Shown piece by piece: positions 1 to 57,252 of a DNA stretch of 57,252 nt. The stretch's first letter is position 1. Every line of letters starts with the position of its first letter. The notes under the pieces were generated by a model, which saw only the letters and a program-made list of their open reading frames with translations, was not told the origin of the DNA and ran no database searches. This stretch comes from Deltaproteobacteria bacterium (GTDB lineage Bacteria; Myxococcota_A; Polyangia; Polyangiales; JADJMO01). The DNA lies in assembly GCA_025363655.1 (NCBI GenBank), contig JANYDK010000020.1, forward strand, positions 1 through 57,252, given 5' to 3'. The translations under genes were made by a program, and so were the position numbers.

Positions 1-109
1 CGATGTCGGCAATCCTATGGAGGTCCTGCGTTCAGGTACACCTCGGCGCGGTCACGCACCGTCGGGAAAGACGCGGCGCGACTCGCGGTTGGGTGAGATT
101 CCTTGACAT

Positions 110-133
110 CTACTTCGATAATATTAGAAGTAG
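110..133. promoter_or_regulatory. ArsR-type operator overlapping the arsR start region
   Basis: Inverted repeat CTACTTC (110-116) and GAAGTAG (127-133) around an AT-rich centre, ending 3 bases before the arsR GTG. Written as ACTTCG-N8-AGAAGT (112-131) it matches a second copy at 467-486. A TTGACA hexamer lies just upstream at 103-108, and TAATAT at 119-124 lies inside the repeat, though the 10-base spacing between the two is not a normal promoter spacing. The position fits autorepression by ArsR; the binding itself is inferred. Confidence 0.6.
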
Positions 134-136
134 TTC

Positions 137-451
137 GTGGCACCCGCAAAGCTCGAACGACACGCGGAACAACTCGGTGCGCTCGGGCATCCCGTGCGCC
201 TCGCCGTGCTGCGCTTCGTCGTGCAAAAGGGCGTCGATGGTGCTTCCGCGGGGGAAATCGCCGCGCACGTCGACCTCCCCGCCTCGACGCTGAGCCACCA
301 CCTGAAGCGCCTGGTCGACGCAGGGCTCTTCACGACCCGTCTCGAAGGCACGTTCCACTACTACGCCCCTGACTTTCCGAGCCTTCGCGCGCTGACCGAC
401 TACCTCTGGGAAGACTGCTGCAAACGCGGCAAGTCATCCTCGTGCTGCTGA
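137..451 (+). CDS. arsR: ArsR/SmtB family arsenic-responsive repressor
   Basis: 104-residue winged-helix protein starting at GTG. The core fits ArsR regulators: a helix around residues 15-30, then a helix-turn-helix at about 35-62 containing ASTLSHHLKRL, then a beta wing at about 65-78. The C-terminus carries vicinal cysteines C94-C95 and C103-C104 (DCC followed by SSSCC), an arrangement like that of As(III)-sensing ArsR proteins whose cysteine triad is C-terminal rather than in the DNA-recognition helix. It is the first gene of an arsenic operon and is bracketed by two copies of the same inverted repeat, so autoregulation is likely. There is no clear Shine-Dalgarno before the GTG. The family assignment is firm; the metalloid ligand set is inferred. 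Confidence 0.88.
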   Translation: MAPAKLERHAEQLGALGHPVRLAVLRFVVQKGVDGASAGEIAAHVDLPASTLSHHLKRLVDAGLFTTRLEGTFHYYAPDFPSLRALTDYLWEDCCKRGKSSSCC

Positions 452-466
452 TTCTTTGTGAGTAAA

Positions 467-486
467 ACTTCGAGTTTTATCGAAGT
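467..486. promoter_or_regulatory. second ArsR-type operator, arsR-arsI intergenic
   Basis: Perfect inverted repeat ACTTCG (467-472) and CGAAGT (481-486) separated by 8 bases, in an AT-rich stretch between arsR and arsI. It matches the repeat at 112-131 in half-site sequence and spacing. An AGGAG ribosome-binding site for arsI follows at 491-495. It could be an internal operator or promoter that uncouples arsI-aqpS-arsC from arsR, or a second repressor contact that loops with the first. Confidence 0.6.
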
Positions 487-501
487 AATAAGGAGAAAAC
501 C

Positions 502-984
502 ATGAACGTCCTCAAACCGCACGTCTCGCTCAACGTCACCAACGTCGAAGCCTCCGTGGCGTTCTACGAAAAGGCCTTTGGCGTGGAGGCGACCAAGCGT
601 CGTCCGGGATACGCCAAGTTCGACCTGACGACGCCGTCGCTCAACCTGACCATGCAGGAGGCGCCGCGCACGGGCGTGAACGCGAGTCACTTCGGCTTCC
701 AAGTGGCCCGCAGCGAAGACGTCGCCGCGGCCTGGACCCGCTTCAAGGAGGCCGGGCTCCGCACGCGCACCGAGTCGAACACTGAATGCTGCTACGCGCT
801 GCAAGACAAGGTCTGGATCGAAGATCCGGACGGCAACGCCTGGGAGGTCTTCGTCGTGAAGGCCGAGGCGGAAGTCATGCAGGCAGATCCGACGGCGAGC
901 GGGTGTTGCGTGCCCGAGATCGACGGCGGGAGCGAGAACGATCTCGCGCCGCCGAAGACGAAGTCGGGTGGGTGCTGTGGCTGA
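502..984 (+). CDS. arsI: ArsI/CadI-family C-As lyase (VOC fold)
   Basis: 160-residue vicinal-oxygen-chelate protein. ArsI lyases are non-heme Fe(II) dioxygenases that cut the carbon-arsenic bond of trivalent methyl- and aryl-arsenicals, giving As(III). Visible here are the vicinal pair C96-C97 in TECCYA, which binds the organoarsenical in characterised ArsI, and the presumed Fe ligands H7, H63 and E115 (in WEVF), spaced as in the family. The tail beyond residue 125 is low-complexity and carries two more Cys pairs, C135-C136 and C158-C159. The start has a good AGGAG site. The 3' end overlaps the aquaporin gene, so translation is probably coupled. Some relatives are annotated as cadmium-induced CadI; the arsenic setting favours ArsI. 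Confidence 0.82.
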   Translation: MNVLKPHVSLNVTNVEASVAFYEKAFGVEATKRRPGYAKFDLTTPSLNLTMQEAPRTGVNASHFGFQVARSEDVAAAWTRFKEAGLRTRTESNTECCYALQDKVWIEDPDGNAWEVFVVKAEAEVMQADPTASGCCVPEIDGGSENDLAPPKTKSGGCCG

Positions 985-1657
985 GCTCCCGCGGCGCGCG
1001 TGCGCCGAGTTGATCGGCACGGCATTCCTGCTCGCGGTCGTCGTCGGCTCGGGAATCATGGCCGAACGGCTCGCAGGCGGGAACGTCGCGATCGCACTTC
1101 TCGCGAACGCGCTCGCGACGGGCGCCGGTCTCGTCGCCATCATCCTCATGCTTGGTCCGGTGTCGGGTGCGCACCTCAATCCGGTGGTGACCCTGAGCGA
1201 AGCGGTGCGGCGTGCGCTGTCGTGGCGCGACGTGCCGCTGTACCTCGTCGCCCAGGTCGCGGGCGCGGTGCTCGGCGTGCTGATCGCACATGCGATGTTC
1301 GGCCTGCCGCTGCTCGGTCTCTCCCAGCACGCGCGCAGCGGCCCTTCCCAGCTCGTCGGCGAGCTCGTGGCGACGTTCGGCTTGATCGCTCTCGTGACTT
1401 CGTGCGCGCGGAATCGTCAGTCGATCTCCACGACGGCGTTCGCGGTCGGCGCCTACATCACCTCGGCGTATTGGTTCACCTCGTCCACGAGCTTCGCCAA
1501 CCCTGCCGTCACCGTCGCGCGCGCGCTCACCGACACGCTCGCCGGCATTCGACCGATCGACGTGCCGGCCTTCGTCGTTGCGCAACTCGTCGGGGCGCTG
1601 CTCGCCGTCGTCGTCGCGCGCTGGCTCTTCGCGCCGATGAAAGAGGAGCTCCGATGA
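977..1657 (+). CDS. aqpS: aquaglyceroporin of arsenic operon (AqpS-like MIP channel)
   Basis: Six-helix MIP-family channel of about 226 residues. The two half-pore motifs are present: NPV in HLNPVVTL (first loop) and NPA in FANPAVTV (second loop), the first altered from canonical NPA as in other ars-operon aquaporins. In such operons the channel is thought to let arsenite flow out down its gradient after arsenate reduction, replacing an ArsB or Acr3 pump; neither pump gene is seen here. Two in-frame GTG codons are possible starts, 968 and 977; 977 is chosen because it gives a compact N-terminus and a short overlap with the arsI stop. The stop overlaps the arsC ATG (ATGA). Substrate is inferred from context. 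Confidence 0.82.
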   Translation: MAELPRRACAELIGTAFLLAVVVGSGIMAERLAGGNVAIALLANALATGAGLVAIILMLGPVSGAHLNPVVTLSEAVRRALSWRDVPLYLVAQVAGAVLGVLIAHAMFGLPLLGLSQHARSGPSQLVGELVATFGLIALVTSCARNRQSISTTAFAVGAYITSAYWFTSSTSFANPAVTVARALTDTLAGIRPIDVPAFVVAQLVGALLAVVVARWLFAPMKEELR

Positions 1658-2094
1658 TCACCGTCGTTTTTGCGTGCGTTCACAACGCAGGCCGATCCCA
1701 GATGGCCGCGGCTTGGTTCGAGTTGCTCGCCGATTCGACCTTGGCGCGCGCGATTTCGGCGGGGACGAGGCCAGCCGCGCAGGTACATCCCGAGGTCGTT
1801 GCAGCGATGCGTGAGGTCGGCGTCGAGCTCTCGCAGAGGGTGCCGCGCCAGCTCGACGACGCTCTCGCCGGCTCGGCGTCGCTCCTCGTGACGATGGGGT
1901 GTGGAGAATCGTGCCCCGTCGTACCGGGTGTGCCTCGAGAAGATTGGCCGTTCGAGGATCCGAAAGGGCAGTCCATCGAACGCGTGCGTGTCATTCGTGA
2001 CGAGATCCGAGAACGCGTGCGTCGTCTCGTGCACGCGTCTGGATGGGCGAGTCAGAGGGGGCCTCGCGCGGACTCCCCTCGACCCGCGAAGTAG
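1654..2094 (+). CDS. arsC: arsenate reductase, low-molecular-weight phosphatase type
   Basis: 146-residue protein of the LMW protein-tyrosine-phosphatase fold. The P-loop CX5R motif is C8-VHNAGR14-S, and redox cysteines C83 and C87 lie in MGCGESC, the layout of thioredoxin-linked ArsC enzymes that reduce arsenate to arsenite by a three-cysteine relay. The family DP motif appears in WPFEDPKG near residue 102. The ATG overlaps the aquaporin stop, so translation is coupled. The last 15 or so residues are Arg/Pro-rich and extend into the 3' end of the convergent MBL-fold gene, giving a 43-base tail-to-tail overlap. With arsI and aqpS it completes a pathway that feeds arsenite to the channel. Confidence 0.88.
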   Translation: MITVVFACVHNAGRSQMAAAWFELLADSTLARAISAGTRPAAQVHPEVVAAMREVGVELSQRVPRQLDDALAGSASLLVTMGCGESCPVVPGVPREDWPFEDPKGQSIERVRVIRDEIRERVRRLVHASGWASQRGPRADSPRPAK

Positions 2095-3458
2095 GTCTGC
2101 AGCTGGAAGTCGAGCCGTCGCGTCGCGCCGTGGGCCGCATGCGGCGCGCGCTTGTGGAGGTAGTAGCCGAGCAAATCCGGCGCGTCGGTCTTCGAGACGT
2201 GCACGCGATTGCCCTCCACCGTCGAGCCACCGCGCGTGGTCGTGATGCGGGAGAAGCCGCGGTAGTAGCAATAACTCTTCTCGTAGCGGAGGCGCGCGAC
2301 GAGGATCGAGGCGGCGATGCGATGGGTGACGATGGCGTCGCGGATCGGCGCGGCGCCGCGCGTGAACTCGGGGCGATCGGGGCCGAAGCTCAGATTCCAC
2401 CACTCGCTCCGGCCATCGGGATAGACGAGCCCGAGCGCGAAGCTCGAGCGCGAGCTTCGGAGGCCGTCGATCAAAGGATCGCTCGGGCCCGCGTACGCGC
2501 TGCGCACGAATTGCTCCACGCCTTCGAGGCAGGCCTCGACCTCGCGGGCGATGAGCTCGGGCGCGTACCCCATGGTGTTCGGATCATCGAGCGGCGGAAT
2601 CGCCGCCGTGGCGTCGAAGTCGATGAGGTGGGTGTCTTCGGCGACCATCCGTGCGAACGGCGCGGCTTGCGGCAGGTGTCGAACGGAGCCGCCTTCGATT
2701 TCGAAGACGTCGCCGGGGTTGGCGATGACGCCCGGGATTTCGGGCGCGACGCGGGCCAAGTCGGAGAGGAAGCGCGTGCGGGAAATGGGAAAGAGGAAGG
2801 GATTGGTCCACTCGAGCGCGCCGGCGAAGCGAAAGCCCGCCGAGCCGGGCACGACGAGCTTGGGCTTGATTTGAAGGATGTTCGAGAGGTTCGTGCGCGG
2901 GAGATCGAGCGGGTATCCTGCGGTCATCGAGCCGAAGAAGCCGAGGTTCTGGCTCGCGAAGACGGAGAAGAGGAGGTCGACCTCGCCCATTTGAATGCGC
3001 GCGAACTCGCAGGCGCCGGGCGTGATGACGGTGTCGACTTCGTTCCAGAAGACGCCCGAAGAGTCCTTGAAGATGACGCCGAACTCGATGACGTCGATGT
3101 TGGAGAAGGTCGTCAAGATCGAGCACTTTTCGAACTCGATCAGGGCTCCTGCCTCGATGACCCGAACGTTGGTGAAGCCGAGCCTCTCGAGCACGTAGGG
3201 GATCGTCGGGTCGTCGGGACAGAGCACCTCGACGTCGCGGGGAAGGCGCGCGAGGGAAGGAATGTCGAAGTGATCGAGGTGCGAATGCGAAATGATCACC
3301 TTGTCGATGCGCGGGAGCTTTTCGTAGAAGACCTCGCGCGCGGGACAGGCGACGACCGCGCCGTCCTCGAAGGGATCTCGGAAGACGGGATCCATGAGGA
3401 TGTTGCAGCCGTCGAGCTCGACGAAGATCGTGGCGTGACCGAGCAGAGAGACCCTCAT
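2052..3458 (-). CDS. metallo-beta-lactamase-fold hydrolase, copy with intact HxHxDH
   Basis: 468-residue protein. Its N-terminal half is an MBL domain: LGHATIFVEL near the start, then HSHLDH (intact HxHxDH), then a later FWNEVDT that could supply the bridging Asp. The C-terminal half (about residue 300 on) is not one I recognise and ends in a basic segment. The closest match in style is the UlaG/NAPE-PLD-like group of MBL enzymes; the substrate is unknown. It is the second of two overlapping paralogues: its ATG overlaps the stop of the upstream copy by 4 bases, so the two are translationally coupled and may form a heteromer. Confidence 0.75.
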   Translation of the reverse strand: MRVSLLGHATIFVELDGCNILMDPVFRDPFEDGAVVACPAREVFYEKLPRIDKVIISHSHLDHFDIPSLARLPRDVEVLCPDDPTIPYVLERLGFTNVRVIEAGALIEFEKCSILTTFSNIDVIEFGVIFKDSSGVFWNEVDTVITPGACEFARIQMGEVDLLFSVFASQNLGFFGSMTAGYPLDLPRTNLSNILQIKPKLVVPGSAGFRFAGALEWTNPFLFPISRTRFLSDLARVAPEIPGVIANPGDVFEIEGGSVRHLPQAAPFARMVAEDTHLIDFDATAAIPPLDDPNTMGYAPELIAREVEACLEGVEQFVRSAYAGPSDPLIDGLRSSRSSFALGLVYPDGRSEWWNLSFGPDRPEFTRGAAPIRDAIVTHRIAASILVARLRYEKSYCYYRGFSRITTTRGGSTVEGNRVHVSKTDAPDLLGYYLHKRAPHAAHGATRRLDFQLQTYFAGRGESARGPL

Positions 3459-4855
3459 GGCTGCGCTCCGGTGGCTGTGTTCGACGATCCGGCGATGGAC
3501 GACACCGCGTAATCCATGTGGCGAAAGCCATTCTGCTCCGGTCCCGGAGGGCGAACCTCGATCATGTGCAGCGTCAGATCGGTCGGCTCGTTGGCCTCGA
3601 TGACGACCTTGCCATCGACGTACGACGCCGGGCTGATGATGGAGAGCCGCATCAGACCGCCCGAGAAATCGTAACGGCGCTCGTAGCGTGATCGAGCGAC
3701 GATGACCGAAGCGGGGAGCCGATGGGTGACCAGCGCATCGCGCGGCCCGCCCTCGCTGCGGGTGATTTTCGGCGTCGCGCCGGCGAAGTCGATGGTGATG
3801 GAGCGGTGCGCGCCGTCGGGAAAGACGACGCCGAGGCCGTAGGTCGTACGAATGCGACGGTATTCGCGCAGCGCGGCGTCGGTGCCGTCGTACCCCTCGC
3901 GGACGAAGGCAGAGAGCTCGTCGAAGAGGGCCTCGACGTCGCGCCGGAGCTCGTCTTCGGGATAGCCGTCGAGGTTCGGATCGGCGGAGGGGGGCACGAA
4001 GGACGTGGGATCGAAGGCGATTCGGTGGGTGTCGTCGGTCATCGAGGTGACGATCGGCGAGGCGCCGGGCTTCCGCAGAACCGCCCCCGCGCGGATCTCG
4101 AAGACGTCTCCCGGGTTGCCGATGTCGCGTTTCAGGCCGGGCGCGACGCGCGCCAGCTCGTCGAGATACCGCTCGCGCGAGATGGGAAAGACGAAGGAGT
4201 TCACCCAATCCATCGGCGCGCGGTAGCGAAACCCCGCCGACGCAGGCACGACCAAGCGCGGGGCGATTCGCTCCGCGCACGTCGCCGCGCCGTGCAGGTA
4301 CTGCGTCGGATATCGAGCGCGTTGACTGCCGTAATAGGCGAAGGACTGCACCGCATACGCGGCGAAGAGCAAGTCGATGTTCCCGACCGTGCGGCGAAGG
4401 TGATCGATGTTCTCGGGCGAGGGCACCGAGTCGCCCTGATGCCAGAAGATGCCGCTCGGGTCCTTGATGACGATGCCCAGCTCGGTGGGCGACCGGACGG
4501 AGAGGGTGGTGAGGATTTCGCTGCGCCCGATCTTCACCCTCGTGTTCGGGGCCACCGCGAGGACGCGGGTGAAGCCGAGCCGACCGAGCGCATACTCCAG
4601 CGTCGGCGAGCGCGGGCAGACGATGCGACAGTCGCGCGGAAGGCGCGCGAGGGAGGCGAAGTCGACGTGGTCGTGATGGATGCTCGTGAGTGTCACGAGG
4701 TCGATGCGCGGCAGACGTGCGAGGTCGAGGGTGCGGGCGGGGCAGGGCACGAGCAGGCCCTCGCCCAACTCGTCACCGAGCACCGGATCCACGAGAATGT
4801 TGGCGCGATCGACCTCCACGAGAGCCGTCGCGTGGCCGAGCGCGGTCACCAGCAT
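3455..4855 (-). CDS. metallo-beta-lactamase-fold protein, degenerate metal motif
   Basis: 466-residue paralogue of the adjacent downstream gene, alignable over its whole length (shared LGHAT, LARLPRD, ELARVAPG, NPGDVFEI and RDALVTHR blocks). At the metal site the partner reads HSHLDH while this copy reads SIHHDH, so the first His is Ser; the last Asp-His pair is kept. The later segment is HQGDS instead of NEVDT. It may be a reduced-activity or structural partner. An in-frame TTG/GTG extension upstream is possible, but the ATG at 4855 starts exactly where the partner's homology begins. The ATGA junction with the next gene suggests one mRNA. The function is unknown. Confidence 0.7.
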   Translation of the reverse strand: MLVTALGHATALVEVDRANILVDPVLGDELGEGLLVPCPARTLDLARLPRIDLVTLTSIHHDHVDFASLARLPRDCRIVCPRSPTLEYALGRLGFTRVLAVAPNTRVKIGRSEILTTLSVRSPTELGIVIKDPSGIFWHQGDSVPSPENIDHLRRTVGNIDLLFAAYAVQSFAYYGSQRARYPTQYLHGAATCAERIAPRLVVPASAGFRYRAPMDWVNSFVFPISRERYLDELARVAPGLKRDIGNPGDVFEIRAGAVLRKPGASPIVTSMTDDTHRIAFDPTSFVPPSADPNLDGYPEDELRRDVEALFDELSAFVREGYDGTDAALREYRRIRTTYGLGVVFPDGAHRSITIDFAGATPKITRSEGGPRDALVTHRLPASVIVARSRYERRYDFSGGLMRLSIISPASYVDGKVVIEANEPTDLTLHMIEVRPPGPEQNGFRHMDYAVSSIAGSSNTATGAQP

Positions 4856-4948
4856 GAGCCGACCATGGGGAGCGGAGCATGCCACGATTCCCGACCGCAC
4901 CGGGAGACGGGGTGACGGAGGATGCACGTCGGGCTACAGTCGTCGTCC

Positions 4949-5335
4949 GTGCGTCGGTCCTCTCGTCGTCACCCCTTCAGGCGGCTGCGCGCCCGGCTCT
5001 ACGCGCTCGCGCGCGTGCTGGCGGTGGTGGTGGCGGCCCAGCTGGCGGGCGTCGCGCACCACGCCATCGACGTGGTCTTCGCATCTCAGGGCGCGATTTT
5101 GCACGACGGCAAATCGGGATGTGCGCACGACGAACAGGGCGATGAGTGCCCGCCTGGGTGCCCCGATTGTCACGGGACCCACCGTCTCGCCGCCACTCCG
5201 CCGATCGCGGTCGAGGGACTGCAGCGCGTCCACGATGGATCAGAATCTCTCGTTCGTCCGAGGGAGCTCGAGGCTCCGACAGGCACGCGGACCGCGGTCT
5301 ATAGGCCGCCGCGGCGTGTGCCGAGTCTGACGTAG
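4949..5335 (+). CDS. small Cys-rich membrane-associated protein of metal-efflux locus
   Basis: About 128 residues from GTG 4949. A basic N-terminus is followed by one hydrophobic helix (about residues 18-40), then a putative metal-binding cluster with His and Cys in CAHDEQGDECPPGCPDCHG, then an unstructured tail. I recognise no named family, but a single-helix protein with a CPPGCPxCH motif beside czc genes suggests a periplasmic metal-binding accessory. An ATG at 4922 is also in frame but has GGAGG directly abutting it; GTG 4949 has a TACAGT box 8 nt upstream, fitting leaderless initiation. It is divergent from the MBL pair and codirectional with the CDF gene. Confidence 0.5.
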   Translation: MRRSSRRHPFRRLRARLYALARVLAVVVAAQLAGVAHHAIDVVFASQGAILHDGKSGCAHDEQGDECPPGCPDCHGTHRLAATPPIAVEGLQRVHDGSESLVRPRELEAPTGTRTAVYRPPRRVPSLT

Positions 5336-5458
5336 TTCGCCCGTCTGTGTGAGTTGCAGCGTGAGCCATGGCTCGCGCTCCCCCACATTCGTCGCCGACC
5401 GAGAGGTCGTCGCGCAAACGTCCCACTCGCGCCTTGTGGATCCTCCGAGGAGTGCCGC

Positions 5459-6487
5459 ATGCCCGCTCACGATTACGAAAAAGATCACGACAAAGGTCAC
5501 GACCACAGCCACCACGAAGAGCACGACCACGACCACGGTCACGATCACGACGAGTCGGGTGGCGGCGGGCACGACCACTCGCACAAGGGTCACGCGCACG
5601 TGAACCCGGCGGACGTGAGCGGTCGGGCGTTCGCCATCGCGATCGGCCTGAACCTCTCCTTCGTCATCATCGAGGCGATCTACGGCGTGCTCACGCACTC
5701 GATGGCGCTGGTCGCCGAGGCCGGCCACAACCTCAGCGACGTGCTCTCGCTCGGGCTCTCGTGGGGGGCCATGGTGTTGGCCAAGCGGACTCCCACGCAT
5801 CGGAGAACCTACGGGTTCCGGGGCACGACGATTTTGGCCTCGCTCGCCAACGCGTTGGTGTTGCTCTTCGTCGTCGGCGCCATCGCTTGGGAGTCGGTGC
5901 GACGTTTCGCGGAACCGACCCCCGTCGCCGGCAAGACGGTGATGATCGTGGCCGGCATCGGCATCCTCGTGAACGCCGGCTCTGCGCTGATGTTCGTTCG
6001 CGGCAGCAAGAAGGACGTGAACGTGAAAAGCGCCCTCGTTCACCTCGCCTCGGACGCTTTGGCGTCGATCGGCGTCGTGGCGGCGGGCGGCGCGATGATG
6101 CTCACCGGATGGACCTGGCTCGACCCGGCGGTGAGCCTCGTCCTTTCGATCGTCGTGCTCGTAGGGACCTGGTCCCTGCTGCGCCAGTCACTCGATCTCA
6201 TCCTCGCGGCGGTGCCGCAGGGCATCGATCCGGCGGCGGTGCGATCTTTCCTCGTCGGGCTTCCGGGGGTCAGCGCGGTCCACGATCTGCACATCTGGGC
6301 GATGGGTACGACGGAGACGGCGCTCACTGCGCACCTCGTCATGGCCTGGCCGGAGCGTGCCCCCAAGTTCCTCGGCTCGTTGTCTCGCGAGCTCAAGGAG
6401 CGATTCGAGATTCATCACGCCACCGTCCAAATCGAGCCCTCGGAGGCCGCCGCCGACTGCGAGCAGGCGCCGGACAACGCGGTTTGA
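5459..6487 (+). CDS. czcD: cation diffusion facilitator (CzcD-like Zn/Co/Cd exporter)
   Basis: 342-residue CDF transporter. Residues 4-47 are an exceptional His/Asp-rich tract, a likely cytosolic zinc-binding segment. Six membrane helices run from about residue 55 to 215, and the two HxxxD metal-site motifs are H90-NLSD94 and H194-LASD198. The C-terminal domain (about 225-330) has the HDLHIW element of CDF cytoplasmic domains. The ATG at 5459 has GAGGAG at suitable spacing; longer in-frame starts add only a basic, non-homologous leader. A truncated czcB follows after 14 bases with its own strong ribosome-binding site, so they form one operon. The export direction (cytosol to periplasm by proton antiport) is family knowledge; the metal range is inferred. 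Confidence 0.9.
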   Translation: MPAHDYEKDHDKGHDHSHHEEHDHDHGHDHDESGGGGHDHSHKGHAHVNPADVSGRAFAIAIGLNLSFVIIEAIYGVLTHSMALVAEAGHNLSDVLSLGLSWGAMVLAKRTPTHRRTYGFRGTTILASLANALVLLFVVGAIAWESVRRFAEPTPVAGKTVMIVAGIGILVNAGSALMFVRGSKKDVNVKSALVHLASDALASIGVVAAGGAMMLTGWTWLDPAVSLVLSIVVLVGTWSLLRQSLDLILAAVPQGIDPAAVRSFLVGLPGVSAVHDLHIWAMGTTETALTAHLVMAWPERAPKFLGSLSRELKERFEIHHATVQIEPSEAAADCEQAPDNAV

Positions 6488-6501
6488 GCGGAGGAGGCCA
6501 T

Positions 6502-7209
6502 ATGAAGACCGATCCGATACGTGCGGGCTCGCTGGCTGTACTGCTCGGCGTGCTCGGCGTGCTCGGCGTGCTCAGCTTGCTGGGCTGCCCGCGCGCCGAC
6601 CGCGCGACCGAGGGCGAGAAGCCAGCCGCCTCGAACAGCGCACACGTCGACGAGGCCGAGCACAGCGGCATCGTTCGAAGAATCAAGCTCCCCGAGGGCG
6701 TCATCGCCGACGCGCACATCCGCACCGAGCCGGTCACGGCGCGACGATTGGCGGCGGTCTTGTCGCTGCCGGGCGAAGTCTCGGTCAACCCCGATCGCAG
6801 CTCGCGCGTGTCGTCGCCGATCGCCGGACGCCTCGAGCGCGTCGACTTCAAGGAAGGCGCCTTCGTCAAGAAGGGCGCCGTTCTCGCCGTCGTGCGCATC
6901 CCCGAGCTCGGCAAGCTGCGCGGCGCGTACCTCGAAGCCGTGGCGCGGGCGAAGGCAGCGAAGGTCACCGAGCAGCGAGAAGCCGATCTGCTCTCGCAAC
7001 ACGCGACGTCGGTGCGGGAGTATCTCGAAGCCAAGACGGCCGCCGAAACGACGCAAGCCGAAGTCGATGGGCTCGGCGCGCAGCTGGCGGCGCTCGGTGG
7101 CGGCGCGGGGGGAGGCCCTGGTCTCTTGTCGTTGCAGGCGCTCCTCGACGGCTACGTGGTGAATCGTCACGCCGTCGTCGGACAACCGGTCACGGCCGAT
7201 CAGGCTCTT
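6502..7209 (+). pseudogene. czcB: 3'-truncated CzcB-like membrane fusion protein
   Basis: Starts at ATG with a GGAGGA site 14 bases after czcD. It has a lipoprotein signal (SLLGC lipobox near residue 30), a short linker, then the barrel-sandwich beginning of an RND membrane-fusion protein (RVSSPIAGRLERV, GAFVKKGAVLAVV), a coiled-coil hairpin rich in Ala/Glu, and the second lipoyl half ending at VVGQPVTADQAL. There the homology stops dead: the next codons read Arg/Gly-rich nonsense for about 1.8 kb, while CzcA homology begins in another frame. Roughly the last 150 residues of a normal CzcB are missing. Either a genuine deletion or an assembly join explains it. Confidence 0.8.
6543..6569. repeat. 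9-bp tandem repeat in the czcB signal peptide
   Basis: Three perfect copies of GCTCGGCGT, continuing partly into a fourth, encode the GVLGVLGVL core of the lipoprotein signal. Because the unit is a multiple of three, slippage would lengthen or shorten the hydrophobic core without a frameshift. Confidence 0.8.
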
Positions 7210-9250
7210 GCTCGGCGATCTTCGTGCCGGCGTGGTGGTGGCGGTGACGATTCCGCTCTCGCTTCTCTTCGCCATCGTGGTCATGAACGCGACCGGCGCT
7301 TCCGGCAATTTGATGAGCCTCGGCGCCCTCGACTTCGGGCTCCTCGTCGACGGCGCGGTGATCATCGTGGAAAACGCGGTGCGACGTCTCGCCGAGCGGC
7401 GCGAAGAGCTCGGGCGAGATCTCACCGGGCACGAGCGCACGGAAGTGGTGCGCGTCGCGACCATGGAAGTGCGCGCCGCGAGCGTCTTCGGCGAGGCGAT
7501 CATCGCGGTCGTCTACTTGCCGATCCTCGCGCTCGGCGGGCTCGAGGGAAAACTCTTCCGGCCGATGGCGACCACGGTGCTGCTGGCGCTCGGAGGCGCG
7601 TTCATCCTTTCCCTCACGGTCGTGCCCGTGCTCACGAGCTACCTCGTGCGGCCGAAACGCGGATCGCACGAGACCGTGCTGCTCCGTCTCGCCAAACGCG
7701 CCTACGCACCGATGTTGCGCAACGTGCTTTCGTGGAAGCGTCTGACGTTGACGCTCACGGTCTTCGCCCTCGCCGGCGCGGTGGCGCTCTTCACCAAGCT
7801 CGGCGCCGAGTTCGTGCCGCAGCTCGACGAGGGAGACTTGCTCATCGAAGCGCGACGTCTTCCCGCCGCGTCGCTCTCCGAGTCCGTCGACACCGCCCTC
7901 CGCGTCGAGCGCGCCATCCGCAAATTTCCCGAGGTGAAGTCGGTCGTCTCGCGCACCGGCTCGCCCGAGATCGCGACCGATCCGATGGGCGTCGAGGCGA
8001 GCGACATCTACATCGCACTCGAGGATCGCTCGAAGTGGCCACCCGGAGTGACCAAGGAATCGCTCGGCGTCGAGATCATGGCCGCGGTCAGCGAGGCGGT
8101 CCCCGAGATCTCCGGCGCGATGTCGCAGCCCATCGAAATGCGTACCAACGAGCTGGTGGCCGGCATTCGTTCGGACGTCGGCATTCTCGTCTACGGCACC
8201 GACCTCGACGAGCTCGCCGGGCTCGGCGAAAAAATCGCATCGGCCGTGAAAACGGTGCCCGGCGTCGTCGACGTGCGCGTCGAACAAGTGGCCGGTTTGA
8301 AGTACCTCCGCGTCACCCCCGATCGCGCCAAGCTCGCGCGCTACGGGCTCTCCGTCGCCGACGTCAACCAGCTCACGCAGACGATGGCCGTCGGCTTTCC
8401 CACCGGCGTGGTGCTCGAAGGCGAGAGGCGCTTCGGTATCGTCGTGAAGACCAAGCACGACTTCAAAGACGATCTCGACGCGTTGCTCGGACTCCCTCTG
8501 AAATCGGTCACCGGGCAAATCGTGCCCCTCGGCGACGTCGCCGCACTCGACTTCGTCGACGGTCCGGCCGAAATCGCGCGCTCGAGTCAATCACGTCGCC
8601 TGACGGTGGAGTTCAACGTCTCCGGCCGCGACCTCGTCTCCGTCGTCCGCGACAGCCAAAACGCCGTGCAACGCGCGCTGACCTTGCCGGTCGGCTATCG
8701 CCTCGAGTGGGGTGGCGAGTTCGAGCACTACCTCGAAGCGAAAAATCGCCTGCTTTTCGTCGTCCCCATCGCGTTGACGATGATCGCGCTCTTGCTCTGG
8801 ATGGCGTTTCGCTCGCTGCGCGTCGCCGCCATCATCTTGCTCAACGTGCCCTTCGCCATCGTCGGCGGCGTGGTCGGGCTGGCGGTGATGCGCGTGCCCT
8901 TCTCGATTCCCGCCGGCATCGGCTTCGTCGCGCTCTTCGGCGTCGCGGTGCTCAACGGCCTCGTGCTCGTCTCCTCCGCGCGGCACCTCGAAGAAGAAGG
9001 TAAAGAGCCCGCCGAGGCGACGCGTCAGGCAGCGCTCGGGCGTCTTCGACCTGTGCTCATGACCGCGCTCGTCGCCTCGCTCGGCTTCCTCCCGATGGCG
9101 ACCTCGACGGCGCCCGGCAGCGAAGTGCAGCGGCCACTCGCGATCGTCGTCATCGGCGGTTTGGTGAGCGCGACGTTGCTCACGCTGCTCGTGCTGCCGG
9201 TGATCCTCACGATGCTCGGCAAATCACGCCGAGGAGAGGCCTCGGCGTGA
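7205..9250 (+). pseudogene. czcA: 5'-truncated CzcA-like heavy-metal RND pump
   Basis: About 680 residues, open to the stop, that match only the C-terminal two thirds of an HME-type RND transporter of about 1,040 residues. It opens at LLGDLRAG, inside the first transmembrane bundle, and retains the HME signature DFGLLVDGAVIIVEN, the second periplasmic porter loop (about residues 200-490) and helices 7-12 ending near LPVILTMLG. The first helix, first periplasmic loop and N-terminal export determinants are absent. TTG 7208 could initiate, but a pump lacking its first third should not work. The reading frame differs from that of czcB, so no fusion protein is made. No czcC (outer-membrane partner) is present. 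Confidence 0.82.
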
Positions 9251-9278
9251 TCGGTCGTCGCCTCGGGGCGCGAGAGTC

Positions 9279-11018
9279 TCAGCGCGCGATGATCTCCGCC
9301 GGCGGCACCAAGAAGAGGACGCCGCGCACGTCGAGGTTGATCGCGCCGGGCATGCCGAGCACGTTGATGAAGGCGTTGAAGAACTGCGCGTCCTTCGTCG
9401 GCTTCACGAAGGTGTTCTTCTCCGGAATGACTTCGAAGCACACCGGCGTGCCGACGGGGATGGCGGTGAACGTGTCCTTGACGCCGTCACCGTCGGTGTC
9501 CTTGGCGGTGACCGGCGGGCAGCCGCCCTTCGGATCGCCTTCGTCCATCGCGCGGAGGGCGTGGATGAACTTGGTCGCGTCGACGCCGCCGGGGTTCGTC
9601 GGATCGTTCGACGGCTGCGCGGTGACGTCGAAGTTGGTGCCGGTGGCGAGGGCTGCGATCGCCGAGACGATCGAGTCCGAGGTGCCGGTGCCGGTGTAGC
9701 TGGCCTTGAAGATGAGGAGGCAGTTCTTGCCGTCGGCTGCGTCCGGAGCGCGCCCGACGCCGCCTTCTTCGGTGCAGCACTGACCGGCGCCGCAGCCGGG
9801 CTTGAAGGCCGACGGCGGGACGATGGCGTTGCTCGCCTCGGCGACCTTGGTCATCTGCGGGATCGGTCCGCCGCCGAAGCCGCCGCCGATGGGGATGCCG
9901 ACGCCGCGCGCGTGCGTCTTCTTGAACGCCGCGAGCAGCTCGTCCATCGAGTGCGGGTGCGGCGCCGGCTCGGTGCCGACGCGGTAGTCACCGACTTCGT
10001 GGGACTCGATGTCGGTGATTTCGACGGTGACCGGGAGCGAGCCCGGTCGGAAGTCGACGTAGCCGTAGGTGCCCGGCGCGTTCGTCTTCTTCTTGATCGC
10101 GCCGCCCGGCCAGTTCACGCCGTCGCCGGTGAGGATTTGGTACTGGCTCTCGATGGGCGATTCGGGGCCGTCGTCGCCGCTGTGGGTGGCGTATTCGTTG
10201 GTGGCCTTCTGCGCGTCGGTCACGCTCGTGGTGACCGTGTGCAGGAGGTAGAACGGCAGGTCGGCGCCCGAACCGTGACCGTCGTAGGGGAAGTCGTCGT
10301 GGCCGGCGATGGCGATGCCGACGTTGGGGATCGCCGTCTTCAGCTTCGGGATCATCGCGCTGATGTTGGCCTTCATGCCGGCGATGACGCCGCCCATCGA
10401 GCCCGTCGTGTCGAGCGAGAAGGCGACGTCGACTTGCTGGATGTTGGTGCCGAACTTGAGCACGTCGCGCGCCGGGGTCGGCGGCAGGTTGTACGGCTCG
10501 AGGAAGAAGAAGTCGCGCGTGTCGCCGGTGGCGCGGAGCTCGATCAACGTCAGGTTCGCCTGTCCCTGCTTGCCCGTCCCCGACTTGTCGACCACGTTGG
10601 CGGTGATGACCGTCGTCCCAGGTTTTCCACCCGGGAGCGTCGTCCCCGAGGTGAAATTGCTGCCGGAGAAGGTGCCGAACGCTGGATCGACGGTGAGCGT
10701 GGCGACGCTCGAGACGTCGGTGTCGGTGCCGTCGTCGTTGTGCACCGAGACGGTGTACTTCTGCGTCCCAGCGACGGGCTTTCCGCTCGCCGTGTCGATG
10801 GCAATGACCGCGTTCGACGGCGTGATGGTCACTTGGCTGACGATGCCGATGTCCGGTCCCGGGCCCGCGTCGTCGAGGTGGAGGCCTCCGTCATCGCCGG
10901 GCGTTCCGGTGTCGAGCGAAGGCGCCTCGCCGCCCTTGTCGGCGTTGGAAGCTCCGCACGCCATGGCGAGCGGAGTGACGAGAAGCGCGAGGCACGAGCG
11001 AAGCCGAACGTTAAGCAT
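9279..11018 (-). CDS. von Willebrand A domain lipoprotein
   Basis: 579-residue surface lipoprotein. Signal peptide with lipobox LAMAC near residue 21, an Asp/Gly/Pro linker, an Ig/Big-like beta domain (about residues 60-170), then a vWA domain starting at VDVAFSLDTTGSMGG, a DxTGS variant of the MIDAS motif. Cys residues cluster in CGAGQCC. A DTDGDGVKD segment near residue 510 looks like a thrombospondin type-3 calcium repeat. The second possible ATG (11018) is used because GGAG lies 6 nt ahead of it; starts at 11024 and beyond lack a site. It stands alone, convergent with the czc locus and divergent from the rhomboid. A role in adhesion or surface binding is only a family-level guess. Confidence 0.8.
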   Translation of the reverse strand: MLNVRLRSCLALLVTPLAMACGASNADKGGEAPSLDTGTPGDDGGLHLDDAGPGPDIGIVSQVTITPSNAVIAIDTASGKPVAGTQKYTVSVHNDDGTDTDVSSVATLTVDPAFGTFSGSNFTSGTTLPGGKPGTTVITANVVDKSGTGKQGQANLTLIELRATGDTRDFFFLEPYNLPPTPARDVLKFGTNIQQVDVAFSLDTTGSMGGVIAGMKANISAMIPKLKTAIPNVGIAIAGHDDFPYDGHGSGADLPFYLLHTVTTSVTDAQKATNEYATHSGDDGPESPIESQYQILTGDGVNWPGGAIKKKTNAPGTYGYVDFRPGSLPVTVEITDIESHEVGDYRVGTEPAPHPHSMDELLAAFKKTHARGVGIPIGGGFGGGPIPQMTKVAEASNAIVPPSAFKPGCGAGQCCTEEGGVGRAPDAADGKNCLLIFKASYTGTGTSDSIVSAIAALATGTNFDVTAQPSNDPTNPGGVDATKFIHALRAMDEGDPKGGCPPVTAKDTDGDGVKDTFTAIPVGTPVCFEVIPEKNTFVKPTKDAQFFNAFINVLGMPGAINLDVRGVLFLVPPAEIIAR

Positions 11019-11182
11019 GGTCATCTCCGTCGACGCGATGCGACCGATGAGTGGGGACACGGCGAGGTGCGGCGCTGAATGGGACGTCGACCGCGCCGCG
11101 ATCAGGCAGGCAGCATGCCCGTAGCGTTCGCGTTGCGCAAACGTCGTGCGGGTGCCGCACGTCGGTGCGGACGGAATTTTGC

Positions 11183-12862
11183 GTGATCGCGCGTCTTCTT
11201 GCGGACGCCATCGACATCACCCCTGAGGGGGTGGCGTCGTCGCGTTGGTTCGGCTCGCTCGATCTTCCCCAGGTCTTCCTTCTCACCACCGCCGCCACGT
11301 TGGCCATCTTCGCCGTCCGGCTCGCCAAGACGCCGTGGGCCTTCGCCGCCGATTGGTGGGGGACGTTGGTCGTCATCGGTGGCGCGCTCGCTGCCGGTTG
11401 GTTGCTCGTGCCTGCCAGCGCCGGTCTCCTCGGCCTCGCGCTCTTCGTCGGCGTCGTCATGTTGCCCCTTCGCCTCGATCGCGCGGCGCAGCGGGCGATG
11501 CGCGCGGGCGACGACGCAAAGGCGCTGCGGCTCGCGGCCATCGCGCGCGTCCTCCATCCATTCGGGCTCGTCGGTCGTCGTCGGCGCTCGATGCTCACGC
11601 TCGGTCGTCTGGCTGCCGGCGAACCTCTCGACGACGCAGCGCTCGAGGCGCTCGGTGCCCTTCGAGATCCGCTCCTCGCCGAGCTCTATCGTGTCTACGC
11701 GCTCCACTATCGCGCCGAGACGGCGGAGTGTCGGCGAGCGCTCGCCGTCAGCGCACGTCGTCATCGCCTCTTGCGACTCGGCTTCGGTCCGGCGTGGGTG
11801 CGGACGATCGCGCAAGGCGGTACCAGCGGCGAAATCGTCGATGCCGTGCGCGAAGCCGAGCGATGGGACGCGAGCCTCGCCGATCCCGAGCGACGTGCCC
11901 TCGTCGCGCTCGACGCCTGTGCCGGTCTCGGTCACGTCGAAGCGGTTCGCGAGCTCGCGGCGCAGCTCACCGAAGGTGTCCCGCGCGGTCGCATCGCCTG
12001 GGCCGTCGCCTCCGCTCATCGTGCGAGGGGCGAACGAGAGGTCGCGGTCGAATCGGCGAGCCGTGCTCTCGAGGACGCTCACGTCCGCGAGAGGCCGTGG
12101 CTGCAGGCGCTCGCATCGCCGAGAGCGACCATCGTCGAGACCGACGAGTCGCGCGCGCTCGTCGAACGTCTCCGCGTCGAGGCGCGCGCGACGACGATGC
12201 TCGCTCCCCTCGCGGGCACCGGAAAATCAAGGGCCATTCTCACCATGGCGATCGCCGCGGTGCTCTGCCTCGTCTTCGTCGTCGTCGAAGCGACCGGCGG
12301 TTCGACCGACGAGGCGCACCTGCGTGCGTGCGGCGCGCTCCCGATTCCACTCCGTCTGGCCGACGCCTGGACCATCTTCACCTCGTCGATGCTCCACGCC
12401 GGGCTCTTGCACCTCACGTTCAACGTGCTCGCGCTCTTCGTCCTCGGCCGCTTCGTCGAGGCCTTCTACGGACGCCCTCGAATGATGGCGATCTGGCTCC
12501 TCGGCACCGTGACGAGCGCACTCACCGCCGTGGCCTTCGCGCCGCGGGACGAGATCTTGGTCGGAGCTTCGGGGGCGATCTTCGCCCTCGGCGGTGCGGT
12601 GCTGGCGGCGCTGCTCTCACGTCGCGAGCTGCGATCGACGAGGCGTGGGCGCGCCGAGCTCTATCGATTGCTCCTCGTCTTCGGCTTGCAGGTGGTGATC
12701 GACAACATGGTGCCGGCGATCAGCGGCGCAGCGCACCTCGGTGGGCTCTTCGGGGGCGCGCTCGTCGGTGCGATGCTCGCCCCGCGCCCCGCGAAAAAAG
12801 GCAAAAACGAAAGCCCCGAGAAACTCACTTCGAGCGACGCGCCGCGATCTCCCGCAGCTTGA
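11183..12862 (+). CDS. rhomboid-family intramembrane serine protease with long N-terminal domain
   Basis: About 559 residues from GTG 11183. The N-terminal part has two hydrophobic helices (about residues 28-48 and 60-95), then some 250 residues of Arg/Ala/Leu-rich soluble helices that look TPR-like. The C-terminal 190 residues are a rhomboid domain: HAGLLHLTFN loop, catalytic S463 in VGASGA and catalytic H518 in GAAHLGGLFGG. Both catalytic residues are present, so it is probably active in cleaving transmembrane substrates. The final 30 residues are Lys-rich and overlap, tail to tail, the end of the response-regulator gene by 38 bases. The substrate is unknown. Confidence 0.85.
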   Translation: MIARLLADAIDITPEGVASSRWFGSLDLPQVFLLTTAATLAIFAVRLAKTPWAFAADWWGTLVVIGGALAAGWLLVPASAGLLGLALFVGVVMLPLRLDRAAQRAMRAGDDAKALRLAAIARVLHPFGLVGRRRRSMLTLGRLAAGEPLDDAALEALGALRDPLLAELYRVYALHYRAETAECRRALAVSARRHRLLRLGFGPAWVRTIAQGGTSGEIVDAVREAERWDASLADPERRALVALDACAGLGHVEAVRELAAQLTEGVPRGRIAWAVASAHRARGEREVAVESASRALEDAHVRERPWLQALASPRATIVETDESRALVERLRVEARATTMLAPLAGTGKSRAILTMAIAAVLCLVFVVVEATGGSTDEAHLRACGALPIPLRLADAWTIFTSSMLHAGLLHLTFNVLALFVLGRFVEAFYGRPRMMAIWLLGTVTSALTAVAFAPRDEILVGASGAIFALGGAVLAALLSRRELRSTRRGRAELYRLLLVFGLQVVIDNMVPAISGAAHLGGLFGGALVGAMLAPRPAKKGKNESPEKLTSSDAPRSPAA

Positions 12863-13256
12863 GGCGACGAAACGCAGCGTCGACCTGCGGGACCAGCGCC
12901 TGCTCGTCGCCCTTGCGCGTGAAGACGCCATCGAACCCGAGCTTCGACCAGTCGGCCGCGACGGCGCCGCTGCTGCTGTAGAGATAGAAGAGCGGCACGT
13001 TGGCGTTGGGGTGGGCAGCGAGCCCTTGCCGCAGCGATTCGAGCACGGCCGTCCCGTCGAAGCCGGGCATGTGGAGATCGATGATCACGAGCCCACAACC
13101 CGACAGGTGACGAGCGGCGCCGACGGTCTGAGACGTCGTCACCACCTCGTATCCTTGCGGCTCGAGGGCGGCGCGCACGCGATCGAGGAGGAGCTCGCTG
13201 TCGTCGATGCAGAGCACACGTCGCGGCGGTGCGATCGGCGTCCGATGGGAGCTCAT
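12825..13256 (-). CDS. single-domain response regulator
   Basis: 143-residue CheY-like receiver with no output domain. The acidic pair D18-D19, phosphoacceptor D60 in IIDLHMPG, S94 in LYSSSG and K115 in FTRKGD are all in place. Its ATG overlaps the stop of the upstream CheA-like kinase (ATGA), which makes that kinase its probable phosphodonor. It is the last gene of the five-gene cassette that begins with the YfiR-like protein. With no DNA-binding or enzymatic domain, output must pass through a protein partner or a further phosphotransfer. Confidence 0.88.
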   Translation of the reverse strand: MSSHRTPIAPPRRVLCIDDSELLLDRVRAALEPQGYEVVTTSQTVGAARHLSGCGLVIIDLHMPGFDGTAVLESLRQGLAAHPNANVPLFYLYSSSGAVAADWSKLGFDGVFTRKGDEQALVPQVDAAFRRLKLREIAARRSK

Positions 13257-15484
13257 GATACGGGCCTCAGCGATTGTCGCATGTTGGCGAACGATTGGCC
13301 CGGCATCGGTGCGAGGACGAAGCGCGCGCCGCGCCCGGCCTCGGTGGTGATGGTCACCTCGTAGCCCGCCTCGTGCAGAGCTTCTCGCGCTGCGGAGAGG
13401 CCCATTCCGCGTCCGGAGAGATCGTCGGCGGTCTCGGTGGTGGAGACGCCGGGGAGGAACGCCAGCTCGGTGAGCGGAACGTCGCTCGCGACCTTGGCGC
13501 GTCGTCGCAGTCCCTCTTCACGGAGACCGCCGCCGTCGTCTTCGACCACGATCACCGGCCCGTGATCGCCGTCGGTGCATGACGCACGCACGAGGCCGGT
13601 GTCGCGCTTGCTCATCACCCGACGTTCACCGATCGACTCGATTCCATGGGCGACGGCGTTTCGCACGAGGTGCGCCATCACGCCGGGGAGGACGCGCGTC
13701 AGCCGCGGAGGAACGAGCACCGGACCGCCGCTCACCTCGAGGACCGCGCGTTTGCCGAAGGCGTCCGCCCAGACCGGTACCTTCTCGATCAACGTCCCGA
13801 TGGCATCGGAGAACGGCCGCGACGCGAGCTGGTGCGCGAGCCTACCGAGCTCGTCGTCGCGCTTCTCGGCGAGGGCGAAGAGTCGATCGACGTCGGAGCG
13901 ACGAACGGTGATTTGATCGAGAATCGCGCGGCCGATCGGCGAGGCCTCGACGAAGAGCTCGCGCGCCCGGGAGAGCTCGGCACGCGTCGCGGCGATGCCC
14001 TCGAAGAGCTCGCGGCGGACCTCGTCGAGGCGCCCGACGCGTCCGTGGCGTGAGCGAGAGCGGAGAGCATCGAGGCCGTCTTCGACCTTGCAGGCTTCGA
14101 TCGCGACGTCGCCGAGGCCGAACGCGGTCGCTTCGCCCTTCACCGTGTGCACGAGCTGGAAGAGCTCGTCGAGGACGCGCGACTCGTCGTCGGGCCGAGC
14201 CTTCGGCGGCAAGTCGTGGAGGGCCCTTTCGCCGCGATCGAGTCGCTCTTCGGCGTTGGCGAGGAACGAGGCGAAGACCTGCCCGCCGCCGGCGAGGAGC
14301 CTTCGCATGCGCGCCATCTGCTTGCCGTGCTCTTCTTCCTGCGCGCGCATCTCTTCTTCGAGGAGGCGAACTTCGGTCTCGTCGGTCGCCAGGAGCATCA
14401 TCCGCACGACGCTGCCGTCTTGCCGAATCGGCTCGAATTCGAGCCCCAAGTAGCGCTTCTCGCTCGTCCGCGGATCGCGCAGCGACACCTCTTTCGGCGC
14501 GAGCACGGCGAGCTCGGCCCACTCCTCGGGGGCCGACTCGATCGCCAGCGGCAACCAGTCGAGGAACGCCTGCAGCTCGACGTCGAGCGAAGGCGCGCCC
14601 GGATAGAGCAGGTTCTTCACGTGCCGACCGCTCGTCTGGCCGAAGACGATCGAGGCCTGCGCCGACGCTGTCTTCTCGACGATGCCGTCACGTCCGAAGA
14701 CGACGATCGCCTGCTGCATGTGATCGAAGAGCTCGCGGAGGCGTCTCGTGGCATCGGCGAGGCGACGCTCCCGTTCGACGATCGCCGCGCTCATGTCGTT
14801 GAAGACGGCGCCGAGTCGCCCGAACTCGTCGTGGGCGGTGACCGCCACCCGGACGTCGCGCTCTCCCTTTTCGATGCGCAGGGCCGCGAACATCATCCGA
14901 TCGAGCGGCCCGACGATTTGCCGACGCGCGATCGACAGGAGGATGGTGGCGGTGCCGGCGACGACCAAGAGCGAGAGCCAGAAGATGCGCTTGCGCGTGG
15001 AGACGATGGCCGCGTTCTCGTTGGCCAGTGAGAGCGAGATGACGAGGGTGCCGAGGCGCGTGCCGTCGGGTCTCATCACCGCGCGCACGATTTCCAGCCG
15101 ATCGTCGCGCAGCGTCAACGTCGGCGCATCGTCGGATGGACGCGAGGGATGGGGAGGCGTGCCGGTCGCCTCGCCAGCCGATAGGACGCGAACAGGCTCG
15201 TTTTCTCCGGTGGTCCAGACGGCGGCGTAGAGGAGGTCGTGGTTGGCGCGAAGGCTCTGCAGCTCGGTTCCCACCGCGTCGGCGTCGTGGAAGTCGAGGG
15301 GTGCGATCATCGAATCGACCATCAAATCGGCGATCGCCGTCGCCGACGCGGTCTTGGCCCCGAGGATCGACTCGCGCTCGCGACCCGTGAGCTCGACGAC
15401 GACGAGCGTGGTGACGAGCGCGAGTACGGTGATGGTGGCGAACGCGAGCTTGACGCCGACGGAGAGGAAACGAGGGCGGCTCAT
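13253..15484 (-). CDS. membrane HAMP-Hpt-HATPase sensor kinase (CheA-like)
   Basis: 743 residues. An N-terminal helix (about 10-32), a periplasmic sensor of about 130 residues resembling CHASE8-type domains of YfiN-like proteins, and a second helix (about 165-185) are followed by HAMP (to about 240) and a PAS-like region (about 245-375). A coiled coil leads to an Hpt domain with phosphoacceptor H446 in LVHTVKGEA. The CheA-type ATPase carries HLVRNAVAHGIE (N box), VEDDGGG and GRGMGLS (G boxes). It has no CheW-like SH3 domain. It follows the Cys-rich lipoprotein after 13 bases and overlaps the response-regulator gene by 4. The sensor domain assignment is by pattern only; kinase architecture is clear. 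Confidence 0.85.
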   Translation of the reverse strand: MSRPRFLSVGVKLAFATITVLALVTTLVVVELTGRERESILGAKTASATAIADLMVDSMIAPLDFHDADAVGTELQSLRANHDLLYAAVWTTGENEPVRVLSAGEATGTPPHPSRPSDDAPTLTLRDDRLEIVRAVMRPDGTRLGTLVISLSLANENAAIVSTRKRIFWLSLLVVAGTATILLSIARRQIVGPLDRMMFAALRIEKGERDVRVAVTAHDEFGRLGAVFNDMSAAIVERERRLADATRRLRELFDHMQQAIVVFGRDGIVEKTASAQASIVFGQTSGRHVKNLLYPGAPSLDVELQAFLDWLPLAIESAPEEWAELAVLAPKEVSLRDPRTSEKRYLGLEFEPIRQDGSVVRMMLLATDETEVRLLEEEMRAQEEEHGKQMARMRRLLAGGGQVFASFLANAEERLDRGERALHDLPPKARPDDESRVLDELFQLVHTVKGEATAFGLGDVAIEACKVEDGLDALRSRSRHGRVGRLDEVRRELFEGIAATRAELSRARELFVEASPIGRAILDQITVRRSDVDRLFALAEKRDDELGRLAHQLASRPFSDAIGTLIEKVPVWADAFGKRAVLEVSGGPVLVPPRLTRVLPGVMAHLVRNAVAHGIESIGERRVMSKRDTGLVRASCTDGDHGPVIVVEDDGGGLREEGLRRRAKVASDVPLTELAFLPGVSTTETADDLSGRGMGLSAAREALHEAGYEVTITTEAGRGARFVLAPMPGQSFANMRQSLRPVS

Positions 15485-15497
15485 CGCTCGGCTCGCT

Positions 15498-15962
15498 TCA
15501 CTTCAGCGCGCACTGCGATTTGCATTTGTCGGTCGCGCAGGCCACGACCGAGATGATCGCGCCTGCTTCGGGACCGGTCTGATCGGTGAGCCCGACCGAC
15601 TTCGCGCAAGGGATGCCGCAGCTGACGATGGTCTCGAAATCACCCGAGGCGAAACAGGTGTTGGCGAGCGCGCAGGCGTACGTTCCCTTGCACTTCTCGA
15701 GGGCGACACACTCGTCGATGGCTGCCTTGCAGAGGGTCTCGAGGCAGTCTTGGCAGGGCGTGCGCGCATCGACGACGACGACGTCGCCGGCTTCGGGATC
15801 GACCTCGGTCACAGGCGTCGTGTCGCGAATCGGCGTCGTGTCGGGCACGTCGACCGTCACCGGTGAGACGTCGAGACAGCCGATGCCGCCGATGCCAGCA
15901 AGCGACAGCAGCATGGCGACGGCGAAAGGGCCGCGTTTCCCGCTTCGGTACGACGTACTCAT
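15498..15962 (-). CDS. Cys-rich lipoprotein of the YfiR/TonB cassette
   Basis: 154 residues: basic N-terminus, signal helix and lipobox GIGC near residue 29, a short Thr/Asp/Pro linker, then a compact domain with about a dozen cysteines in CxxC and CxxxC spacings (CQDC, CKGTYAC, CGIPC, CKSQC), likely disulphide-bonded outside the cytoplasm. I do not recognise the family, though similar Cys-rich lipoproteins are common in myxobacteria. The ATG overlaps the TonB-receptor stop (ATGA), indicating coupled translation, and the sensor kinase begins 13 bases after its stop. Its place between receptor and kinase suggests a periplasmic link between them. Confidence 0.72.
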   Translation of the reverse strand: MSTSYRSGKRGPFAVAMLLSLAGIGGIGCLDVSPVTVDVPDTTPIRDTTPVTEVDPEAGDVVVVDARTPCQDCLETLCKAAIDECVALEKCKGTYACALANTCFASGDFETIVSCGIPCAKSVGLTDQTGPEAGAIISVVACATDKCKSQCALK

Positions 15963-18211
15963 TCCCCCACCCGCCATTCTAACCCGACCGTCGCCCGAAA
16001 ACGGTCGATCGGCGCGAGCTCTGCGGTGGGGTGGGTGGCGTCGGCGTGCTGGTAGGGGCCGACGACGTACGGCGTCTGCGAAGCGAGCGCCCAATTGAAG
16101 CTCACGCGATACATCAGTCCAGTGATGCCGGGCACGTCCCCCGACACCGTCGCCCGCAGCTCGACGAGCGGCGGCGCATACGGCGTCGGCGTGAACGCCC
16201 CATCCCACGCGCGGTTGGCTGGCCGACGACCGAGGTAATACGCGGCGAGCCCGAAGGCCGGCAGCTTGCCCGGGAGCGTATAGGCGATTCGCGCGTTGCC
16301 GAAGATCTCGGGCGCGACCGTGAGCGAGTGCGCTTCTCCGGTCGAGGTGATCGAACGTTGCGCGACGGCGCTGGTGGCATTCGCGCCGAAGCGGAGCTTC
16401 CCTTCGACGAGCGAGCCTTCGAATGCGGCATCGAAGCCGAAATTCTCGATCGACGAGACGTTGCGATATTGCGAGAAATAGAGCGCCCGCAAGGCGTCGA
16501 TTTTCCCGGCAGCGGCCGCCGCTTGGATCTCTTCCCGCGTCAGCACGTGCTGCTCGATGAGGTTCTTCCACACCGAGCGAAAGACGCCGAAGAGCAGGCG
16601 TTGCGCGCCCACCTTCTGCTCGAGCGACGCCTCGATCGATCTCACGCGCTCGGGCTCGAGGTGCTCGGCGGGCAGCACCGTCGTCGCCGAGGTGTCGCGC
16701 TCGTAGATCGAAGGTGCGCGGAACGCCTCGGCGTAGATCAGCTTGAGCGTGCTCCCGGTCCACGGATGGAGCCCGATCGCCGCGCGCGGGGAGGCGACCG
16801 GCGAGTAGGCGAGCCCGGCGTCGAGGCGCGCCCCGGCGTTGAGATCGAAGAGCTTCGACGGACGCCACACCGTCTGCAGGTACGCGCCGAGCGTCTGCTC
16901 GTGGCGCGAGATGACGTCGTCGCTGCTGACGAGATACTTCCCGGTGTCGTAGTCGCGTTGGTCGATCTTGTGCCCGCCGTAGATGGTGCGGAGGTCGACG
17001 CCGAGGAGAGACACCAGCGACGAGTCGCGCAACCAGTCGAACGACGACTGCAGGTCGAGCCCGACGAAGCGAGAGACGCCGCGGTGCTCGTTGTCGCAGG
17101 TGATGGTGCCGGGGTGGAGGCAACCGCCCGCGCGCGAGTCGATGCCGGTGCGACGGTAGTCGAAGAGATCGACGTAGAGCCGCGGCGTCACCGTCACCAC
17201 CGGCGAGAGAATTGCTCTGTATTTCACGTCGATCCACGCGTTGCGATCGATCTCGTATTGCAGCGGTTCGTTGAAGTTGGCCTCGTAGCGGGTCGTCGAA
17301 TCGAAGTACGGCGTCGCGCGCTTGTAGCTCGAGAGATGAAGCGAGACCTCGAGCCCGCCGACGATGAAGCGCGCCTGCAACGACGGGATGGTCGCGTAGT
17401 ACGACTGGTCGGCGTCGCCGCCCCAGACGCCGCTGCCGGGCCCGTCCTTCGAGAAACGCACCGGTTGTCCGTTGGCGATATCGAGCCCCAGCACCTGCGG
17501 ACCGAAGGTGAAGGTCGGTCCCTTCTGGTGATAGCCCTCGATCATCACCGTCACCTCGGCGGGGGCGCCGAAGAGCTCGAAGCGCTGCCCGAAGCCGCCC
17601 GCGAGCCGATACGACTTCCCCACCTCGGTCTCGGCGACGAAGCGCGCGCCGCCGAAGTCTTTCGCTCGTTTGGTGACGACGTTGATGACGCCGAGCATCG
17701 CGTTCGAGCCGTAGAGCACGGAGCCAGGGCCGAGGATGACCTCGAGGTGATCGACGAGCTCGAGCGGGATCGCCGCGCCGCGATCGAAGCGAGCCGCGCC
17801 GTAGAGCGGTTCGTTCACCGCGTGACCGTCGACGAGGAGGAGGAAGTGCGCGCCTTGATCGCCGCTGATCATCACGCCGCGCGCCCCGATGTCGACCGAC
17901 TTGAGCGGGTTGGAGGTGACGGCGCCGAGAGAGAGAAAGTCGATCGCCTCGTCGATCGAATGAATGCCGAAACGGCGCAAATCGTCGGCGCTGACGATGC
18001 TCGACGTCGCCGGCGCGTCGGTGCTGCGCTCCGCCGATTTCGACGCCGTCGTCACCACCGGCTCGTCGAGTAGCTCCCGGATGTCCTCGGTGTCGTCGGC
18101 GCGCACCGAGGACGTGAAGCCGATCGTCACCATGCTCATCGCGATCGTCGCGATCGTCGCCATGAGCACCGCCGACGGCCTTCGCCATGCACGTGTCGCC
18201 CTTCGCGTCAT
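15959..18211 (-). CDS. TonB-dependent outer-membrane receptor
   Basis: 750 residues. A signal peptide (basic start, hydrophobic to about residue 35) is followed by a plug domain: VVTTASKSAERSTDAPA resembles the TonB-box/plug entry, and DDLRRFGIHSIDEAIDFL, GPGSVLYGSNAMLGVINVVTK are standard plug elements. The remaining 550 residues are a beta-barrel with alternating aromatic strands and external loops, ending in an aromatic strand (RATVGLEWRVGE). The ATG overlaps the YfiR-like stop by 4 bases; a much longer in-frame extension is coding-like only because it lies over that gene. Genomic linkage to a sensor kinase rather than to an ABC importer suggests a signalling or combined role. The ligand is unknown. 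Confidence 0.85.
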   Translation of the reverse strand: MTRRATRAWRRPSAVLMATIATIAMSMVTIGFTSSVRADDTEDIRELLDEPVVTTASKSAERSTDAPATSSIVSADDLRRFGIHSIDEAIDFLSLGAVTSNPLKSVDIGARGVMISGDQGAHFLLLVDGHAVNEPLYGAARFDRGAAIPLELVDHLEVILGPGSVLYGSNAMLGVINVVTKRAKDFGGARFVAETEVGKSYRLAGGFGQRFELFGAPAEVTVMIEGYHQKGPTFTFGPQVLGLDIANGQPVRFSKDGPGSGVWGGDADQSYYATIPSLQARFIVGGLEVSLHLSSYKRATPYFDSTTRYEANFNEPLQYEIDRNAWIDVKYRAILSPVVTVTPRLYVDLFDYRRTGIDSRAGGCLHPGTITCDNEHRGVSRFVGLDLQSSFDWLRDSSLVSLLGVDLRTIYGGHKIDQRDYDTGKYLVSSDDVISRHEQTLGAYLQTVWRPSKLFDLNAGARLDAGLAYSPVASPRAAIGLHPWTGSTLKLIYAEAFRAPSIYERDTSATTVLPAEHLEPERVRSIEASLEQKVGAQRLLFGVFRSVWKNLIEQHVLTREEIQAAAAAGKIDALRALYFSQYRNVSSIENFGFDAAFEGSLVEGKLRFGANATSAVAQRSITSTGEAHSLTVAPEIFGNARIAYTLPGKLPAFGLAAYYLGRRPANRAWDGAFTPTPYAPPLVELRATVSGDVPGITGLMYRVSFNWALASQTPYVVGPYQHADATHPTAELAPIDRFRATVGLEWRVGE

Positions 18212-18795
18212 GACTCCACGACCTTCATCATCTTGAGGATCCCGACTTTGAACTCCACGTTTTGCTTCTTCGCCTGCGCGAGGTTGACGAGCAGGGTCGT
18301 CTTCCCCGAGACGAGATCGAACCCGAGCACCGCGCCCTTCGGCACGTGATCGGCGACCGCGGTGACGCTCAGCACATCGACGCCATCGAGCGCCGCGCGG
18401 ATCGCCGGGAGCGCCGAACCGAGGCCCGGCGTCAGGTAGACGATCGCCGCGCGCCTCTTCTTGCACGCCGCGGCGAGCGCCGTAGGTGACTCGTAGCCGA
18501 CGATCTCGTCGTCGTGCGGAAGCCCGGCGATCGTCGGATACGAGGCCAGCTCCTTGACCAGGGCCTTGGCCGTGCGGCCCGCGAGGTCGTCGCCACCTTT
18601 GGCAAAAATGAGAACGCGGGCGCGCTCACCGGCCCGGGCGACGAAGTGCTTGTCGTAGGCCGCGACCTTGACCGTCAGCTCGACTTGGAGCGCGATCGGC
18701 ACCGCGACGTCCTCGGCGCCGACCCCTCGCGCGAGTGCCAGCCACGGCGCCGCGAGCGCCGCGCGAAGCAGCACCCGCCGTCGCACCATCACCAT
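18208..18795 (-). CDS. YfiR/DUF4154-like periplasmic protein
   Basis: 195 residues with a twin-Arg-like, mostly Sec-type signal (RRRVLLRAALAAPWLALARGVGA). The mature part opens with VPIALQVELTVKVAAYDKHF, the hallmark start of DUF4154/YfiR proteins, and continues with alternating beta-alpha elements. YfiR in Pseudomonas is a periplasmic inhibitor of the CHASE8-HAMP-GGDEF protein YfiN. Here the partner kinase has a HAMP and a CHASE8-like sensor but a CheA-type output. First gene of the cassette; start ATG 18795 lies directly after two 10-bp tandem repeats. Its stop overlaps the TonB-receptor start. Confidence 0.75.
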   Translation of the reverse strand: MVMVRRRVLLRAALAAPWLALARGVGAEDVAVPIALQVELTVKVAAYDKHFVARAGERARVLIFAKGGDDLAGRTAKALVKELASYPTIAGLPHDDEIVGYESPTALAAACKKRRAAIVYLTPGLGSALPAIRAALDGVDVLSVTAVADHVPKGAVLGFDLVSGKTTLLVNLAQAKKQNVEFKVGILKMMKVVES

Positions 18796-18796
18796 C

Positions 18797-18816
18797 TACC
18801 GTAGACTACCGTAGAC
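18797..18816. repeat. 10-bp tandem repeat in the divergent promoter region
   Basis: Two perfect copies of TACCGTAGAC directly upstream of the YfiR-like ATG, within the 56-base gap shared with the divergent HTH gene. One helical turn per unit makes it a candidate regulator site. Confidence 0.65.
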
Positions 18817-18851
18817 GATTATCCGGCCATTTTGCGTGTTACGTTCGCGCC

Positions 18852-19289
18852 ATGTCGGACCTCGAGAACACCATCGAGTCGATTGCACGGCGCTTCGCTC
18901 GTGACATCGTGTCGCAGCTCCGCAAGACGCGTCTCAACGATCTCGTCGTCGTTACCGGCGGCAAGACATCGTCGCCACACGCACCAGCGCAATCGACGCA
19001 AGCTCGGCCCGAGAAGGGCCCGGCGAAGACCAAGGGCAAGCGTGGAACGAAGGGCGGCGATCCCGTGCAGCTCGCGCTCGCCGAGGTCGTCGACGAGAGG
19101 CAGCTGACCGCGCACGAGGCGCTCATCGTCTCGATGGCGGTCCGTGGCGACGCTCGCGAAGCGATCCCCAAGCTCCTCGGCATCTCTCCCAACACCTTCA
19201 AGACGCAAGTGCGCGTGCTCTTGCGCAAGCTCGGCGAATCGAACCTCGCCGACGCCGCCAACGCCATCCTCCGTCGCGCCCTTCGATAG
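18852..19289 (+). CDS. small LuxR-type helix-turn-helix regulator
   Basis: 145 residues. The first 45 are helical, the next 40 are a Lys/Gly/Pro-rich linker, and residues about 85-145 form a GerE/LuxR-like DNA-binding domain (LTAHEALIVSMAVRGD, then LGISPNTFKTQVRVLLRKLG) with the scaffold and recognition helix in the usual places. No receiver or ligand domain is visible, so it is not a classical two-component regulator. It is transcribed divergently from the YfiR/TonB/kinase cassette with only a 56-base gap, and a TTACGT box 7 nt before its ATG suggests leaderless initiation. It is a plausible regulator of that cassette; this is inferred from position. Confidence 0.68.
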   Translation: MSDLENTIESIARRFARDIVSQLRKTRLNDLVVVTGGKTSSPHAPAQSTQARPEKGPAKTKGKRGTKGGDPVQLALAEVVDERQLTAHEALIVSMAVRGDAREAIPKLLGISPNTFKTQVRVLLRKLGESNLADAANAILRRALR

Positions 19290-19358
19290 CAACTTGGCCC
19301 ATCGCGCCCAGCCGTACGAAAGCACGGCGAGGACGATTCACGGCCAAGGAGCCTTTGG

Positions 19359-19850
19359 ATGGACAGCGCGCGCGAGGTGCGAATCGAGCGGTGGACGGGT
19401 CGGAGCTTCTTCGTCGTGCCGTTCCCGTTTCGCGTCGACCTTCCACTCGACATGAGCGGATGCATCGTCGCCGCCCTCCGCGACACCGGTACGGCCGGGT
19501 TCCGTCGCGTGCCCGGCGGCGCCATCCTCGCGAGTGACGCCCGCTGCGGCGGCGCCATCTTCGTCGAGGTCGATCCCCGCGGTGACGATCCCCGTCTCAG
19601 CTCGATCAGCGGCGAGGTGCTCGCGCGCGCGCTCCCTCCACACGCATCACCCCTTCGCGCCGAGGTCGACGAGCTCGTCCGTTGGTCGGGTGAGCTCGGC
19701 AATCACGTCGACGCGTTCTACGTCGGGTTCTGCGCCGGCGAGGGCCCGCGACATTTCCGTCCAGCGCGGCTCTTCGCGTTGCTCGATGGGGGTGCGCTGG
19801 TCGACAAATTCGAGGTGCGCACGCGGAAGCTCTACCGCGTCGCGGTGTGA
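19359..19850 (+). CDS. conserved protein of an unrecognised family, copy 1
   Basis: 163 residues, cytoplasmic by appearance (no signal, no long hydrophobic helix). I recognise no named family. It shares a clear pattern with the gene at 25941-26438: PLDMSGCI..ALRD, PGGAI.A.DA, GAI..EVD, and LRAEVDELVRWSGELG..VDAFYV against LRAELDELVRWSMDLG..VVAIYV in the other. The alternating hydrophobic strands followed by the LRAE.DELVRW helix suggest a compact alpha/beta domain. It stands alone between the HTH gene and the first Ser/Thr kinase, all on the plus strand. The ATG at 19359 has an AAGGAG stretch close upstream. Confidence 0.65.
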   Translation: MDSAREVRIERWTGRSFFVVPFPFRVDLPLDMSGCIVAALRDTGTAGFRRVPGGAILASDARCGGAIFVEVDPRGDDPRLSSISGEVLARALPPHASPLRAEVDELVRWSGELGNHVDAFYVGFCAGEGPRHFRPARLFALLDGGALVDKFEVRTRKLYRVAV

Positions 19851-19940
19851 GCGACTCCCACCTGATTGCCCTTCTTCGTGATTCTTTCGTGATCTAGCGG
19901 CGGCTCGTGCGACAGCCCCGGTGTACGCTCGATCGCGCAG

Positions 19941-21377
<1,437 letters not shown>

Positions 21378-21413
21378 CCAAAGGCGCGTTCGCCGAGGTA
21401 CTACTCTGCCTCG

Positions 21414-21860
21414 ATGACCCAGGTTTCCCGCTCGATTTCCCGCGAGGACGACGCCGCCTTCGCCCCGCTCCTCACCGCCGCCGAGGTCGCGCGCGCGAAC
21501 GCCTATGCGCCCTACTCGAGCTACCTCGTTGGCGCCGCGCTCTCATGCGACGACGGCGTCATCGTCGGAGGTTGCAACGTCGAGAACGCGAGCTTCGGCG
21601 CCACCATCTGCGCCGAGCGCAACGCCGTCCTCCACGCCGTCGCCATCGGCCATCGCACGTTCCACGCGTGCGTCGTCGTCACGCAGGGGCCCGAGCCGGC
21701 GGCTCCCTGCGGCCTCTGTCGCCAAGTGCTCGCCGAGTTCGCCCCGTCGCTCCCCATCTTGCTCGTCGCCGCGTCCACCGGCGCGCGCCGCCTCGTCCAC
21801 CTCGACGAAATCTTCCCCTCGACCTTCGGTCCCGCCGACCTCGCCCACCTGAAGAAGTGA
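21414..21860 (+). CDS. cdd: cytidine deaminase
   Basis: 148 residues, the size of the tetrameric cytidine deaminases that convert cytidine and deoxycytidine to uridine and deoxyuridine in pyrimidine salvage. The zinc site is C66 with catalytic E68 (CAERNA) and C99-xx-C102 (PCGLC), and the substrate segment NVENASFG is present. YAPYSSYLVGAAL near the N-terminus is the family's opening block. It follows the first kinase after 36 bases, with a TACTCT box 6 nt ahead of the ATG, so it may have its own leaderless transcript. There is nothing unusual in the active site. Confidence 0.93.
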   Translation: MTQVSRSISREDDAAFAPLLTAAEVARANAYAPYSSYLVGAALSCDDGVIVGGCNVENASFGATICAERNAVLHAVAIGHRTFHACVVVTQGPEPAAPCGLCRQVLAEFAPSLPILLVAASTGARRLVHLDEIFPSTFGPADLAHLKK

Positions 21861-21872
21861 ATGGGCCGTGTC

Positions 21873-21902
21873 AGTGCGAGTGGGTAGAGTGCGAGTGGGT
21901 AG
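21873..21902. repeat. 15-bp tandem repeat between cdd and second kinase
   Basis: Two perfect head-to-tail copies of AGTGCGAGTGGGTAG just downstream of the cdd stop. No coding sequence crosses it. It could be a regulator site for the kinase at 22036 or a neutral slippage product. Confidence 0.7.
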
Positions 21903-22035
21903 ACGTCTCCTTGCGGGCCTTCACATTCTCGTAAGGTCGTGATGCTCGATTGAACGGTCGATGCCACCTGCTTCGACTGCGCTCGGGCTCGGCGGACGCG
22001 CCGAACTTGCGTCGCATGGTAGACTGCGATCGAGC

Positions 22036-23523
22036 ATGGAGGCACCGGAGCAAGAGCTGCGCGAAGGTGCGCTCGTGACGCCGACGCTGCGTCTCGTTTC
22101 GCGCCTCGGTGGCGGCGGGATGGGCTCGGTGTGGACGGCCGATCACCTTGGCCTCGACACGCGCGTCGCGGTGAAATTCATCGCCCACTCGCTCGCTGGT
22201 GACGCGGCCAGCGCCGCCCGCTTCCGTCGTGAGGCCGCGGCTGCCGCGCAGGTGAAGAGTCCTCACGTCGTCCAGGTCCTCGACTACGGCGTCAGCTCGG
22301 CCGGCACTCCGTACATCGTCATGGAGCTCCTCGAAGGACGCGACCTCCGTGCGCGCATCAGCGCCGGCGCCCCGATGCCCGCGCGCGAGACGGTCTCGAT
22401 CATCCGTCAGGTCGCGCGTGCGCTCGGTCGTGCGCACGACGAAGGCATCATCCATCGCGACGTCAAGCCGGAGAACGTCTTCCTCTGTCGCAGCGACGAC
22501 GACGAGCCCTTCGTCAAAGTGCTCGATTTCGGCGTCGCCAAACGCGAGAGCGCGCCCGACCTGACGACCACCGGAACGACCGTCGGCACGCCGTACTACA
22601 TGAGCCCCGAGCAGCTCGTCGGCTCCAAGGCCATCGATGCTCGCAGCGACATCTGGTCGGTCGGCGTGATGACCTTCTTCATGCTCACCGGCAAGCGACC
22701 GTTCAACGGCGAGACGGCTGCCGCCATCGCCGTCGCGGTCCATCACGAACGCCTCCCCCGCCCGAGCGACGTCAATCGCGCGCTCCCCGGTTCTGTCGAC
22801 CTCTGGTTCTCCCGCGCCTGCGCCCGCGATCCGCTCGGCCGCTTCGCCTCGGTCAAGGAGCTCGCGACCTCGCTCGGCGACGCCCTCAATTGCACGCAGC
22901 CCGGTCCCTTCGAAGCGATCACGACGATGCCGGTGCGCCTCTCGCAGATGCCGCTCGAGGGTGACGCGACGATGCCGGCGAGCATGCGCGGCGTGGTGGC
23001 GACGGCGAGCTCCCGCGAGGCTGCGCGTCAGGCGCCGACGATGCAAGCAGCAGCGGCCTCCAGCTCGACGTTGAGCGCGAGCACCGGCTCGGCGACCCCG
23101 ACCACGCGCGGTAACCGAACGTCCTGGGTGGCTTGGGGAATCGCCTTCTTGGCGGTGGCGACGCTCGGCGTCTTCGTCGTCCGCACGCAGCTCGGAGGCA
23201 GTGACGCTCCACGAAGCCCAGCCTCGAGCAGCGCGAGCGCCGGCCAAGAGACCAAGACCGTCGACACCAACGCCGACAAGACCGACGACACCGGCGACGG
23301 CGTGAAGGGTACCGAGACCGCGACGACCAAGGTCCAGCCCGTCGCCACCGCATCGGCGGCGCCTTCGACCAGCGCCACGACCATGAAAGGCATGCCGACG
23401 TCGAAGTCGACCGTCGGCATGCCCGTTCCCAAAACCAGCGCGCCTCCGCTGAAGCCATGGGCGTCGCCTTCCGGCAAGTCCCAAACGCCCACGAGCACCG
23501 ATGAGCTGCCCGACCTCAAGTAG
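22036..23523 (+). CDS. Hanks-type Ser/Thr protein kinase with C-terminal anchor
   Basis: 495 residues from ATG 22036. Glycine loop GGGGMG (25-30), K47, HRDVKPEN (140-147), DFG (164-166) and GTPYYMSPEQ are all intact. The domain ends near 270; a linker of about 90 residues leads to one membrane helix near 362-383 and a Thr/Ser/Asp/Lys-rich tail of about 110 residues, unlike PASTA domains. An ATG at 21961 would add 25 non-kinase residues; the chosen start has a TAGACT box 10 nt upstream. Its last 23 bases overlap the start of the next gene in another frame, so that secreted protein is probably co-expressed and may be its partner. Confidence 0.88.
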   Translation: MEAPEQELREGALVTPTLRLVSRLGGGGMGSVWTADHLGLDTRVAVKFIAHSLAGDAASAARFRREAAAAAQVKSPHVVQVLDYGVSSAGTPYIVMELLEGRDLRARISAGAPMPARETVSIIRQVARALGRAHDEGIIHRDVKPENVFLCRSDDDEPFVKVLDFGVAKRESAPDLTTTGTTVGTPYYMSPEQLVGSKAIDARSDIWSVGVMTFFMLTGKRPFNGETAAAIAVAVHHERLPRPSDVNRALPGSVDLWFSRACARDPLGRFASVKELATSLGDALNCTQPGPFEAITTMPVRLSQMPLEGDATMPASMRGVVATASSREAARQAPTMQAAAASSSTLSASTGSATPTTRGNRTSWVAWGIAFLAVATLGVFVVRTQLGGSDAPRSPASSSASAGQETKTVDTNADKTDDTGDGVKGTETATTKVQPVATASAAPSTSATTMKGMPTSKSTVGMPVPKTSAPPLKPWASPSGKSQTPTSTDELPDLK

Positions 23524-24589
23524 ACTTCGCGCCGCGCTTCTCGCGCTTTCGCTCGCGCTCGTCGCGACCAGCACCAGCACCGCCGGCGTCGCCGCCCCGA
23601 GCGCCTCCGACAAGGCCACGGCCAGGCAGCTGGTCGCCGACGGTCGCAAGCTGCGCGCCGCCAAGCAATTCCCCGAGGCGATCGAGAAGCTCGCCGCTGC
23701 ATATGCACTTTATGCAACGCCGGTGACTGGCCATGAATTGGCGCTCGTGTATCGCGACGCCGGTCGCTTCGTCGAAGCCCGCGAGGCCGCGCTCGGCGTC
23801 GCGCACATGGCGGTCGAAGCCGACGAAGGAAAGGCCAGCGCCGAAGCTCGCGCCGCCTGCAACGCGCTCATCGCCGAGCTCGGCAAGAAAATCGGCGAGG
23901 TCATTCTCGCCGTCGACGGCTACGTCACCGGAGCGACGGTCGTCGTCACCTTCGATGGCACCGTCGTCCCGCTCGCAGCGCTCTCTGCCCCGCGACTCGT
24001 CGATCCGGGAAACCACGTCGTCGCCGTGACCGCCACCGGCTCCCCCGATGCGCGCGTCGAGTTCAGCGTCGCCTCCGGCGAGCACAAGCGCGTCGAGGTC
24101 CACGTCGAGAAGGCTGCGCAGCCGCCCATTCCCGTGCCGGTGAGCTCGAGCGACGCGCCTACCAGCCTCAAAGCTCCACCTCCCGAACCGACGCCGACGA
24201 TGGTGCGAAGCGGCGCCGGCTGGCTCACCTACGTCGGTTTCAGCGTCGCCGGCGCGGGCGCGCTCGTCGGCTCGATCACTGGTCTGCAGGCCTTCTCCGC
24301 GGCGAGCCATCTCTCGGGCAAGTGCGACTCGAACCGCATCTGTCCTGCGAGCGAAGACTCCGACGTGAAGAAGCTCAACACCACGAGCACCATCTCGACG
24401 ATCTCCTTCGCCCTCGCCGGCGTCGGTCTCGGCGCCGCCCTCTTCGATCTCGCCACCTCGGCCACCGCCGAGCCGAAGCCGGCGCCGAACGCAACTCCGA
24501 CCTCTTCGAAGTCGACGACGCCGACATCGCCACCGAGCTTGCAACTCTCCCTCGGCGCCTTTGCCTTCGCGCTCTCTGGGAGCTTCTGA
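23501..24589 (+). CDS. secreted TPR-like protein coupled to the Ser/Thr kinase
   Basis: 362 residues. A signal peptide (cleavage near AGVAA, residue 32) is followed by helical repeats resembling a TPR (ARQLVADGRKLRAAKQFPEAIEKLAAAYALY), then a beta domain (about 130-205), a Pro/Ser linker, and a hydrophobic helix pair at about 245-270 and 300-325, ending in a Ser/Thr/Pro-rich stretch. Two Cys flank a short loop between the helices. I do not assign a named family; this signal-TPR-beta-helix pattern recurs in myxobacteria next to Ser/Thr kinases. The ATG lies inside the kinase gene, 23 bases before its stop, which implies coupled translation. Confidence 0.75.
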   Translation: MSCPTSSRLRAALLALSLALVATSTSTAGVAAPSASDKATARQLVADGRKLRAAKQFPEAIEKLAAAYALYATPVTGHELALVYRDAGRFVEAREAALGVAHMAVEADEGKASAEARAACNALIAELGKKIGEVILAVDGYVTGATVVVTFDGTVVPLAALSAPRLVDPGNHVVAVTATGSPDARVEFSVASGEHKRVEVHVEKAAQPPIPVPVSSSDAPTSLKAPPPEPTPTMVRSGAGWLTYVGFSVAGAGALVGSITGLQAFSAASHLSGKCDSNRICPASEDSDVKKLNTTSTISTISFALAGVGLGAALFDLATSATAEPKPAPNATPTSSKSTTPTSPPSLQLSLGAFAFALSGSF

Positions 24590-24595
24590 GGGCCC

Positions 24596-25405
24596 ATGAA
24601 GAAGACCCGCGCCCTCGTCGTTCTGTTCGCGCCGCTGGGCCTATTGGCCACGCTTCCCTTCGCGCCCGTCGCATGTCGCGCCATCGTCGGCTCCTACGAG
24701 GTCGGCGACGCGGGACCACCCGATGCGCACGGCCCTCCAGGCGACACGGCACGCGATGACACCACGCCGCCGATCGACACGACCCCGCTCCCCGACACCA
24801 ACGACGCTCACGACACCCTTCCTCCACTCACGGCATGTCGTCAGCTCGGCTCCGGCGTCGGCGATGGCGTCCATCACCTCGTCCTCAAGAGCGGCGAAGT
24901 CGACGTCTGGTGCGACATGTCCCGCGGCGGCTACACGCTCGTCGCGCTTCGCTCCGGCAAGACCGACACGACCGGTTGGAAGACCAACGCCGTCTCCAAA
25001 GTTCGCCGACTCGACAGCCCGATGAACGACACCGACGCGGTGCTCGACGTCGATTGGAACGACCTCGGCTTCAGCGAAGTCGTCTACGAGATCGGCGCCC
25101 CACCGACGCGCATCTCTTTCCCAATCTTGACCCCTGACCAGAAAAACAGCGCCAAAACGGCGCTCTTCACCTTCTCCGCCGGTCCGAGCACGCCGCATCC
25201 CGACTGCGTCATCGCCGGCACCAACGTCCCCGCGTGCGCGCCGCCACCACCGCCGCCCGGCACGCCCGATCAGAGCATCGGCTGGGTCTACGACCCGCTC
25301 TACAAGACGACGGGTAAAGACTGCTGGTGGGGCTTCGGTGGGAGCCTCGGCAGCCAGAGCTGCGACACCGGCGGCGTCGGCATCGGCCGCGTTTGGGTGA
25401 AGTAG
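24596..25405 (+). CDS. lipoprotein with fibrinogen-like (FReD) domain
   Basis: 269 residues. Signal peptide with a likely lipobox at APVAC, residue 27, then a Thr/Asp/Pro linker to about residue 75. The rest begins with CRQL and contains VDVWCDMSRGGYTLVALR, which follows the VYCDM-GGWTLV core of fibrinogen-related domains; the C-terminal part has the WWGFGG and CDTGG elements expected late in that fold, though the whole domain is short. Such domains bind carbohydrates or acetyl groups in animals and occur sporadically in bacteria. It starts 6 bases after the TPR-like gene, so one operon is likely. Its stop abuts the 3' end of the tRNA-Leu gene on the other strand. Confidence 0.72.
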   Translation: MKKTRALVVLFAPLGLLATLPFAPVACRAIVGSYEVGDAGPPDAHGPPGDTARDDTTPPIDTTPLPDTNDAHDTLPPLTACRQLGSGVGDGVHHLVLKSGEVDVWCDMSRGGYTLVALRSGKTDTTGWKTNAVSKVRRLDSPMNDTDAVLDVDWNDLGFSEVVYEIGAPPTRISFPILTPDQKNSAKTALFTFSAGPSTPHPDCVIAGTNVPACAPPPPPPGTPDQSIGWVYDPLYKTTGKDCWWGFGGSLGSQSCDTGGVGIGRVWVK

Positions 25406-25489
25406 TACCGAAGGTGGGGCTTGAACCCACACTCCCTTGCGGGAACCGGATTTTGAGTCCGGCGCGTCTGCCAATTCCGCCACTTCGGC
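25406..25489 (-). tRNA. tRNA-Leu (anticodon CAA)
   Basis: 84 bases read on the minus strand. The acceptor stem GCCGAAG pairs with CTTCGGT, with a G-U first pair and discriminator A. The anticodon stem CCGGA/TCCGG holds the loop CTCAAAA with anticodon CAA (Leu UUG). A long variable arm, TTCCCGCAAGGGAG, marks a class II tRNA, and the T arm contains GGTTCAAGC. The 3' CCA is not encoded. It ends next to the fibrinogen-like gene's stop codon with no spacer. Confidence 0.95.
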
Positions 25490-25550
25490 TCGGTACTTAT
25501 TTTCTCGTCTCTATCGCGTCTTGGTCGACGCCGCTACCAACTTCCGCTCG

Positions 25551-26483
25551 ATGCACCGCAACCGCCTCGCCGCACTCCACGCGCCGCATCAGGTCGTGCT
25601 CGCCGGCGATCGCGATTCCTTGCAGCACGTCGCAGGACTCCTTCGAGGCGCACTCGAGCAAGGCGCGCTCGAGGCTCCCGTCCTCCTCGAGCTCGATACG
25701 TCCGTCGACCCCGGTGCCTACGTCGGCAGGCTGACGACGCTCCTCGTGCGTCGCGGATCCGGCCCCATCGTCATCCATCACGACGGAGCGACGCTCGTCA
25801 TCGAGGGTGGTGACGAACAGCTCGCGATCCTCGGCAGCAACATCGCTTGGTTCGTCGCCGAAGAGTCGCCTGCCGATCCGCTCGCGCACCTCGCGCCGGC
25901 AGCCGAGATGTTACCGCCCACTTCGGGAATCGGTGAGTTTTCAGCGCTCGTGGCTGATCGGAGCCCCACGCAGCGCCGCGAAGATCTCCGTCGCGCGAGC
26001 AATTCCCGGCGGTTGCAGCTCGTAGGCGACGTAGATGGCGACCACATCATGTCCCAGGTCCATCGACCATCGCACCAGCTCGTCGAGCTCGGCGCGGAGC
26101 TTCACGCGTTGCAAAGGGAGATCGCGCGCGAGCAGCTCCACGTCTTCGACGCGCACGAGCTCGGTCGGCGACGCCGCATCGACATCGACCTCGAGGAGGA
26201 TGGCTCCGCGAAAGAGTGCGTCCGTCGCGAAGATGGCGCCACCCGGCTTGAGGACGACGCGGTGATCTTGCGCGTCGCGAAGCGCGGCGTGGATGCAGCC
26301 CGTCATGTCGAGCGGCACGTCGATGAAGAAGCGGCAGGGCGACGCGAAGAACGCGCGCTGACTCCAGTGCTCACCACGCACCGGGCGAGACGAGCTCGGC
26401 GGGGGCGGGACGCTCTCGCGGACGGAGGATGCGTTCATCAAGCTCCTACTTTTCCCCTTACGGCCATCCCCAGCGACAATTAA
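25551..26483 (+). CDS. uncharacterised ORF, 3' half antisense to another gene
   Basis: Open from ATG 25551 (TTG 25521 is also possible) to 26483. The first 130 residues read like a real protein: HAPHQVVLAGDRDSLQHVAG, LLELDTSVDPGAYVGRL, GPIVIHHDGATLVIEGGDEQLAILGSNI, then an acidic tail ending near 25938. From there the frame runs across the opposite strand of the gene at 25941-26438 and turns Arg-rich, as antisense reads of GC-rich genes do. A TGA at 25934 in the +1 frame would close the protein properly if one base were gained or lost. I do not recognise the family. The first half is fairly likely real, the rest is not. Confidence 0.35.
   Translation: MHRNRLAALHAPHQVVLAGDRDSLQHVAGLLRGALEQGALEAPVLLELDTSVDPGAYVGRLTTLLVRRGSGPIVIHHDGATLVIEGGDEQLAILGSNIAWFVAEESPADPLAHLAPAAEMLPPTSGIGEFSALVADRSPTQRREDLRRASNSRRLQLVGDVDGDHIMSQVHRPSHQLVELGAELHALQREIAREQLHVFDAHELGRRRRIDIDLEEDGSAKECVRREDGATRLEDDAVILRVAKRGVDAARHVERHVDEEAAGRREERALTPVLTTHRARRARRGRDALADGGCVHQAPTFPLTAIPSDN
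25941..26438 (-). CDS. conserved protein of an unrecognised family, copy 2
   Basis: 165 residues from ATG 26438, which has AGGAG 5 nt ahead. After a Ser/Pro-rich start of about 25 residues it follows copy 1 at 19359: FFIDVPLDMTGCIHAALRD, PGGAIFATDA, GAILLEVD, LLARDLP and LRAELDELVRWSMDLGHDVVAIYV. The two differ in the N-terminal lead and in the last 25 residues. No signal peptide or membrane helix is seen. It is on the opposite strand to all its neighbours and overlaps the 3' half of the plus-strand ORF from 25551. The paralogy is the best evidence that this strand is the coding one. Confidence 0.65.
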   Translation of the reverse strand: MNASSVRESVPPPPSSSRPVRGEHWSQRAFFASPCRFFIDVPLDMTGCIHAALRDAQDHRVVLKPGGAIFATDALFRGAILLEVDVDAASPTELVRVEDVELLARDLPLQRVKLRAELDELVRWSMDLGHDVVAIYVAYELQPPGIARATEIFAALRGAPISHER

Positions 26484-26548
26484 GCCCTCGTTGAGCCGTC
26501 ACTGACTCGCGAGTAGACGCGGCCTTTCCGCGGTGGTGAAACGCGAAT

Positions 26549-27352
26549 GTGACGACCTTTCCGTTCGCGCCAGGGCTCTTCGATGGACAAGTCGCGCTCG
26601 TGACCGGCGGCGGCACCGGCATCGGTCTGGCGACGGCGCGCCGGTTGGCCGCGCTCGGTGCCAAGGTGGCCATCGCTTCGCGCAAGCAGCCGAACCTCGA
26701 CGCCGGTCTCGCGTCGCTCGGCGAGGTGACCAAGTCCGAGAACCTCTTCGCGATGACGTGCGACACGCGCGAGGTCACGCAGGTCGAAGCGCTCGTCGAC
26801 GCAGTGCTCGCGAAGTTCGGTCGCATCGACGTCTTGATCAACAACGCCGGTGGTCAATTCCCCACCGCCGCGGAGAACCTCACCGCCAAAGGTTGGGAGG
26901 CGGTCATCCGCAACAACCTCAACGGCACCTGGTTCATGACCCACGCGGTGGCGACGCGCGCGATGATCCCGCAAAAACGTGGCCGAATCGTCAACGTCAT
27001 CGCCCAGATGTGGCGCGGATTTCCCGGCATGGTCCACACCGGCGCGGCTCGCGCGGGCGTCGACAACATGACCAAGACGCTCGCCGTCGAGTGGGCGCGC
27101 CACGGTATCCGCGTCAACGCGCTCGCTCCTGGCTTCATCAAGTCGAGCGGCACCGATCAATACCCGTCCGAGATCGTCGCCGTCGCGATCAAGGCCTCGC
27201 CGGTCAAGCGCGGGGGAACACCCGACGAGGTCGCGCGTCTCTGCGTCTTCCTCGCGAGCGATCAGCTCGATTTCGTCACCGGCGAGACGTGGTACATCGA
27301 CGGCGGTCAGAAGCTCTGGGGCGACGTGTTCCAGATCCCCGACGAGGCCTGA
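26549..27352 (+). CDS. SDR-family oxidoreductase, enoyl/dienoyl-CoA reductase-like
   Basis: 267 residues from GTG. Rossmann nucleotide motif TGGGTGIG (19-26), the NNAGG motif, and C-terminal SDR elements (PGFIKSSGT, SDQLDFVTGETWYIDGGQ). The usual YxxxK is not found: the region reads HTGAARAGVDN, as in the 2,4-dienoyl-CoA reductase and peroxisomal trans-2-enoyl-CoA reductase group, which use NADPH to reduce unsaturated acyl-CoA. An enoyl- or dienoyl-CoA reductase in fatty-acid breakdown is therefore the best reading. The stop TGA shares its last base with the ATG of the RNase H gene (TGATG), so the two are translated from one mRNA. Confidence 0.82.
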   Translation: MTTFPFAPGLFDGQVALVTGGGTGIGLATARRLAALGAKVAIASRKQPNLDAGLASLGEVTKSENLFAMTCDTREVTQVEALVDAVLAKFGRIDVLINNAGGQFPTAAENLTAKGWEAVIRNNLNGTWFMTHAVATRAMIPQKRGRIVNVIAQMWRGFPGMVHTGAARAGVDNMTKTLAVEWARHGIRVNALAPGFIKSSGTDQYPSEIVAVAIKASPVKRGGTPDEVARLCVFLASDQLDFVTGETWYIDGGQKLWGDVFQIPDEA

Positions 27353-28092
27353 TGCCCTGGATTCATGCCACGCTGCGCGGACAGAAGGTCCTCGCTCGCG
27401 CCGACGAGAACGGCAACCTTCGCTCCGAAGAGGGACGCGTCGAGATTCGCTACAAGCCGCAGGACGGCAAGGCGTACAGGGCGCTCGCCGGCAATCTCAC
27501 GGTCACGCCGTCGGAGAAGCCGCTCCCCGACGATCACTGCGCGGAAGCTGCTCCGGCCGCTGCGCCGAGCGGTTCGAAGTACGCGCAAGAGAAAGAGAAG
27601 AAGGCCGCCTCGGGCGCGCGCTTCTCGCGAGAGAACCCCGATCTCGTCGCCGGCAAATCGTCGCGTGAGGGCGAGTTCGTCGTCTTCACCGACGGCGCGT
27701 GCAGTGGAAATCCCGGTCCCGCCGGCGCTGGCTTCGTCGTCGTCGCGCCCGGTGGAGTCATCCGCGAGGGCTTCGAATTCCTCGGCACCGCGACCAACAA
27801 CGTCGCCGAGCTCACCGCAGTCCTCCGCGGGGTGCAGGCCATCGCCGACGTCAGCGCGCCCGCCCGCGTGCACACCGACTCCAGCTACTCGATCGGCGTC
27901 TTGCAGAAGGGTTGGAAGGCGAAGGCCAACCAAGAGCTGATCGCCGAGATTCGCGAGGTGCTGCAAGAGCGCCCGAACGTGCGTCTCGTCTACGTCCCGG
28001 GTCACGCCGGCGTGCCGCTCAACGAACGCGCCGACGAGCTCGCGCGCGAAGCGGTGACGAGCCGGAAGAAGAACTTGCTCGAGCCGCAGTGA
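27352..28092 (+). CDS. RNase HI-like protein with an N-terminal extension
   Basis: 246 residues. Residues about 105-240 are an RNase HI fold with the carboxylate quartet D114 (FTDGACSGNPGPAG), E153 (NNVAELTAV), D176 (VHTDSSYS) and D228 (NERADELA), plus H218 in the GHAGV loop, so an active RNA-DNA hybrid nuclease is expected. Residues 1-100 are an extra segment: a small beta domain (about 1-52) and a charged Ala/Lys-rich linker. It is not obviously the hybrid-binding domain of eukaryotic RNase H1. The family name is sure; whether it is the main RNase H of this genome is not known. A clear hairpin terminator follows. Confidence 0.86.
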   Translation: MPWIHATLRGQKVLARADENGNLRSEEGRVEIRYKPQDGKAYRALAGNLTVTPSEKPLPDDHCAEAAPAAAPSGSKYAQEKEKKAASGARFSRENPDLVAGKSSREGEFVVFTDGACSGNPGPAGAGFVVVAPGGVIREGFEFLGTATNNVAELTAVLRGVQAIADVSAPARVHTDSSYSIGVLQKGWKAKANQELIAEIREVLQERPNVRLVYVPGHAGVPLNERADELAREAVTSRKKNLLEPQ

Positions 28093-28104
28093 GCGCAAAA
28101 AAAG

Positions 28105-28142
28105 GAAACGCGGCGAGGTTTTCGACCCCGCCGCGTTTTCGT
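28105..28142. terminator. bidirectional intrinsic terminator
   Basis: Stem AACGCGGCG (107-115 of this hundred) with CGCCGCGTT (28129-28137), 13-base loop, an A-run upstream (28097-28103) and TTTTCG downstream. It lies between the RNase H stop and the stop of the convergent lipoprotein gene and can serve both. Confidence 0.8.
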
Positions 28143-28164
28143 CTTCACGTCATGACTGCGCGAA

Positions 28165-29553
28165 TCACGGCGGGGAGATCATGATCGGCTCGAAGTGCTG
28201 CACGGCCGTTCCGCCAGTGCCGCGCGTCGAGACGATGGCCATCAGCTCGTAGCCGTTCTTGCCGGCGGCGAGCACCTTGACCGTGACGTTGGCGATCTCG
28301 CCGTTGGTGCCCGAGGTCTTGTCGATGGTGATGTCGAGGTTGTGCGTCTTGGTCGTGCTGAAGGGACCGCCTTCAATCGACTTGAGCGTCCACGGATCGA
28401 TCTTCGCGTCGCTGTAGAAGCCGACCTGGAACGTCTTGCTCTCGCCGACGGCGATCGAATAGCCCTTGGTCTTGACCTTCCCCGACCCGAACTTGCTGAG
28501 GTCGAGGACGATGTCCTCGGGCGCGATCGTCGAGACGTTGAAGTACGGCACCTTGGTGACCGGCACGCAGGGGTTGTGTCCCGCCTTCGCGCTCGCGTTC
28601 GACCACTGGCGCTGCACCGAGTAGGTGAAGCCAGCCTCCGTCGTCGGACGATACGCGTAGTCTTGATAGACCTCGCAGAGGTCGCCGTTCTCGACGTTGA
28701 ACTGCATGAAGAAGTCCCACGCGAGGTGGGCGTCGTCGACGTCGGTCCAACCCGGCCCAGGCGACGACGTCTGCGGGTTCGGATCGAGCGTCGCTTCGGC
28801 GATTTCATGGCTCGACGAGAGCGTCGTCTCGCTGAGGATGCCGCCGCCGCGATCGCACTGCGGGAGAATCGCGTAGGCGACCTCCTTGCCGCCGATCTTG
28901 ACGCTGGTGTGGTAGCCACCGACGCCGCTGCTGCAGATCTCGGTGCCCTGGTAGAGGAACTTCGACTTCGGATCGACGTAGATGACGTAGATCGAATTGT
29001 CGGTCGGCACCGGCAGGCCGTACTTCGCCGGGTCGGCGAGGTGCGTCGTCAGCCAGCTCGCGAGGTCGTCGGTGCCGCGCGTGACGTTGACCGTCGCCGG
29101 GAGCGGATCGGTCATGCGCGCGTGGTTCGACGCGCCGCTGACCGCCGGGGAGATGCCGTACTCGGCGGTGATCTGCTTCCAGTAATCGGTCGCGCCGATC
29201 TTGTCGCCGAAGTCCTCGTAGTTGGCGGCGTTGGTGTCGCCCGGGAAGGTGATCGTCACGATCACCGGCGCGGTGAGCACGTTGCCGCCGTTGTTCTGCA
29301 GCATCGGCTGATCGGGCTTGAAGGCCGGGTAGGTCTCCGAGGGACCGCCCGTATCGGCAGGAGCCGCCGTGTCTTCTGCCGGCGCAGTGGTGTCGTCGGT
29401 CGGAGTGGTACCCGTGTCTGCCGTCGGAGTGCCGGTGTCGTCGCTGGGGACGCCCGTCTCGTCACCCGTCGCGCCAGTGTTGTCGCCCGAGACGCTCCCG
29501 CCGCAGCCGGCGAGGAGGATCGTTCCAATCACAGACAATTTGTGCAGTCTCAT
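28165..29553 (-). CDS. lipoprotein with a HExxE-type putative metalloprotease motif
   Basis: 462 residues from ATG 29553 (GGAG 8 nt upstream). Signal with lipobox LAGC near residue 17, then about 60 residues of Asp/Thr/Gly/Pro repeats, a common surface spacer in this genome. The middle region carries SSSHEIAEATLDP near residue 248; a HEIxEA-x-DP motif of this kind occurs in secreted proteins thought to be zinc peptidases, but no third ligand can be named from sequence alone. The C-terminal 110 residues look like a beta sandwich (KTFQVGFYSDAKIDPWTLKSI). It is at the surface or secreted. No enzymatic claim beyond the motif is made. Confidence 0.7.
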   Translation of the reverse strand: MRLHKLSVIGTILLAGCGGSVSGDNTGATGDETGVPSDDTGTPTADTGTTPTDDTTAPAEDTAAPADTGGPSETYPAFKPDQPMLQNNGGNVLTAPVIVTITFPGDTNAANYEDFGDKIGATDYWKQITAEYGISPAVSGASNHARMTDPLPATVNVTRGTDDLASWLTTHLADPAKYGLPVPTDNSIYVIYVDPKSKFLYQGTEICSSGVGGYHTSVKIGGKEVAYAILPQCDRGGGILSETTLSSSHEIAEATLDPNPQTSSPGPGWTDVDDAHLAWDFFMQFNVENGDLCEVYQDYAYRPTTEAGFTYSVQRQWSNASAKAGHNPCVPVTKVPYFNVSTIAPEDIVLDLSKFGSGKVKTKGYSIAVGESKTFQVGFYSDAKIDPWTLKSIEGGPFSTTKTHNLDITIDKTSGTNGEIANVTVKVLAAGKNGYELMAIVSTRGTGGTAVQHFEPIMISPP

Positions 29554-29852
29554 CGCCGCCACTCCTTCACAGGGAAATAACCGTGGGTTGCGGACCGTTG
29601 GATACGTCTACGGGCCGAATACATTGCGCGCCGCCAAGAGCAGGATCCGTTCCTGCTCGAATGCACATGGACGTTGTCCGTTTGTGCGCCGGCTACATTT
29701 CTGGTGCGAATTTCGTAATCGCCGCGTGCGTTTTCTGACAGCACCTGGCGTGGGTGCCTTAGTCGCACGTCCTGACCACAATCGCCAAACCGTGTGCGTC
29801 TCGGTTTTACAATTCCGGCAGGCGGTTCGAGCTCGCGGTTTGACGCGAAGAG
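29554..29852. other. intergenic stretch, no gene seen
   Basis: About 300 bases between ppdK and the downstream lipoprotein gene, both on the minus strand. It is less GC-rich than its surroundings, with frames on both strands that look non-coding. It probably holds the lipoprotein promoter. A short hairpin (GCACC/GGTGC at 29740-29756) lacks a T-run on the minus strand and is not a convincing terminator. Confidence 0.5.
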
Positions 29853-32615
29853 TCAGGTTTTGCTGGCGCGCTTGCTACGAATCGCTGCTTGGGCCGCCGA
29901 AAGACGCGCGATCGGCACGCGGAAGGGCGAGCAGCTGACGTAGTCGAGCCCGATGTCGTGGAAAAACTCCACCGAGTGCGGATCACCACCGTGCTCGCCA
30001 CAGATGCCGAGCTTCAGCCCCGGGCGGGTCGCGCGGCCGCGATCGCGCGCGATGCGCACGAGCTCGCCGACGCCCTCACGATCGATGCTGGTGAAGGGGC
30101 TGCGCGCGAGGATGCCTTGCGCGACGTAGACGGGGAGGAACGTCTTGTCGGCGTCGTCACGGCTGATGCCGAGGGTCGTCTGCGTGAGGTCGTTGGTGCC
30201 GAAGGAGAAGAACTCGGCGATCTCGGCGATCTCCCCGGCGCGCAACGCGGCGCGCGGCAGCTCGATCATCGTCCCGAATTGGTAGCGCACTTCGCGGCCA
30301 CGCTCGGCGAAGACCTTCTTCGCCTCGGCCTCCAAGATCTCTTTGCTGATTTGCAGCTCGCGCTTGCCGAAGACGAGCGGGATCATGATCTCGGGGAGCA
30401 CCTCGATGCCCTCGCCCTGCACGGTGATCGCCGCCTCGAGAATGGCGCGCACCTGCATCGCGTAGATTTCGGGATAGGTGATCGCGAGGCGGACGCCACG
30501 GTGGCCGAGCATCGGGTTCGATTCGGTCAGCTCCTCGGCGCGGCGCTTGATGGACGCAGCCGAGAGCCCCGACACCTGCGCGACGTGCGCGATTTGCTCT
30601 TCGGTGTGCGGGAGGAACTCGTGCAGCGGCGGATCGAGCAGGCGAATCGTCACCGGCAGGCCGCGCATTTCGCGGAAAATTCCCTCGAAATCTTCGCGCT
30701 GGAACGGCAGCAGCTTGGCGAGGCCGAGCGCGCGTTCGTCTTTGGTCTCGGCGACGATCACCTCGCGCATCGCATTGATGCGATCGTCTCCGAAGAACAT
30801 GTGCTCGGTACGGCAGAGGCCGATGCCCTCGGCGCCGTAGTTGCGAGCGGTGCGCGCGTCCTTCGGCGTGTCGCCGTTGGTGCGGACCCGGAGCGTGCGA
30901 CGCGCGTCGGCCCACGCCATCAGCTCGGAGTAGTCGCCCGAGAGCTGCGCCGGCTTCAGCGGCAAGGCGCCGCGGTAGACGGAGCCGGTGCCTCCGTCGA
31001 GCGAGATGACGTCGCCTTCGCGGAGCTCGAGCGTTTGCACGTTGCGACCGACCTCGTCGGCGAGGGCGACGCGGACGATCTTCTTGCGCTCGTCGACCGA
31101 GATCGCGCTGGTGCCGGCGACGCAGGGGGTGCCCATGCCGCGGGCGACGACGGCGGCGTGCGAGGTCATTCCCCCGCGCGCCGTGAGGATGCCCTTCGCG
31201 GCCTTCATGCCGTGGATGTCTTCCGGCGAGGTCTCGGTGCGCACGAGAATGACGGCTTCTCCACGTCCGGCGCGGCGCTCGGCCTCGTCGGCGGTGAAGA
31301 CGATGGCGCCGACGGCTGCACCGGGCGAGGCGTTGAGGCCGCGCGCGATCGGGAGCGTACGCTGGACGACTTCGGGGTCGAGCACCGGGTGGAGGAGTTG
31401 GTTCAGCGCCTCGGGATCGATGCGCATGATCGCTTCTTCTTCGTCGATGCGACCTGCTCTCACGAGCTCGATGGCGATGCGCAGCGCGGCCTTCCCCGAG
31501 CGCTTTCCCGATCGAGTCTGCAGGAGGTAGAGCTTCCCCTCCTGGATGGTGAACTCGATGTCCTGCATGTCGTTGAAGTGCTCTTCGAGCTTCTGCGCGA
31601 GCGCGTTGAACTCGTTGAAGAGCGCGGGCATCGCGAACTCGAGCGTCTCTTCGGCGGGGCCACCGGTGCCCTTGCTCAGCTTGCGCGGCGTGCGGATGCC
31701 GGCGACGACGTCCTCACCCTGTGCGTTGGGGAGCCACTCGCCGAGGAGGCGTCGCTCACCCGTCGACGGATCGCGCGTGAAGGCGACGCCGGTGGCGCTG
31801 GTCTCGCCCATGTTGCCGAAGACCATCGCCTGCACGTTGCACGCGGTGCCCCAGCTCGCCGGCAGGTTGTGGATCTTGCGGTAGGTAGCAGCGCGCGGGT
31901 TGTTCCACGACTGGAAGACCGCTTCGATCGCGCCCCAAAGCTGCTCGCGCACGTCTTGCGGGAAGGGCTTGCCCGTCTTCTCCAGTACGTGGGCCTGGAA
32001 CTTCTGCACCAGCTTCTGCAGCTGCGCCTCGCCGATCTCGCTGTCGGGCACTTGCCGCTTCAGCTCTTCGCCCTGCGTGCGGCGCGGATCGATGCCGCGT
32101 GACTGGGCCACTTCGCGACGCGCCTCGTCGAGCGCTTCCTCGAACGGCTCGCGCGAGAGGCCGAGGACGACGTCGGAGTACATGGTGACGAAGCGTCGAT
32201 AGGCGTCCCACGCGAAGCGCGCGTTGCCCGCCTTCTTCGCCAGGCCGGCGCAGGTCTCGTCGGTGAGCCCGAGGTTGAGGATGGTGTCCATCATCCCCGG
32301 CATCGAGGCACGCGCACCGCTGCGCACCGAGACGAGCAGCGGATTCTCCGCGTCGCCGAAGCGCATTCCGACGAGCTTCTCGATCTCGCCGAGCGAACGG
32401 AGGACGTCGGCCTCGATGTCCTTGATCACCGCTGCGCCGCGCTCCATGTAGGCGACGCTGACCTCGGTGGTGATGGTGAACCCGGGAGGAACGGGGACGC
32501 CGAGGTTGGTCATTTCGGCGAGACCTGCGCCTTTGCCGCCGAGGAGCTCCTTCTGCTTTGCGTTGCCTTCCGCCTTGCCAGCGCCGAAGAAGTAGACCTG
32601 CTTGCGATCCGTCAT
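29853..32615 (-). CDS. ppdK: pyruvate, phosphate dikinase
   Basis: 920 residues, typical for PPDK, which interconverts ATP + Pi + pyruvate and AMP + PPi + phosphoenolpyruvate. The N-terminal ATP-grasp region starts with LLGGKGAGLAEMTNLGVPVPPGFTITT. The central phosphohistidine loop is GGMTSHAAVVARGMGTPCVAG, near residue 485, and the C-terminal PEP/pyruvate barrel has GICGEHGGDP and SCSPFRVPIAR. All three domains are complete, and nothing suggests a regulatory protein alongside. It lies 48 bases downstream of glyS on the same strand and could be cotranscribed. Start ATG 32615 is preceded by a GAGGAG-like stretch. Confidence 0.96.
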   Translation of the reverse strand: MTDRKQVYFFGAGKAEGNAKQKELLGGKGAGLAEMTNLGVPVPPGFTITTEVSVAYMERGAAVIKDIEADVLRSLGEIEKLVGMRFGDAENPLLVSVRSGARASMPGMMDTILNLGLTDETCAGLAKKAGNARFAWDAYRRFVTMYSDVVLGLSREPFEEALDEARREVAQSRGIDPRRTQGEELKRQVPDSEIGEAQLQKLVQKFQAHVLEKTGKPFPQDVREQLWGAIEAVFQSWNNPRAATYRKIHNLPASWGTACNVQAMVFGNMGETSATGVAFTRDPSTGERRLLGEWLPNAQGEDVVAGIRTPRKLSKGTGGPAEETLEFAMPALFNEFNALAQKLEEHFNDMQDIEFTIQEGKLYLLQTRSGKRSGKAALRIAIELVRAGRIDEEEAIMRIDPEALNQLLHPVLDPEVVQRTLPIARGLNASPGAAVGAIVFTADEAERRAGRGEAVILVRTETSPEDIHGMKAAKGILTARGGMTSHAAVVARGMGTPCVAGTSAISVDERKKIVRVALADEVGRNVQTLELREGDVISLDGGTGSVYRGALPLKPAQLSGDYSELMAWADARRTLRVRTNGDTPKDARTARNYGAEGIGLCRTEHMFFGDDRINAMREVIVAETKDERALGLAKLLPFQREDFEGIFREMRGLPVTIRLLDPPLHEFLPHTEEQIAHVAQVSGLSAASIKRRAEELTESNPMLGHRGVRLAITYPEIYAMQVRAILEAAITVQGEGIEVLPEIMIPLVFGKRELQISKEILEAEAKKVFAERGREVRYQFGTMIELPRAALRAGEIAEIAEFFSFGTNDLTQTTLGISRDDADKTFLPVYVAQGILARSPFTSIDREGVGELVRIARDRGRATRPGLKLGICGEHGGDPHSVEFFHDIGLDYVSCSPFRVPIARLSAAQAAIRSKRASKT

Positions 32616-32663
32616 GGGGCTCCTCGTCCGTTTCTTTCTCGTGAATCGTCGGGAATCGGAAAA

Positions 32664-34886
32664 TCAGGCGGCGCCGCCCTCGAGCAACTCGAGGCGCGCC
32701 ACGCGTCGCAGCGCCGAGGCGATGGTCGCCAACATGCGCAGTCGGTTCTCACGAACGGCGAGATCGTCGGCCATGACGAAGACGCCGCGATCCTTGTCGA
32801 AGAAGGTGTCGATCGGCTCGGCCAACGCGGCCGCCGTCGCTTCGACCGCCTTGGCGTAGTCACCGCTCTCGGTCGCGCGCGCGATGACGCCACGTGCCTC
32901 GGCATACGCGACCCACAGCGCCTTCTCGGCCGGATGATCGAACTTCGCCGGATCGGGATCGGCGATGGCGACGTCTTTGGTGATCTTCGAGGCCCGCTTG
33001 AACGCGGTCGCCAGCTTGGCGAAGGCCGCGGTGCCACGCGCATCGCGAATCGCGCCGATGCGCGCGCGCAGATCGCCGAGATCGTCGAACGCGGTGCGAC
33101 CCCCAGTGGCGAGGTCGGCCTCGATGCAGGCCTCGACGACGTCACGCGGCGCCCGGAACGCACCGAGCGCAGCGACGGCGTTGCCTCCGAGATCGACCGT
33201 CTCGTCGAAGAGGCTCACGAGGCGCCCTTTCATGAAGGCGACGAGCTCGGGCTCGAGCTCCTGCCACCCCTTGGGCAGCGGCGTCGGCGACTCCATATAA
33301 GCTTGATATGCAAATTCGGCGATGCGCACGAGCGAGGGAAGGGCAGGCAGTCCGTCCTTCGCTGCCGCCGCGCCCCACATCGAGAAGCCGTTGACCGCGC
33401 GGACGAAGGCGCGGCGCATCGAGAACGGATCGGCCGCGCTGGTCGGCGCGAGGCCGACGGCGAAGCCACCGACGAGGTGATCGAACTTGTCGGCGAGACC
33501 GACGATGGCGCCTACCGCGGAGATCGAGTCGCGGAGCGCGTCGGGCTCGAACCAGTGCTGGAACATCGCGTGGTAGACGTCGACGTCGAAGGTGCCCTTC
33601 GGCTCGGTCGTCGCCTTGTAGACGTCGGCCCCGGCGTGTCCCTGCATCTCGGGAAATTCGCCGACCGTCAGCGACGCGAGGTCGGCCTTGCAGAGGCGCG
33701 CGGCGTCGGTCACCTGGCGGAGCAGGCGCACGTTCACGGCTTCGTCGGCGAGGTTGAGTCGCTCGACGATCAGCGTCGCCACGCGCTCGATGCGCTTCAT
33801 CTTGTCGGCGACCGAGCCGAGCTTGGCGTGGTAGCGGATGCCGCCGAGCTTCTGCGCGTAGGCGTCGAGCCCGACCTTGCGATCGCTGTCGACGAAGAAG
33901 CGAGCGTCGGCGAGCCGTGCGCGCAGCACTCGATCGTTGCCCTGACGGATGCGCGCCGGATCTTTCGCCGTGTTCACCACCGCGAGATATTTCGGCATCA
34001 GCGTCGCGTCGGGCGTCTCGACCGCGAAGTAGCGCTGGTGCGTGCGCATGACGTCGACGATGAGCTTGGCCGGGAGCGCGAGAAACGCCGAATCGAAGTT
34101 GCCGTCGATGACGAACGGCTCCTCGACGAGGCCGAGGTTCTCCTCGACGAGGAACGGATCGGCGACGAGCACGCCGCCGAGCTGCTTCGCGCGCTCTTCG
34201 AGCCTCTCGACCATCAGACGCCGTCGCGCGTCGAGATCGGCGTAGACATGCCGGTGCGAGAGCTGCTCGACGTAGCTCTGCGCGCCGCTCACGACGATGA
34301 TTTCAGGCGCGAGAAAACGATGTCCGAGCGACGCCCGACCCGCGCGCACGCCGGCGTACTCGACCGGAAGCTCGCTCTCGCCGAGCAGGGCGACCAGCCA
34401 GTGGATGGGCCGGCCGAAGGCGACGTCGCCGCTGGTTCCCCAGCGCATCGATTTGCGAAAAGGGATCTCCGCGATCGCCTCGGCGAGCATCTTCGGGAGC
34501 AGATCGCGCGACGGGCGGCCCGTCTCACGCCGCGTTCCACCGACGTATTTGCCCTTCGGGGTCTCGACGACGCGGAGCTCGCCGACCTCGATGCCGAGCT
34601 TCTTCGCGAACGCCTCGGCGCCCTTGGTCGGCTTGCCTTCTTTGTCGAAGGCGGCAGTCGCCGGCGGACCGGTGACCTCTTCTTCGACGTCGGGCTGCTT
34701 CTCACCGATACCTTCGACGACCAACGCGAGCCTTCGCGGCGTCCCGAAGGCGCGCGCGGCGCCGTGGGTGATTCGCTGCGCGTCGAGGCGCTTGGTGACG
34801 ATGCCGGGGAGCGCAGCAAGCGCGGCTGCGACGAACGACGAGGGGAGCTCCTCGCAGCCGATTTCGAGCAAGAGGTCGTTCGACAT
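32664..34886 (-). CDS. glyS: glycyl-tRNA synthetase beta subunit
   Basis: 740 residues, slightly longer than the usual 690-700. The opening LLLEIGCEELPSSFVAAAL and the blocks FGTPRRLALVVEG, RSMRWG (in FRKSMRWGTSGDVAFGRPIHWLV) and HQRYFAVE are family signatures. The beta subunit of bacterial heterotetrameric GlyRS binds tRNA-Gly; catalysis sits in the alpha subunit. No glyQ gene lies next to it here, so the alpha subunit must be encoded elsewhere. It is divergent from the small lipoprotein at 34994, with about 100 bases between them. Confidence 0.95.
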   Translation of the reverse strand: MSNDLLLEIGCEELPSSFVAAALAALPGIVTKRLDAQRITHGAARAFGTPRRLALVVEGIGEKQPDVEEEVTGPPATAAFDKEGKPTKGAEAFAKKLGIEVGELRVVETPKGKYVGGTRRETGRPSRDLLPKMLAEAIAEIPFRKSMRWGTSGDVAFGRPIHWLVALLGESELPVEYAGVRAGRASLGHRFLAPEIIVVSGAQSYVEQLSHRHVYADLDARRRLMVERLEERAKQLGGVLVADPFLVEENLGLVEEPFVIDGNFDSAFLALPAKLIVDVMRTHQRYFAVETPDATLMPKYLAVVNTAKDPARIRQGNDRVLRARLADARFFVDSDRKVGLDAYAQKLGGIRYHAKLGSVADKMKRIERVATLIVERLNLADEAVNVRLLRQVTDAARLCKADLASLTVGEFPEMQGHAGADVYKATTEPKGTFDVDVYHAMFQHWFEPDALRDSISAVGAIVGLADKFDHLVGGFAVGLAPTSAADPFSMRRAFVRAVNGFSMWGAAAAKDGLPALPSLVRIAEFAYQAYMESPTPLPKGWQELEPELVAFMKGRLVSLFDETVDLGGNAVAALGAFRAPRDVVEACIEADLATGGRTAFDDLGDLRARIGAIRDARGTAAFAKLATAFKRASKITKDVAIADPDPAKFDHPAEKALWVAYAEARGVIARATESGDYAKAVEATAAALAEPIDTFFDKDRGVFVMADDLAVRENRLRMLATIASALRRVARLELLEGGAA

Positions 34887-34981
34887 GACGCCGGTGGCTT
34901 AGGCGTGGTGCCCGCCGGAAGGAAGCCGCCGACGCTCGCGCCCGACTTTCTCCTCTGTTTCCCGGGTTCTCGGGCCGCTCG

Positions 34982-34987
34982 TATAGT
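34982..34987 (+). promoter_or_regulatory. -10 box of a probable leaderless promoter
   Basis: TATAGT ends 6 nt before the TTG start at 34994, so transcription would begin at or next to the start codon. No convincing -35 hexamer is seen. It is the clearest of about eight such boxes in the window. Confidence 0.5.
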
Positions 34988-34993
34988 GCGGCC

Positions 34994-35431
34994 TTGTCTC
35001 GGGTCGCGCACGCCCTCGCCCTCGCCCTCGCCCTCACCGCGTGCGAGAAGCCCTCGGGTACGCGCGCGATCGTGCTTCGTGGGGTGCCGCGGTGCCTTCG
35101 CGACGTCGCCTATGCCCGGCCGATCGTCATTCGTCTCGATCGCGATCGCGCCGTCTTCGAGGACCCGTACACGACGCAGCTGATGCTCGAAATGCCGCCG
35201 ACGCTCGACGCGGCGACGCTGACGATCGCTCGCCAGCGCATGCGCGCGACGCTGAGGGTCGGGGCCTGCGTGAAGACCTCGCTCGGCACCTGGGACTGCG
35301 CGGCGCCGACGTGGATCTCGACCACGACCCTCGCCCTCGATCAGCGCGACGTGCCCGTCGAGGTGACGCTGCCGAAGACAGTCGTCGAGTGCGCCGATGG
35401 CGCCAGCTCGACCCAGCAGAAGCAGCAGTAA
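34994..35431 (+). CDS. small lipoprotein of unknown function
   Basis: 145 residues starting at TTG. Short signal (HALALALALTAC, lipobox LTAC at residue 17), then a compact mature domain with Cys pairs that could form disulphides (C34, C93 and C103 region) and beta-rich text (RPIVIRLDRDRAVFED, TWISTTTLALDQRDVPVEVTLPKT). I recognise no family. It has no ribosome-binding site, but a TATAGT box lies 6 nt ahead, fitting leaderless expression. It is divergent from glyS. The tail ends in a Gln-rich stretch. Confidence 0.6.
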   Translation: MSRVAHALALALALTACEKPSGTRAIVLRGVPRCLRDVAYARPIVIRLDRDRAVFEDPYTTQLMLEMPPTLDAATLTIARQRMRATLRVGACVKTSLGTWDCAAPTWISTTTLALDQRDVPVEVTLPKTVVECADGASSTQQKQQ

Positions 35432-35477
35432 GTCTCGACACTTCCGGACAAAGCGTCGGGTCGGGAGAAAATTGTCC

Positions 35478-35506
35478 TTGCAGGGTCATGTGCCGAGGGG
35501 TAAGAG
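35478..35506 (+). promoter_or_regulatory. candidate sigma-70-type promoter
   Basis: TTGCAG (35478-35483), 17-base spacer and TAAGAG (35501-35506), ahead of the lipoprotein gene at 35548. Spacing is ideal, the -10 is weak. A 6-bp inverted repeat GGACAA/TTGTCC (35446-35477) lies just upstream. Confidence 0.4.
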
Positions 35507-35547
35507 GCGCGCCTACATCAACCCACTCTCCTCGGGGGAAGACCGCC

Positions 35548-36309
35548 ATGCGTACCATCCAACTCGCCGCTGCACTCACACTCTCTGCTCTCGCCGCCCT
35601 CGCCGGTTGCGCAGCGCAGACCAACCACGTCGCCGACGCGGAAGAGACCGACGAGCAGGGCAACGCGATCTCCCTCAACGCCGATCAGCTCGTCGCCGGA
35701 TGGAACCTGCAAGCGGGGAGCAAGACGCTCGGCTTCGGTCACCTCGCCCTCAAGTCCGACGGCACCTACTTCACCGAGACCGTCGTCACCTGCATCAAGT
35801 ATCCGTGTCCGAGCCTCCGCGAAGAGGGCACGTGGCACTCGACGAGCTTCGACAAGAAGCTCGAGGGCTCGCTCAGCCTCCACCCGACGGGTCACGCCTC
35901 GCGCAAGTACACCGTGTCGCTCGCGTCGGACGGCTCGGGCATGAAGCTCGGTCGCTCGAGCGTCATCGCCTACTTCGACAAGGTGCTCAACTACTGCGAC
36001 GACAGCAGCGATTGCCCGGGCCAGAAGATCTACGCTCTCGGCCTGCTCTGCCGCGTCGGCCAGTCGTACCACACGGTCTGCGACCCCTCGGCGCACATGT
36101 GCCAAGCGAAGTGCATGGACAGCGCGCCCTGCCAGGTCAGCGGCTGCGGCGTCTACTGCGGCACCGACACCAAGGTCTGCAACAAGCTCCTCACCAAGGG
36201 CACCGCGCAGTGCTACGCCGACGTCGGTCACTGCGGTCGCGACGTCGCCGGCAAGTGCGGTTGGCTCGATCAAGAGCGCATCGACGCCTGCCTCGTCTCG
36301 GTGCACTGA
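35548..36309 (+). CDS. Cys-rich lipoprotein of unknown function
   Basis: 253 residues from ATG with a GGGGGAAG ribosome-binding site. The lipobox LAGC sits near residue 21. A lipocalin-like or META-like beta section follows (about residues 45-150: VAGWNLQAGSKTLGFGHLALKSDGTYFTETV). The last 100 residues hold about 16 cysteines with CDDSSDC, CQAKC, CGVYCG and CGWLD spacings, likely disulphide-bonded. Proteins with this layout are common in myxobacteria and I cannot name a function. It is alone between the small lipoprotein and prfC, all on the plus strand. Confidence 0.7.
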   Translation: MRTIQLAAALTLSALAALAGCAAQTNHVADAEETDEQGNAISLNADQLVAGWNLQAGSKTLGFGHLALKSDGTYFTETVVTCIKYPCPSLREEGTWHSTSFDKKLEGSLSLHPTGHASRKYTVSLASDGSGMKLGRSSVIAYFDKVLNYCDDSSDCPGQKIYALGLLCRVGQSYHTVCDPSAHMCQAKCMDSAPCQVSGCGVYCGTDTKVCNKLLTKGTAQCYADVGHCGRDVAGKCGWLDQERIDACLVSVH

Positions 36310-36426
36310 TTCGTTCGTTTCGTAGCTGACGCGTGAGTCCGCTCGGCCCGCGAGGTCGAGCGGATTCCTTCTTTTGTTCTCTCGTGTTTGCGACCCTCGC
36401 CCTCTCTGCTAACCCATGCGCCCCCC

Positions 36427-38076
36427 ATGAGCGATTCGCTCGGAAATTCCCCGCTCGCGCAAGAGATTCGCCGTCGCAAGACGTTCGCGATCATCTCGCA
36501 CCCCGACGCGGGCAAGACGACGCTCACCGAGAAGCTGCTCCTCTACGGCGGAGCGATTCAGCTCGCCGGTGCCGTGAAGGCGAAGCGCGGTCGCGCCGCG
36601 GCGGTCTCCGACTGGATGGAGATGGAGCGCGAGCGCGGCATCAGCATCACCTCGAGCGTCCTTCAGTTTCCCTACAAGGGCCTGAAGATGAACTTGCTCG
36701 ACACGCCCGGTCACGCCGACTTCAGCGAAGACACCTACCGCACGCTGCACGCCGCCGATGGCGCGGTGATGCTCCTCGACTGCGCGAAGGGCGTCGAAGC
36801 GCAGACGAAGAAGCTCTTTCGCGTCTGCAAGCAGCGGGCGATGCCCATCTTCACCTTCGTCAACAAGATGGACCGCCCCGGTCGCGAGCCGTTCGATCTC
36901 GTCGGTGAGGTCGAGCACGTGCTCGGCATCGGGGTCTATCCGATCACCTGGCCCATCTACCGCGGCGCCACCTTCCGCGGCGTCTATCACCGCACGTTGA
37001 AGAAGGTCTTCCTCTTCGACGCACAGCGCGCGGGCTCGAGCGCGGCCAGCGGCGCGGCCATCGCCGAGGTGGTCGTCACCGGCATCGAAGATCCGCGCCT
37101 CAAAGACGAGCTCGACGACGAGGGTTATCGGCTCCTCCGCGAAGAGGCCGAGCTCCTCGAATCGGCCGGCGACGACTTCGATCACGCCAAATTCGAGGCT
37201 GGCGAGCTCTCTCCGATGTTCTTCGGTAGTGCCATGAACAACTTCGGGCTCGAGCCGTTCCTCGAGTCGTTCATCGAGCTGATGCCGCCGCCGCCGCCGC
37301 GCGTGAGCAGCCGCGGCCCCATCCCGCCGACCGACGAAGAGTTCTCGGCCTTCGTCTTCAAGATCCAAGCGAACATGGACAAGGCGCACCGCGATCGCGT
37401 CGCCTTCCTCCGCGTCTGCTCCGGCAAGTTCGAGCGCGGCATGAAGGTGCTGCACGTGCGCACCGGCAAAGAGCTGCGGCTCGCCAACCCGACGGCCTTC
37501 ATGGCGCAAGAGCGCACCATCGTCGAAGAGGGCTTCGCCGGCGACGTCATGGGCGTCTACGATCCCGGCGTCTTCGAAATCGGCGACACGCTCACCGGCG
37601 GCGCGCAGTTCCGCTTCGAAGAGATCCCCTCGTTCGCGCCCGAGCATTTCGCGCGCGTCGTGATGGCCGATCCGATGCGACGAAAGCAGCTGAAAAAGGG
37701 CCTCGAACAGCTGGCGCAGGAGGGCACCATCCAGCTCTATCGCCCGCCGGCGGGTCGTGAGGGCGATGCCATCCTCGGCGCCGTCGGGCGGCTGCAGCTC
37801 GAGGTCGTGAAGCATCGCCTGAAGGGCGAGTACGACGCCGACGTGCGGCTCGAGACGATGCAGTGCGAGTACGCGCGTTGGGTCTCGCGCGACGACGGCA
37901 CCGACATCGATCTGCTCGCCTTCGATCGGCAGCGCGTCGGCATTCCTTGCGTCGACGTCCGCGGTCGCGCGGTCGTGCTCTTCGCTGGTGACTGGCAGCT
38001 CAACAGCGCCAAGCGCGAGTTCCCGGGCGTCTCCTATGCCGAGACGGCGCGCGGGGTCGTGGCCACGCAGGCGTAG
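36427..38076 (+). CDS. prfC: peptide chain release factor 3
   Basis: 549 residues. GTPase motifs are SHPDAGKTTLTEKLL (P loop, about residue 26), a G2/switch region with RGISITSS, DTPGHADF (G3) and NKMDRPG (G4). RF3-specific traits are the KAKRGRAAAVSDWM segment and the C-terminal domains (FVFKIQANMDKAHRDRVAF, LPEHFARV-like). RF3 recycles RF1/RF2 from the ribosome after termination. Length is slightly above the usual 530 because of a short N-terminal lead. The ATG at 36427 is chosen over a longer in-frame start because SLGNSPLAQEIRRRKTFAIISHPD starts the homology there. Confidence 0.95.
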   Translation: MSDSLGNSPLAQEIRRRKTFAIISHPDAGKTTLTEKLLLYGGAIQLAGAVKAKRGRAAAVSDWMEMERERGISITSSVLQFPYKGLKMNLLDTPGHADFSEDTYRTLHAADGAVMLLDCAKGVEAQTKKLFRVCKQRAMPIFTFVNKMDRPGREPFDLVGEVEHVLGIGVYPITWPIYRGATFRGVYHRTLKKVFLFDAQRAGSSAASGAAIAEVVVTGIEDPRLKDELDDEGYRLLREEAELLESAGDDFDHAKFEAGELSPMFFGSAMNNFGLEPFLESFIELMPPPPPRVSSRGPIPPTDEEFSAFVFKIQANMDKAHRDRVAFLRVCSGKFERGMKVLHVRTGKELRLANPTAFMAQERTIVEEGFAGDVMGVYDPGVFEIGDTLTGGAQFRFEEIPSFAPEHFARVVMADPMRRKQLKKGLEQLAQEGTIQLYRPPAGREGDAILGAVGRLQLEVVKHRLKGEYDADVRLETMQCEYARWVSRDDGTDIDLLAFDRQRVGIPCVDVRGRAVVLFAGDWQLNSAKREFPGVSYAETARGVVATQA

Positions 38077-38095
38077 TCGAAGCGGAGGCGCGCTC

Positions 38096-38632
38096 ATGTC
38101 CGAGTCCTTCACGGTCAGCGGCACCCTGACGGTCCGCACCTTCGCAAAGGGCCTGTTTTCAGCCCTCGCGCACGATCTCGAGCTGCGCGCGACGTCGCTC
38201 TCCGGGACGGCCACTCGCACGGGAGAAGCCTGGAGCGCGACCCTCGAGTTGAAGGTCGAGGGCCTCCGCGTCGCCGGCGTGCTTCGGCGCGGCAAGCTTC
38301 ACCAAGACGTCCTCTCGGCGGGCGATCGCGCCGACATCGAACGAAAGATTCGCGAAGACGTCTTCGCGCCGGCGACCGTGATCCGGGCGATCGTCGAGGG
38401 AACGAAGGACTCGCCCAAGGTGCGCTTCGAGTTCACCTCCGGCCGCTCCGGCAACACCAGTCCGCGCTGCCGTGTTCGTTTCGAGAGTGACACCAGCGTG
38501 CACGTCTCGACCGTCGTCTCGATGAAGTCGCTCGGGCTCACCGAGGTGAAGGGTCCGCTCGGCGCCTTCTCGCTCAAGGACGAGGTCGAGGTCGAAGTCG
38601 ACGTCGTCCTTGCACCCTCCGCCGCTGGCTGA
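38096..38632 (+). CDS. YceI-like periplasmic/lipid-binding domain protein
   Basis: 178 residues without a signal peptide. The layout resembles YceI-family proteins: GLFSALAHDLEL (their F-x-HxVxHLxxS-type opening), alternating beta strands, and a closing LGAFSLKDEVEVEVDVVL. YceI proteins form a lipocalin-like barrel that binds polyprenyl lipids. Lacking a signal, this copy may be cytoplasmic. It has a good GGAGG site and starts 19 bases after the prfC stop. The assignment rests on the HDLEL block and final strands, so it is moderate. Confidence 0.6.
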   Translation: MSESFTVSGTLTVRTFAKGLFSALAHDLELRATSLSGTATRTGEAWSATLELKVEGLRVAGVLRRGKLHQDVLSAGDRADIERKIREDVFAPATVIRAIVEGTKDSPKVRFEFTSGRSGNTSPRCRVRFESDTSVHVSTVVSMKSLGLTEVKGPLGAFSLKDEVEVEVDVVLAPSAAG

Positions 38633-38707
38633 ATCCCCGCAGGGTCGTCCATTTCGCCCCAGCGAAATCCGCTGGACACGCGGCCCATCTCCGTCGACCC
38701 TCCCGCC

Positions 38708-39472
38708 ATGGCCAAGTCGAGCGACGTAGCGTTGGCGATGGTCGCGCTCCCGGAAGCGCGTATCGCCGAAGCGTCGCGCATCGTCGAGGCGCTCCGCGCG
38801 ATCTGGCCCGAGTGTCCGCCGGTGCAAGACGTGAGCAAGGCGAAGGGAGGCCTCGTCGCACTCAAGCTCGAGGGTGCCGACGCCTTCGTCACCGTCGTCG
38901 ACGCGCCCCTCTCGTGGACCGAGCTCGCCTCCGCGTGTGGCACGGCGCGCGAGTGGCCCGAGGCGACCGAGTCGATGCGCGCGCACGCCGCCCACGCGAT
39001 GGTGACGGTGATCGCCCCGGAAAAAAGCCCGATCGTCGTCCGTCTCCTCCTCACGCGCCTCACCGCCGCGGTCACCACCTCGTCCGAGGCGGTCGGCATC
39101 TATTGGTCGGAAGGCGCGCTCGTGCACTCGCCGCGTCACTTCGTCGACATCGCCACCGAGGCCAACGAACGCGTGCCCCCGATGGAGCTGTGGGTCGACG
39201 TGCGCGTCGTCCCCGACGAAGACGGAACGCACTCGCTCTTCACCACCGGCCTCGCCTCGCTCGGTCACAAAGAGATCGAAGTGAAGCGCTCGAAGCGCCC
39301 CGCCGAAGAGGTCTCCGGCCTCGCCTACTCGCTCGCCACGTATTTGCTCGCCAACGGCCCCATCGTCGGCAACGGCAGCACCTTCGGTCGCTCCTCGAAC
39401 GAGCGCTACAAGGTCACCTTCACCAAGTCGATGCACCCCCGCGGCGGCGAAGTGATGCGTCTCGAAATTTAG
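38708..39472 (+). CDS. DUF4261-family protein
   Basis: 254 residues, soluble. The blocks GIYWSEGALVHSPRHFVDIA, PPMELWVDVRVVPDEDG and SLFTTGLASLGHKEIEVKRS match what I recall of DUF4261, a family of unknown role often linked to polymorphic toxin or Ser/Thr-kinase-rich genomes. The terminal LLANGPIVGNGSTFG also fits. No active-site residues can be named. Ordinary codon use; it stands between the YceI-like gene and the convergent DUF362 gene. Confidence 0.6.
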   Translation: MAKSSDVALAMVALPEARIAEASRIVEALRAIWPECPPVQDVSKAKGGLVALKLEGADAFVTVVDAPLSWTELASACGTAREWPEATESMRAHAAHAMVTVIAPEKSPIVVRLLLTRLTAAVTTSSEAVGIYWSEGALVHSPRHFVDIATEANERVPPMELWVDVRVVPDEDGTHSLFTTGLASLGHKEIEVKRSKRPAEEVSGLAYSLATYLLANGPIVGNGSTFGRSSNERYKVTFTKSMHPRGGEVMRLEI

Positions 39473-39508
39473 TCTCAGTTCGCCAAAGGTTGTCGGTCGC
39501 CGGACTAC

Positions 39509-41059
39509 TCACTCCTCTTCGGCGACGCCGCCGCCGCCATTCAGGTAGCGCGCGGTCTCTTCGTGGAGCTCTGGCGCGCCCGCTCCTCGAGCCGCCGGGC
39601 CCCGCTTTTGATAGGGAATTCCGCGTAGCCGCTGCGTCGCCGTCTTCGCGCGCCACTCGAGATACGCCTTGTTGAAGCCGACGATGCTCTTGCCGTCGAA
39701 GTACGGATTCTTCAATCCCCCGAGGGTGACGAGCGCCAGCACCTGTTCGGCGACGCTGACCGGACAGCCTTCGAGACGGACGTGACTCTTGTTGCGCGCG
39801 GCCGCCAGCTTGGCGGTGGTGGTGACCATCTTCGAGTAGATGTCGTCGTGCTTGGCGTGGTGCGGATCTTTCGTCGAGCGCGCTTGGTACTTGCTCTTGA
39901 TCTGCACGAGCTCGCCGCCGAGGTTGCCCTTCCACTCCGCACAGTCGCCGATGAAGACGACCTTCTCTCCCGGCTTGGCGTCGATGGGCCCTTCGTAGTT
40001 GCCGAAGACGACGTGCAACCTCGGCATCTTGGCGTCGCACTCTTTGTCGAAGAGGCGTAAAATCTCGATCGCTTCTTCGATCGCTCCCGGACAGCCGCCC
40101 CAGCAGTAGTCGGTCTTCTCGCCCTCGGGCGGCGGACCGGCGTAGGCGGTGATGGCGGTGCCCTCGAAGTATTTCTCGACGCGGACGAGGCCGACCTGGA
40201 AGCCCTGCGCGCGCTTGCGAGCGTCGGCGAAGGTGACGTCGCCGCTGATTTCGATGTGCGAGAGATCGATGGGCCCGAAGCCGCGCTCGCTCGCGAGGCG
40301 GATGTGCTCGACGTCTTTCGGATCGAGCCCGATGATCGCGCTGCACACGGCGTCGAACGCCGGTTGGTTGTTGCCCATGATGACGAGCTTGAGCCCGAAG
40401 GGAATGGGCGTGAGCATCCGCCCTTCGCCGGCGATGATCGCGTCGATGGCGATGAACTGTGGCTGCACGATGTACTGGAGATCGGCGACCTTCTCGTTGA
40501 GGCGATGATCGTGATCGATGAGGCGATGACGATCGTCCTGAATTCCGATGTAGTTCTTCATCGCGAAGGTGACCGTGGTCCACGGGTGCGATTTGAACTT
40601 CGGGCAGTTGACGAAGAAGTCGGCGCTCGCCACCGGCTCGGGCGTGAAGAGATAGTCGCGGAGCCGATCTTTGTGGGTGAGCGAGATCTCGACCTGCGGC
40701 TCTTCTTCGAAGCAGTACCGTTTGACGTCGAGCCGCGCGAGCATCGGGTTGTAGCCGGCGCCTTCGAACGCGAACCGAGTCGGCACGGTGATGCCACAGC
40801 GCTCGCCGACCGCCAGCTCGCGCATGCCACCGTCGCGATCGCGGAGCGCGAGGAGCACGCCCTCCATGAACTCGACGCGCGTGTGTGCGTGCTCGAAGAG
40901 CTCTCCCGAGGCGACGACGTTGGGCTTCACCAGCGTGCGCCCGCTCGGCCGCAACTCGAGCTCCTCCAGGCCTTCGCGGATGATCTTGCGAATGGCCTGG
41001 ACGTCGTAGCTCTCGCAGTGGCGAATGATGACTTTGGGGCGCGCGGCGTTCGGATCCAT
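39509..41059 (-). CDS. DUF362-family protein
   Basis: 516 residues. The DUF362 core shows LVKPNVVASGE, a Cys in VNCPKFKSHPWTTVTFAMKNYIG, and DAIIAGEGRMLTPIPFG. Further Cys appear in WGGCPG and GDCAEWKG, but there is no 4Fe-4S ferredoxin CxxCxxCxxxC cluster, unlike many family members. The function of DUF362 is unknown; roles in iron-sulfur or redox metabolism have been guessed. The start has GGAGG 3 nt ahead and a TAGGCT box 8 nt ahead. It is followed, tail-on, by nothing in common with the upstream M13 peptidase except strand. Confidence 0.72.
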   Translation of the reverse strand: MDPNAARPKVIIRHCESYDVQAIRKIIREGLEELELRPSGRTLVKPNVVASGELFEHAHTRVEFMEGVLLALRDRDGGMRELAVGERCGITVPTRFAFEGAGYNPMLARLDVKRYCFEEEPQVEISLTHKDRLRDYLFTPEPVASADFFVNCPKFKSHPWTTVTFAMKNYIGIQDDRHRLIDHDHRLNEKVADLQYIVQPQFIAIDAIIAGEGRMLTPIPFGLKLVIMGNNQPAFDAVCSAIIGLDPKDVEHIRLASERGFGPIDLSHIEISGDVTFADARKRAQGFQVGLVRVEKYFEGTAITAYAGPPPEGEKTDYCWGGCPGAIEEAIEILRLFDKECDAKMPRLHVVFGNYEGPIDAKPGEKVVFIGDCAEWKGNLGGELVQIKSKYQARSTKDPHHAKHDDIYSKMVTTTAKLAAARNKSHVRLEGCPVSVAEQVLALVTLGGLKNPYFDGKSIVGFNKAYLEWRAKTATQRLRGIPYQKRGPAARGAGAPELHEETARYLNGGGGVAEEE

Positions 41060-41084
41060 CGCCTCCGAGCCTAGCGCAGCGTCA

Positions 41085-43277
41085 TCACCAAATCTCGCAG
41101 CGGTCCTTGGGCGGACGAATCATTTTCGAGCCCGCCTTGCACTTGAAGGCGGTGGCGAAGGAGGCGGTGTTGGAGAGCGGCCCGTTGACGCGCCATTTCG
41201 GCGGCGAGTGCGCGTCGACGTTGGTGCGCAAACGCTGGATTTCAGGGCGTGCGGTGGTGCACCAAGCCTGCGCGAAGCTGAGGAAAAAGCGCTGATCGTC
41301 GGTGAACTTCTCCCCCGGCGCTGGCTTCGTCTTCGCGGCCTTGGCGGCTTCCTTGTACGAGCTCCACGCCAGCTTGATGCCGCCGAGGTCGGCGATGTTC
41401 TCACCGAGCGTGAGCTTGCCGTTGACGTGGAGCTCGTCGATCGCGACGTAGTCGTCGAACTGCTTCACCACGCAATCGGCGCGCTTGTCGAAGTCCTTGC
41501 CGACCTTCTCGCTCCACCACTCTTTGAGGTTCCCGTCGCCGTCGAACTGGCGGCCTTCGTCGTCGAAGCCGTGCGTCAGCTCGTGACCCATGACCATGCC
41601 GATGGCGCCGAAGCCGTCGGGCAAGCGCGCGGCCTTCTGGAAGAACGGCGGCTGGAGGATGCCGGCGGGGAAGACCATCTCGTTGAGGCTGGCGTCGTAG
41701 TAGGCGTTGACCTCGTTCGGGACCATGAACCACTCTTTGCGATCGACCGGCTTGCCGATCTTCGCCAGCGTGCGGCGGAGCTCGAAGATGCTCGAGCGCT
41801 CGACGTTCTCCGCGTACGACTTCCCGATCGCGAGCGCGTCGTAGTTCCGCCACACGTCCGGATAGCCGATCTTGTTGTTGATTTTCCCGAGCTTTTCGTG
41901 CGCTTTTTTGCGGGTCGGCGCGTCCATCCAACCGAGCCCGTCCAGGTCGCGCTTCATCGCCGCTTCGATGGCGGCGATCATCTTTTGCGATTGCTCTTTG
42001 CCCTCGGCGCCGAAGCGATCGCGGACGAACGGTTGCGCCAGCGCCTCGCCGAGCGCGCCCTGCACCTCGTCGATGCAACGCTTCCAGCGCGGCTGAATCT
42101 CTTTCTGGCCGGTGAACGCGAGCGAGCGAAAGCGGAAGTCCTCGTCGACGAAGCGCTGCGGCATCGCCGAGGCCAGCTCGGCGACGACGTGATAGCGGAA
42201 GTAGCTTCGCCACGCGCCGGCACCGATGCGACCGGCGAGCCCTTCGACGGCCTTGAAGAAGTCCGGCTGCGCGACGTTGATCGGCGCCGACGTCGGCACG
42301 CCGAACGCCGACGTGAGGGCCGGGAGCGCGAGCGAGGGCGAGAGCTGGCTTGCGGCCTCGAGCGTCATCCGATGGTACGTTTTCTGCGGATCGCGACGAT
42401 CGACGCGGGTCATCGACGCCTTCGCCAGCTCGGTCTCGAGCGCGACCACGACCATCGCGCTCGCCTTGGCGTCGATCTTCGAATCGCCCGCGAGCTCGAG
42501 CATGCGCGCGACGTGCTCTTCGTACTGACCGCGGAGCTCGGCGCTCTTGGCGTCTTCCTTCAGGTAGTAGTCACGATCGGGAAGGCCGAGTCCGCCTTGC
42601 TCGAGCTGTCCGATCACCTGCGTCGCGTCGCCGAAGTCTTGTCCCGAGTAGAGCGCGAAGAGTGGTGTGAAGCCGCGGAGGTAGAGCTCGCGCGTGACGG
42701 AGGCCACTGCGGCGGCGGTCGTCGGTCCGTCGGTCGCCTTGTCGAGCGCGGAGATGATCGTCCACGCCTCCTTCAGCGGAGAGAGCCCGGCCTTCTCCAC
42801 ACCTTCGGCGTCCATGCACGCACCCCAGAAGTCGGCGAGCTTCTGCGCGTACGGATCGGCTGATTTTCCCTTCTGATCGGCCTCGAGCGTCTCGCGCAGC
42901 GCGGCCTCGTTGCGATCGTCGAGGTTGGAGAAGCTGCGCGTCCAGAGCGGCTTGTCGTCGGGGATCGGCGTCGCCTTGATCCAGTTGCCGCAGGCATACG
43001 CGTAGAAGTCGTCGCAGGCGTCGACGGCAGGATCGAGCGCGGCCTCGTCGACGCCCATCGCCAGCGCGGCGGGCGGCGGCTGCGGCGGCGGATCCTTGCG
43101 GATGATGATCTCCGACGCGCTGCTCGTCGGCGCGTTCGTCGGCGCGCCGCTCGGATCGGTGGTGATGCTGCTGCTCGAAGCAGGCGTCGGCACCTTCGTC
43201 TCCGGAGGCGTACCGCACGCGCTGGCGATGACGAGGGGCGAGGCGACGACGAGGAGAGCGACGCACGTTCTACGCAT
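41085..43277 (-). CDS. pepO: M13 (neprilysin/PepO-like) zinc metallopeptidase, lipoprotein
   Basis: 730 residues. A lipoprotein signal (VIASAC) is followed by a Thr/Ser linker and the two-domain M13 body: N-terminal helices with DDFYAYACGNWIKA, then the zinc site GHELTHGFDDEGRQFD (HExxH, near residue 564) with the third ligand in ENIADLGG (about residue 627), and NAYYDASLNEMVFPAGIL. The final CxxW at the C-terminus is the family's conserved Cys-Xaa-Xaa-Trp. All catalytic residues are seen. M13 peptidases cut short peptides outside the cytoplasm. The gene sits 26 bases upstream of the DUF362 gene on the same strand; cotranscription is possible. Confidence 0.93.
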   Translation of the reverse strand: MRRTCVALLVVASPLVIASACGTPPETKVPTPASSSSITTDPSGAPTNAPTSSASEIIIRKDPPPQPPPAALAMGVDEAALDPAVDACDDFYAYACGNWIKATPIPDDKPLWTRSFSNLDDRNEAALRETLEADQKGKSADPYAQKLADFWGACMDAEGVEKAGLSPLKEAWTIISALDKATDGPTTAAAVASVTRELYLRGFTPLFALYSGQDFGDATQVIGQLEQGGLGLPDRDYYLKEDAKSAELRGQYEEHVARMLELAGDSKIDAKASAMVVVALETELAKASMTRVDRRDPQKTYHRMTLEAASQLSPSLALPALTSAFGVPTSAPINVAQPDFFKAVEGLAGRIGAGAWRSYFRYHVVAELASAMPQRFVDEDFRFRSLAFTGQKEIQPRWKRCIDEVQGALGEALAQPFVRDRFGAEGKEQSQKMIAAIEAAMKRDLDGLGWMDAPTRKKAHEKLGKINNKIGYPDVWRNYDALAIGKSYAENVERSSIFELRRTLAKIGKPVDRKEWFMVPNEVNAYYDASLNEMVFPAGILQPPFFQKAARLPDGFGAIGMVMGHELTHGFDDEGRQFDGDGNLKEWWSEKVGKDFDKRADCVVKQFDDYVAIDELHVNGKLTLGENIADLGGIKLAWSSYKEAAKAAKTKPAPGEKFTDDQRFFLSFAQAWCTTARPEIQRLRTNVDAHSPPKWRVNGPLSNTASFATAFKCKAGSKMIRPPKDRCEIW

Positions 43278-43344
43278 GCGATCGCCATCGTGCGGCGTGA
43301 GCCGGAGCGCAACTCGATGAAGGGTGACTCGCGCGCGCGATCGC

Positions 43345-43722
43345 CTAGGTCGCTTCGGCGGTCTCTTCGCGCGGCGGCACTTCGTCCATCTTGCACTGGC
43401 CCTGGAAGCTGACGCCGCGCTCGATCGACACCTGCGGAGAGTGCACGTTGCCGACGACCTTGCCGGGCGCGTACATCTCGATCGCCGTCTTCGCGCGGAT
43501 GTTTCCGTAGAGCGCGCCGCCGCGGATGATCACCGTCGCGACCTCGATCTCGGCGTGGACCTCGGCGCCCTCGCCGATGACGAGCGTGTCCTCGCTGCGG
43601 ATGTCGCCGCGAAAGAAGCCGTCGATTCGCACGCATCCTTCGAAGGCGAGCTTGCCCTCGAACTTGGTGCCACGCCCGAGAAGCGCAGTGATTTCGACCC
43701 CACGAACTCCGTTGCCGTTCAT
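43345..43722 (-). CDS. bactofilin
   Basis: 125 residues of the polymer-forming cytoskeletal family. The right-handed beta-helix core shows repeated six-residue rungs: EITALLGRGTKFEGKLAFEG, CVRIDGFFRGDIRSED, TLVIGEGAEVHAEIEVAT, VIIRGGALYGNIRAKT. Short unstructured ends, as usual. The ATG at 43722 is used; a longer form from 43764 would add 14 residues but lacks a better site. Bactofilins scaffold cell-shape, stalk or motility structures; which one applies here is not evident. It is upstream-adjacent (68 bases) to nothing in the same operon that would tell. Confidence 0.9.
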   Translation of the reverse strand: MNGNGVRGVEITALLGRGTKFEGKLAFEGCVRIDGFFRGDIRSEDTLVIGEGAEVHAEIEVATVIIRGGALYGNIRAKTAIEMYAPGKVVGNVHSPQVSIERGVSFQGQCKMDEVPPREETAEAT

Positions 43723-44026
43723 CTCGCGGTGCACGCTAGCAGAGAGTTCGGCGGGGTCCCGCATTGGCGACCCCAGCGACGATGGAGCCTGAACGGGCAA
43801 TCCGTGGCTCCTAAAAATTGATGAGACTGTATATTTGCGCTCTCCGCGAAATCGTCCGTCACTTCGCGCACGAGAGGTAGGAGTCCCGCCTGTCAGCAGG
43901 GTAACGGATGCCGGGTTCGTGCAGGGGTGCGCAGAAACAAAGCCGAATTCGGCTCGGAACGATTGTTGCTCCGGGCGCCATCTGCACGGGCTCGCCGAGA
44001 GTCTGAACAGGAGTACGTCCGCCGTC
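43723..44026. other. divergent regulatory stretch, no gene seen
   Basis: About 300 bases between the bactofilin start (minus) and the barrel protein start (plus). Frames that cross it are extensions of those genes without homology. AT-richer patches at about 43815-43845 (including GTATATTT) may hold promoters for either side. Confidence 0.45.
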
Positions 44027-45244
44027 ATGACCCGACCGATTCGCCCCATTCCCTATCTCGCAGCCATTTCCGCGATCGGCCTCGCGGTCGGCACGTTCGC
44101 AACCAGCGCGTCCGCAGCTGACGACGCGGTGAAACCTGCCGGCGAAGGCAAAGAGAAGGTCGTCGCTGACGCCGAAGGTGCTCCCGCCGGGGGCGTCGGT
44201 GGTGGTGGCGAGACCCCGACCGGCGACAGCGCCGGCGCGCAAGGCGAGAAGGAAGAAGAGAAAAAGAAGACCAACCCGTTCGCGGGCTCCATCTTCCTCT
44301 TCGACCAGTCGGCGACGGTCAACAGCTTCAGCAAGGGCTCACAGCTCAGCTACAGCCCCAGCTACGAGTGGTGGATCTCGCCGCGCTTCTATTACACGGT
44401 CAAAGATCACTTCAAGTTCGGCGCCCGCTTCGACCTCTTCAAGGAGTTCACCAACCACGAAGAGACGACCGAGGCGCGCGAGTGGCGTCCGGGCGATCCG
44501 TGGCTGACGGCTTCCTACTCGAACAAGGCTACGTTCCTCGGCAAGCACCCGAAGTCGCGCTTCGCGCTCGGCGTCCTCCTTCGTCCGCCGCTGAGCAAAG
44601 AGTCGCGCGCGAACAGCCAGTATTTCGCCTTCGGTCCGACCGCGAGCTTGACGTTCGGCTTCGACGTCGCGGGCAGCAAATCGAAGCTCTTCCAGAGCGC
44701 CTCGATCGGCGTCTCGGCCTCCTACAGCCACGCCTTCACCAAGTACACGACGCCGAACGGTCTCAAGGACGATCGTCCGCGCACCAGCGTCGACGATCAA
44801 GTGATCCTCGACTCGCAGGTGCGCAGCAGCACCCTCGCCGGCAACTCGCTCATCTACGCGCTCAACGGCGGTATCGACATCCTCGAGAACCTCAACTTCG
44901 GCGCCTCGATGATTTGGATCAACCAGTTCGCGTACACGCCGCCCGACGCCAACTACGGTGGTTCGACCGTCCCGCGCGGCCCGAACGACACGCACTTCCG
45001 TCAGCTCTCGTGGTTCCTCATGTCGATCGACTACGAGCCCATCAAGGAGCTCGGCGTCTCGCTCGGGTACTACAACCTGAACACCGTGGTCGGCCTCGAC
45101 GGCAAGTACCGCAATCCGCTCTGGAGCCCGGACAACCGCGTCTTCCTCAGCCTCACTGCGAACCTCGACGCCATCTACGACGACTTCACCAACAAGAGCG
45201 CGCCGAAGCAGACCGCGATCGACAAGGTCCGTCTGTTCCAGTAA
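44027..45244 (+). CDS. outer-membrane beta-barrel protein
   Basis: 405 residues from ATG with an AGGAG site. Signal peptide (cleavage about ATSASA, residue 30), a Gly/Glu/Lys-rich linker to about residue 85, then a beta-rich body of alternating polar/hydrophobic strands with many Tyr/Phe/Trp girdle residues (YEWWISPRFYYTVKDHFKFGARFDLF, FRQLSWFLMSIDYEPIKELGVSLGYY). It ends in an aromatic-Gln tail. It resembles transporters or porin-like barrels of myxobacteria, but no specific family is recognised. The peroxiredoxin gene begins 10 bases later, so they are probably one operon. Confidence 0.7.
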   Translation: MTRPIRPIPYLAAISAIGLAVGTFATSASAADDAVKPAGEGKEKVVADAEGAPAGGVGGGGETPTGDSAGAQGEKEEEKKKTNPFAGSIFLFDQSATVNSFSKGSQLSYSPSYEWWISPRFYYTVKDHFKFGARFDLFKEFTNHEETTEAREWRPGDPWLTASYSNKATFLGKHPKSRFALGVLLRPPLSKESRANSQYFAFGPTASLTFGFDVAGSKSKLFQSASIGVSASYSHAFTKYTTPNGLKDDRPRTSVDDQVILDSQVRSSTLAGNSLIYALNGGIDILENLNFGASMIWINQFAYTPPDANYGGSTVPRGPNDTHFRQLSWFLMSIDYEPIKELGVSLGYYNLNTVVGLDGKYRNPLWSPDNRVFLSLTANLDAIYDDFTNKSAPKQTAIDKVRLFQ

Positions 45245-45254
45245 GCGTCTCTGC

Positions 45255-45746
45255 ATGGCTCTCGATCCCATCGCTGTCGGCGTCGAGGCGCCGGAGTTCG
45301 AGCTGCATTCCAGTCTTCTGGCGGCCAATGGCAAGCCGGGGAAGAAGATTCGGCTCAGCGACTACCGCGGCAAGCAGCACGTCATCCTCGCGTTCTACCC
45401 GCTCGATTTCTCGCCGGTGTGTACCGGCGAGAACAGCTGCTTCCAGAAGATGTTCACCGACTTCGAGGCGGCGAGCGCCGTCGTCCTCGGCATCAGCGTC
45501 GACAGCTCGTGGACACACGCAGCGTTCGCGCGTGAGCTCGGTCTCGCGCACCCGCTCCTGGCCGACTTCCACCCCAAGGGCGAGGTCGCGAAGCAGTACG
45601 GTCTCTACCTCGAGGAGTCGGGCATGACCGCGCGCGCGACCGTCATCGTCGGCAAAGACGGTCTCGTGAAGTACGTGAAGGTGCAGCAGATCCCCGAGCC
45701 GCGCTCGAACCGAGACTTGCTGGCGTTCTTGAAGACGCTCAGCTGA
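45255..45746 (+). CDS. thiol peroxidase (AhpC/TSA peroxiredoxin)
   Basis: 163 residues of the AhpC/TSA fold. The peroxidatic cysteine is C56 in FYPLDFSPVCTGENSC, with a nearby C62 that could resolve it, as in atypical enzymes of the BCP/AhpE type. An Arg in TARATVIVGKDG completes the triad with the Thr/Ser of the P..SPVC motif. It reduces peroxides with thioredoxin-like donors in the cytoplasm (no signal). It follows the outer-membrane barrel after 10 bases, which suggests shared expression, and ends 12 bases from the convergent AMIN-like gene. Confidence 0.88.
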   Translation: MALDPIAVGVEAPEFELHSSLLAANGKPGKKIRLSDYRGKQHVILAFYPLDFSPVCTGENSCFQKMFTDFEAASAVVLGISVDSSWTHAAFARELGLAHPLLADFHPKGEVAKQYGLYLEESGMTARATVIVGKDGLVKYVKVQQIPEPRSNRDLLAFLKTLS

Positions 45747-45758
45747 CCTCGGCGACGC

Positions 45759-46772
45759 TCACGGCTTCGGTCCGGTCTTCGCTCCGGTGCCCGTCGTCGT
45801 CGCGGGCGACGGAACCTTCTGCCCGTCCTTAGGATCTTTGACGTCCTTCTTCGGCGACGCCTTGCCCTGCTCGGTCTTCGCGTCCGGCGTCTTGTAGTCG
45901 TCGTCGTCGATCGGGAGATAGCTGCCGCTCGGGAAGCGGATGAAGAACTGCTGCCCGAGACCTTCGCTGGCGGGCCGCTGCCCGACCACCGGCGCGAGAT
46001 CGAGCCCCGGCCGGAGCTCGACGATCAGCTGGATTTCTCCGCCTTTTTGCGACGTCAGCCGCGCGTCGAGGACCGGCGTGTTGAAGTGGATGGTGAGGAG
46101 CGGGTTCTTGTTGTTGTGCTTGGAGATCACCGCGCCCTTGAAGACGAAGGTGTAGCGCCCGGCGGCCTTGTGCTCACTCGGGGCCAGCACCGCCTTCGAG
46201 AACTCGATCATCACCTCGCTGCCGCCGTCGTCGAGCATGCGGAAGCCCGGCCACTCGGCGATGGGGAGCGGCTCCTTCTTCTTCACCGGGATGAACTTCT
46301 GCGGAGGCTTCGGCGCAGCGGTCGCGACCGGTCCCGCCGAGCCCGTCGGCTTGCCGGGCTGGACCTTCTTGCCCTTGTCGTCGACGATTCCCTTGTCGTT
46401 CGTGCCCGAAATCTTGAACGTGCCCGAGTTGTCGATGGCCTTCGGATCGCCACCACCGGTCGCACCCGTCGCGGCACCTGGGGCGGCACCCGTGGCGGCT
46501 CCTCCGCCTCCAGCTGCAGGCGGCGGGGCCGTGGGGGTCTTCGTCGTGGCAGGCGGAGGCGCGGGCTGCGGGGGCTTCGGCTTCGGCGGCTGCGGCGTAC
46601 CCGTGCCGCCCTGAGGTACCGGATCGGTCGGCACGTTGATCGGCGGAGGAGCCTCCTGCGACTTGGCCACCGACGGCATCGCCAAGGCCGCGCCCGCCGA
46701 GATCATCGCCAGCGCAGCTCGCCACTTTCGTGCTCGCGACCCACGCGCGTCGCTCTTCTCCACTCGAGTCAT
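45759..46772 (-). CDS. secreted Pro/Lys-rich protein with AMIN-like domain
   Basis: 337 residues from ATG 46772. Signal peptide (AMISAGAALAMPSVAKS), then a long Pro/Ala/Lys/Gly low-complexity region to about residue 165, then a beta domain of about 110 residues with EVMIEFSKAV, GRYTFVFKGAV, LLTIHFNTPVLDARLTS and IQLIVELRPG, whose paired strands resemble AMIN domains that anchor secretins and amidases to the cell wall or envelope. The C-terminal 55 residues are Lys/Asp/Thr-rich. AMIN assignment is by pattern only. Its neighbours (convergent peroxiredoxin, divergent chitinase) give no clue. Confidence 0.6.
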   Translation of the reverse strand: MTRVEKSDARGSRARKWRAALAMISAGAALAMPSVAKSQEAPPPINVPTDPVPQGGTGTPQPPKPKPPQPAPPPATTKTPTAPPPAAGGGGAATGAAPGAATGATGGGDPKAIDNSGTFKISGTNDKGIVDDKGKKVQPGKPTGSAGPVATAAPKPPQKFIPVKKKEPLPIAEWPGFRMLDDGGSEVMIEFSKAVLAPSEHKAAGRYTFVFKGAVISKHNNKNPLLTIHFNTPVLDARLTSQKGGEIQLIVELRPGLDLAPVVGQRPASEGLGQQFFIRFPSGSYLPIDDDDYKTPDAKTEQGKASPKKDVKDPKDGQKVPSPATTTGTGAKTGPKP

Positions 46773-46945
46773 GACAAAAGCGAAGCACGGAGGTGGGGGG
46801 ATGGGCAAACCACCGGGGAGCGGGCAGAGGGGGAATGAGGCCCCGCGAAGTCGAGGGTAGGCCCCGATAGGGAGGGCGAAAGGCGAGAAATTACCGAGAA
46901 ATCGCGCCGATTCGTCACGGCACTGGTGCTGCTGAGGGGGGAGCC

Positions 46946-48361
46946 ATGCCCTTCGCGAAACGTCCCGTTCGTACCTTCGCTCTCGCCGCGCTCGCAGCGT
47001 TCTCCGTCCTCTCGTCGCTCCCAGGTTGCGAAGGCTCGATCACTGGCTCCGGCGATTCACCTCCGACGGGCGGGCCTGCTGACGACACCGGCGTCACCGA
47101 TGCGGGACCGAGCAAGGGCGACGCCGCGGACACGGGCGGTAGCGATGGCGCCACCAGCAGCGACAGCGGCACGATCGACCCCGGCACGGATGGAGGCCCG
47201 AGCGACGACGGAGGTCCGGTCGATCCGGGAACCCTCGGCGAGCGACGGGTCATCGCCTACTTCGCCGCGTGGGGCGTTTATGGCCGCAATTTCCACGTCG
47301 CCGACATCGACGCGTCCCTCATCACCCACCTCAACTATGCCTTCGCCAACATCAGCGAGGGCGGCGAGTGCGTGCTCGGCGACTCGTACGCCGACATCGA
47401 CAAGGCCTACCCGGGCGACACCTGGGACACCGGCGTGCTCCGCGGCAGCTTCCATCAACTGCAGCTGCTCAAGGCGAAGTCGCCGAAGCTGAAGACGCTG
47501 CTCTCGATCGGCGGATGGACCTGGTCGACGAACTTCTCGTCGGCTGCCGCGAGCGACGCTTCGCGCGCCAAGTTCGCCAGTTCCTGCGCTGATTTGGCGC
47601 TGAAATATGGCTTCGACGGGCTCGACATCGATTGGGAGTATCCGACCGGTGGCGGCCTCGCGGCGGGCAAGCCGGAGGACAAAGCGAACTACACCGCGCT
47701 CCTCGCAGCTTTGCGTGCCGAGCTCGACAAGCGCGGAGCGGCGGCCGGCGGCGCGCACTACTTGCTGACGATCGCGGTGCCGGCCGGCGCGTCGCACATC
47801 GCCAACATCGAGGCCTCGAAGATCCACACGTACGTCGATTCGCTCAACATCATGACCTACGACTTCCACGGCGGGTGGGAGCCGACGACGGGCCACAATT
47901 CGCCGCTTTTTTCGCCCAAAGGTGATCCGGGGCCGGCGGGCTTCGACACCGACGACGCGGTGAAGCTCTACGTCGCGGCGGGTGTGCCGAAGGCGAAGAT
48001 CGTCGTCGGCGGTGCGTTCTACGGGCGCGGCTGGTCGGGCGTCGCCAGCACCAACGACGGCCTCTTCCAACCGGCGACGGGGATGCCGACGGGCACGTGG
48101 GAGTCGGGCGTCTTCGACTACCACGACCTCGCGGCCAACTACATTCCGACCTTCGCGCGACACTTCGACGACTCGGCGAAGGCGCCGTGGCTCTACGACG
48201 CCACCAAGCAGATCATGATCAGCTACGACGACGCCGAATCGCTGACCATTCGCGGCAAATACGTCAAAGACGGCGGCCTCGGCGGCGTAATGGTCTGGGA
48301 GTTGTCCGGCGATGACAAAGCCCGCACGCTCGGCCATGCGCTGTGGAGCTCCTTGCACTAG
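46946..48361 (+). CDS. GH18 chitinase, lipoprotein
   Basis: 471 residues from ATG with a strong GAGGGGGGAG site. Lipobox LPGC near residue 28, an Asp/Gly/Thr/Ser linker to about residue 95, then a complete GH18 barrel: RVIAYFAAWGVYGRNFHV, LLSIGGWTWS, and the catalytic DxxDxDxE as DGLDIDWEYP with acid E231; NIMTYDFHGGWE and GVMVWELSGDD supply the later barrel motifs. It should cut beta-1,4-GlcNAc polymers at the cell surface, as expected of a predator or degrader. No chitin-binding module is visible. cysS begins 9 bases downstream with its own box overlapping the chitinase stop. Confidence 0.93.
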   Translation: MPFAKRPVRTFALAALAAFSVLSSLPGCEGSITGSGDSPPTGGPADDTGVTDAGPSKGDAADTGGSDGATSSDSGTIDPGTDGGPSDDGGPVDPGTLGERRVIAYFAAWGVYGRNFHVADIDASLITHLNYAFANISEGGECVLGDSYADIDKAYPGDTWDTGVLRGSFHQLQLLKAKSPKLKTLLSIGGWTWSTNFSSAAASDASRAKFASSCADLALKYGFDGLDIDWEYPTGGGLAAGKPEDKANYTALLAALRAELDKRGAAAGGAHYLLTIAVPAGASHIANIEASKIHTYVDSLNIMTYDFHGGWEPTTGHNSPLFSPKGDPGPAGFDTDDAVKLYVAAGVPKAKIVVGGAFYGRGWSGVASTNDGLFQPATGMPTGTWESGVFDYHDLAANYIPTFARHFDDSAKAPWLYDATKQIMISYDDAESLTIRGKYVKDGGLGGVMVWELSGDDKARTLGHALWSSLH

Positions 48362-48370
48362 AGTCCCCGT

Positions 48371-50095
48371 GTGCGCGTCCTTCGCCTGAAAAACAGCTAC
48401 ACGAAGTCCATCGAGGTGTTCGAGCCGCTCGATCCGCAGCGTCGGGTCGTGAAGATGTACTCGTGTGGACCGACGGTCTATTCCTTCGCGCACATCGGGA
48501 ATTTCCGTAGTTTTCTCTTCGCCGACCTCCTCCGCCGGGTGCTCACGCGTCACGGCTACGAAGTGCACCAGGTGATGAACGTCACCGACGTCGGGCACAT
48601 GACGGAAGATCACGTCGCCGACGCCAGCGGCGAAGATCGCATGAGCAAGGCGGCGCGCGAGCTCGGCACCGACCCGTATGCGGTCGCCGCGCACTTCGAG
48701 GAAGCCTTCGTCCGCGACGCCAAGCTGCTCGGCCTCGCGCTCTATCAGCCTGAAGAAGCCGACCGGCGCGAGCTCCACCCGCGCGCGACCGCGTACATCG
48801 CCGAGATGCTGGTGATGATCCAGCAGCTCCTCGATCGCGGCTTCGCGTACATCGATGGCAGCGGGCAGGTCTACTTCGAGGTCGCGAAGTTCCCCGAGTA
48901 CGGTCGCCTCTCCGGCAAGGTCATCGACGAGCTCGAGGTCGGCTCGCGCGTCGCCGTCCGTGACGAGAAGCGCGATCCCCGTGATTTCGCGCTCTGGAAG
49001 GTCGACGACAAGCACCTGATGAAGTGGGATCCGCACTCGCCCGAAGGCTGGGCGCCGGCCGATCACGAGCGCTTCCGCAAGCTCGCGCCGAACGGCGTCG
49101 ATCGTCGCATCGGACGTGGCTTCCCCGGATGGCACATCGAGTGCTCGGCGATGTCGCGCGCGCTCCTCGGCGCCACCATCGACATCCACACCGGCGGCGA
49201 GGACAACGTCTTCCCGCACCACGAGTGTGAAATCGCCCAGAGCTACGGCGCCGATGGGACGGTCACCCGCGCGCCGGCGAGCGCCGAAGACGCAGGGACC
49301 GATCGGCCGACCTTCGCGCGCTATTGGGTGCACGGTCGTCATCTCCTCGTCGACGGAAAGAAGATGGCGAAGCGCGACGGCAACTTCTACACGACCTGGA
49401 ACCTCCTCGATCCGGTCGCTTCGGGCGCGCCGCACCTCGTGGAAAAGCTCGCTGCCGTCGGCTTCGCGTCGGGTTCGGTGCCGCCGAGAATTCTCCGCTA
49501 CGCGCTCCTCTCGAACTCCTACACGCAGCCGATGAACTTCACGTTCGATCTGCTGGCACAGGCGAAATCGAGCGTGGAACGCCTCCAGTCGCGTTGGGAG
49601 CGGCTGCGCGAAGAAGAAGAGTCGGGGGCCGACGGCGAGGCGCGGGACGAGCTTCATCGGCTGCTCGCCGACAAGGTCGAGGCCTTCGACGCCGCGCTCG
49701 ACGACAACCTCAACACGCCGAACGCGCTCGCTGCGCTCTTCGAGCTCACGACGGGGCTCAATCTCTTGACGCTCCATCGTCGGGAAGCGGGCCTCGCGCG
49801 TGCGGCGCTCGAGGGCATCGACGCGGTGCTCGGCGTGCTCGACAGGCGACCTCGTGCGGGACTGCTGGCGACCGCGACCATCGCCGAACGCGCTGCCACC
49901 ATCGATTGGGCGAGCGCGGGCGTCGCCTCCGAGGTGATCGATCAGGAGCTCGTCGAGCGCTGCATCGTCGCCAGGCAAGCCGCGCGCAAGGCGAAAGATT
50001 TTGCCGCCGCGGACCGACTGCGTGACCAGTTGAAGCAGCGCGGCGTGATCATCGAAGACGCCGCCCAAGGCGTGCGTTGGAAAATCAGCTCGTGA
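48371..50095 (+). CDS. cysS: cysteinyl-tRNA synthetase
   Basis: 574 residues from GTG, longer than the usual 460-500. The class I HIGH motif is HIGN (41-44), preceded by the zinc ligand C32 in YSCGPTVY. Further zinc ligands lie in IECSAM and HHECE. The KMSKS loop reads KMAKRDGNF, a variant. An insertion of roughly 30 residues around [18 protein letters not shown], and an extended C-terminal helical region, account for the extra length. A TAGAGT box lies 6 nt before the GTG and covers the chitinase stop codon. Catalysis is expected to be normal, given the other motifs. Confidence 0.95.
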
Positions 50096-50182
50096 GCCGC
50101 GGCGCGAAGAGCGTGGCAAAGAACTGAGAAATACGCGGAAAAAGCCGCGCAAACGTGTAGCAGCGGGGGAGACGGCGAGACT

Positions 50183-51145
50183 TCACGCAGGCGCGCGAAG
50201 GGCGAGCGCGACCCATTCGCCGCGCGCGGGAGCCTCTTCGAGGGCGAAGGCTTCGTAGGCGGCGCGTACCAGGTCGCGTTGTGTCGCGAGGATGCCCGAA
50301 AGGACGAGGAGCCCGCCCGGACGCACCAGCGCCATCAGTGCATCGGCGCGCGGTACCAGGACCTCGGCTTGGATGTTGGCGAGCACGATCGGCCACTTTT
50401 CGTGCAGATCGCTCATGTCGGTGGTGTCGGCGACGATGCGCGTCTCGACGCCTTGGCGCTTCGCGTTTTCGAGCGTTACCGCGATCGCCTCGGGGTCGAT
50501 GTCGACCGCGCGGGCGCTCTTGGCTCCGAGGGCGAGGGCGGCGAGGGCGAGGATGCCGCTGCCGCAGCCGACGTCGAGCACTTCGATGCCCGCGAGGCTC
50601 GCGCTTCGTTCGTCGAGGACGCTGGCGACGAGCGAGGTCGTCTCGTGGAGACCGGTGCCGAACGCGCGTCCGGGCTCGAGCTCGAGGACGCGGGTCGCGG
50701 GGACGGCATCGACCAACGCCGCGTCGGCCGCTTTCCAAGGCGGCGCGATGACCACGTGCGGTGATAGGCGAAAGGGCTCGAAGTGCTCTTTCCACGCGTC
50801 GCGCCAGGCGTCGCCGACGACCACCTCGAGCCGTGGATGGAGCTCTTCGCCGAACGCCTCGATCGCTTCGAGGGCCTCTTCTCGCGAGGAAAATGCGGCA
50901 ACCAGCGTCACCGTCTCGTCTTCGCCCTCGGCGGCAGGGTTCTCGTCGAGCCACTTGGCCACGGGCGCGCCGATGTCGGCGCCGGGATCGATCACTTGCC
51001 CGGTCGACTGCGCGCCTCGGATCAACGTCGTCGCGTCACGCTGCTCGACGCCTTGCGCGCCGAGCTCGAAGAGTTGCTCGGCAGCGACCGCGGCGAGGGA
51101 CGCCGGCACGTCGATGGCGACGAACGGATAGACAGGCTCGCTCAC
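50183..51145 (-). CDS. prmA: ribosomal protein L11 methyltransferase
   Basis: 320 residues from GTG. N-terminal substrate-recognition domain (about 1-110), then a class I SAM methyltransferase with GRAFGTGLHETT, VLDVGCGSGILALAA (SAM motif I), and the PrmA motif NIQAEVL (NxxxxxL region, here LANIQAEVLVPRADALMALVRPGGLLVLSGIL). It trimethylates ribosomal protein L11. It lies 16 bases downstream of the secreted TPR protein on the same strand, so they are cotranscribed, although functionally unrelated. It is convergent with cysS. Confidence 0.93.
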   Translation of the reverse strand: MSEPVYPFVAIDVPASLAAVAAEQLFELGAQGVEQRDATTLIRGAQSTGQVIDPGADIGAPVAKWLDENPAAEGEDETVTLVAAFSSREEALEAIEAFGEELHPRLEVVVGDAWRDAWKEHFEPFRLSPHVVIAPPWKAADAALVDAVPATRVLELEPGRAFGTGLHETTSLVASVLDERSASLAGIEVLDVGCGSGILALAALALGAKSARAVDIDPEAIAVTLENAKRQGVETRIVADTTDMSDLHEKWPIVLANIQAEVLVPRADALMALVRPGGLLVLSGILATQRDLVRAAYEAFALEEAPARGEWVALALRAPA

Positions 51146-51161
51146 GGAAGGTTCGCGCAGG

Positions 51162-52118
51162 CTATTCGCCGAGGATGATCGTCACGGTGCCGTTGCCGCC
51201 GGGGTTCGGCTGCGGCGCCGAGGGGTTACTGCTCTTCTTGCTGAGGAGGATGCCGGCGAGGATGCCGCCAGCGACCACCGCCGTCGCGCCCGTCCAGAAC
51301 CACCAAGTGCCGAAGATCGAGCCTTCTTTTTCCGCCTCGACGACGAGACGAAGGGGCGCCTCGACGTCGCCGCGGCTGGCGATCGGGAGGCCTTCTTTGT
51401 CGACCGCTTGCACGTAGTACTCGACGAGCGGCGGCTTCATCGCGGTGCCGGGGATGTTGGCGTTGAAGCGCCCATCGCCGTAGGTGCAGGGGATCTCGCT
51501 GAACTTGGCGCTGGTGCCGGTGCGATAGAAGAGCGCCACGCGCGCGACGCGCTTGTCGGGATCGTCGATCGATCCGCTGATGGCCACCGATTGATCGTGC
51601 GGCGTGTCGCTCGGCGGCAAGTGCTTCAGCGTCACCGCAGCGGGCGGCTTCTCGGTCGGCAGCACCTGCCCCGGCTTGCCGTCTTCGAGCCACTGCGCCT
51701 TCCACTTCGTGAACGGCTCGCGAAAACGAGGCGATTCGCTCTTCGGCAGGGCGAAGCTCTCGTCGACCGCATAGAGCTTGTAGGCCGCGCTCTTCGCCGC
51801 CTCGTCCTTCTTGAGGACGATGTAGTTGTAGGCGAGCTGCTTGTAGCACTCGACCTTCTGCGGGTCGGTGATGTCGAGCTTGAGGAGCGCGGCCGAGACG
51901 AGCTGAATCGACTCGTCGTATTGCGCGTCGTCGAACGCCTTCTTCGCGTTGTCGATCAGCTTCTGCGCGCTAGAGCCCGTCTTCTGCGCGAAGGCGACGG
52001 ACTCGCTCGCGGTGAAGGCGAAGACGGCGGCGCTCGCCACCGTCATGTGCGCGGTCGCGACGAGACCGAGCGAGACGGCGAAGCGAGCGGCGCGGGCGCG
52101 CGGGGTCCTGTGCTGCAC
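51162..52118 (-). CDS. secreted TPR-like protein with C-terminal membrane helix
   Basis: 318 residues. A long signal region (to about 45, ending SVAFAQ), then a helical TPR-like part (SAQKLIDNAKKAFDDAQYDESIQLV, VECYKQLAYNYIVLKKDEAAKSAAYKLY), a beta part near 150-235 (Ig/CarboxypepD-like), and a membrane helix at about 270-290 followed by a Ser/Pro/Asn-rich tail. Similar layout to the kinase-linked protein at 23501. I name no function. It is upstream of prmA by 16 bases, and divergent from the small beta-repeat protein at 52207. Confidence 0.68.
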   Translation of the reverse strand: MQHRTPRARAARFAVSLGLVATAHMTVASAAVFAFTASESVAFAQKTGSSAQKLIDNAKKAFDDAQYDESIQLVSAALLKLDITDPQKVECYKQLAYNYIVLKKDEAAKSAAYKLYAVDESFALPKSESPRFREPFTKWKAQWLEDGKPGQVLPTEKPPAAVTLKHLPPSDTPHDQSVAISGSIDDPDKRVARVALFYRTGTSAKFSEIPCTYGDGRFNANIPGTAMKPPLVEYYVQAVDKEGLPIASRGDVEAPLRLVVEAEKEGSIFGTWWFWTGATAVVAGGILAGILLSKKSSNPSAPQPNPGGNGTVTIILGE

Positions 52119-52206
52119 GGGGCAAGACTACCCGCAGGGGCCTCGCGGCCAAAGTTGGAAAGCAACGTTTGGGAATACGCCGTCCATCCCGCTTGTCTCG
52201 GACCAC

Positions 52207-52704
52207 ATGCGCCCGGCATTGCGCGGCCCGATCGCGGCGCTCGTCTTCGTCTGCGCTGCGCTCGGGCGCCCGGCCTCGGCCGATGCCGCAGGATACAAGG
52301 GTCCGCCGGCGCAGTTTCCGTTGTCGGCGATCAGCGTCTCCGACGCCTCCTTCGGCAACATCGCGCACGTCTCCGACGACGGCCGGGTCACCAACTCCTC
52401 GTTCAAGCTCGTCGGACACATCAAGGCCGACGCCACGATCACCGACGCCGCGGGCAACGTCATCGGCTCGGCGATCAACGGCTACGTCTACGACGTCGCC
52501 GGCGCCTACTGGGGCTGCGTCTGTGGCGATGGCGTCATCCGCAACTCTGCCAACACCATCATCGGCGTCGTCTCGAGCAGCGGCACCATCATCGACTCAC
52601 ACGGCGTGGTCGTCGGCCACGTCGGCAACTACAAAGCGAACCTGAACCACGAAATTGCCGCGATCGCCTGGTTTTTTCACGAAGGCAGACTGGCGCTGAA
52701 GTAG
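52207..52704 (+). CDS. secreted beta-repeat protein (possible 5-fold beta-flower)
   Basis: 165 residues. Signal peptide (cleavage ADA-AG, about residue 28). The mature part is built from repeated strands of the form V-x-(D/N)-x-x-G-x-x-(I/V)-G: SDDGRVTNSSFKLVGHI, TITDAAGNVIGSAI, VYDVAGAYWGCV, IRNSANTIIGVV, IIDSHGVVVGHV, i.e. about five turns, which suggests a ring or solenoid such as those called 5-fold beta-flower proteins. Two Cys lie in one turn (CVCGDG). The function is unknown. It ends 2 bases from the convergent dnaB stop. Confidence 0.6.
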   Translation: MRPALRGPIAALVFVCAALGRPASADAAGYKGPPAQFPLSAISVSDASFGNIAHVSDDGRVTNSSFKLVGHIKADATITDAAGNVIGSAINGYVYDVAGAYWGCVCGDGVIRNSANTIIGVVSSSGTIIDSHGVVVGHVGNYKANLNHEIAAIAWFFHEGRLALK

Positions 52705-52705
52705 C

Positions 52706-54220
52706 TCACTCGTCTTCATCGCGCCACGCATCGCGCGCGCGGTTTTCGAAGCGGGTGTAGTCGTCGATGAAAGTCACCGGGATGCGTCCCGTGGGACCGT
52801 TGCGCTGTTTGGCGATGATGACCTCGGCGTAGCCCTTCTTCTTGAGAGCTTCTTCCGAGGTCTTGTCGGTGAGGTAGTACTCGGGCCGATAGATGAACTG
52901 AATGACGTCGGCGTCCTGCTCGATGGCGCCCGACTCGCGGAGGTCGCTCAGCTGCGGACGCTTGTCCTTCGTCGAGCGCGTTTCGACGGCGCGATTCAGC
53001 TGAGAGAGCGCGATCACCGGAACCCGCAGCTCTTTCGAGAGCGCCTTCAATCCTCGGGAAATTTCGCTGATTTCTTGCTCGCGCGACTGCACGTTGTCGC
53101 GGCCCTTCATCAGCTGGAGGTAGTCGACGATGACGAGGCCGATCTTTCGGATGGGCTTGCCGTTGGCGTCGTTCTTGTCCCACTCGTGCTGCTGACGGCG
53201 AACCTTGGCGCGGAGCTCGAGGACGCTGAGGCCCGGCGAGTCGTCGATCCAAATCGGGAGCTGCGAGAGATGGTTGGCCGCTTCGACGAGGCGATCCCAC
53301 TTCTCGCCGCCGACCTGGCCTTTGCGCAGGTCGCTCAGGTTCACGCGCCCCTCGCTGCACATCATGCGGTTGGCGAGCTGCTCTTTCGGCATTTCGAGCG
53401 AGAACACCATCACCCCGACGCGCGGATCGGCTGCGATTTCCTCGCCCGGCGCTTGCTCGGGGATGGTCGAGGCGACGTTGGTGGCGATGTTGAGGACGTA
53501 GCTGGTCTTGCCCATGCCGGGGCGCGCCGCGACGATGATGAGCTCGCCGGGGTGCATGCCGCTCGTCTTCTCGTCGAGATCGCCGAAGCCGGTGCCGACG
53601 CCGGTGATGAGCCGCCCGCGCTCGAGCGCCTCTTGCAGCTGCTCGAAGGAGCCGCGGACGACGTCGTACATCAAGTGGACGGTGCTCGACTCGGGCGTGC
53701 GCGCGAGGTCGTAGATGGCTTGTTCGGCTGAATCGATGAAGTCCTGCGCCTCGCCGTAGTCGCCGTAGCCTTGCGCGGCGACGAGCTGGCAGGTCTCGAT
53801 CAGCCGGCGAATTCGCGACTTTTCTTTGACGATCTTCGCGTGCGCGGTGACGTGCGCGACTGCGGGCGTAGCGTCGACGATCTTCGCAAGATAGCTGACG
53901 CCGCCGATGGCCTGGAGGCGCTCGCGATCTTTCAGCCAAGCGGCGACCGTCTGCACGTCGACCGGTTGGCTCCGTTTGTGGAGCTCGGTCGCGGCCTCGA
54001 AGATGCGGCGATGGGCGTCGGCGTAGAAGTGCTCGGCGTCGAGGAACTCGAGGACCGCATCGAGCGCGCGACCGTCGGCGAGGATGGAGCTGAGGACGGC
54101 GGCCTCAGCCTCGTCGTTGTGTGGCGGAACGCGTCCGCCGAGGTCGATGGCGCGCACCTGCGGCTGGCGAAAGCCCCGCCCGTCACGCTGATTGGACTGC
54201 CCGTACGGTGTGTTCTTCAC
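52706..54220 (-). CDS. dnaB: replicative DNA helicase DnaB
   Basis: 504 residues from GTG. The N-terminal domain (about 25-130) starts with PPHNDEAEAAVLSSILADG, standard for DnaB. The RecA-like domain has Walker A in ARPGMGKTSYVLN near residue 233, LVIVDYLQLM (Walker B) and the DnaB motif ELRVPVIALSQLNRAVETR; the C-terminal arginine finger region RPQLSDLRESGAIEQDADVI is intact. No intein. It unwinds DNA ahead of the replisome. A consensus DnaA box sits 4 bases upstream of the start codon, overlapping the ribosome-binding region. Confidence 0.95.
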   Translation of the reverse strand: MKNTPYGQSNQRDGRGFRQPQVRAIDLGGRVPPHNDEAEAAVLSSILADGRALDAVLEFLDAEHFYADAHRRIFEAATELHKRSQPVDVQTVAAWLKDRERLQAIGGVSYLAKIVDATPAVAHVTAHAKIVKEKSRIRRLIETCQLVAAQGYGDYGEAQDFIDSAEQAIYDLARTPESSTVHLMYDVVRGSFEQLQEALERGRLITGVGTGFGDLDEKTSGMHPGELIIVAARPGMGKTSYVLNIATNVASTIPEQAPGEEIAADPRVGVMVFSLEMPKEQLANRMMCSEGRVNLSDLRKGQVGGEKWDRLVEAANHLSQLPIWIDDSPGLSVLELRAKVRRQQHEWDKNDANGKPIRKIGLVIVDYLQLMKGRDNVQSREQEISEISRGLKALSKELRVPVIALSQLNRAVETRSTKDKRPQLSDLRESGAIEQDADVIQFIYRPEYYLTDKTSEEALKKKGYAEVIIAKQRNGPTGRIPVTFIDDYTRFENRARDAWRDEDE

Positions 54221-54223
54221 GAC

Positions 54224-54232
54224 TTATCCACA
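54224..54232. promoter_or_regulatory. consensus DnaA box at the dnaB start
   Basis: TTATCCACA, a perfect match to the DnaA-box consensus (read as TGTGGATAA on the dnaB strand), 3 bases upstream of the dnaB GTG. No box cluster or AT-rich unwinding region is near, so this is not an origin. DnaA-linked control of dnaB is a hypothesis. Confidence 0.55.
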
Positions 54233-54272
54233 TCCAGCTTGGATCGAATTGGGACCGGAAAAAAGCGGTCTG

Positions 54273-54289
54273 CGGACATTCTCTGTCCG
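54273..54289. promoter_or_regulatory. palindromic site upstream of dnaB
   Basis: CGGACA (54273-54278), 5-base loop, TGTCCG (54284-54289): a perfect inverted repeat about 55 bases upstream of the dnaB start. It may be an operator or a short RNA hairpin; no T-run follows. Confidence 0.4.
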
Positions 54290-54400
54290 AGAAACGCGCG
54301 GCTTTCCCCCATCGTCGGGGGCGTCGTTTGCCCGTGTCGCCGGCGTGACCGGCGCCCGTCGGCTTCAGCGACAGTTCGACGACGGCAGATGCAGCCGAGC

Positions 54401-54439
54401 GGTGCGTACGAGAAGTGCGTGCGAGGAGTGCGTGCGAGG
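54401..54439. repeat. 13-bp tandem repeat
   Basis: Two perfect copies of AGTGCGTGCGAGG (54414-54439) preceded by a degenerate one (GGTGCGTACGAGA), in the gap between dnaB and the small gene ending at 54451. Confidence 0.7.
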
Positions 54440-54450
54440 AGTGAGACGAA

Positions 54451-54648
54451 TCAGGGACGCGCGAGCTTGGTGACGCAGCCGCTCGCGAGCGCCTCGCGCA
54501 TCGGTACGATCTGTACGGGGAACGCGCGCGCGAGGCTGACGCGCAGCGCACGGCTACGGAAGGTCTCGTGCTTCGGCGCGAGGCGTGAGCGCGCGGAGAT
54601 CGGTTCGATCGTCTTGGGGCGCGGCATGGTCTCGCTCTCGTGGTTCAC
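54451..54648 (-). CDS. small basic protein, unknown
   Basis: 65 residues from GTG 54648, which has an excellent GGAGGA site 7 nt upstream. Basic and partly helical (PISARSRLAPKHETFRSRALRVSLARAFP), ending in a short Cys-containing segment. I recognise no family. The strong ribosome-binding site is the main reason to call it. It lies in the long gap between dnaJ and dnaB on the same strand as both, and the rest of that gap (about 54221-54450 and 54649-54792) shows only the sites listed. Confidence 0.42.
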   Translation of the reverse strand: MNHESETMPRPKTIEPISARSRLAPKHETFRSRALRVSLARAFPVQIVPMREALASGCVTKLARP

Positions 54649-54792
54649 GTTCGTTCCTCCCGACTGAGGCCTGAGTGGGGACCGTTTATTCGCGAGATCG
54701 TCGCCAAGAACAACGTTGCATCGCGCACCGGCCCGTCGGGGGGCTGTGCATTTCCTCGGATCAACAGGGGGATGACGCGTGGAAAGGCCGCG

Positions 54793-55908
54793 CTATCCGA
54801 AGAGATCTTTGAGCTTTTCCACGAACGTGCGCCGTTGCGGAGAAACCGTCTCGTCGAACTCGCGCGCGAGCTCTTCGAGCAGCTCGCGTTGGCGCGCGGT
54901 GAGCTCGGTCGGAACTTCGAGCACCACCTCGACGCGTTGATCACCGCGACCACCGGTGCGCCGCGGAATGCCTTTGCCCTTGAGCCGCAAGACCGCGCCA
55001 GGTTGCGTTCCTTGCGGCACGCGGACCTTCGCTTTGCCTTCGAGGGTCGGCACTTCGACCTCGCCACCGAGCGCGGCGACGGTGAACGAGATCGGCACCG
55101 CGCAGACGACGTCGTCTTTCAGGCGCTTGAAGAACGGATGCGTTTCGACCTTGAAAACAAGCTCCAAATCGCCTGCGGCGCGGCCGGCGCGGGTGACGTT
55201 GCCGGCGCCGTGGACGAGCGTGGTGGCGCCGTCTTCGATGCCCGCGGGCACGGTGACGTCGAGCGTGTTCTCCGCGGCGATGATGCCGACGCCGCGACAC
55301 GTACCGCACGGATCGCTGACGACGTGGCCGCGACCGTTGCAATGCGTGCACGGCCTCTCGGCGACGAACCCGAGGAGCCCTTGCGTGAAGCGGATGCGCC
55401 CCTTGCCGCCGCAGGTGCTGCACGGATCGGGACGAGTGCCGGGGCGGGCGCCGCTTCCGTGGCACTCGTTGCAGCTGATGGCGCGGTCGTAGAGGACCTT
55501 CTTGGTGGTGCCGAACGCCGCTTCGTTGAAGTCGAGCGTCACCTCCTTGCGGAGATCGCCGCGTGAGCCGCCGCGCTGGAAGCCGAACGCGCCGAAGAGC
55601 GAGCCGAGGAGGTCTTCGATGCCATTGACCTCGACCTGGAAGCCACCCGGACCGCCGGCGCCGGCGAAGCCGCCCGGCTGCTCGGCGGCCGATCCATAAC
55701 GATCGTATGCAGCACGGCGCTGAGGATCGGAGAGGATTTGGTAGGCGGCGTTGATCGCCTTGAACCGCACCGGCGCGCCGTCGTCGCCGGGGTTGCGGTC
55801 GGGGTGGTGCTGCGCAGCGAGCTTGCGGAACGCTGCCTTGATCTCTTCGGGCGTGGCTTCACGGGAGACGCCGAGAATTTCGTACGGGTCGGGCAGCTTT
55901 TCCGGCAT
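54793..55908 (-). CDS. dnaJ: DnaJ (Hsp40) co-chaperone
   Basis: 371 residues. J domain at about 8-72 with the HPD motif (QHHPDRN); Gly/Phe-rich stretch (about 75-115); zinc domain with four CxxCxGxG-type repeats (CNECHGSG, CSTCGGKG, CTHCNGRG, CGTCRGVG); and the two beta domains after that. It stimulates DnaK ATPase and holds unfolded proteins. A lipoprotein gene lies just upstream on the same strand with a 3-base gap. No dnaK or grpE nearby. Confidence 0.94.
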   Translation of the reverse strand: MPEKLPDPYEILGVSREATPEEIKAAFRKLAAQHHPDRNPGDDGAPVRFKAINAAYQILSDPQRRAAYDRYGSAAEQPGGFAGAGGPGGFQVEVNGIEDLLGSLFGAFGFQRGGSRGDLRKEVTLDFNEAAFGTTKKVLYDRAISCNECHGSGARPGTRPDPCSTCGGKGRIRFTQGLLGFVAERPCTHCNGRGHVVSDPCGTCRGVGIIAAENTLDVTVPAGIEDGATTLVHGAGNVTRAGRAAGDLELVFKVETHPFFKRLKDDVVCAVPISFTVAALGGEVEVPTLEGKAKVRVPQGTQPGAVLRLKGKGIPRRTGGRGDQRVEVVLEVPTELTARQRELLEELAREFDETVSPQRRTFVEKLKDLFG

Positions 55909-55911
55909 TCC

Positions 55912-56439
55912 TCATCCGCCTCCACCGGCATCGCCGGGGGCATCGTCGAGCGGCGAGAGCGCGTCGGCATCGGCACCGGCGTCGGCTTCGCACTTCTTGG
56001 TCACGTCGTCTTGGATGACGGCGAGCTTGCACAGCTTCCCAGCGGCGCTGAAATCAGCGCACGACGTGTAGGTGGCGATTCGGCACTCGCAGTTGGCGAG
56101 CGAACCGACGCTGTAACCGTCGATGCAGACGCCGGGATAGCCCGCGCGGAAGGAGGCCTCGAAGTCTTCGATGACCTTCGGGCACGTCGGCGGGGTGATG
56201 AAGCCGCAGTGGAGCGCCTCGGCCTTGGCGTTGAGCGCCGCGACGTAACGATTGCAGGCCGCCAGGCGGTCGGTCTTGATCTTGTCGATGCCGTCGACGA
56301 CGAACGGGTCGGGCGGGCAGCCGATGGGCCCGGTGTCGGGCGTGTCGGCCGTGCTCGAAGACGAACAGGCGTCGAGCACCCCGAGGCTGAAGAGCGCGAC
56401 GGGCAACCCGAAGAGGGCGAGGCGACGCGTCTTGCTCAT
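55912..56439 (-). CDS. Cys-rich lipoprotein upstream of dnaJ
   Basis: 175 residues from ATG 56439. Lipobox LDAC near residue 25, a Ser/Thr/Pro linker, then a helical domain with about 8 cysteines (CPPDP, ACNRYVAAL, CGFITPPTCPKV, CIDGY, CECRI, SCADF, CKLAV, KKC) and an Asp/Ala/Gly-rich tail. I recognise no family. A TATCCT box lies 8 nt upstream of the ATG, fitting leaderless expression. dnaJ starts 3 bases after its stop, so the two are surely one transcript, an odd pairing. Confidence 0.65.
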   Translation of the reverse strand: MSKTRRLALFGLPVALFSLGVLDACSSSSTADTPDTGPIGCPPDPFVVDGIDKIKTDRLAACNRYVAALNAKAEALHCGFITPPTCPKVIEDFEASFRAGYPGVCIDGYSVGSLANCECRIATYTSCADFSAAGKLCKLAVIQDDVTKKCEADAGADADALSPLDDAPGDAGGGG

Positions 56440-56486
56440 TTGGCGGCAGGATAAGATCGGCGGGCGGCCGGCGCCACTGCCATGCA

Positions 56487-57252
56487 TCATTTCTCGGTCG
56501 ATCGTAGCCAACCGACGTCGGGCCAGCGCCAGGACACGCCCGGCCACGACTGCGCCGCCGCACCGAAAACGGTCCACGCTGGAGCCCACGCGTCGGCCTC
56601 CCAGCGGCTGGCGAAGGCGTCGCGTAGCACCAATTCGGCCTCTTTTCCCCGCATCGGGAAGCCCCACGGCGCCTCCTGCGAGACGTCGTCGGGGTCGGCG
56701 AAGAGGCGCCAGGCGAAGAAGCCGACGAACGAACGCTCGCCGATGACGCCGGAGAGCACTGCGCGGTAAGCCTCGGCCTGGGCGCGCTCGTCGACCTTCA
56801 CGCCCTTCATCGTGTCGGGCCACTCCCACGGGCGCACGGCCGGATCGGGGCGGGTGGTGTACCCGACCTCGGTGAAGACGACGGGCTTCTGCCACGACTC
56901 GGCGAGCGCACGCACCTTCGAGGCGACGCGAGCTCCACCCGCGAAGAGCTCGGCGCGCGAGGCCCCGGCCTTTTCGGCGAGCGGATAGAAGGCGTTGATG
57001 CCGATGAGGTCGAGCGCGCCGAAGACGGCCGTGTCGCCGGCGTCGTCCCAGTTGGCGGAGTAGGTGAGCAGGCCGGGGTAGACCTTGCGCACCTCCTCGA
57101 TGATCGCCAGCATGCTCCCCGCCCGGCCGGTGGTCACCCAGCTGCGCAGCTCGACGCCGATGCTGAGCAGCTCGACCCCGCCCTCGCGCGCCACCTCGGC
57201 CCAGGTGAGGAGGAAGGCGCGGTAGGCGTCGGTCCAGCGGGCCCAGGCCTCG
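56487..57252 (-). CDS. glycoside hydrolase, GH113-like (5' end beyond the window)
   Basis: The reading frame enters from the window edge (57252) and runs to a stop at 56487; a GTG at 57194 is inside the protein, since the upstream text EAWARWTDAYRAFLLTWAEV continues the same fold. Visible barrel motifs are LLSIGVEL, LLTYSANWDD, LDLIGINAFYPL and KPVVFTEVGYTTRPD, in which the Glu of TEVGY is the likely nucleophile. This pattern fits the GH113 mannanase-like group. At least 255 residues are in the window; the N-terminus and any signal lie outside it. Confidence 0.78.
   Translation of the reverse strand, partial: EAWARWTDAYRAFLLTWAEVAREGGVELLSIGVELRSWVTTGRAGSMLAIIEEVRKVYPGLLTYSANWDDAGDTAVFGALDLIGINAFYPLAEKAGASRAELFAGGARVASKVRALAESWQKPVVFTEVGYTTRPDPAVRPWEWPDTMKGVKVDERAQAEAYRAVLSGVIGERSFVGFFAWRLFADPDDVSQEAPWGFPMRGKEAELVLRDAFASRWEADAWAPAWTVFGAAAQSWPGVSWRWPDVGWLRSTEK

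Follow-up and report, generated by a model that had tools for sequence, protein, structure and literature searches.

What is known of signalling by TonB-dependent receptors comes mostly from the FecA/FecR/sigma factor route, and YfiR is known mainly as a brake on one cyclase. We analysed a 57,252 nt stretch of DNA from a member of the Polyangiales (contig JANYDK010000020.1, hereafter the window), in which a YfiR-like gene, a TonB-dependent receptor gene and a membrane histidine kinase gene lie close together, and which raises the question whether such a receptor controls a cytoplasmic kinase through YfiR. A conserved YfiR-receptor pair whose reading frames overlap would make this question testable, and if the pair accompanies CHASE8 sensors with several outputs, the fields of TonB signalling and YfiR would be joined.

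Gene content and layout

Five genes on the minus strand make up the cassette. The first encodes a YfiR-like periplasmic protein (DUF4154, 195 aa, 18208..18795) with a twin-Arg-like motif in its signal peptide, and is followed by the gene of a 750 aa TonB-dependent receptor with plug and barrel (15959..18211), that of a Cys-rich lipoprotein with lipobox Cys29 and 12 further cysteines (154 aa, 15498..15962), that of a membrane histidine kinase with CHASE8-like, HAMP, PAS-like, Hpt and CheA-type ATPase regions (743 aa, 13253..15484) and that of a stand-alone CheY-like receiver (143 aa, 12825..13256; Pfam Response_reg 39.4 bits). The YfiR-like/receptor, receptor/lipoprotein and kinase/receiver junctions are 4-base ATGA overlaps, and the 13 bases between the lipoprotein stop and the kinase start form the only non-overlapping junction. 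A codon-usage gene caller recovered all five genes, with slightly shifted starts for three. DUF4154, Plug, barrel, HAMP, Hpt, HATPase_c and Response_reg all scored above their Pfam cut-offs; the five genes, every junction and the families (YfiR/DUF4154, TonB receptor, Hpt with CheA-type ATPase, receiver) named in an earlier note on this DNA were confirmed. The stoichiometric expression suggested there would be a possible consequence of the overlaps.

The flanking genes (18852-19289, 19359-19850, 11183-12862 and 9279-10964) were excluded from the cassette because they had no homologue in any related locus. The first of these is a divergent LuxR-type HTH gene whose start lies 56 bases from that of the YfiR-like gene, and it is not conserved with the cassette elsewhere. 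On the other side, the receiver gene and a convergent rhomboid-protease gene (the third of these) overlap by 38 bases at their 3' ends (12825-12862). The protein of 19359-19850 matched no Pfam family and is a small paralogue of that encoded about 6 kb away at 25941-26438 (E 7.5e-32). The heavy-metal RND efflux genes at 5459-9250 look broken, the inner-membrane pump being present as its C-terminal part alone (7208-9250), which suggests a frameshift or a sequencing error.

The YfiR-like protein and the receptor

The YfiR-like protein scored 31.5 bits against Pfam DUF4154 (cut-off 24.9), and in a PDB profile search its six best matches were all YfiR (E 0.026-0.039, the next match at 0.65). Its AlphaFold model (pLDDT 91) fits the YfiR crystal structures with a TMt of about 0.75 at 14% identity, and twin-Arg-like signal peptides recur in several members of its clade. 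The receptor showed Plug and barrel matches above the Pfam cut-off and no STN signalling domain in the Pfam search; its best NCBIfam match is NF053590, the TOL_0244 family, at 94.9 bits against a cut-off of 645.

In the fold search a substrate-binding protein from Rhodothermus fitted the YfiR-like model slightly better than YfiR does, and this points to nutrient uptake with local regulation as an alternative. The receptor would then be mainly a transporter, the YfiR-like protein, whose fold is half a substrate-binding protein, would carry a ligand in the periplasm, and the kinase would sense loaded YfiR directly, the signal being the periplasmic ligand and not the state of the receptor. In line with this, TOL_0244 is upregulated sevenfold on the alkane n-C28 compared with Tween 80, and it shows 40.3% similarity to OmpS, which Alcanivorax reportedly needs in order to detect and use alkanes (PMC6304351); binding-protein-like lipoproteins also occur in the same cluster at L042/L043 and L124. 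The same literature weakly suggests a hydrophobic ligand in the distant TOL_0244 branch (PMC6304351). However, neither the cassette nor its conserved neighbours include an inner-membrane transporter or catabolic gene, and characterised YfiR proteins work through contacts with other proteins (PMC4655355). We regard uptake as a rather unlikely explanation.

The lipoprotein and the cysteines

The lipoprotein matched no Pfam family, and we found its own family to have five members (the window, L039, L086, L089 and L090), each encoded directly downstream of a receptor gene. Residue +2 is Leu or Ile throughout the family, and by the E. coli rule these residues direct a lipoprotein to the outer membrane; the protein probably serves the receptor as an accessory in the outer membrane. 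It is present in a minority of loci, and in some others unrelated small lipoproteins occupy the same position.

The earlier note had also allowed for a redox signal. On such a reading the Cys-rich lipoprotein or disulfides in YfiR would report the redox state of the envelope to the kinase. All 13 cysteines are kept in 5/5 lipoproteins, which speaks for this, but 12 conserved cysteines are more typical of structural disulfides, and the lipoprotein is absent from most loci that hold the other parts. Pseudomonas YfiR does have four cysteines with a redox-labile Cys71-Cys110 pair (PMC4655355). The cassette protein has a single one (C111), and none is conserved among 32 YfiR-like relatives. As the four Pseudomonas cysteines are missing we rejected redox sensing by YfiR; the redox proposal is thereby weakened, and in either form we consider it very improbable. 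The missing cysteines, together with the roughly 14% identity to Pseudomonas YfiR, also mean that the binding mode of the YfiR-like protein may differ.

The kinase and its receiver

Hydropathy places two membrane helices in the kinase at residues 13-31 and 167-185, with a CHASE8-like/Cache-type periplasmic domain between them. HAMP (187-236), a PAS-like region (about 258-368), a CheA P3-like hairpin (486-540) and a CheA P4-type ATPase follow. The CHASE8 match of the cassette kinase, at 47-96, reached 19.2 bits and is under the Pfam cut-off of 27. At the level of the family the assignment is clearer, since 17 of the set's 21 kinases matched CHASE8 with E<=0.01 (the best at 1.6e-6), 18 matched DgcN/YfiN and all 21 matched the NCBIfam family 'sensor histidine kinase, YfiR-like protein-associated'. 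Between the membrane helices the AlphaFold model (pLDDT 82) has two further helices, the first of them long, and five strands, as is expected of a domain of the Cache clan, to which CHASE8 belongs (PMC8846402). We take the periplasmic domain as a divergent CHASE8. The PAS-like region is modelled with a PAS-like fold, and PAS_4 was matched in 4/21 kinases.

The C-terminal half matched CheA P3-P4 in the PDB profile search (6s1k, E 3e-59; 8c5v, E 2e-51; residues 481-722 aligned), CheA P1 was also matched, and in the fold search the model matched CheA P4 with a TM of about 0.8 of the target. A CheW-like P5 is absent, the protein ending about 18 residues past the ATPase. The Hpt motif HTVKGEA holds H446, and residues 608, 649 and 691 are the first of the N, G1 and G2 boxes, respectively. 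In the receiver we found the acidic pair D18/D19 and the phospho-acceptor D60 within VIIDLHMP. The CheA-like core, the residues H446 and D60 and, for the family although not at the cut-off for the cassette kinase itself, the CHASE8-like sensor proposed earlier were all borne out. Of 20 kinases with this core, 13 are adjoined by a receiver of the same subfamily, which accompanies the core both with and without YfiR.

Conservation of the neighbourhood

Within its own 9 Mb genome the cassette kinase is the one CHASE8-like match. The genome has only two YfiR-like genes, and one of them lies three genes from this kinase. The other forms a further YfiR-TonB pair (contig C116, L011 5526-8365), again overlapping by 4 bases, beside which there is no kinase. 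A further kinase-receiver pair with this CheA-like core is found on contig C79 (L012 7232-9624); its kinase differs in the N-terminal membrane region and has no YfiR in its vicinity.

Blind searches with single proteins in 56 relatives detected YfiR and the kinase in 10 each. Of five relatives whose kinase was matched from the N-terminus on, four have it next to YfiR-TonB or close by (G032, G041, G003 and G002; not G034); the four kinases matched in the core alone (L012, L045, L046, L047) have no such neighbour. Only these single-protein searches were blind, because the profiles used for the later counts were built from YfiR-adjacent loci. With that proviso, a profile search found YfiR in 71 of 317 genomes of the class, and strong matches to both YfiR and the sensor in 27, to YfiR alone in 4, to the sensor alone in 1 and to neither in 285. 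Of 33 strong sensor matches, 25 have a YfiR at most 8 kb away; two of the remaining eight are in genomes with short YfiR contigs. In a receptor-seeded scan of a second collection, which shares many genomes with the first, YfiR was adjacent in 36 of 40 related receptor loci, with the 4-base overlap in 23, and in the sole exception away from a contig edge (L161) YfiR was present and had been missed by the gene caller. All adjacency counts are lower bounds since the caller misses some genes (for example YfiR of L161 and L111, the kinase of L086). A CHASE8-like kinase near a YfiR-like gene, recurring across genera, is more than chance.

Conservation of the gene order was one expectation of the earlier note, and here the association across genera stood while the order did not. 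Gene maps show the overlapping YfiR-TonB pair adjoining a CHASE8-type kinase in many arrangements, for instance kinase-receiver-YfiR-TonB in Sorangium, where the cultured S. cellulosum So0157-2 (L172) has the same set; no other genome showed the five genes in exactly this order. The pairs YfiR-TonB, TonB-lipoprotein and kinase-receiver are stable.

The outputs vary as well. YfiR-CHASE8 clusters occur with GGDEF (L104) and GGDEF-EAL (L185, Nevskiaceae) outputs and with HisKA kinases (L097, L127, L174, L176 and L180), in Sorangium-like genomes YfiR sits inside a Che operon, and the chemoreceptor (MCP) neighbouring at L042 shows a CHASE8 match under the cut-off. We give slightly less than even weight to the view that the YfiR-like protein and TonB receptor form a general outer-membrane input module for any CHASE8-HAMP protein, be it a CheA-like kinase, hybrid kinase, chemoreceptor or cyclase, and thus a TonB signalling route without STN, FecR and sigma factor.

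Two further arrangements were observed. The YfiR-like gene lies within Che-like operons with a chemoreceptor-sized protein, a CheA-like kinase and receivers at L042, L043, L128, L132 and L134-L138, possibly a YfiR-controlled chemosensory system. At L049 (7208-11257) the neighbours of a related kinase are a putative outer-membrane protein and a short periplasmic protein resembling binding proteins, which may be the same plan built from other parts.

Co-variation of the sensor with YfiR and the receptor

We compared distance matrices of 21 loci with the kinase core controlled, using 999 permutations. YfiR and receptor distances correlate at 0.75. The sensor co-varies with YfiR (partial r 0.31) and with the receptor (partial r 0.50), in both cases with 0/999 permutations, the receptor signal being stronger perhaps only because the receptor is longer. 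The value for YfiR against the kinase core given the sensor was 0.01. From these sequence distances, the pattern fits a sensor that is functionally tied to YfiR and the receptor, and a core that forms a cartridge of its own.

These data bear on the alternative that YfiR-TonB-lipoprotein and kinase-receiver are two independent modules, side by side and without a functional link. Each half occurs alone in this genome (on C116 and C79), the only non-overlapping junction is the one between lipoprotein and kinase, and the gene order varies between genomes. Independence would nevertheless leave the co-variation of sensor with YfiR and receptor beyond the core to be explained, and among kinases with this core only those with a CHASE8-like sensor adjoin YfiR-TonB, whereas the orphans have other N-termini. 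We find two separate modules improbable.

A proposed relay

Gene structure, families, the conserved association and the co-variation are direct observations, and with these at hand we lean, by analogy and if only by a little, towards the five genes being a trans-envelope relay on the YfiBNR plan. Our best reading by this analogy is that the TonB receptor would take the place of YfiB, and the CheA-like kinase with its own receiver that of the cyclase. A ligand would bind the receptor in the outer membrane, and its plug or its coupling to TonB would change in a way that alters how the YfiR-like protein is bound in the periplasm. Energised coupling of the receptor is possible, since the genome encodes TonB-type proteins. 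The amount of free YfiR would then set whether it occupies and restrains the CHASE8-like domain of the kinase; the likely logic, taken from YfiBNR, would be a tug-of-war for YfiR between the outer-membrane partner and the CHASE8 domain. From there the signal would pass through the second membrane helix, HAMP and PAS-like region to the CheA-like core, which would phosphorylate its own Hpt at H446, and the phosphate would move on to D60 of the adjacent receiver, which would act on a target. Every physical contact, the sign of regulation, the ligand, the phosphotransfer and the output of this relay are what we infer, and as a hypothesis the relay interpretation of the earlier note seems largely sound.

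Comparison with known systems

The earlier note knew of no named system with this set, which is half right, as NCBIfam already links families of YfiR, TonB receptor and histidine kinase. The trio NF053591 (TOL_0243, YfiR-like), NF053590 (TOL_0244, TonB receptor) and NF053592 ('HK near YfiR-like') describes the same three protein kinds, which in the cassette are likewise adjacent. These families were matched by 31/32 YfiR, 30/30 receptors and 21/21 kinases and were the best or among the best library matches, with the cassette proteins scoring far under the cut-offs (22.8/125, 94.9/645 and 57.5/194 bits for YfiR-like protein, receptor and kinase). Members of NF053592 above the cut-off occur elsewhere in the phylum, several of them adjoining YfiR/TonB, with other kinase or GGDEF outputs. 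Given these and the varied outputs, the neighbourhood is wide and partly catalogued. Our literature search for YfiR together with TonB found nothing relevant beyond a Thalassolituus proteome paper that names a family member, and the cassette is a myxobacterial variant of a neighbourhood that is in the catalogue of NCBI curators and seems never to have been studied as a unit.

With YfiBNR of P. aeruginosa the cassette shares the YfiR fold and an outer-membrane partner encoded next door, and its input resembles CHASE8-HAMP, with CHASE8 under the cut-off in the cassette kinase and matched at the level of the family. The cassette differs in having a TonB receptor instead of the OmpA-type lipoprotein YfiB, a kinase (Hpt and HATPase_c) instead of a GGDEF cyclase, and a YfiR-like protein without the four conserved cysteines. 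Like FecA-FecR-FecI it would use a TonB receptor to signal across the envelope; however, its receptor lacks STN, for which reason we rejected FecA-type signalling, and the cassette includes neither FecR nor a sigma factor. For OmpS of Alcanivorax dieselolei, also a TonB receptor, alkane sensing that sets off a chemotaxis response has been reported (PMC6304351); the cassette receptor is tied to it only through the TOL_0244 literature, and the window has no alkane link. Hpt (P1), P3-like, P4 and the CheY-like receiver recall CheA/CheY, whereas the cassette kinase is itself a membrane sensor without P5, and CheW, MCP, CheB and CheR are absent from the cassette. Compared with the NCBIfam trio, what is particular to this variant is the CheA-like Hpt-P3-P4 output paired with a stand-alone receiver, as well as the 12-Cys lipoprotein of some genomes, and we conclude that the system is conserved and interesting, and not categorically new.
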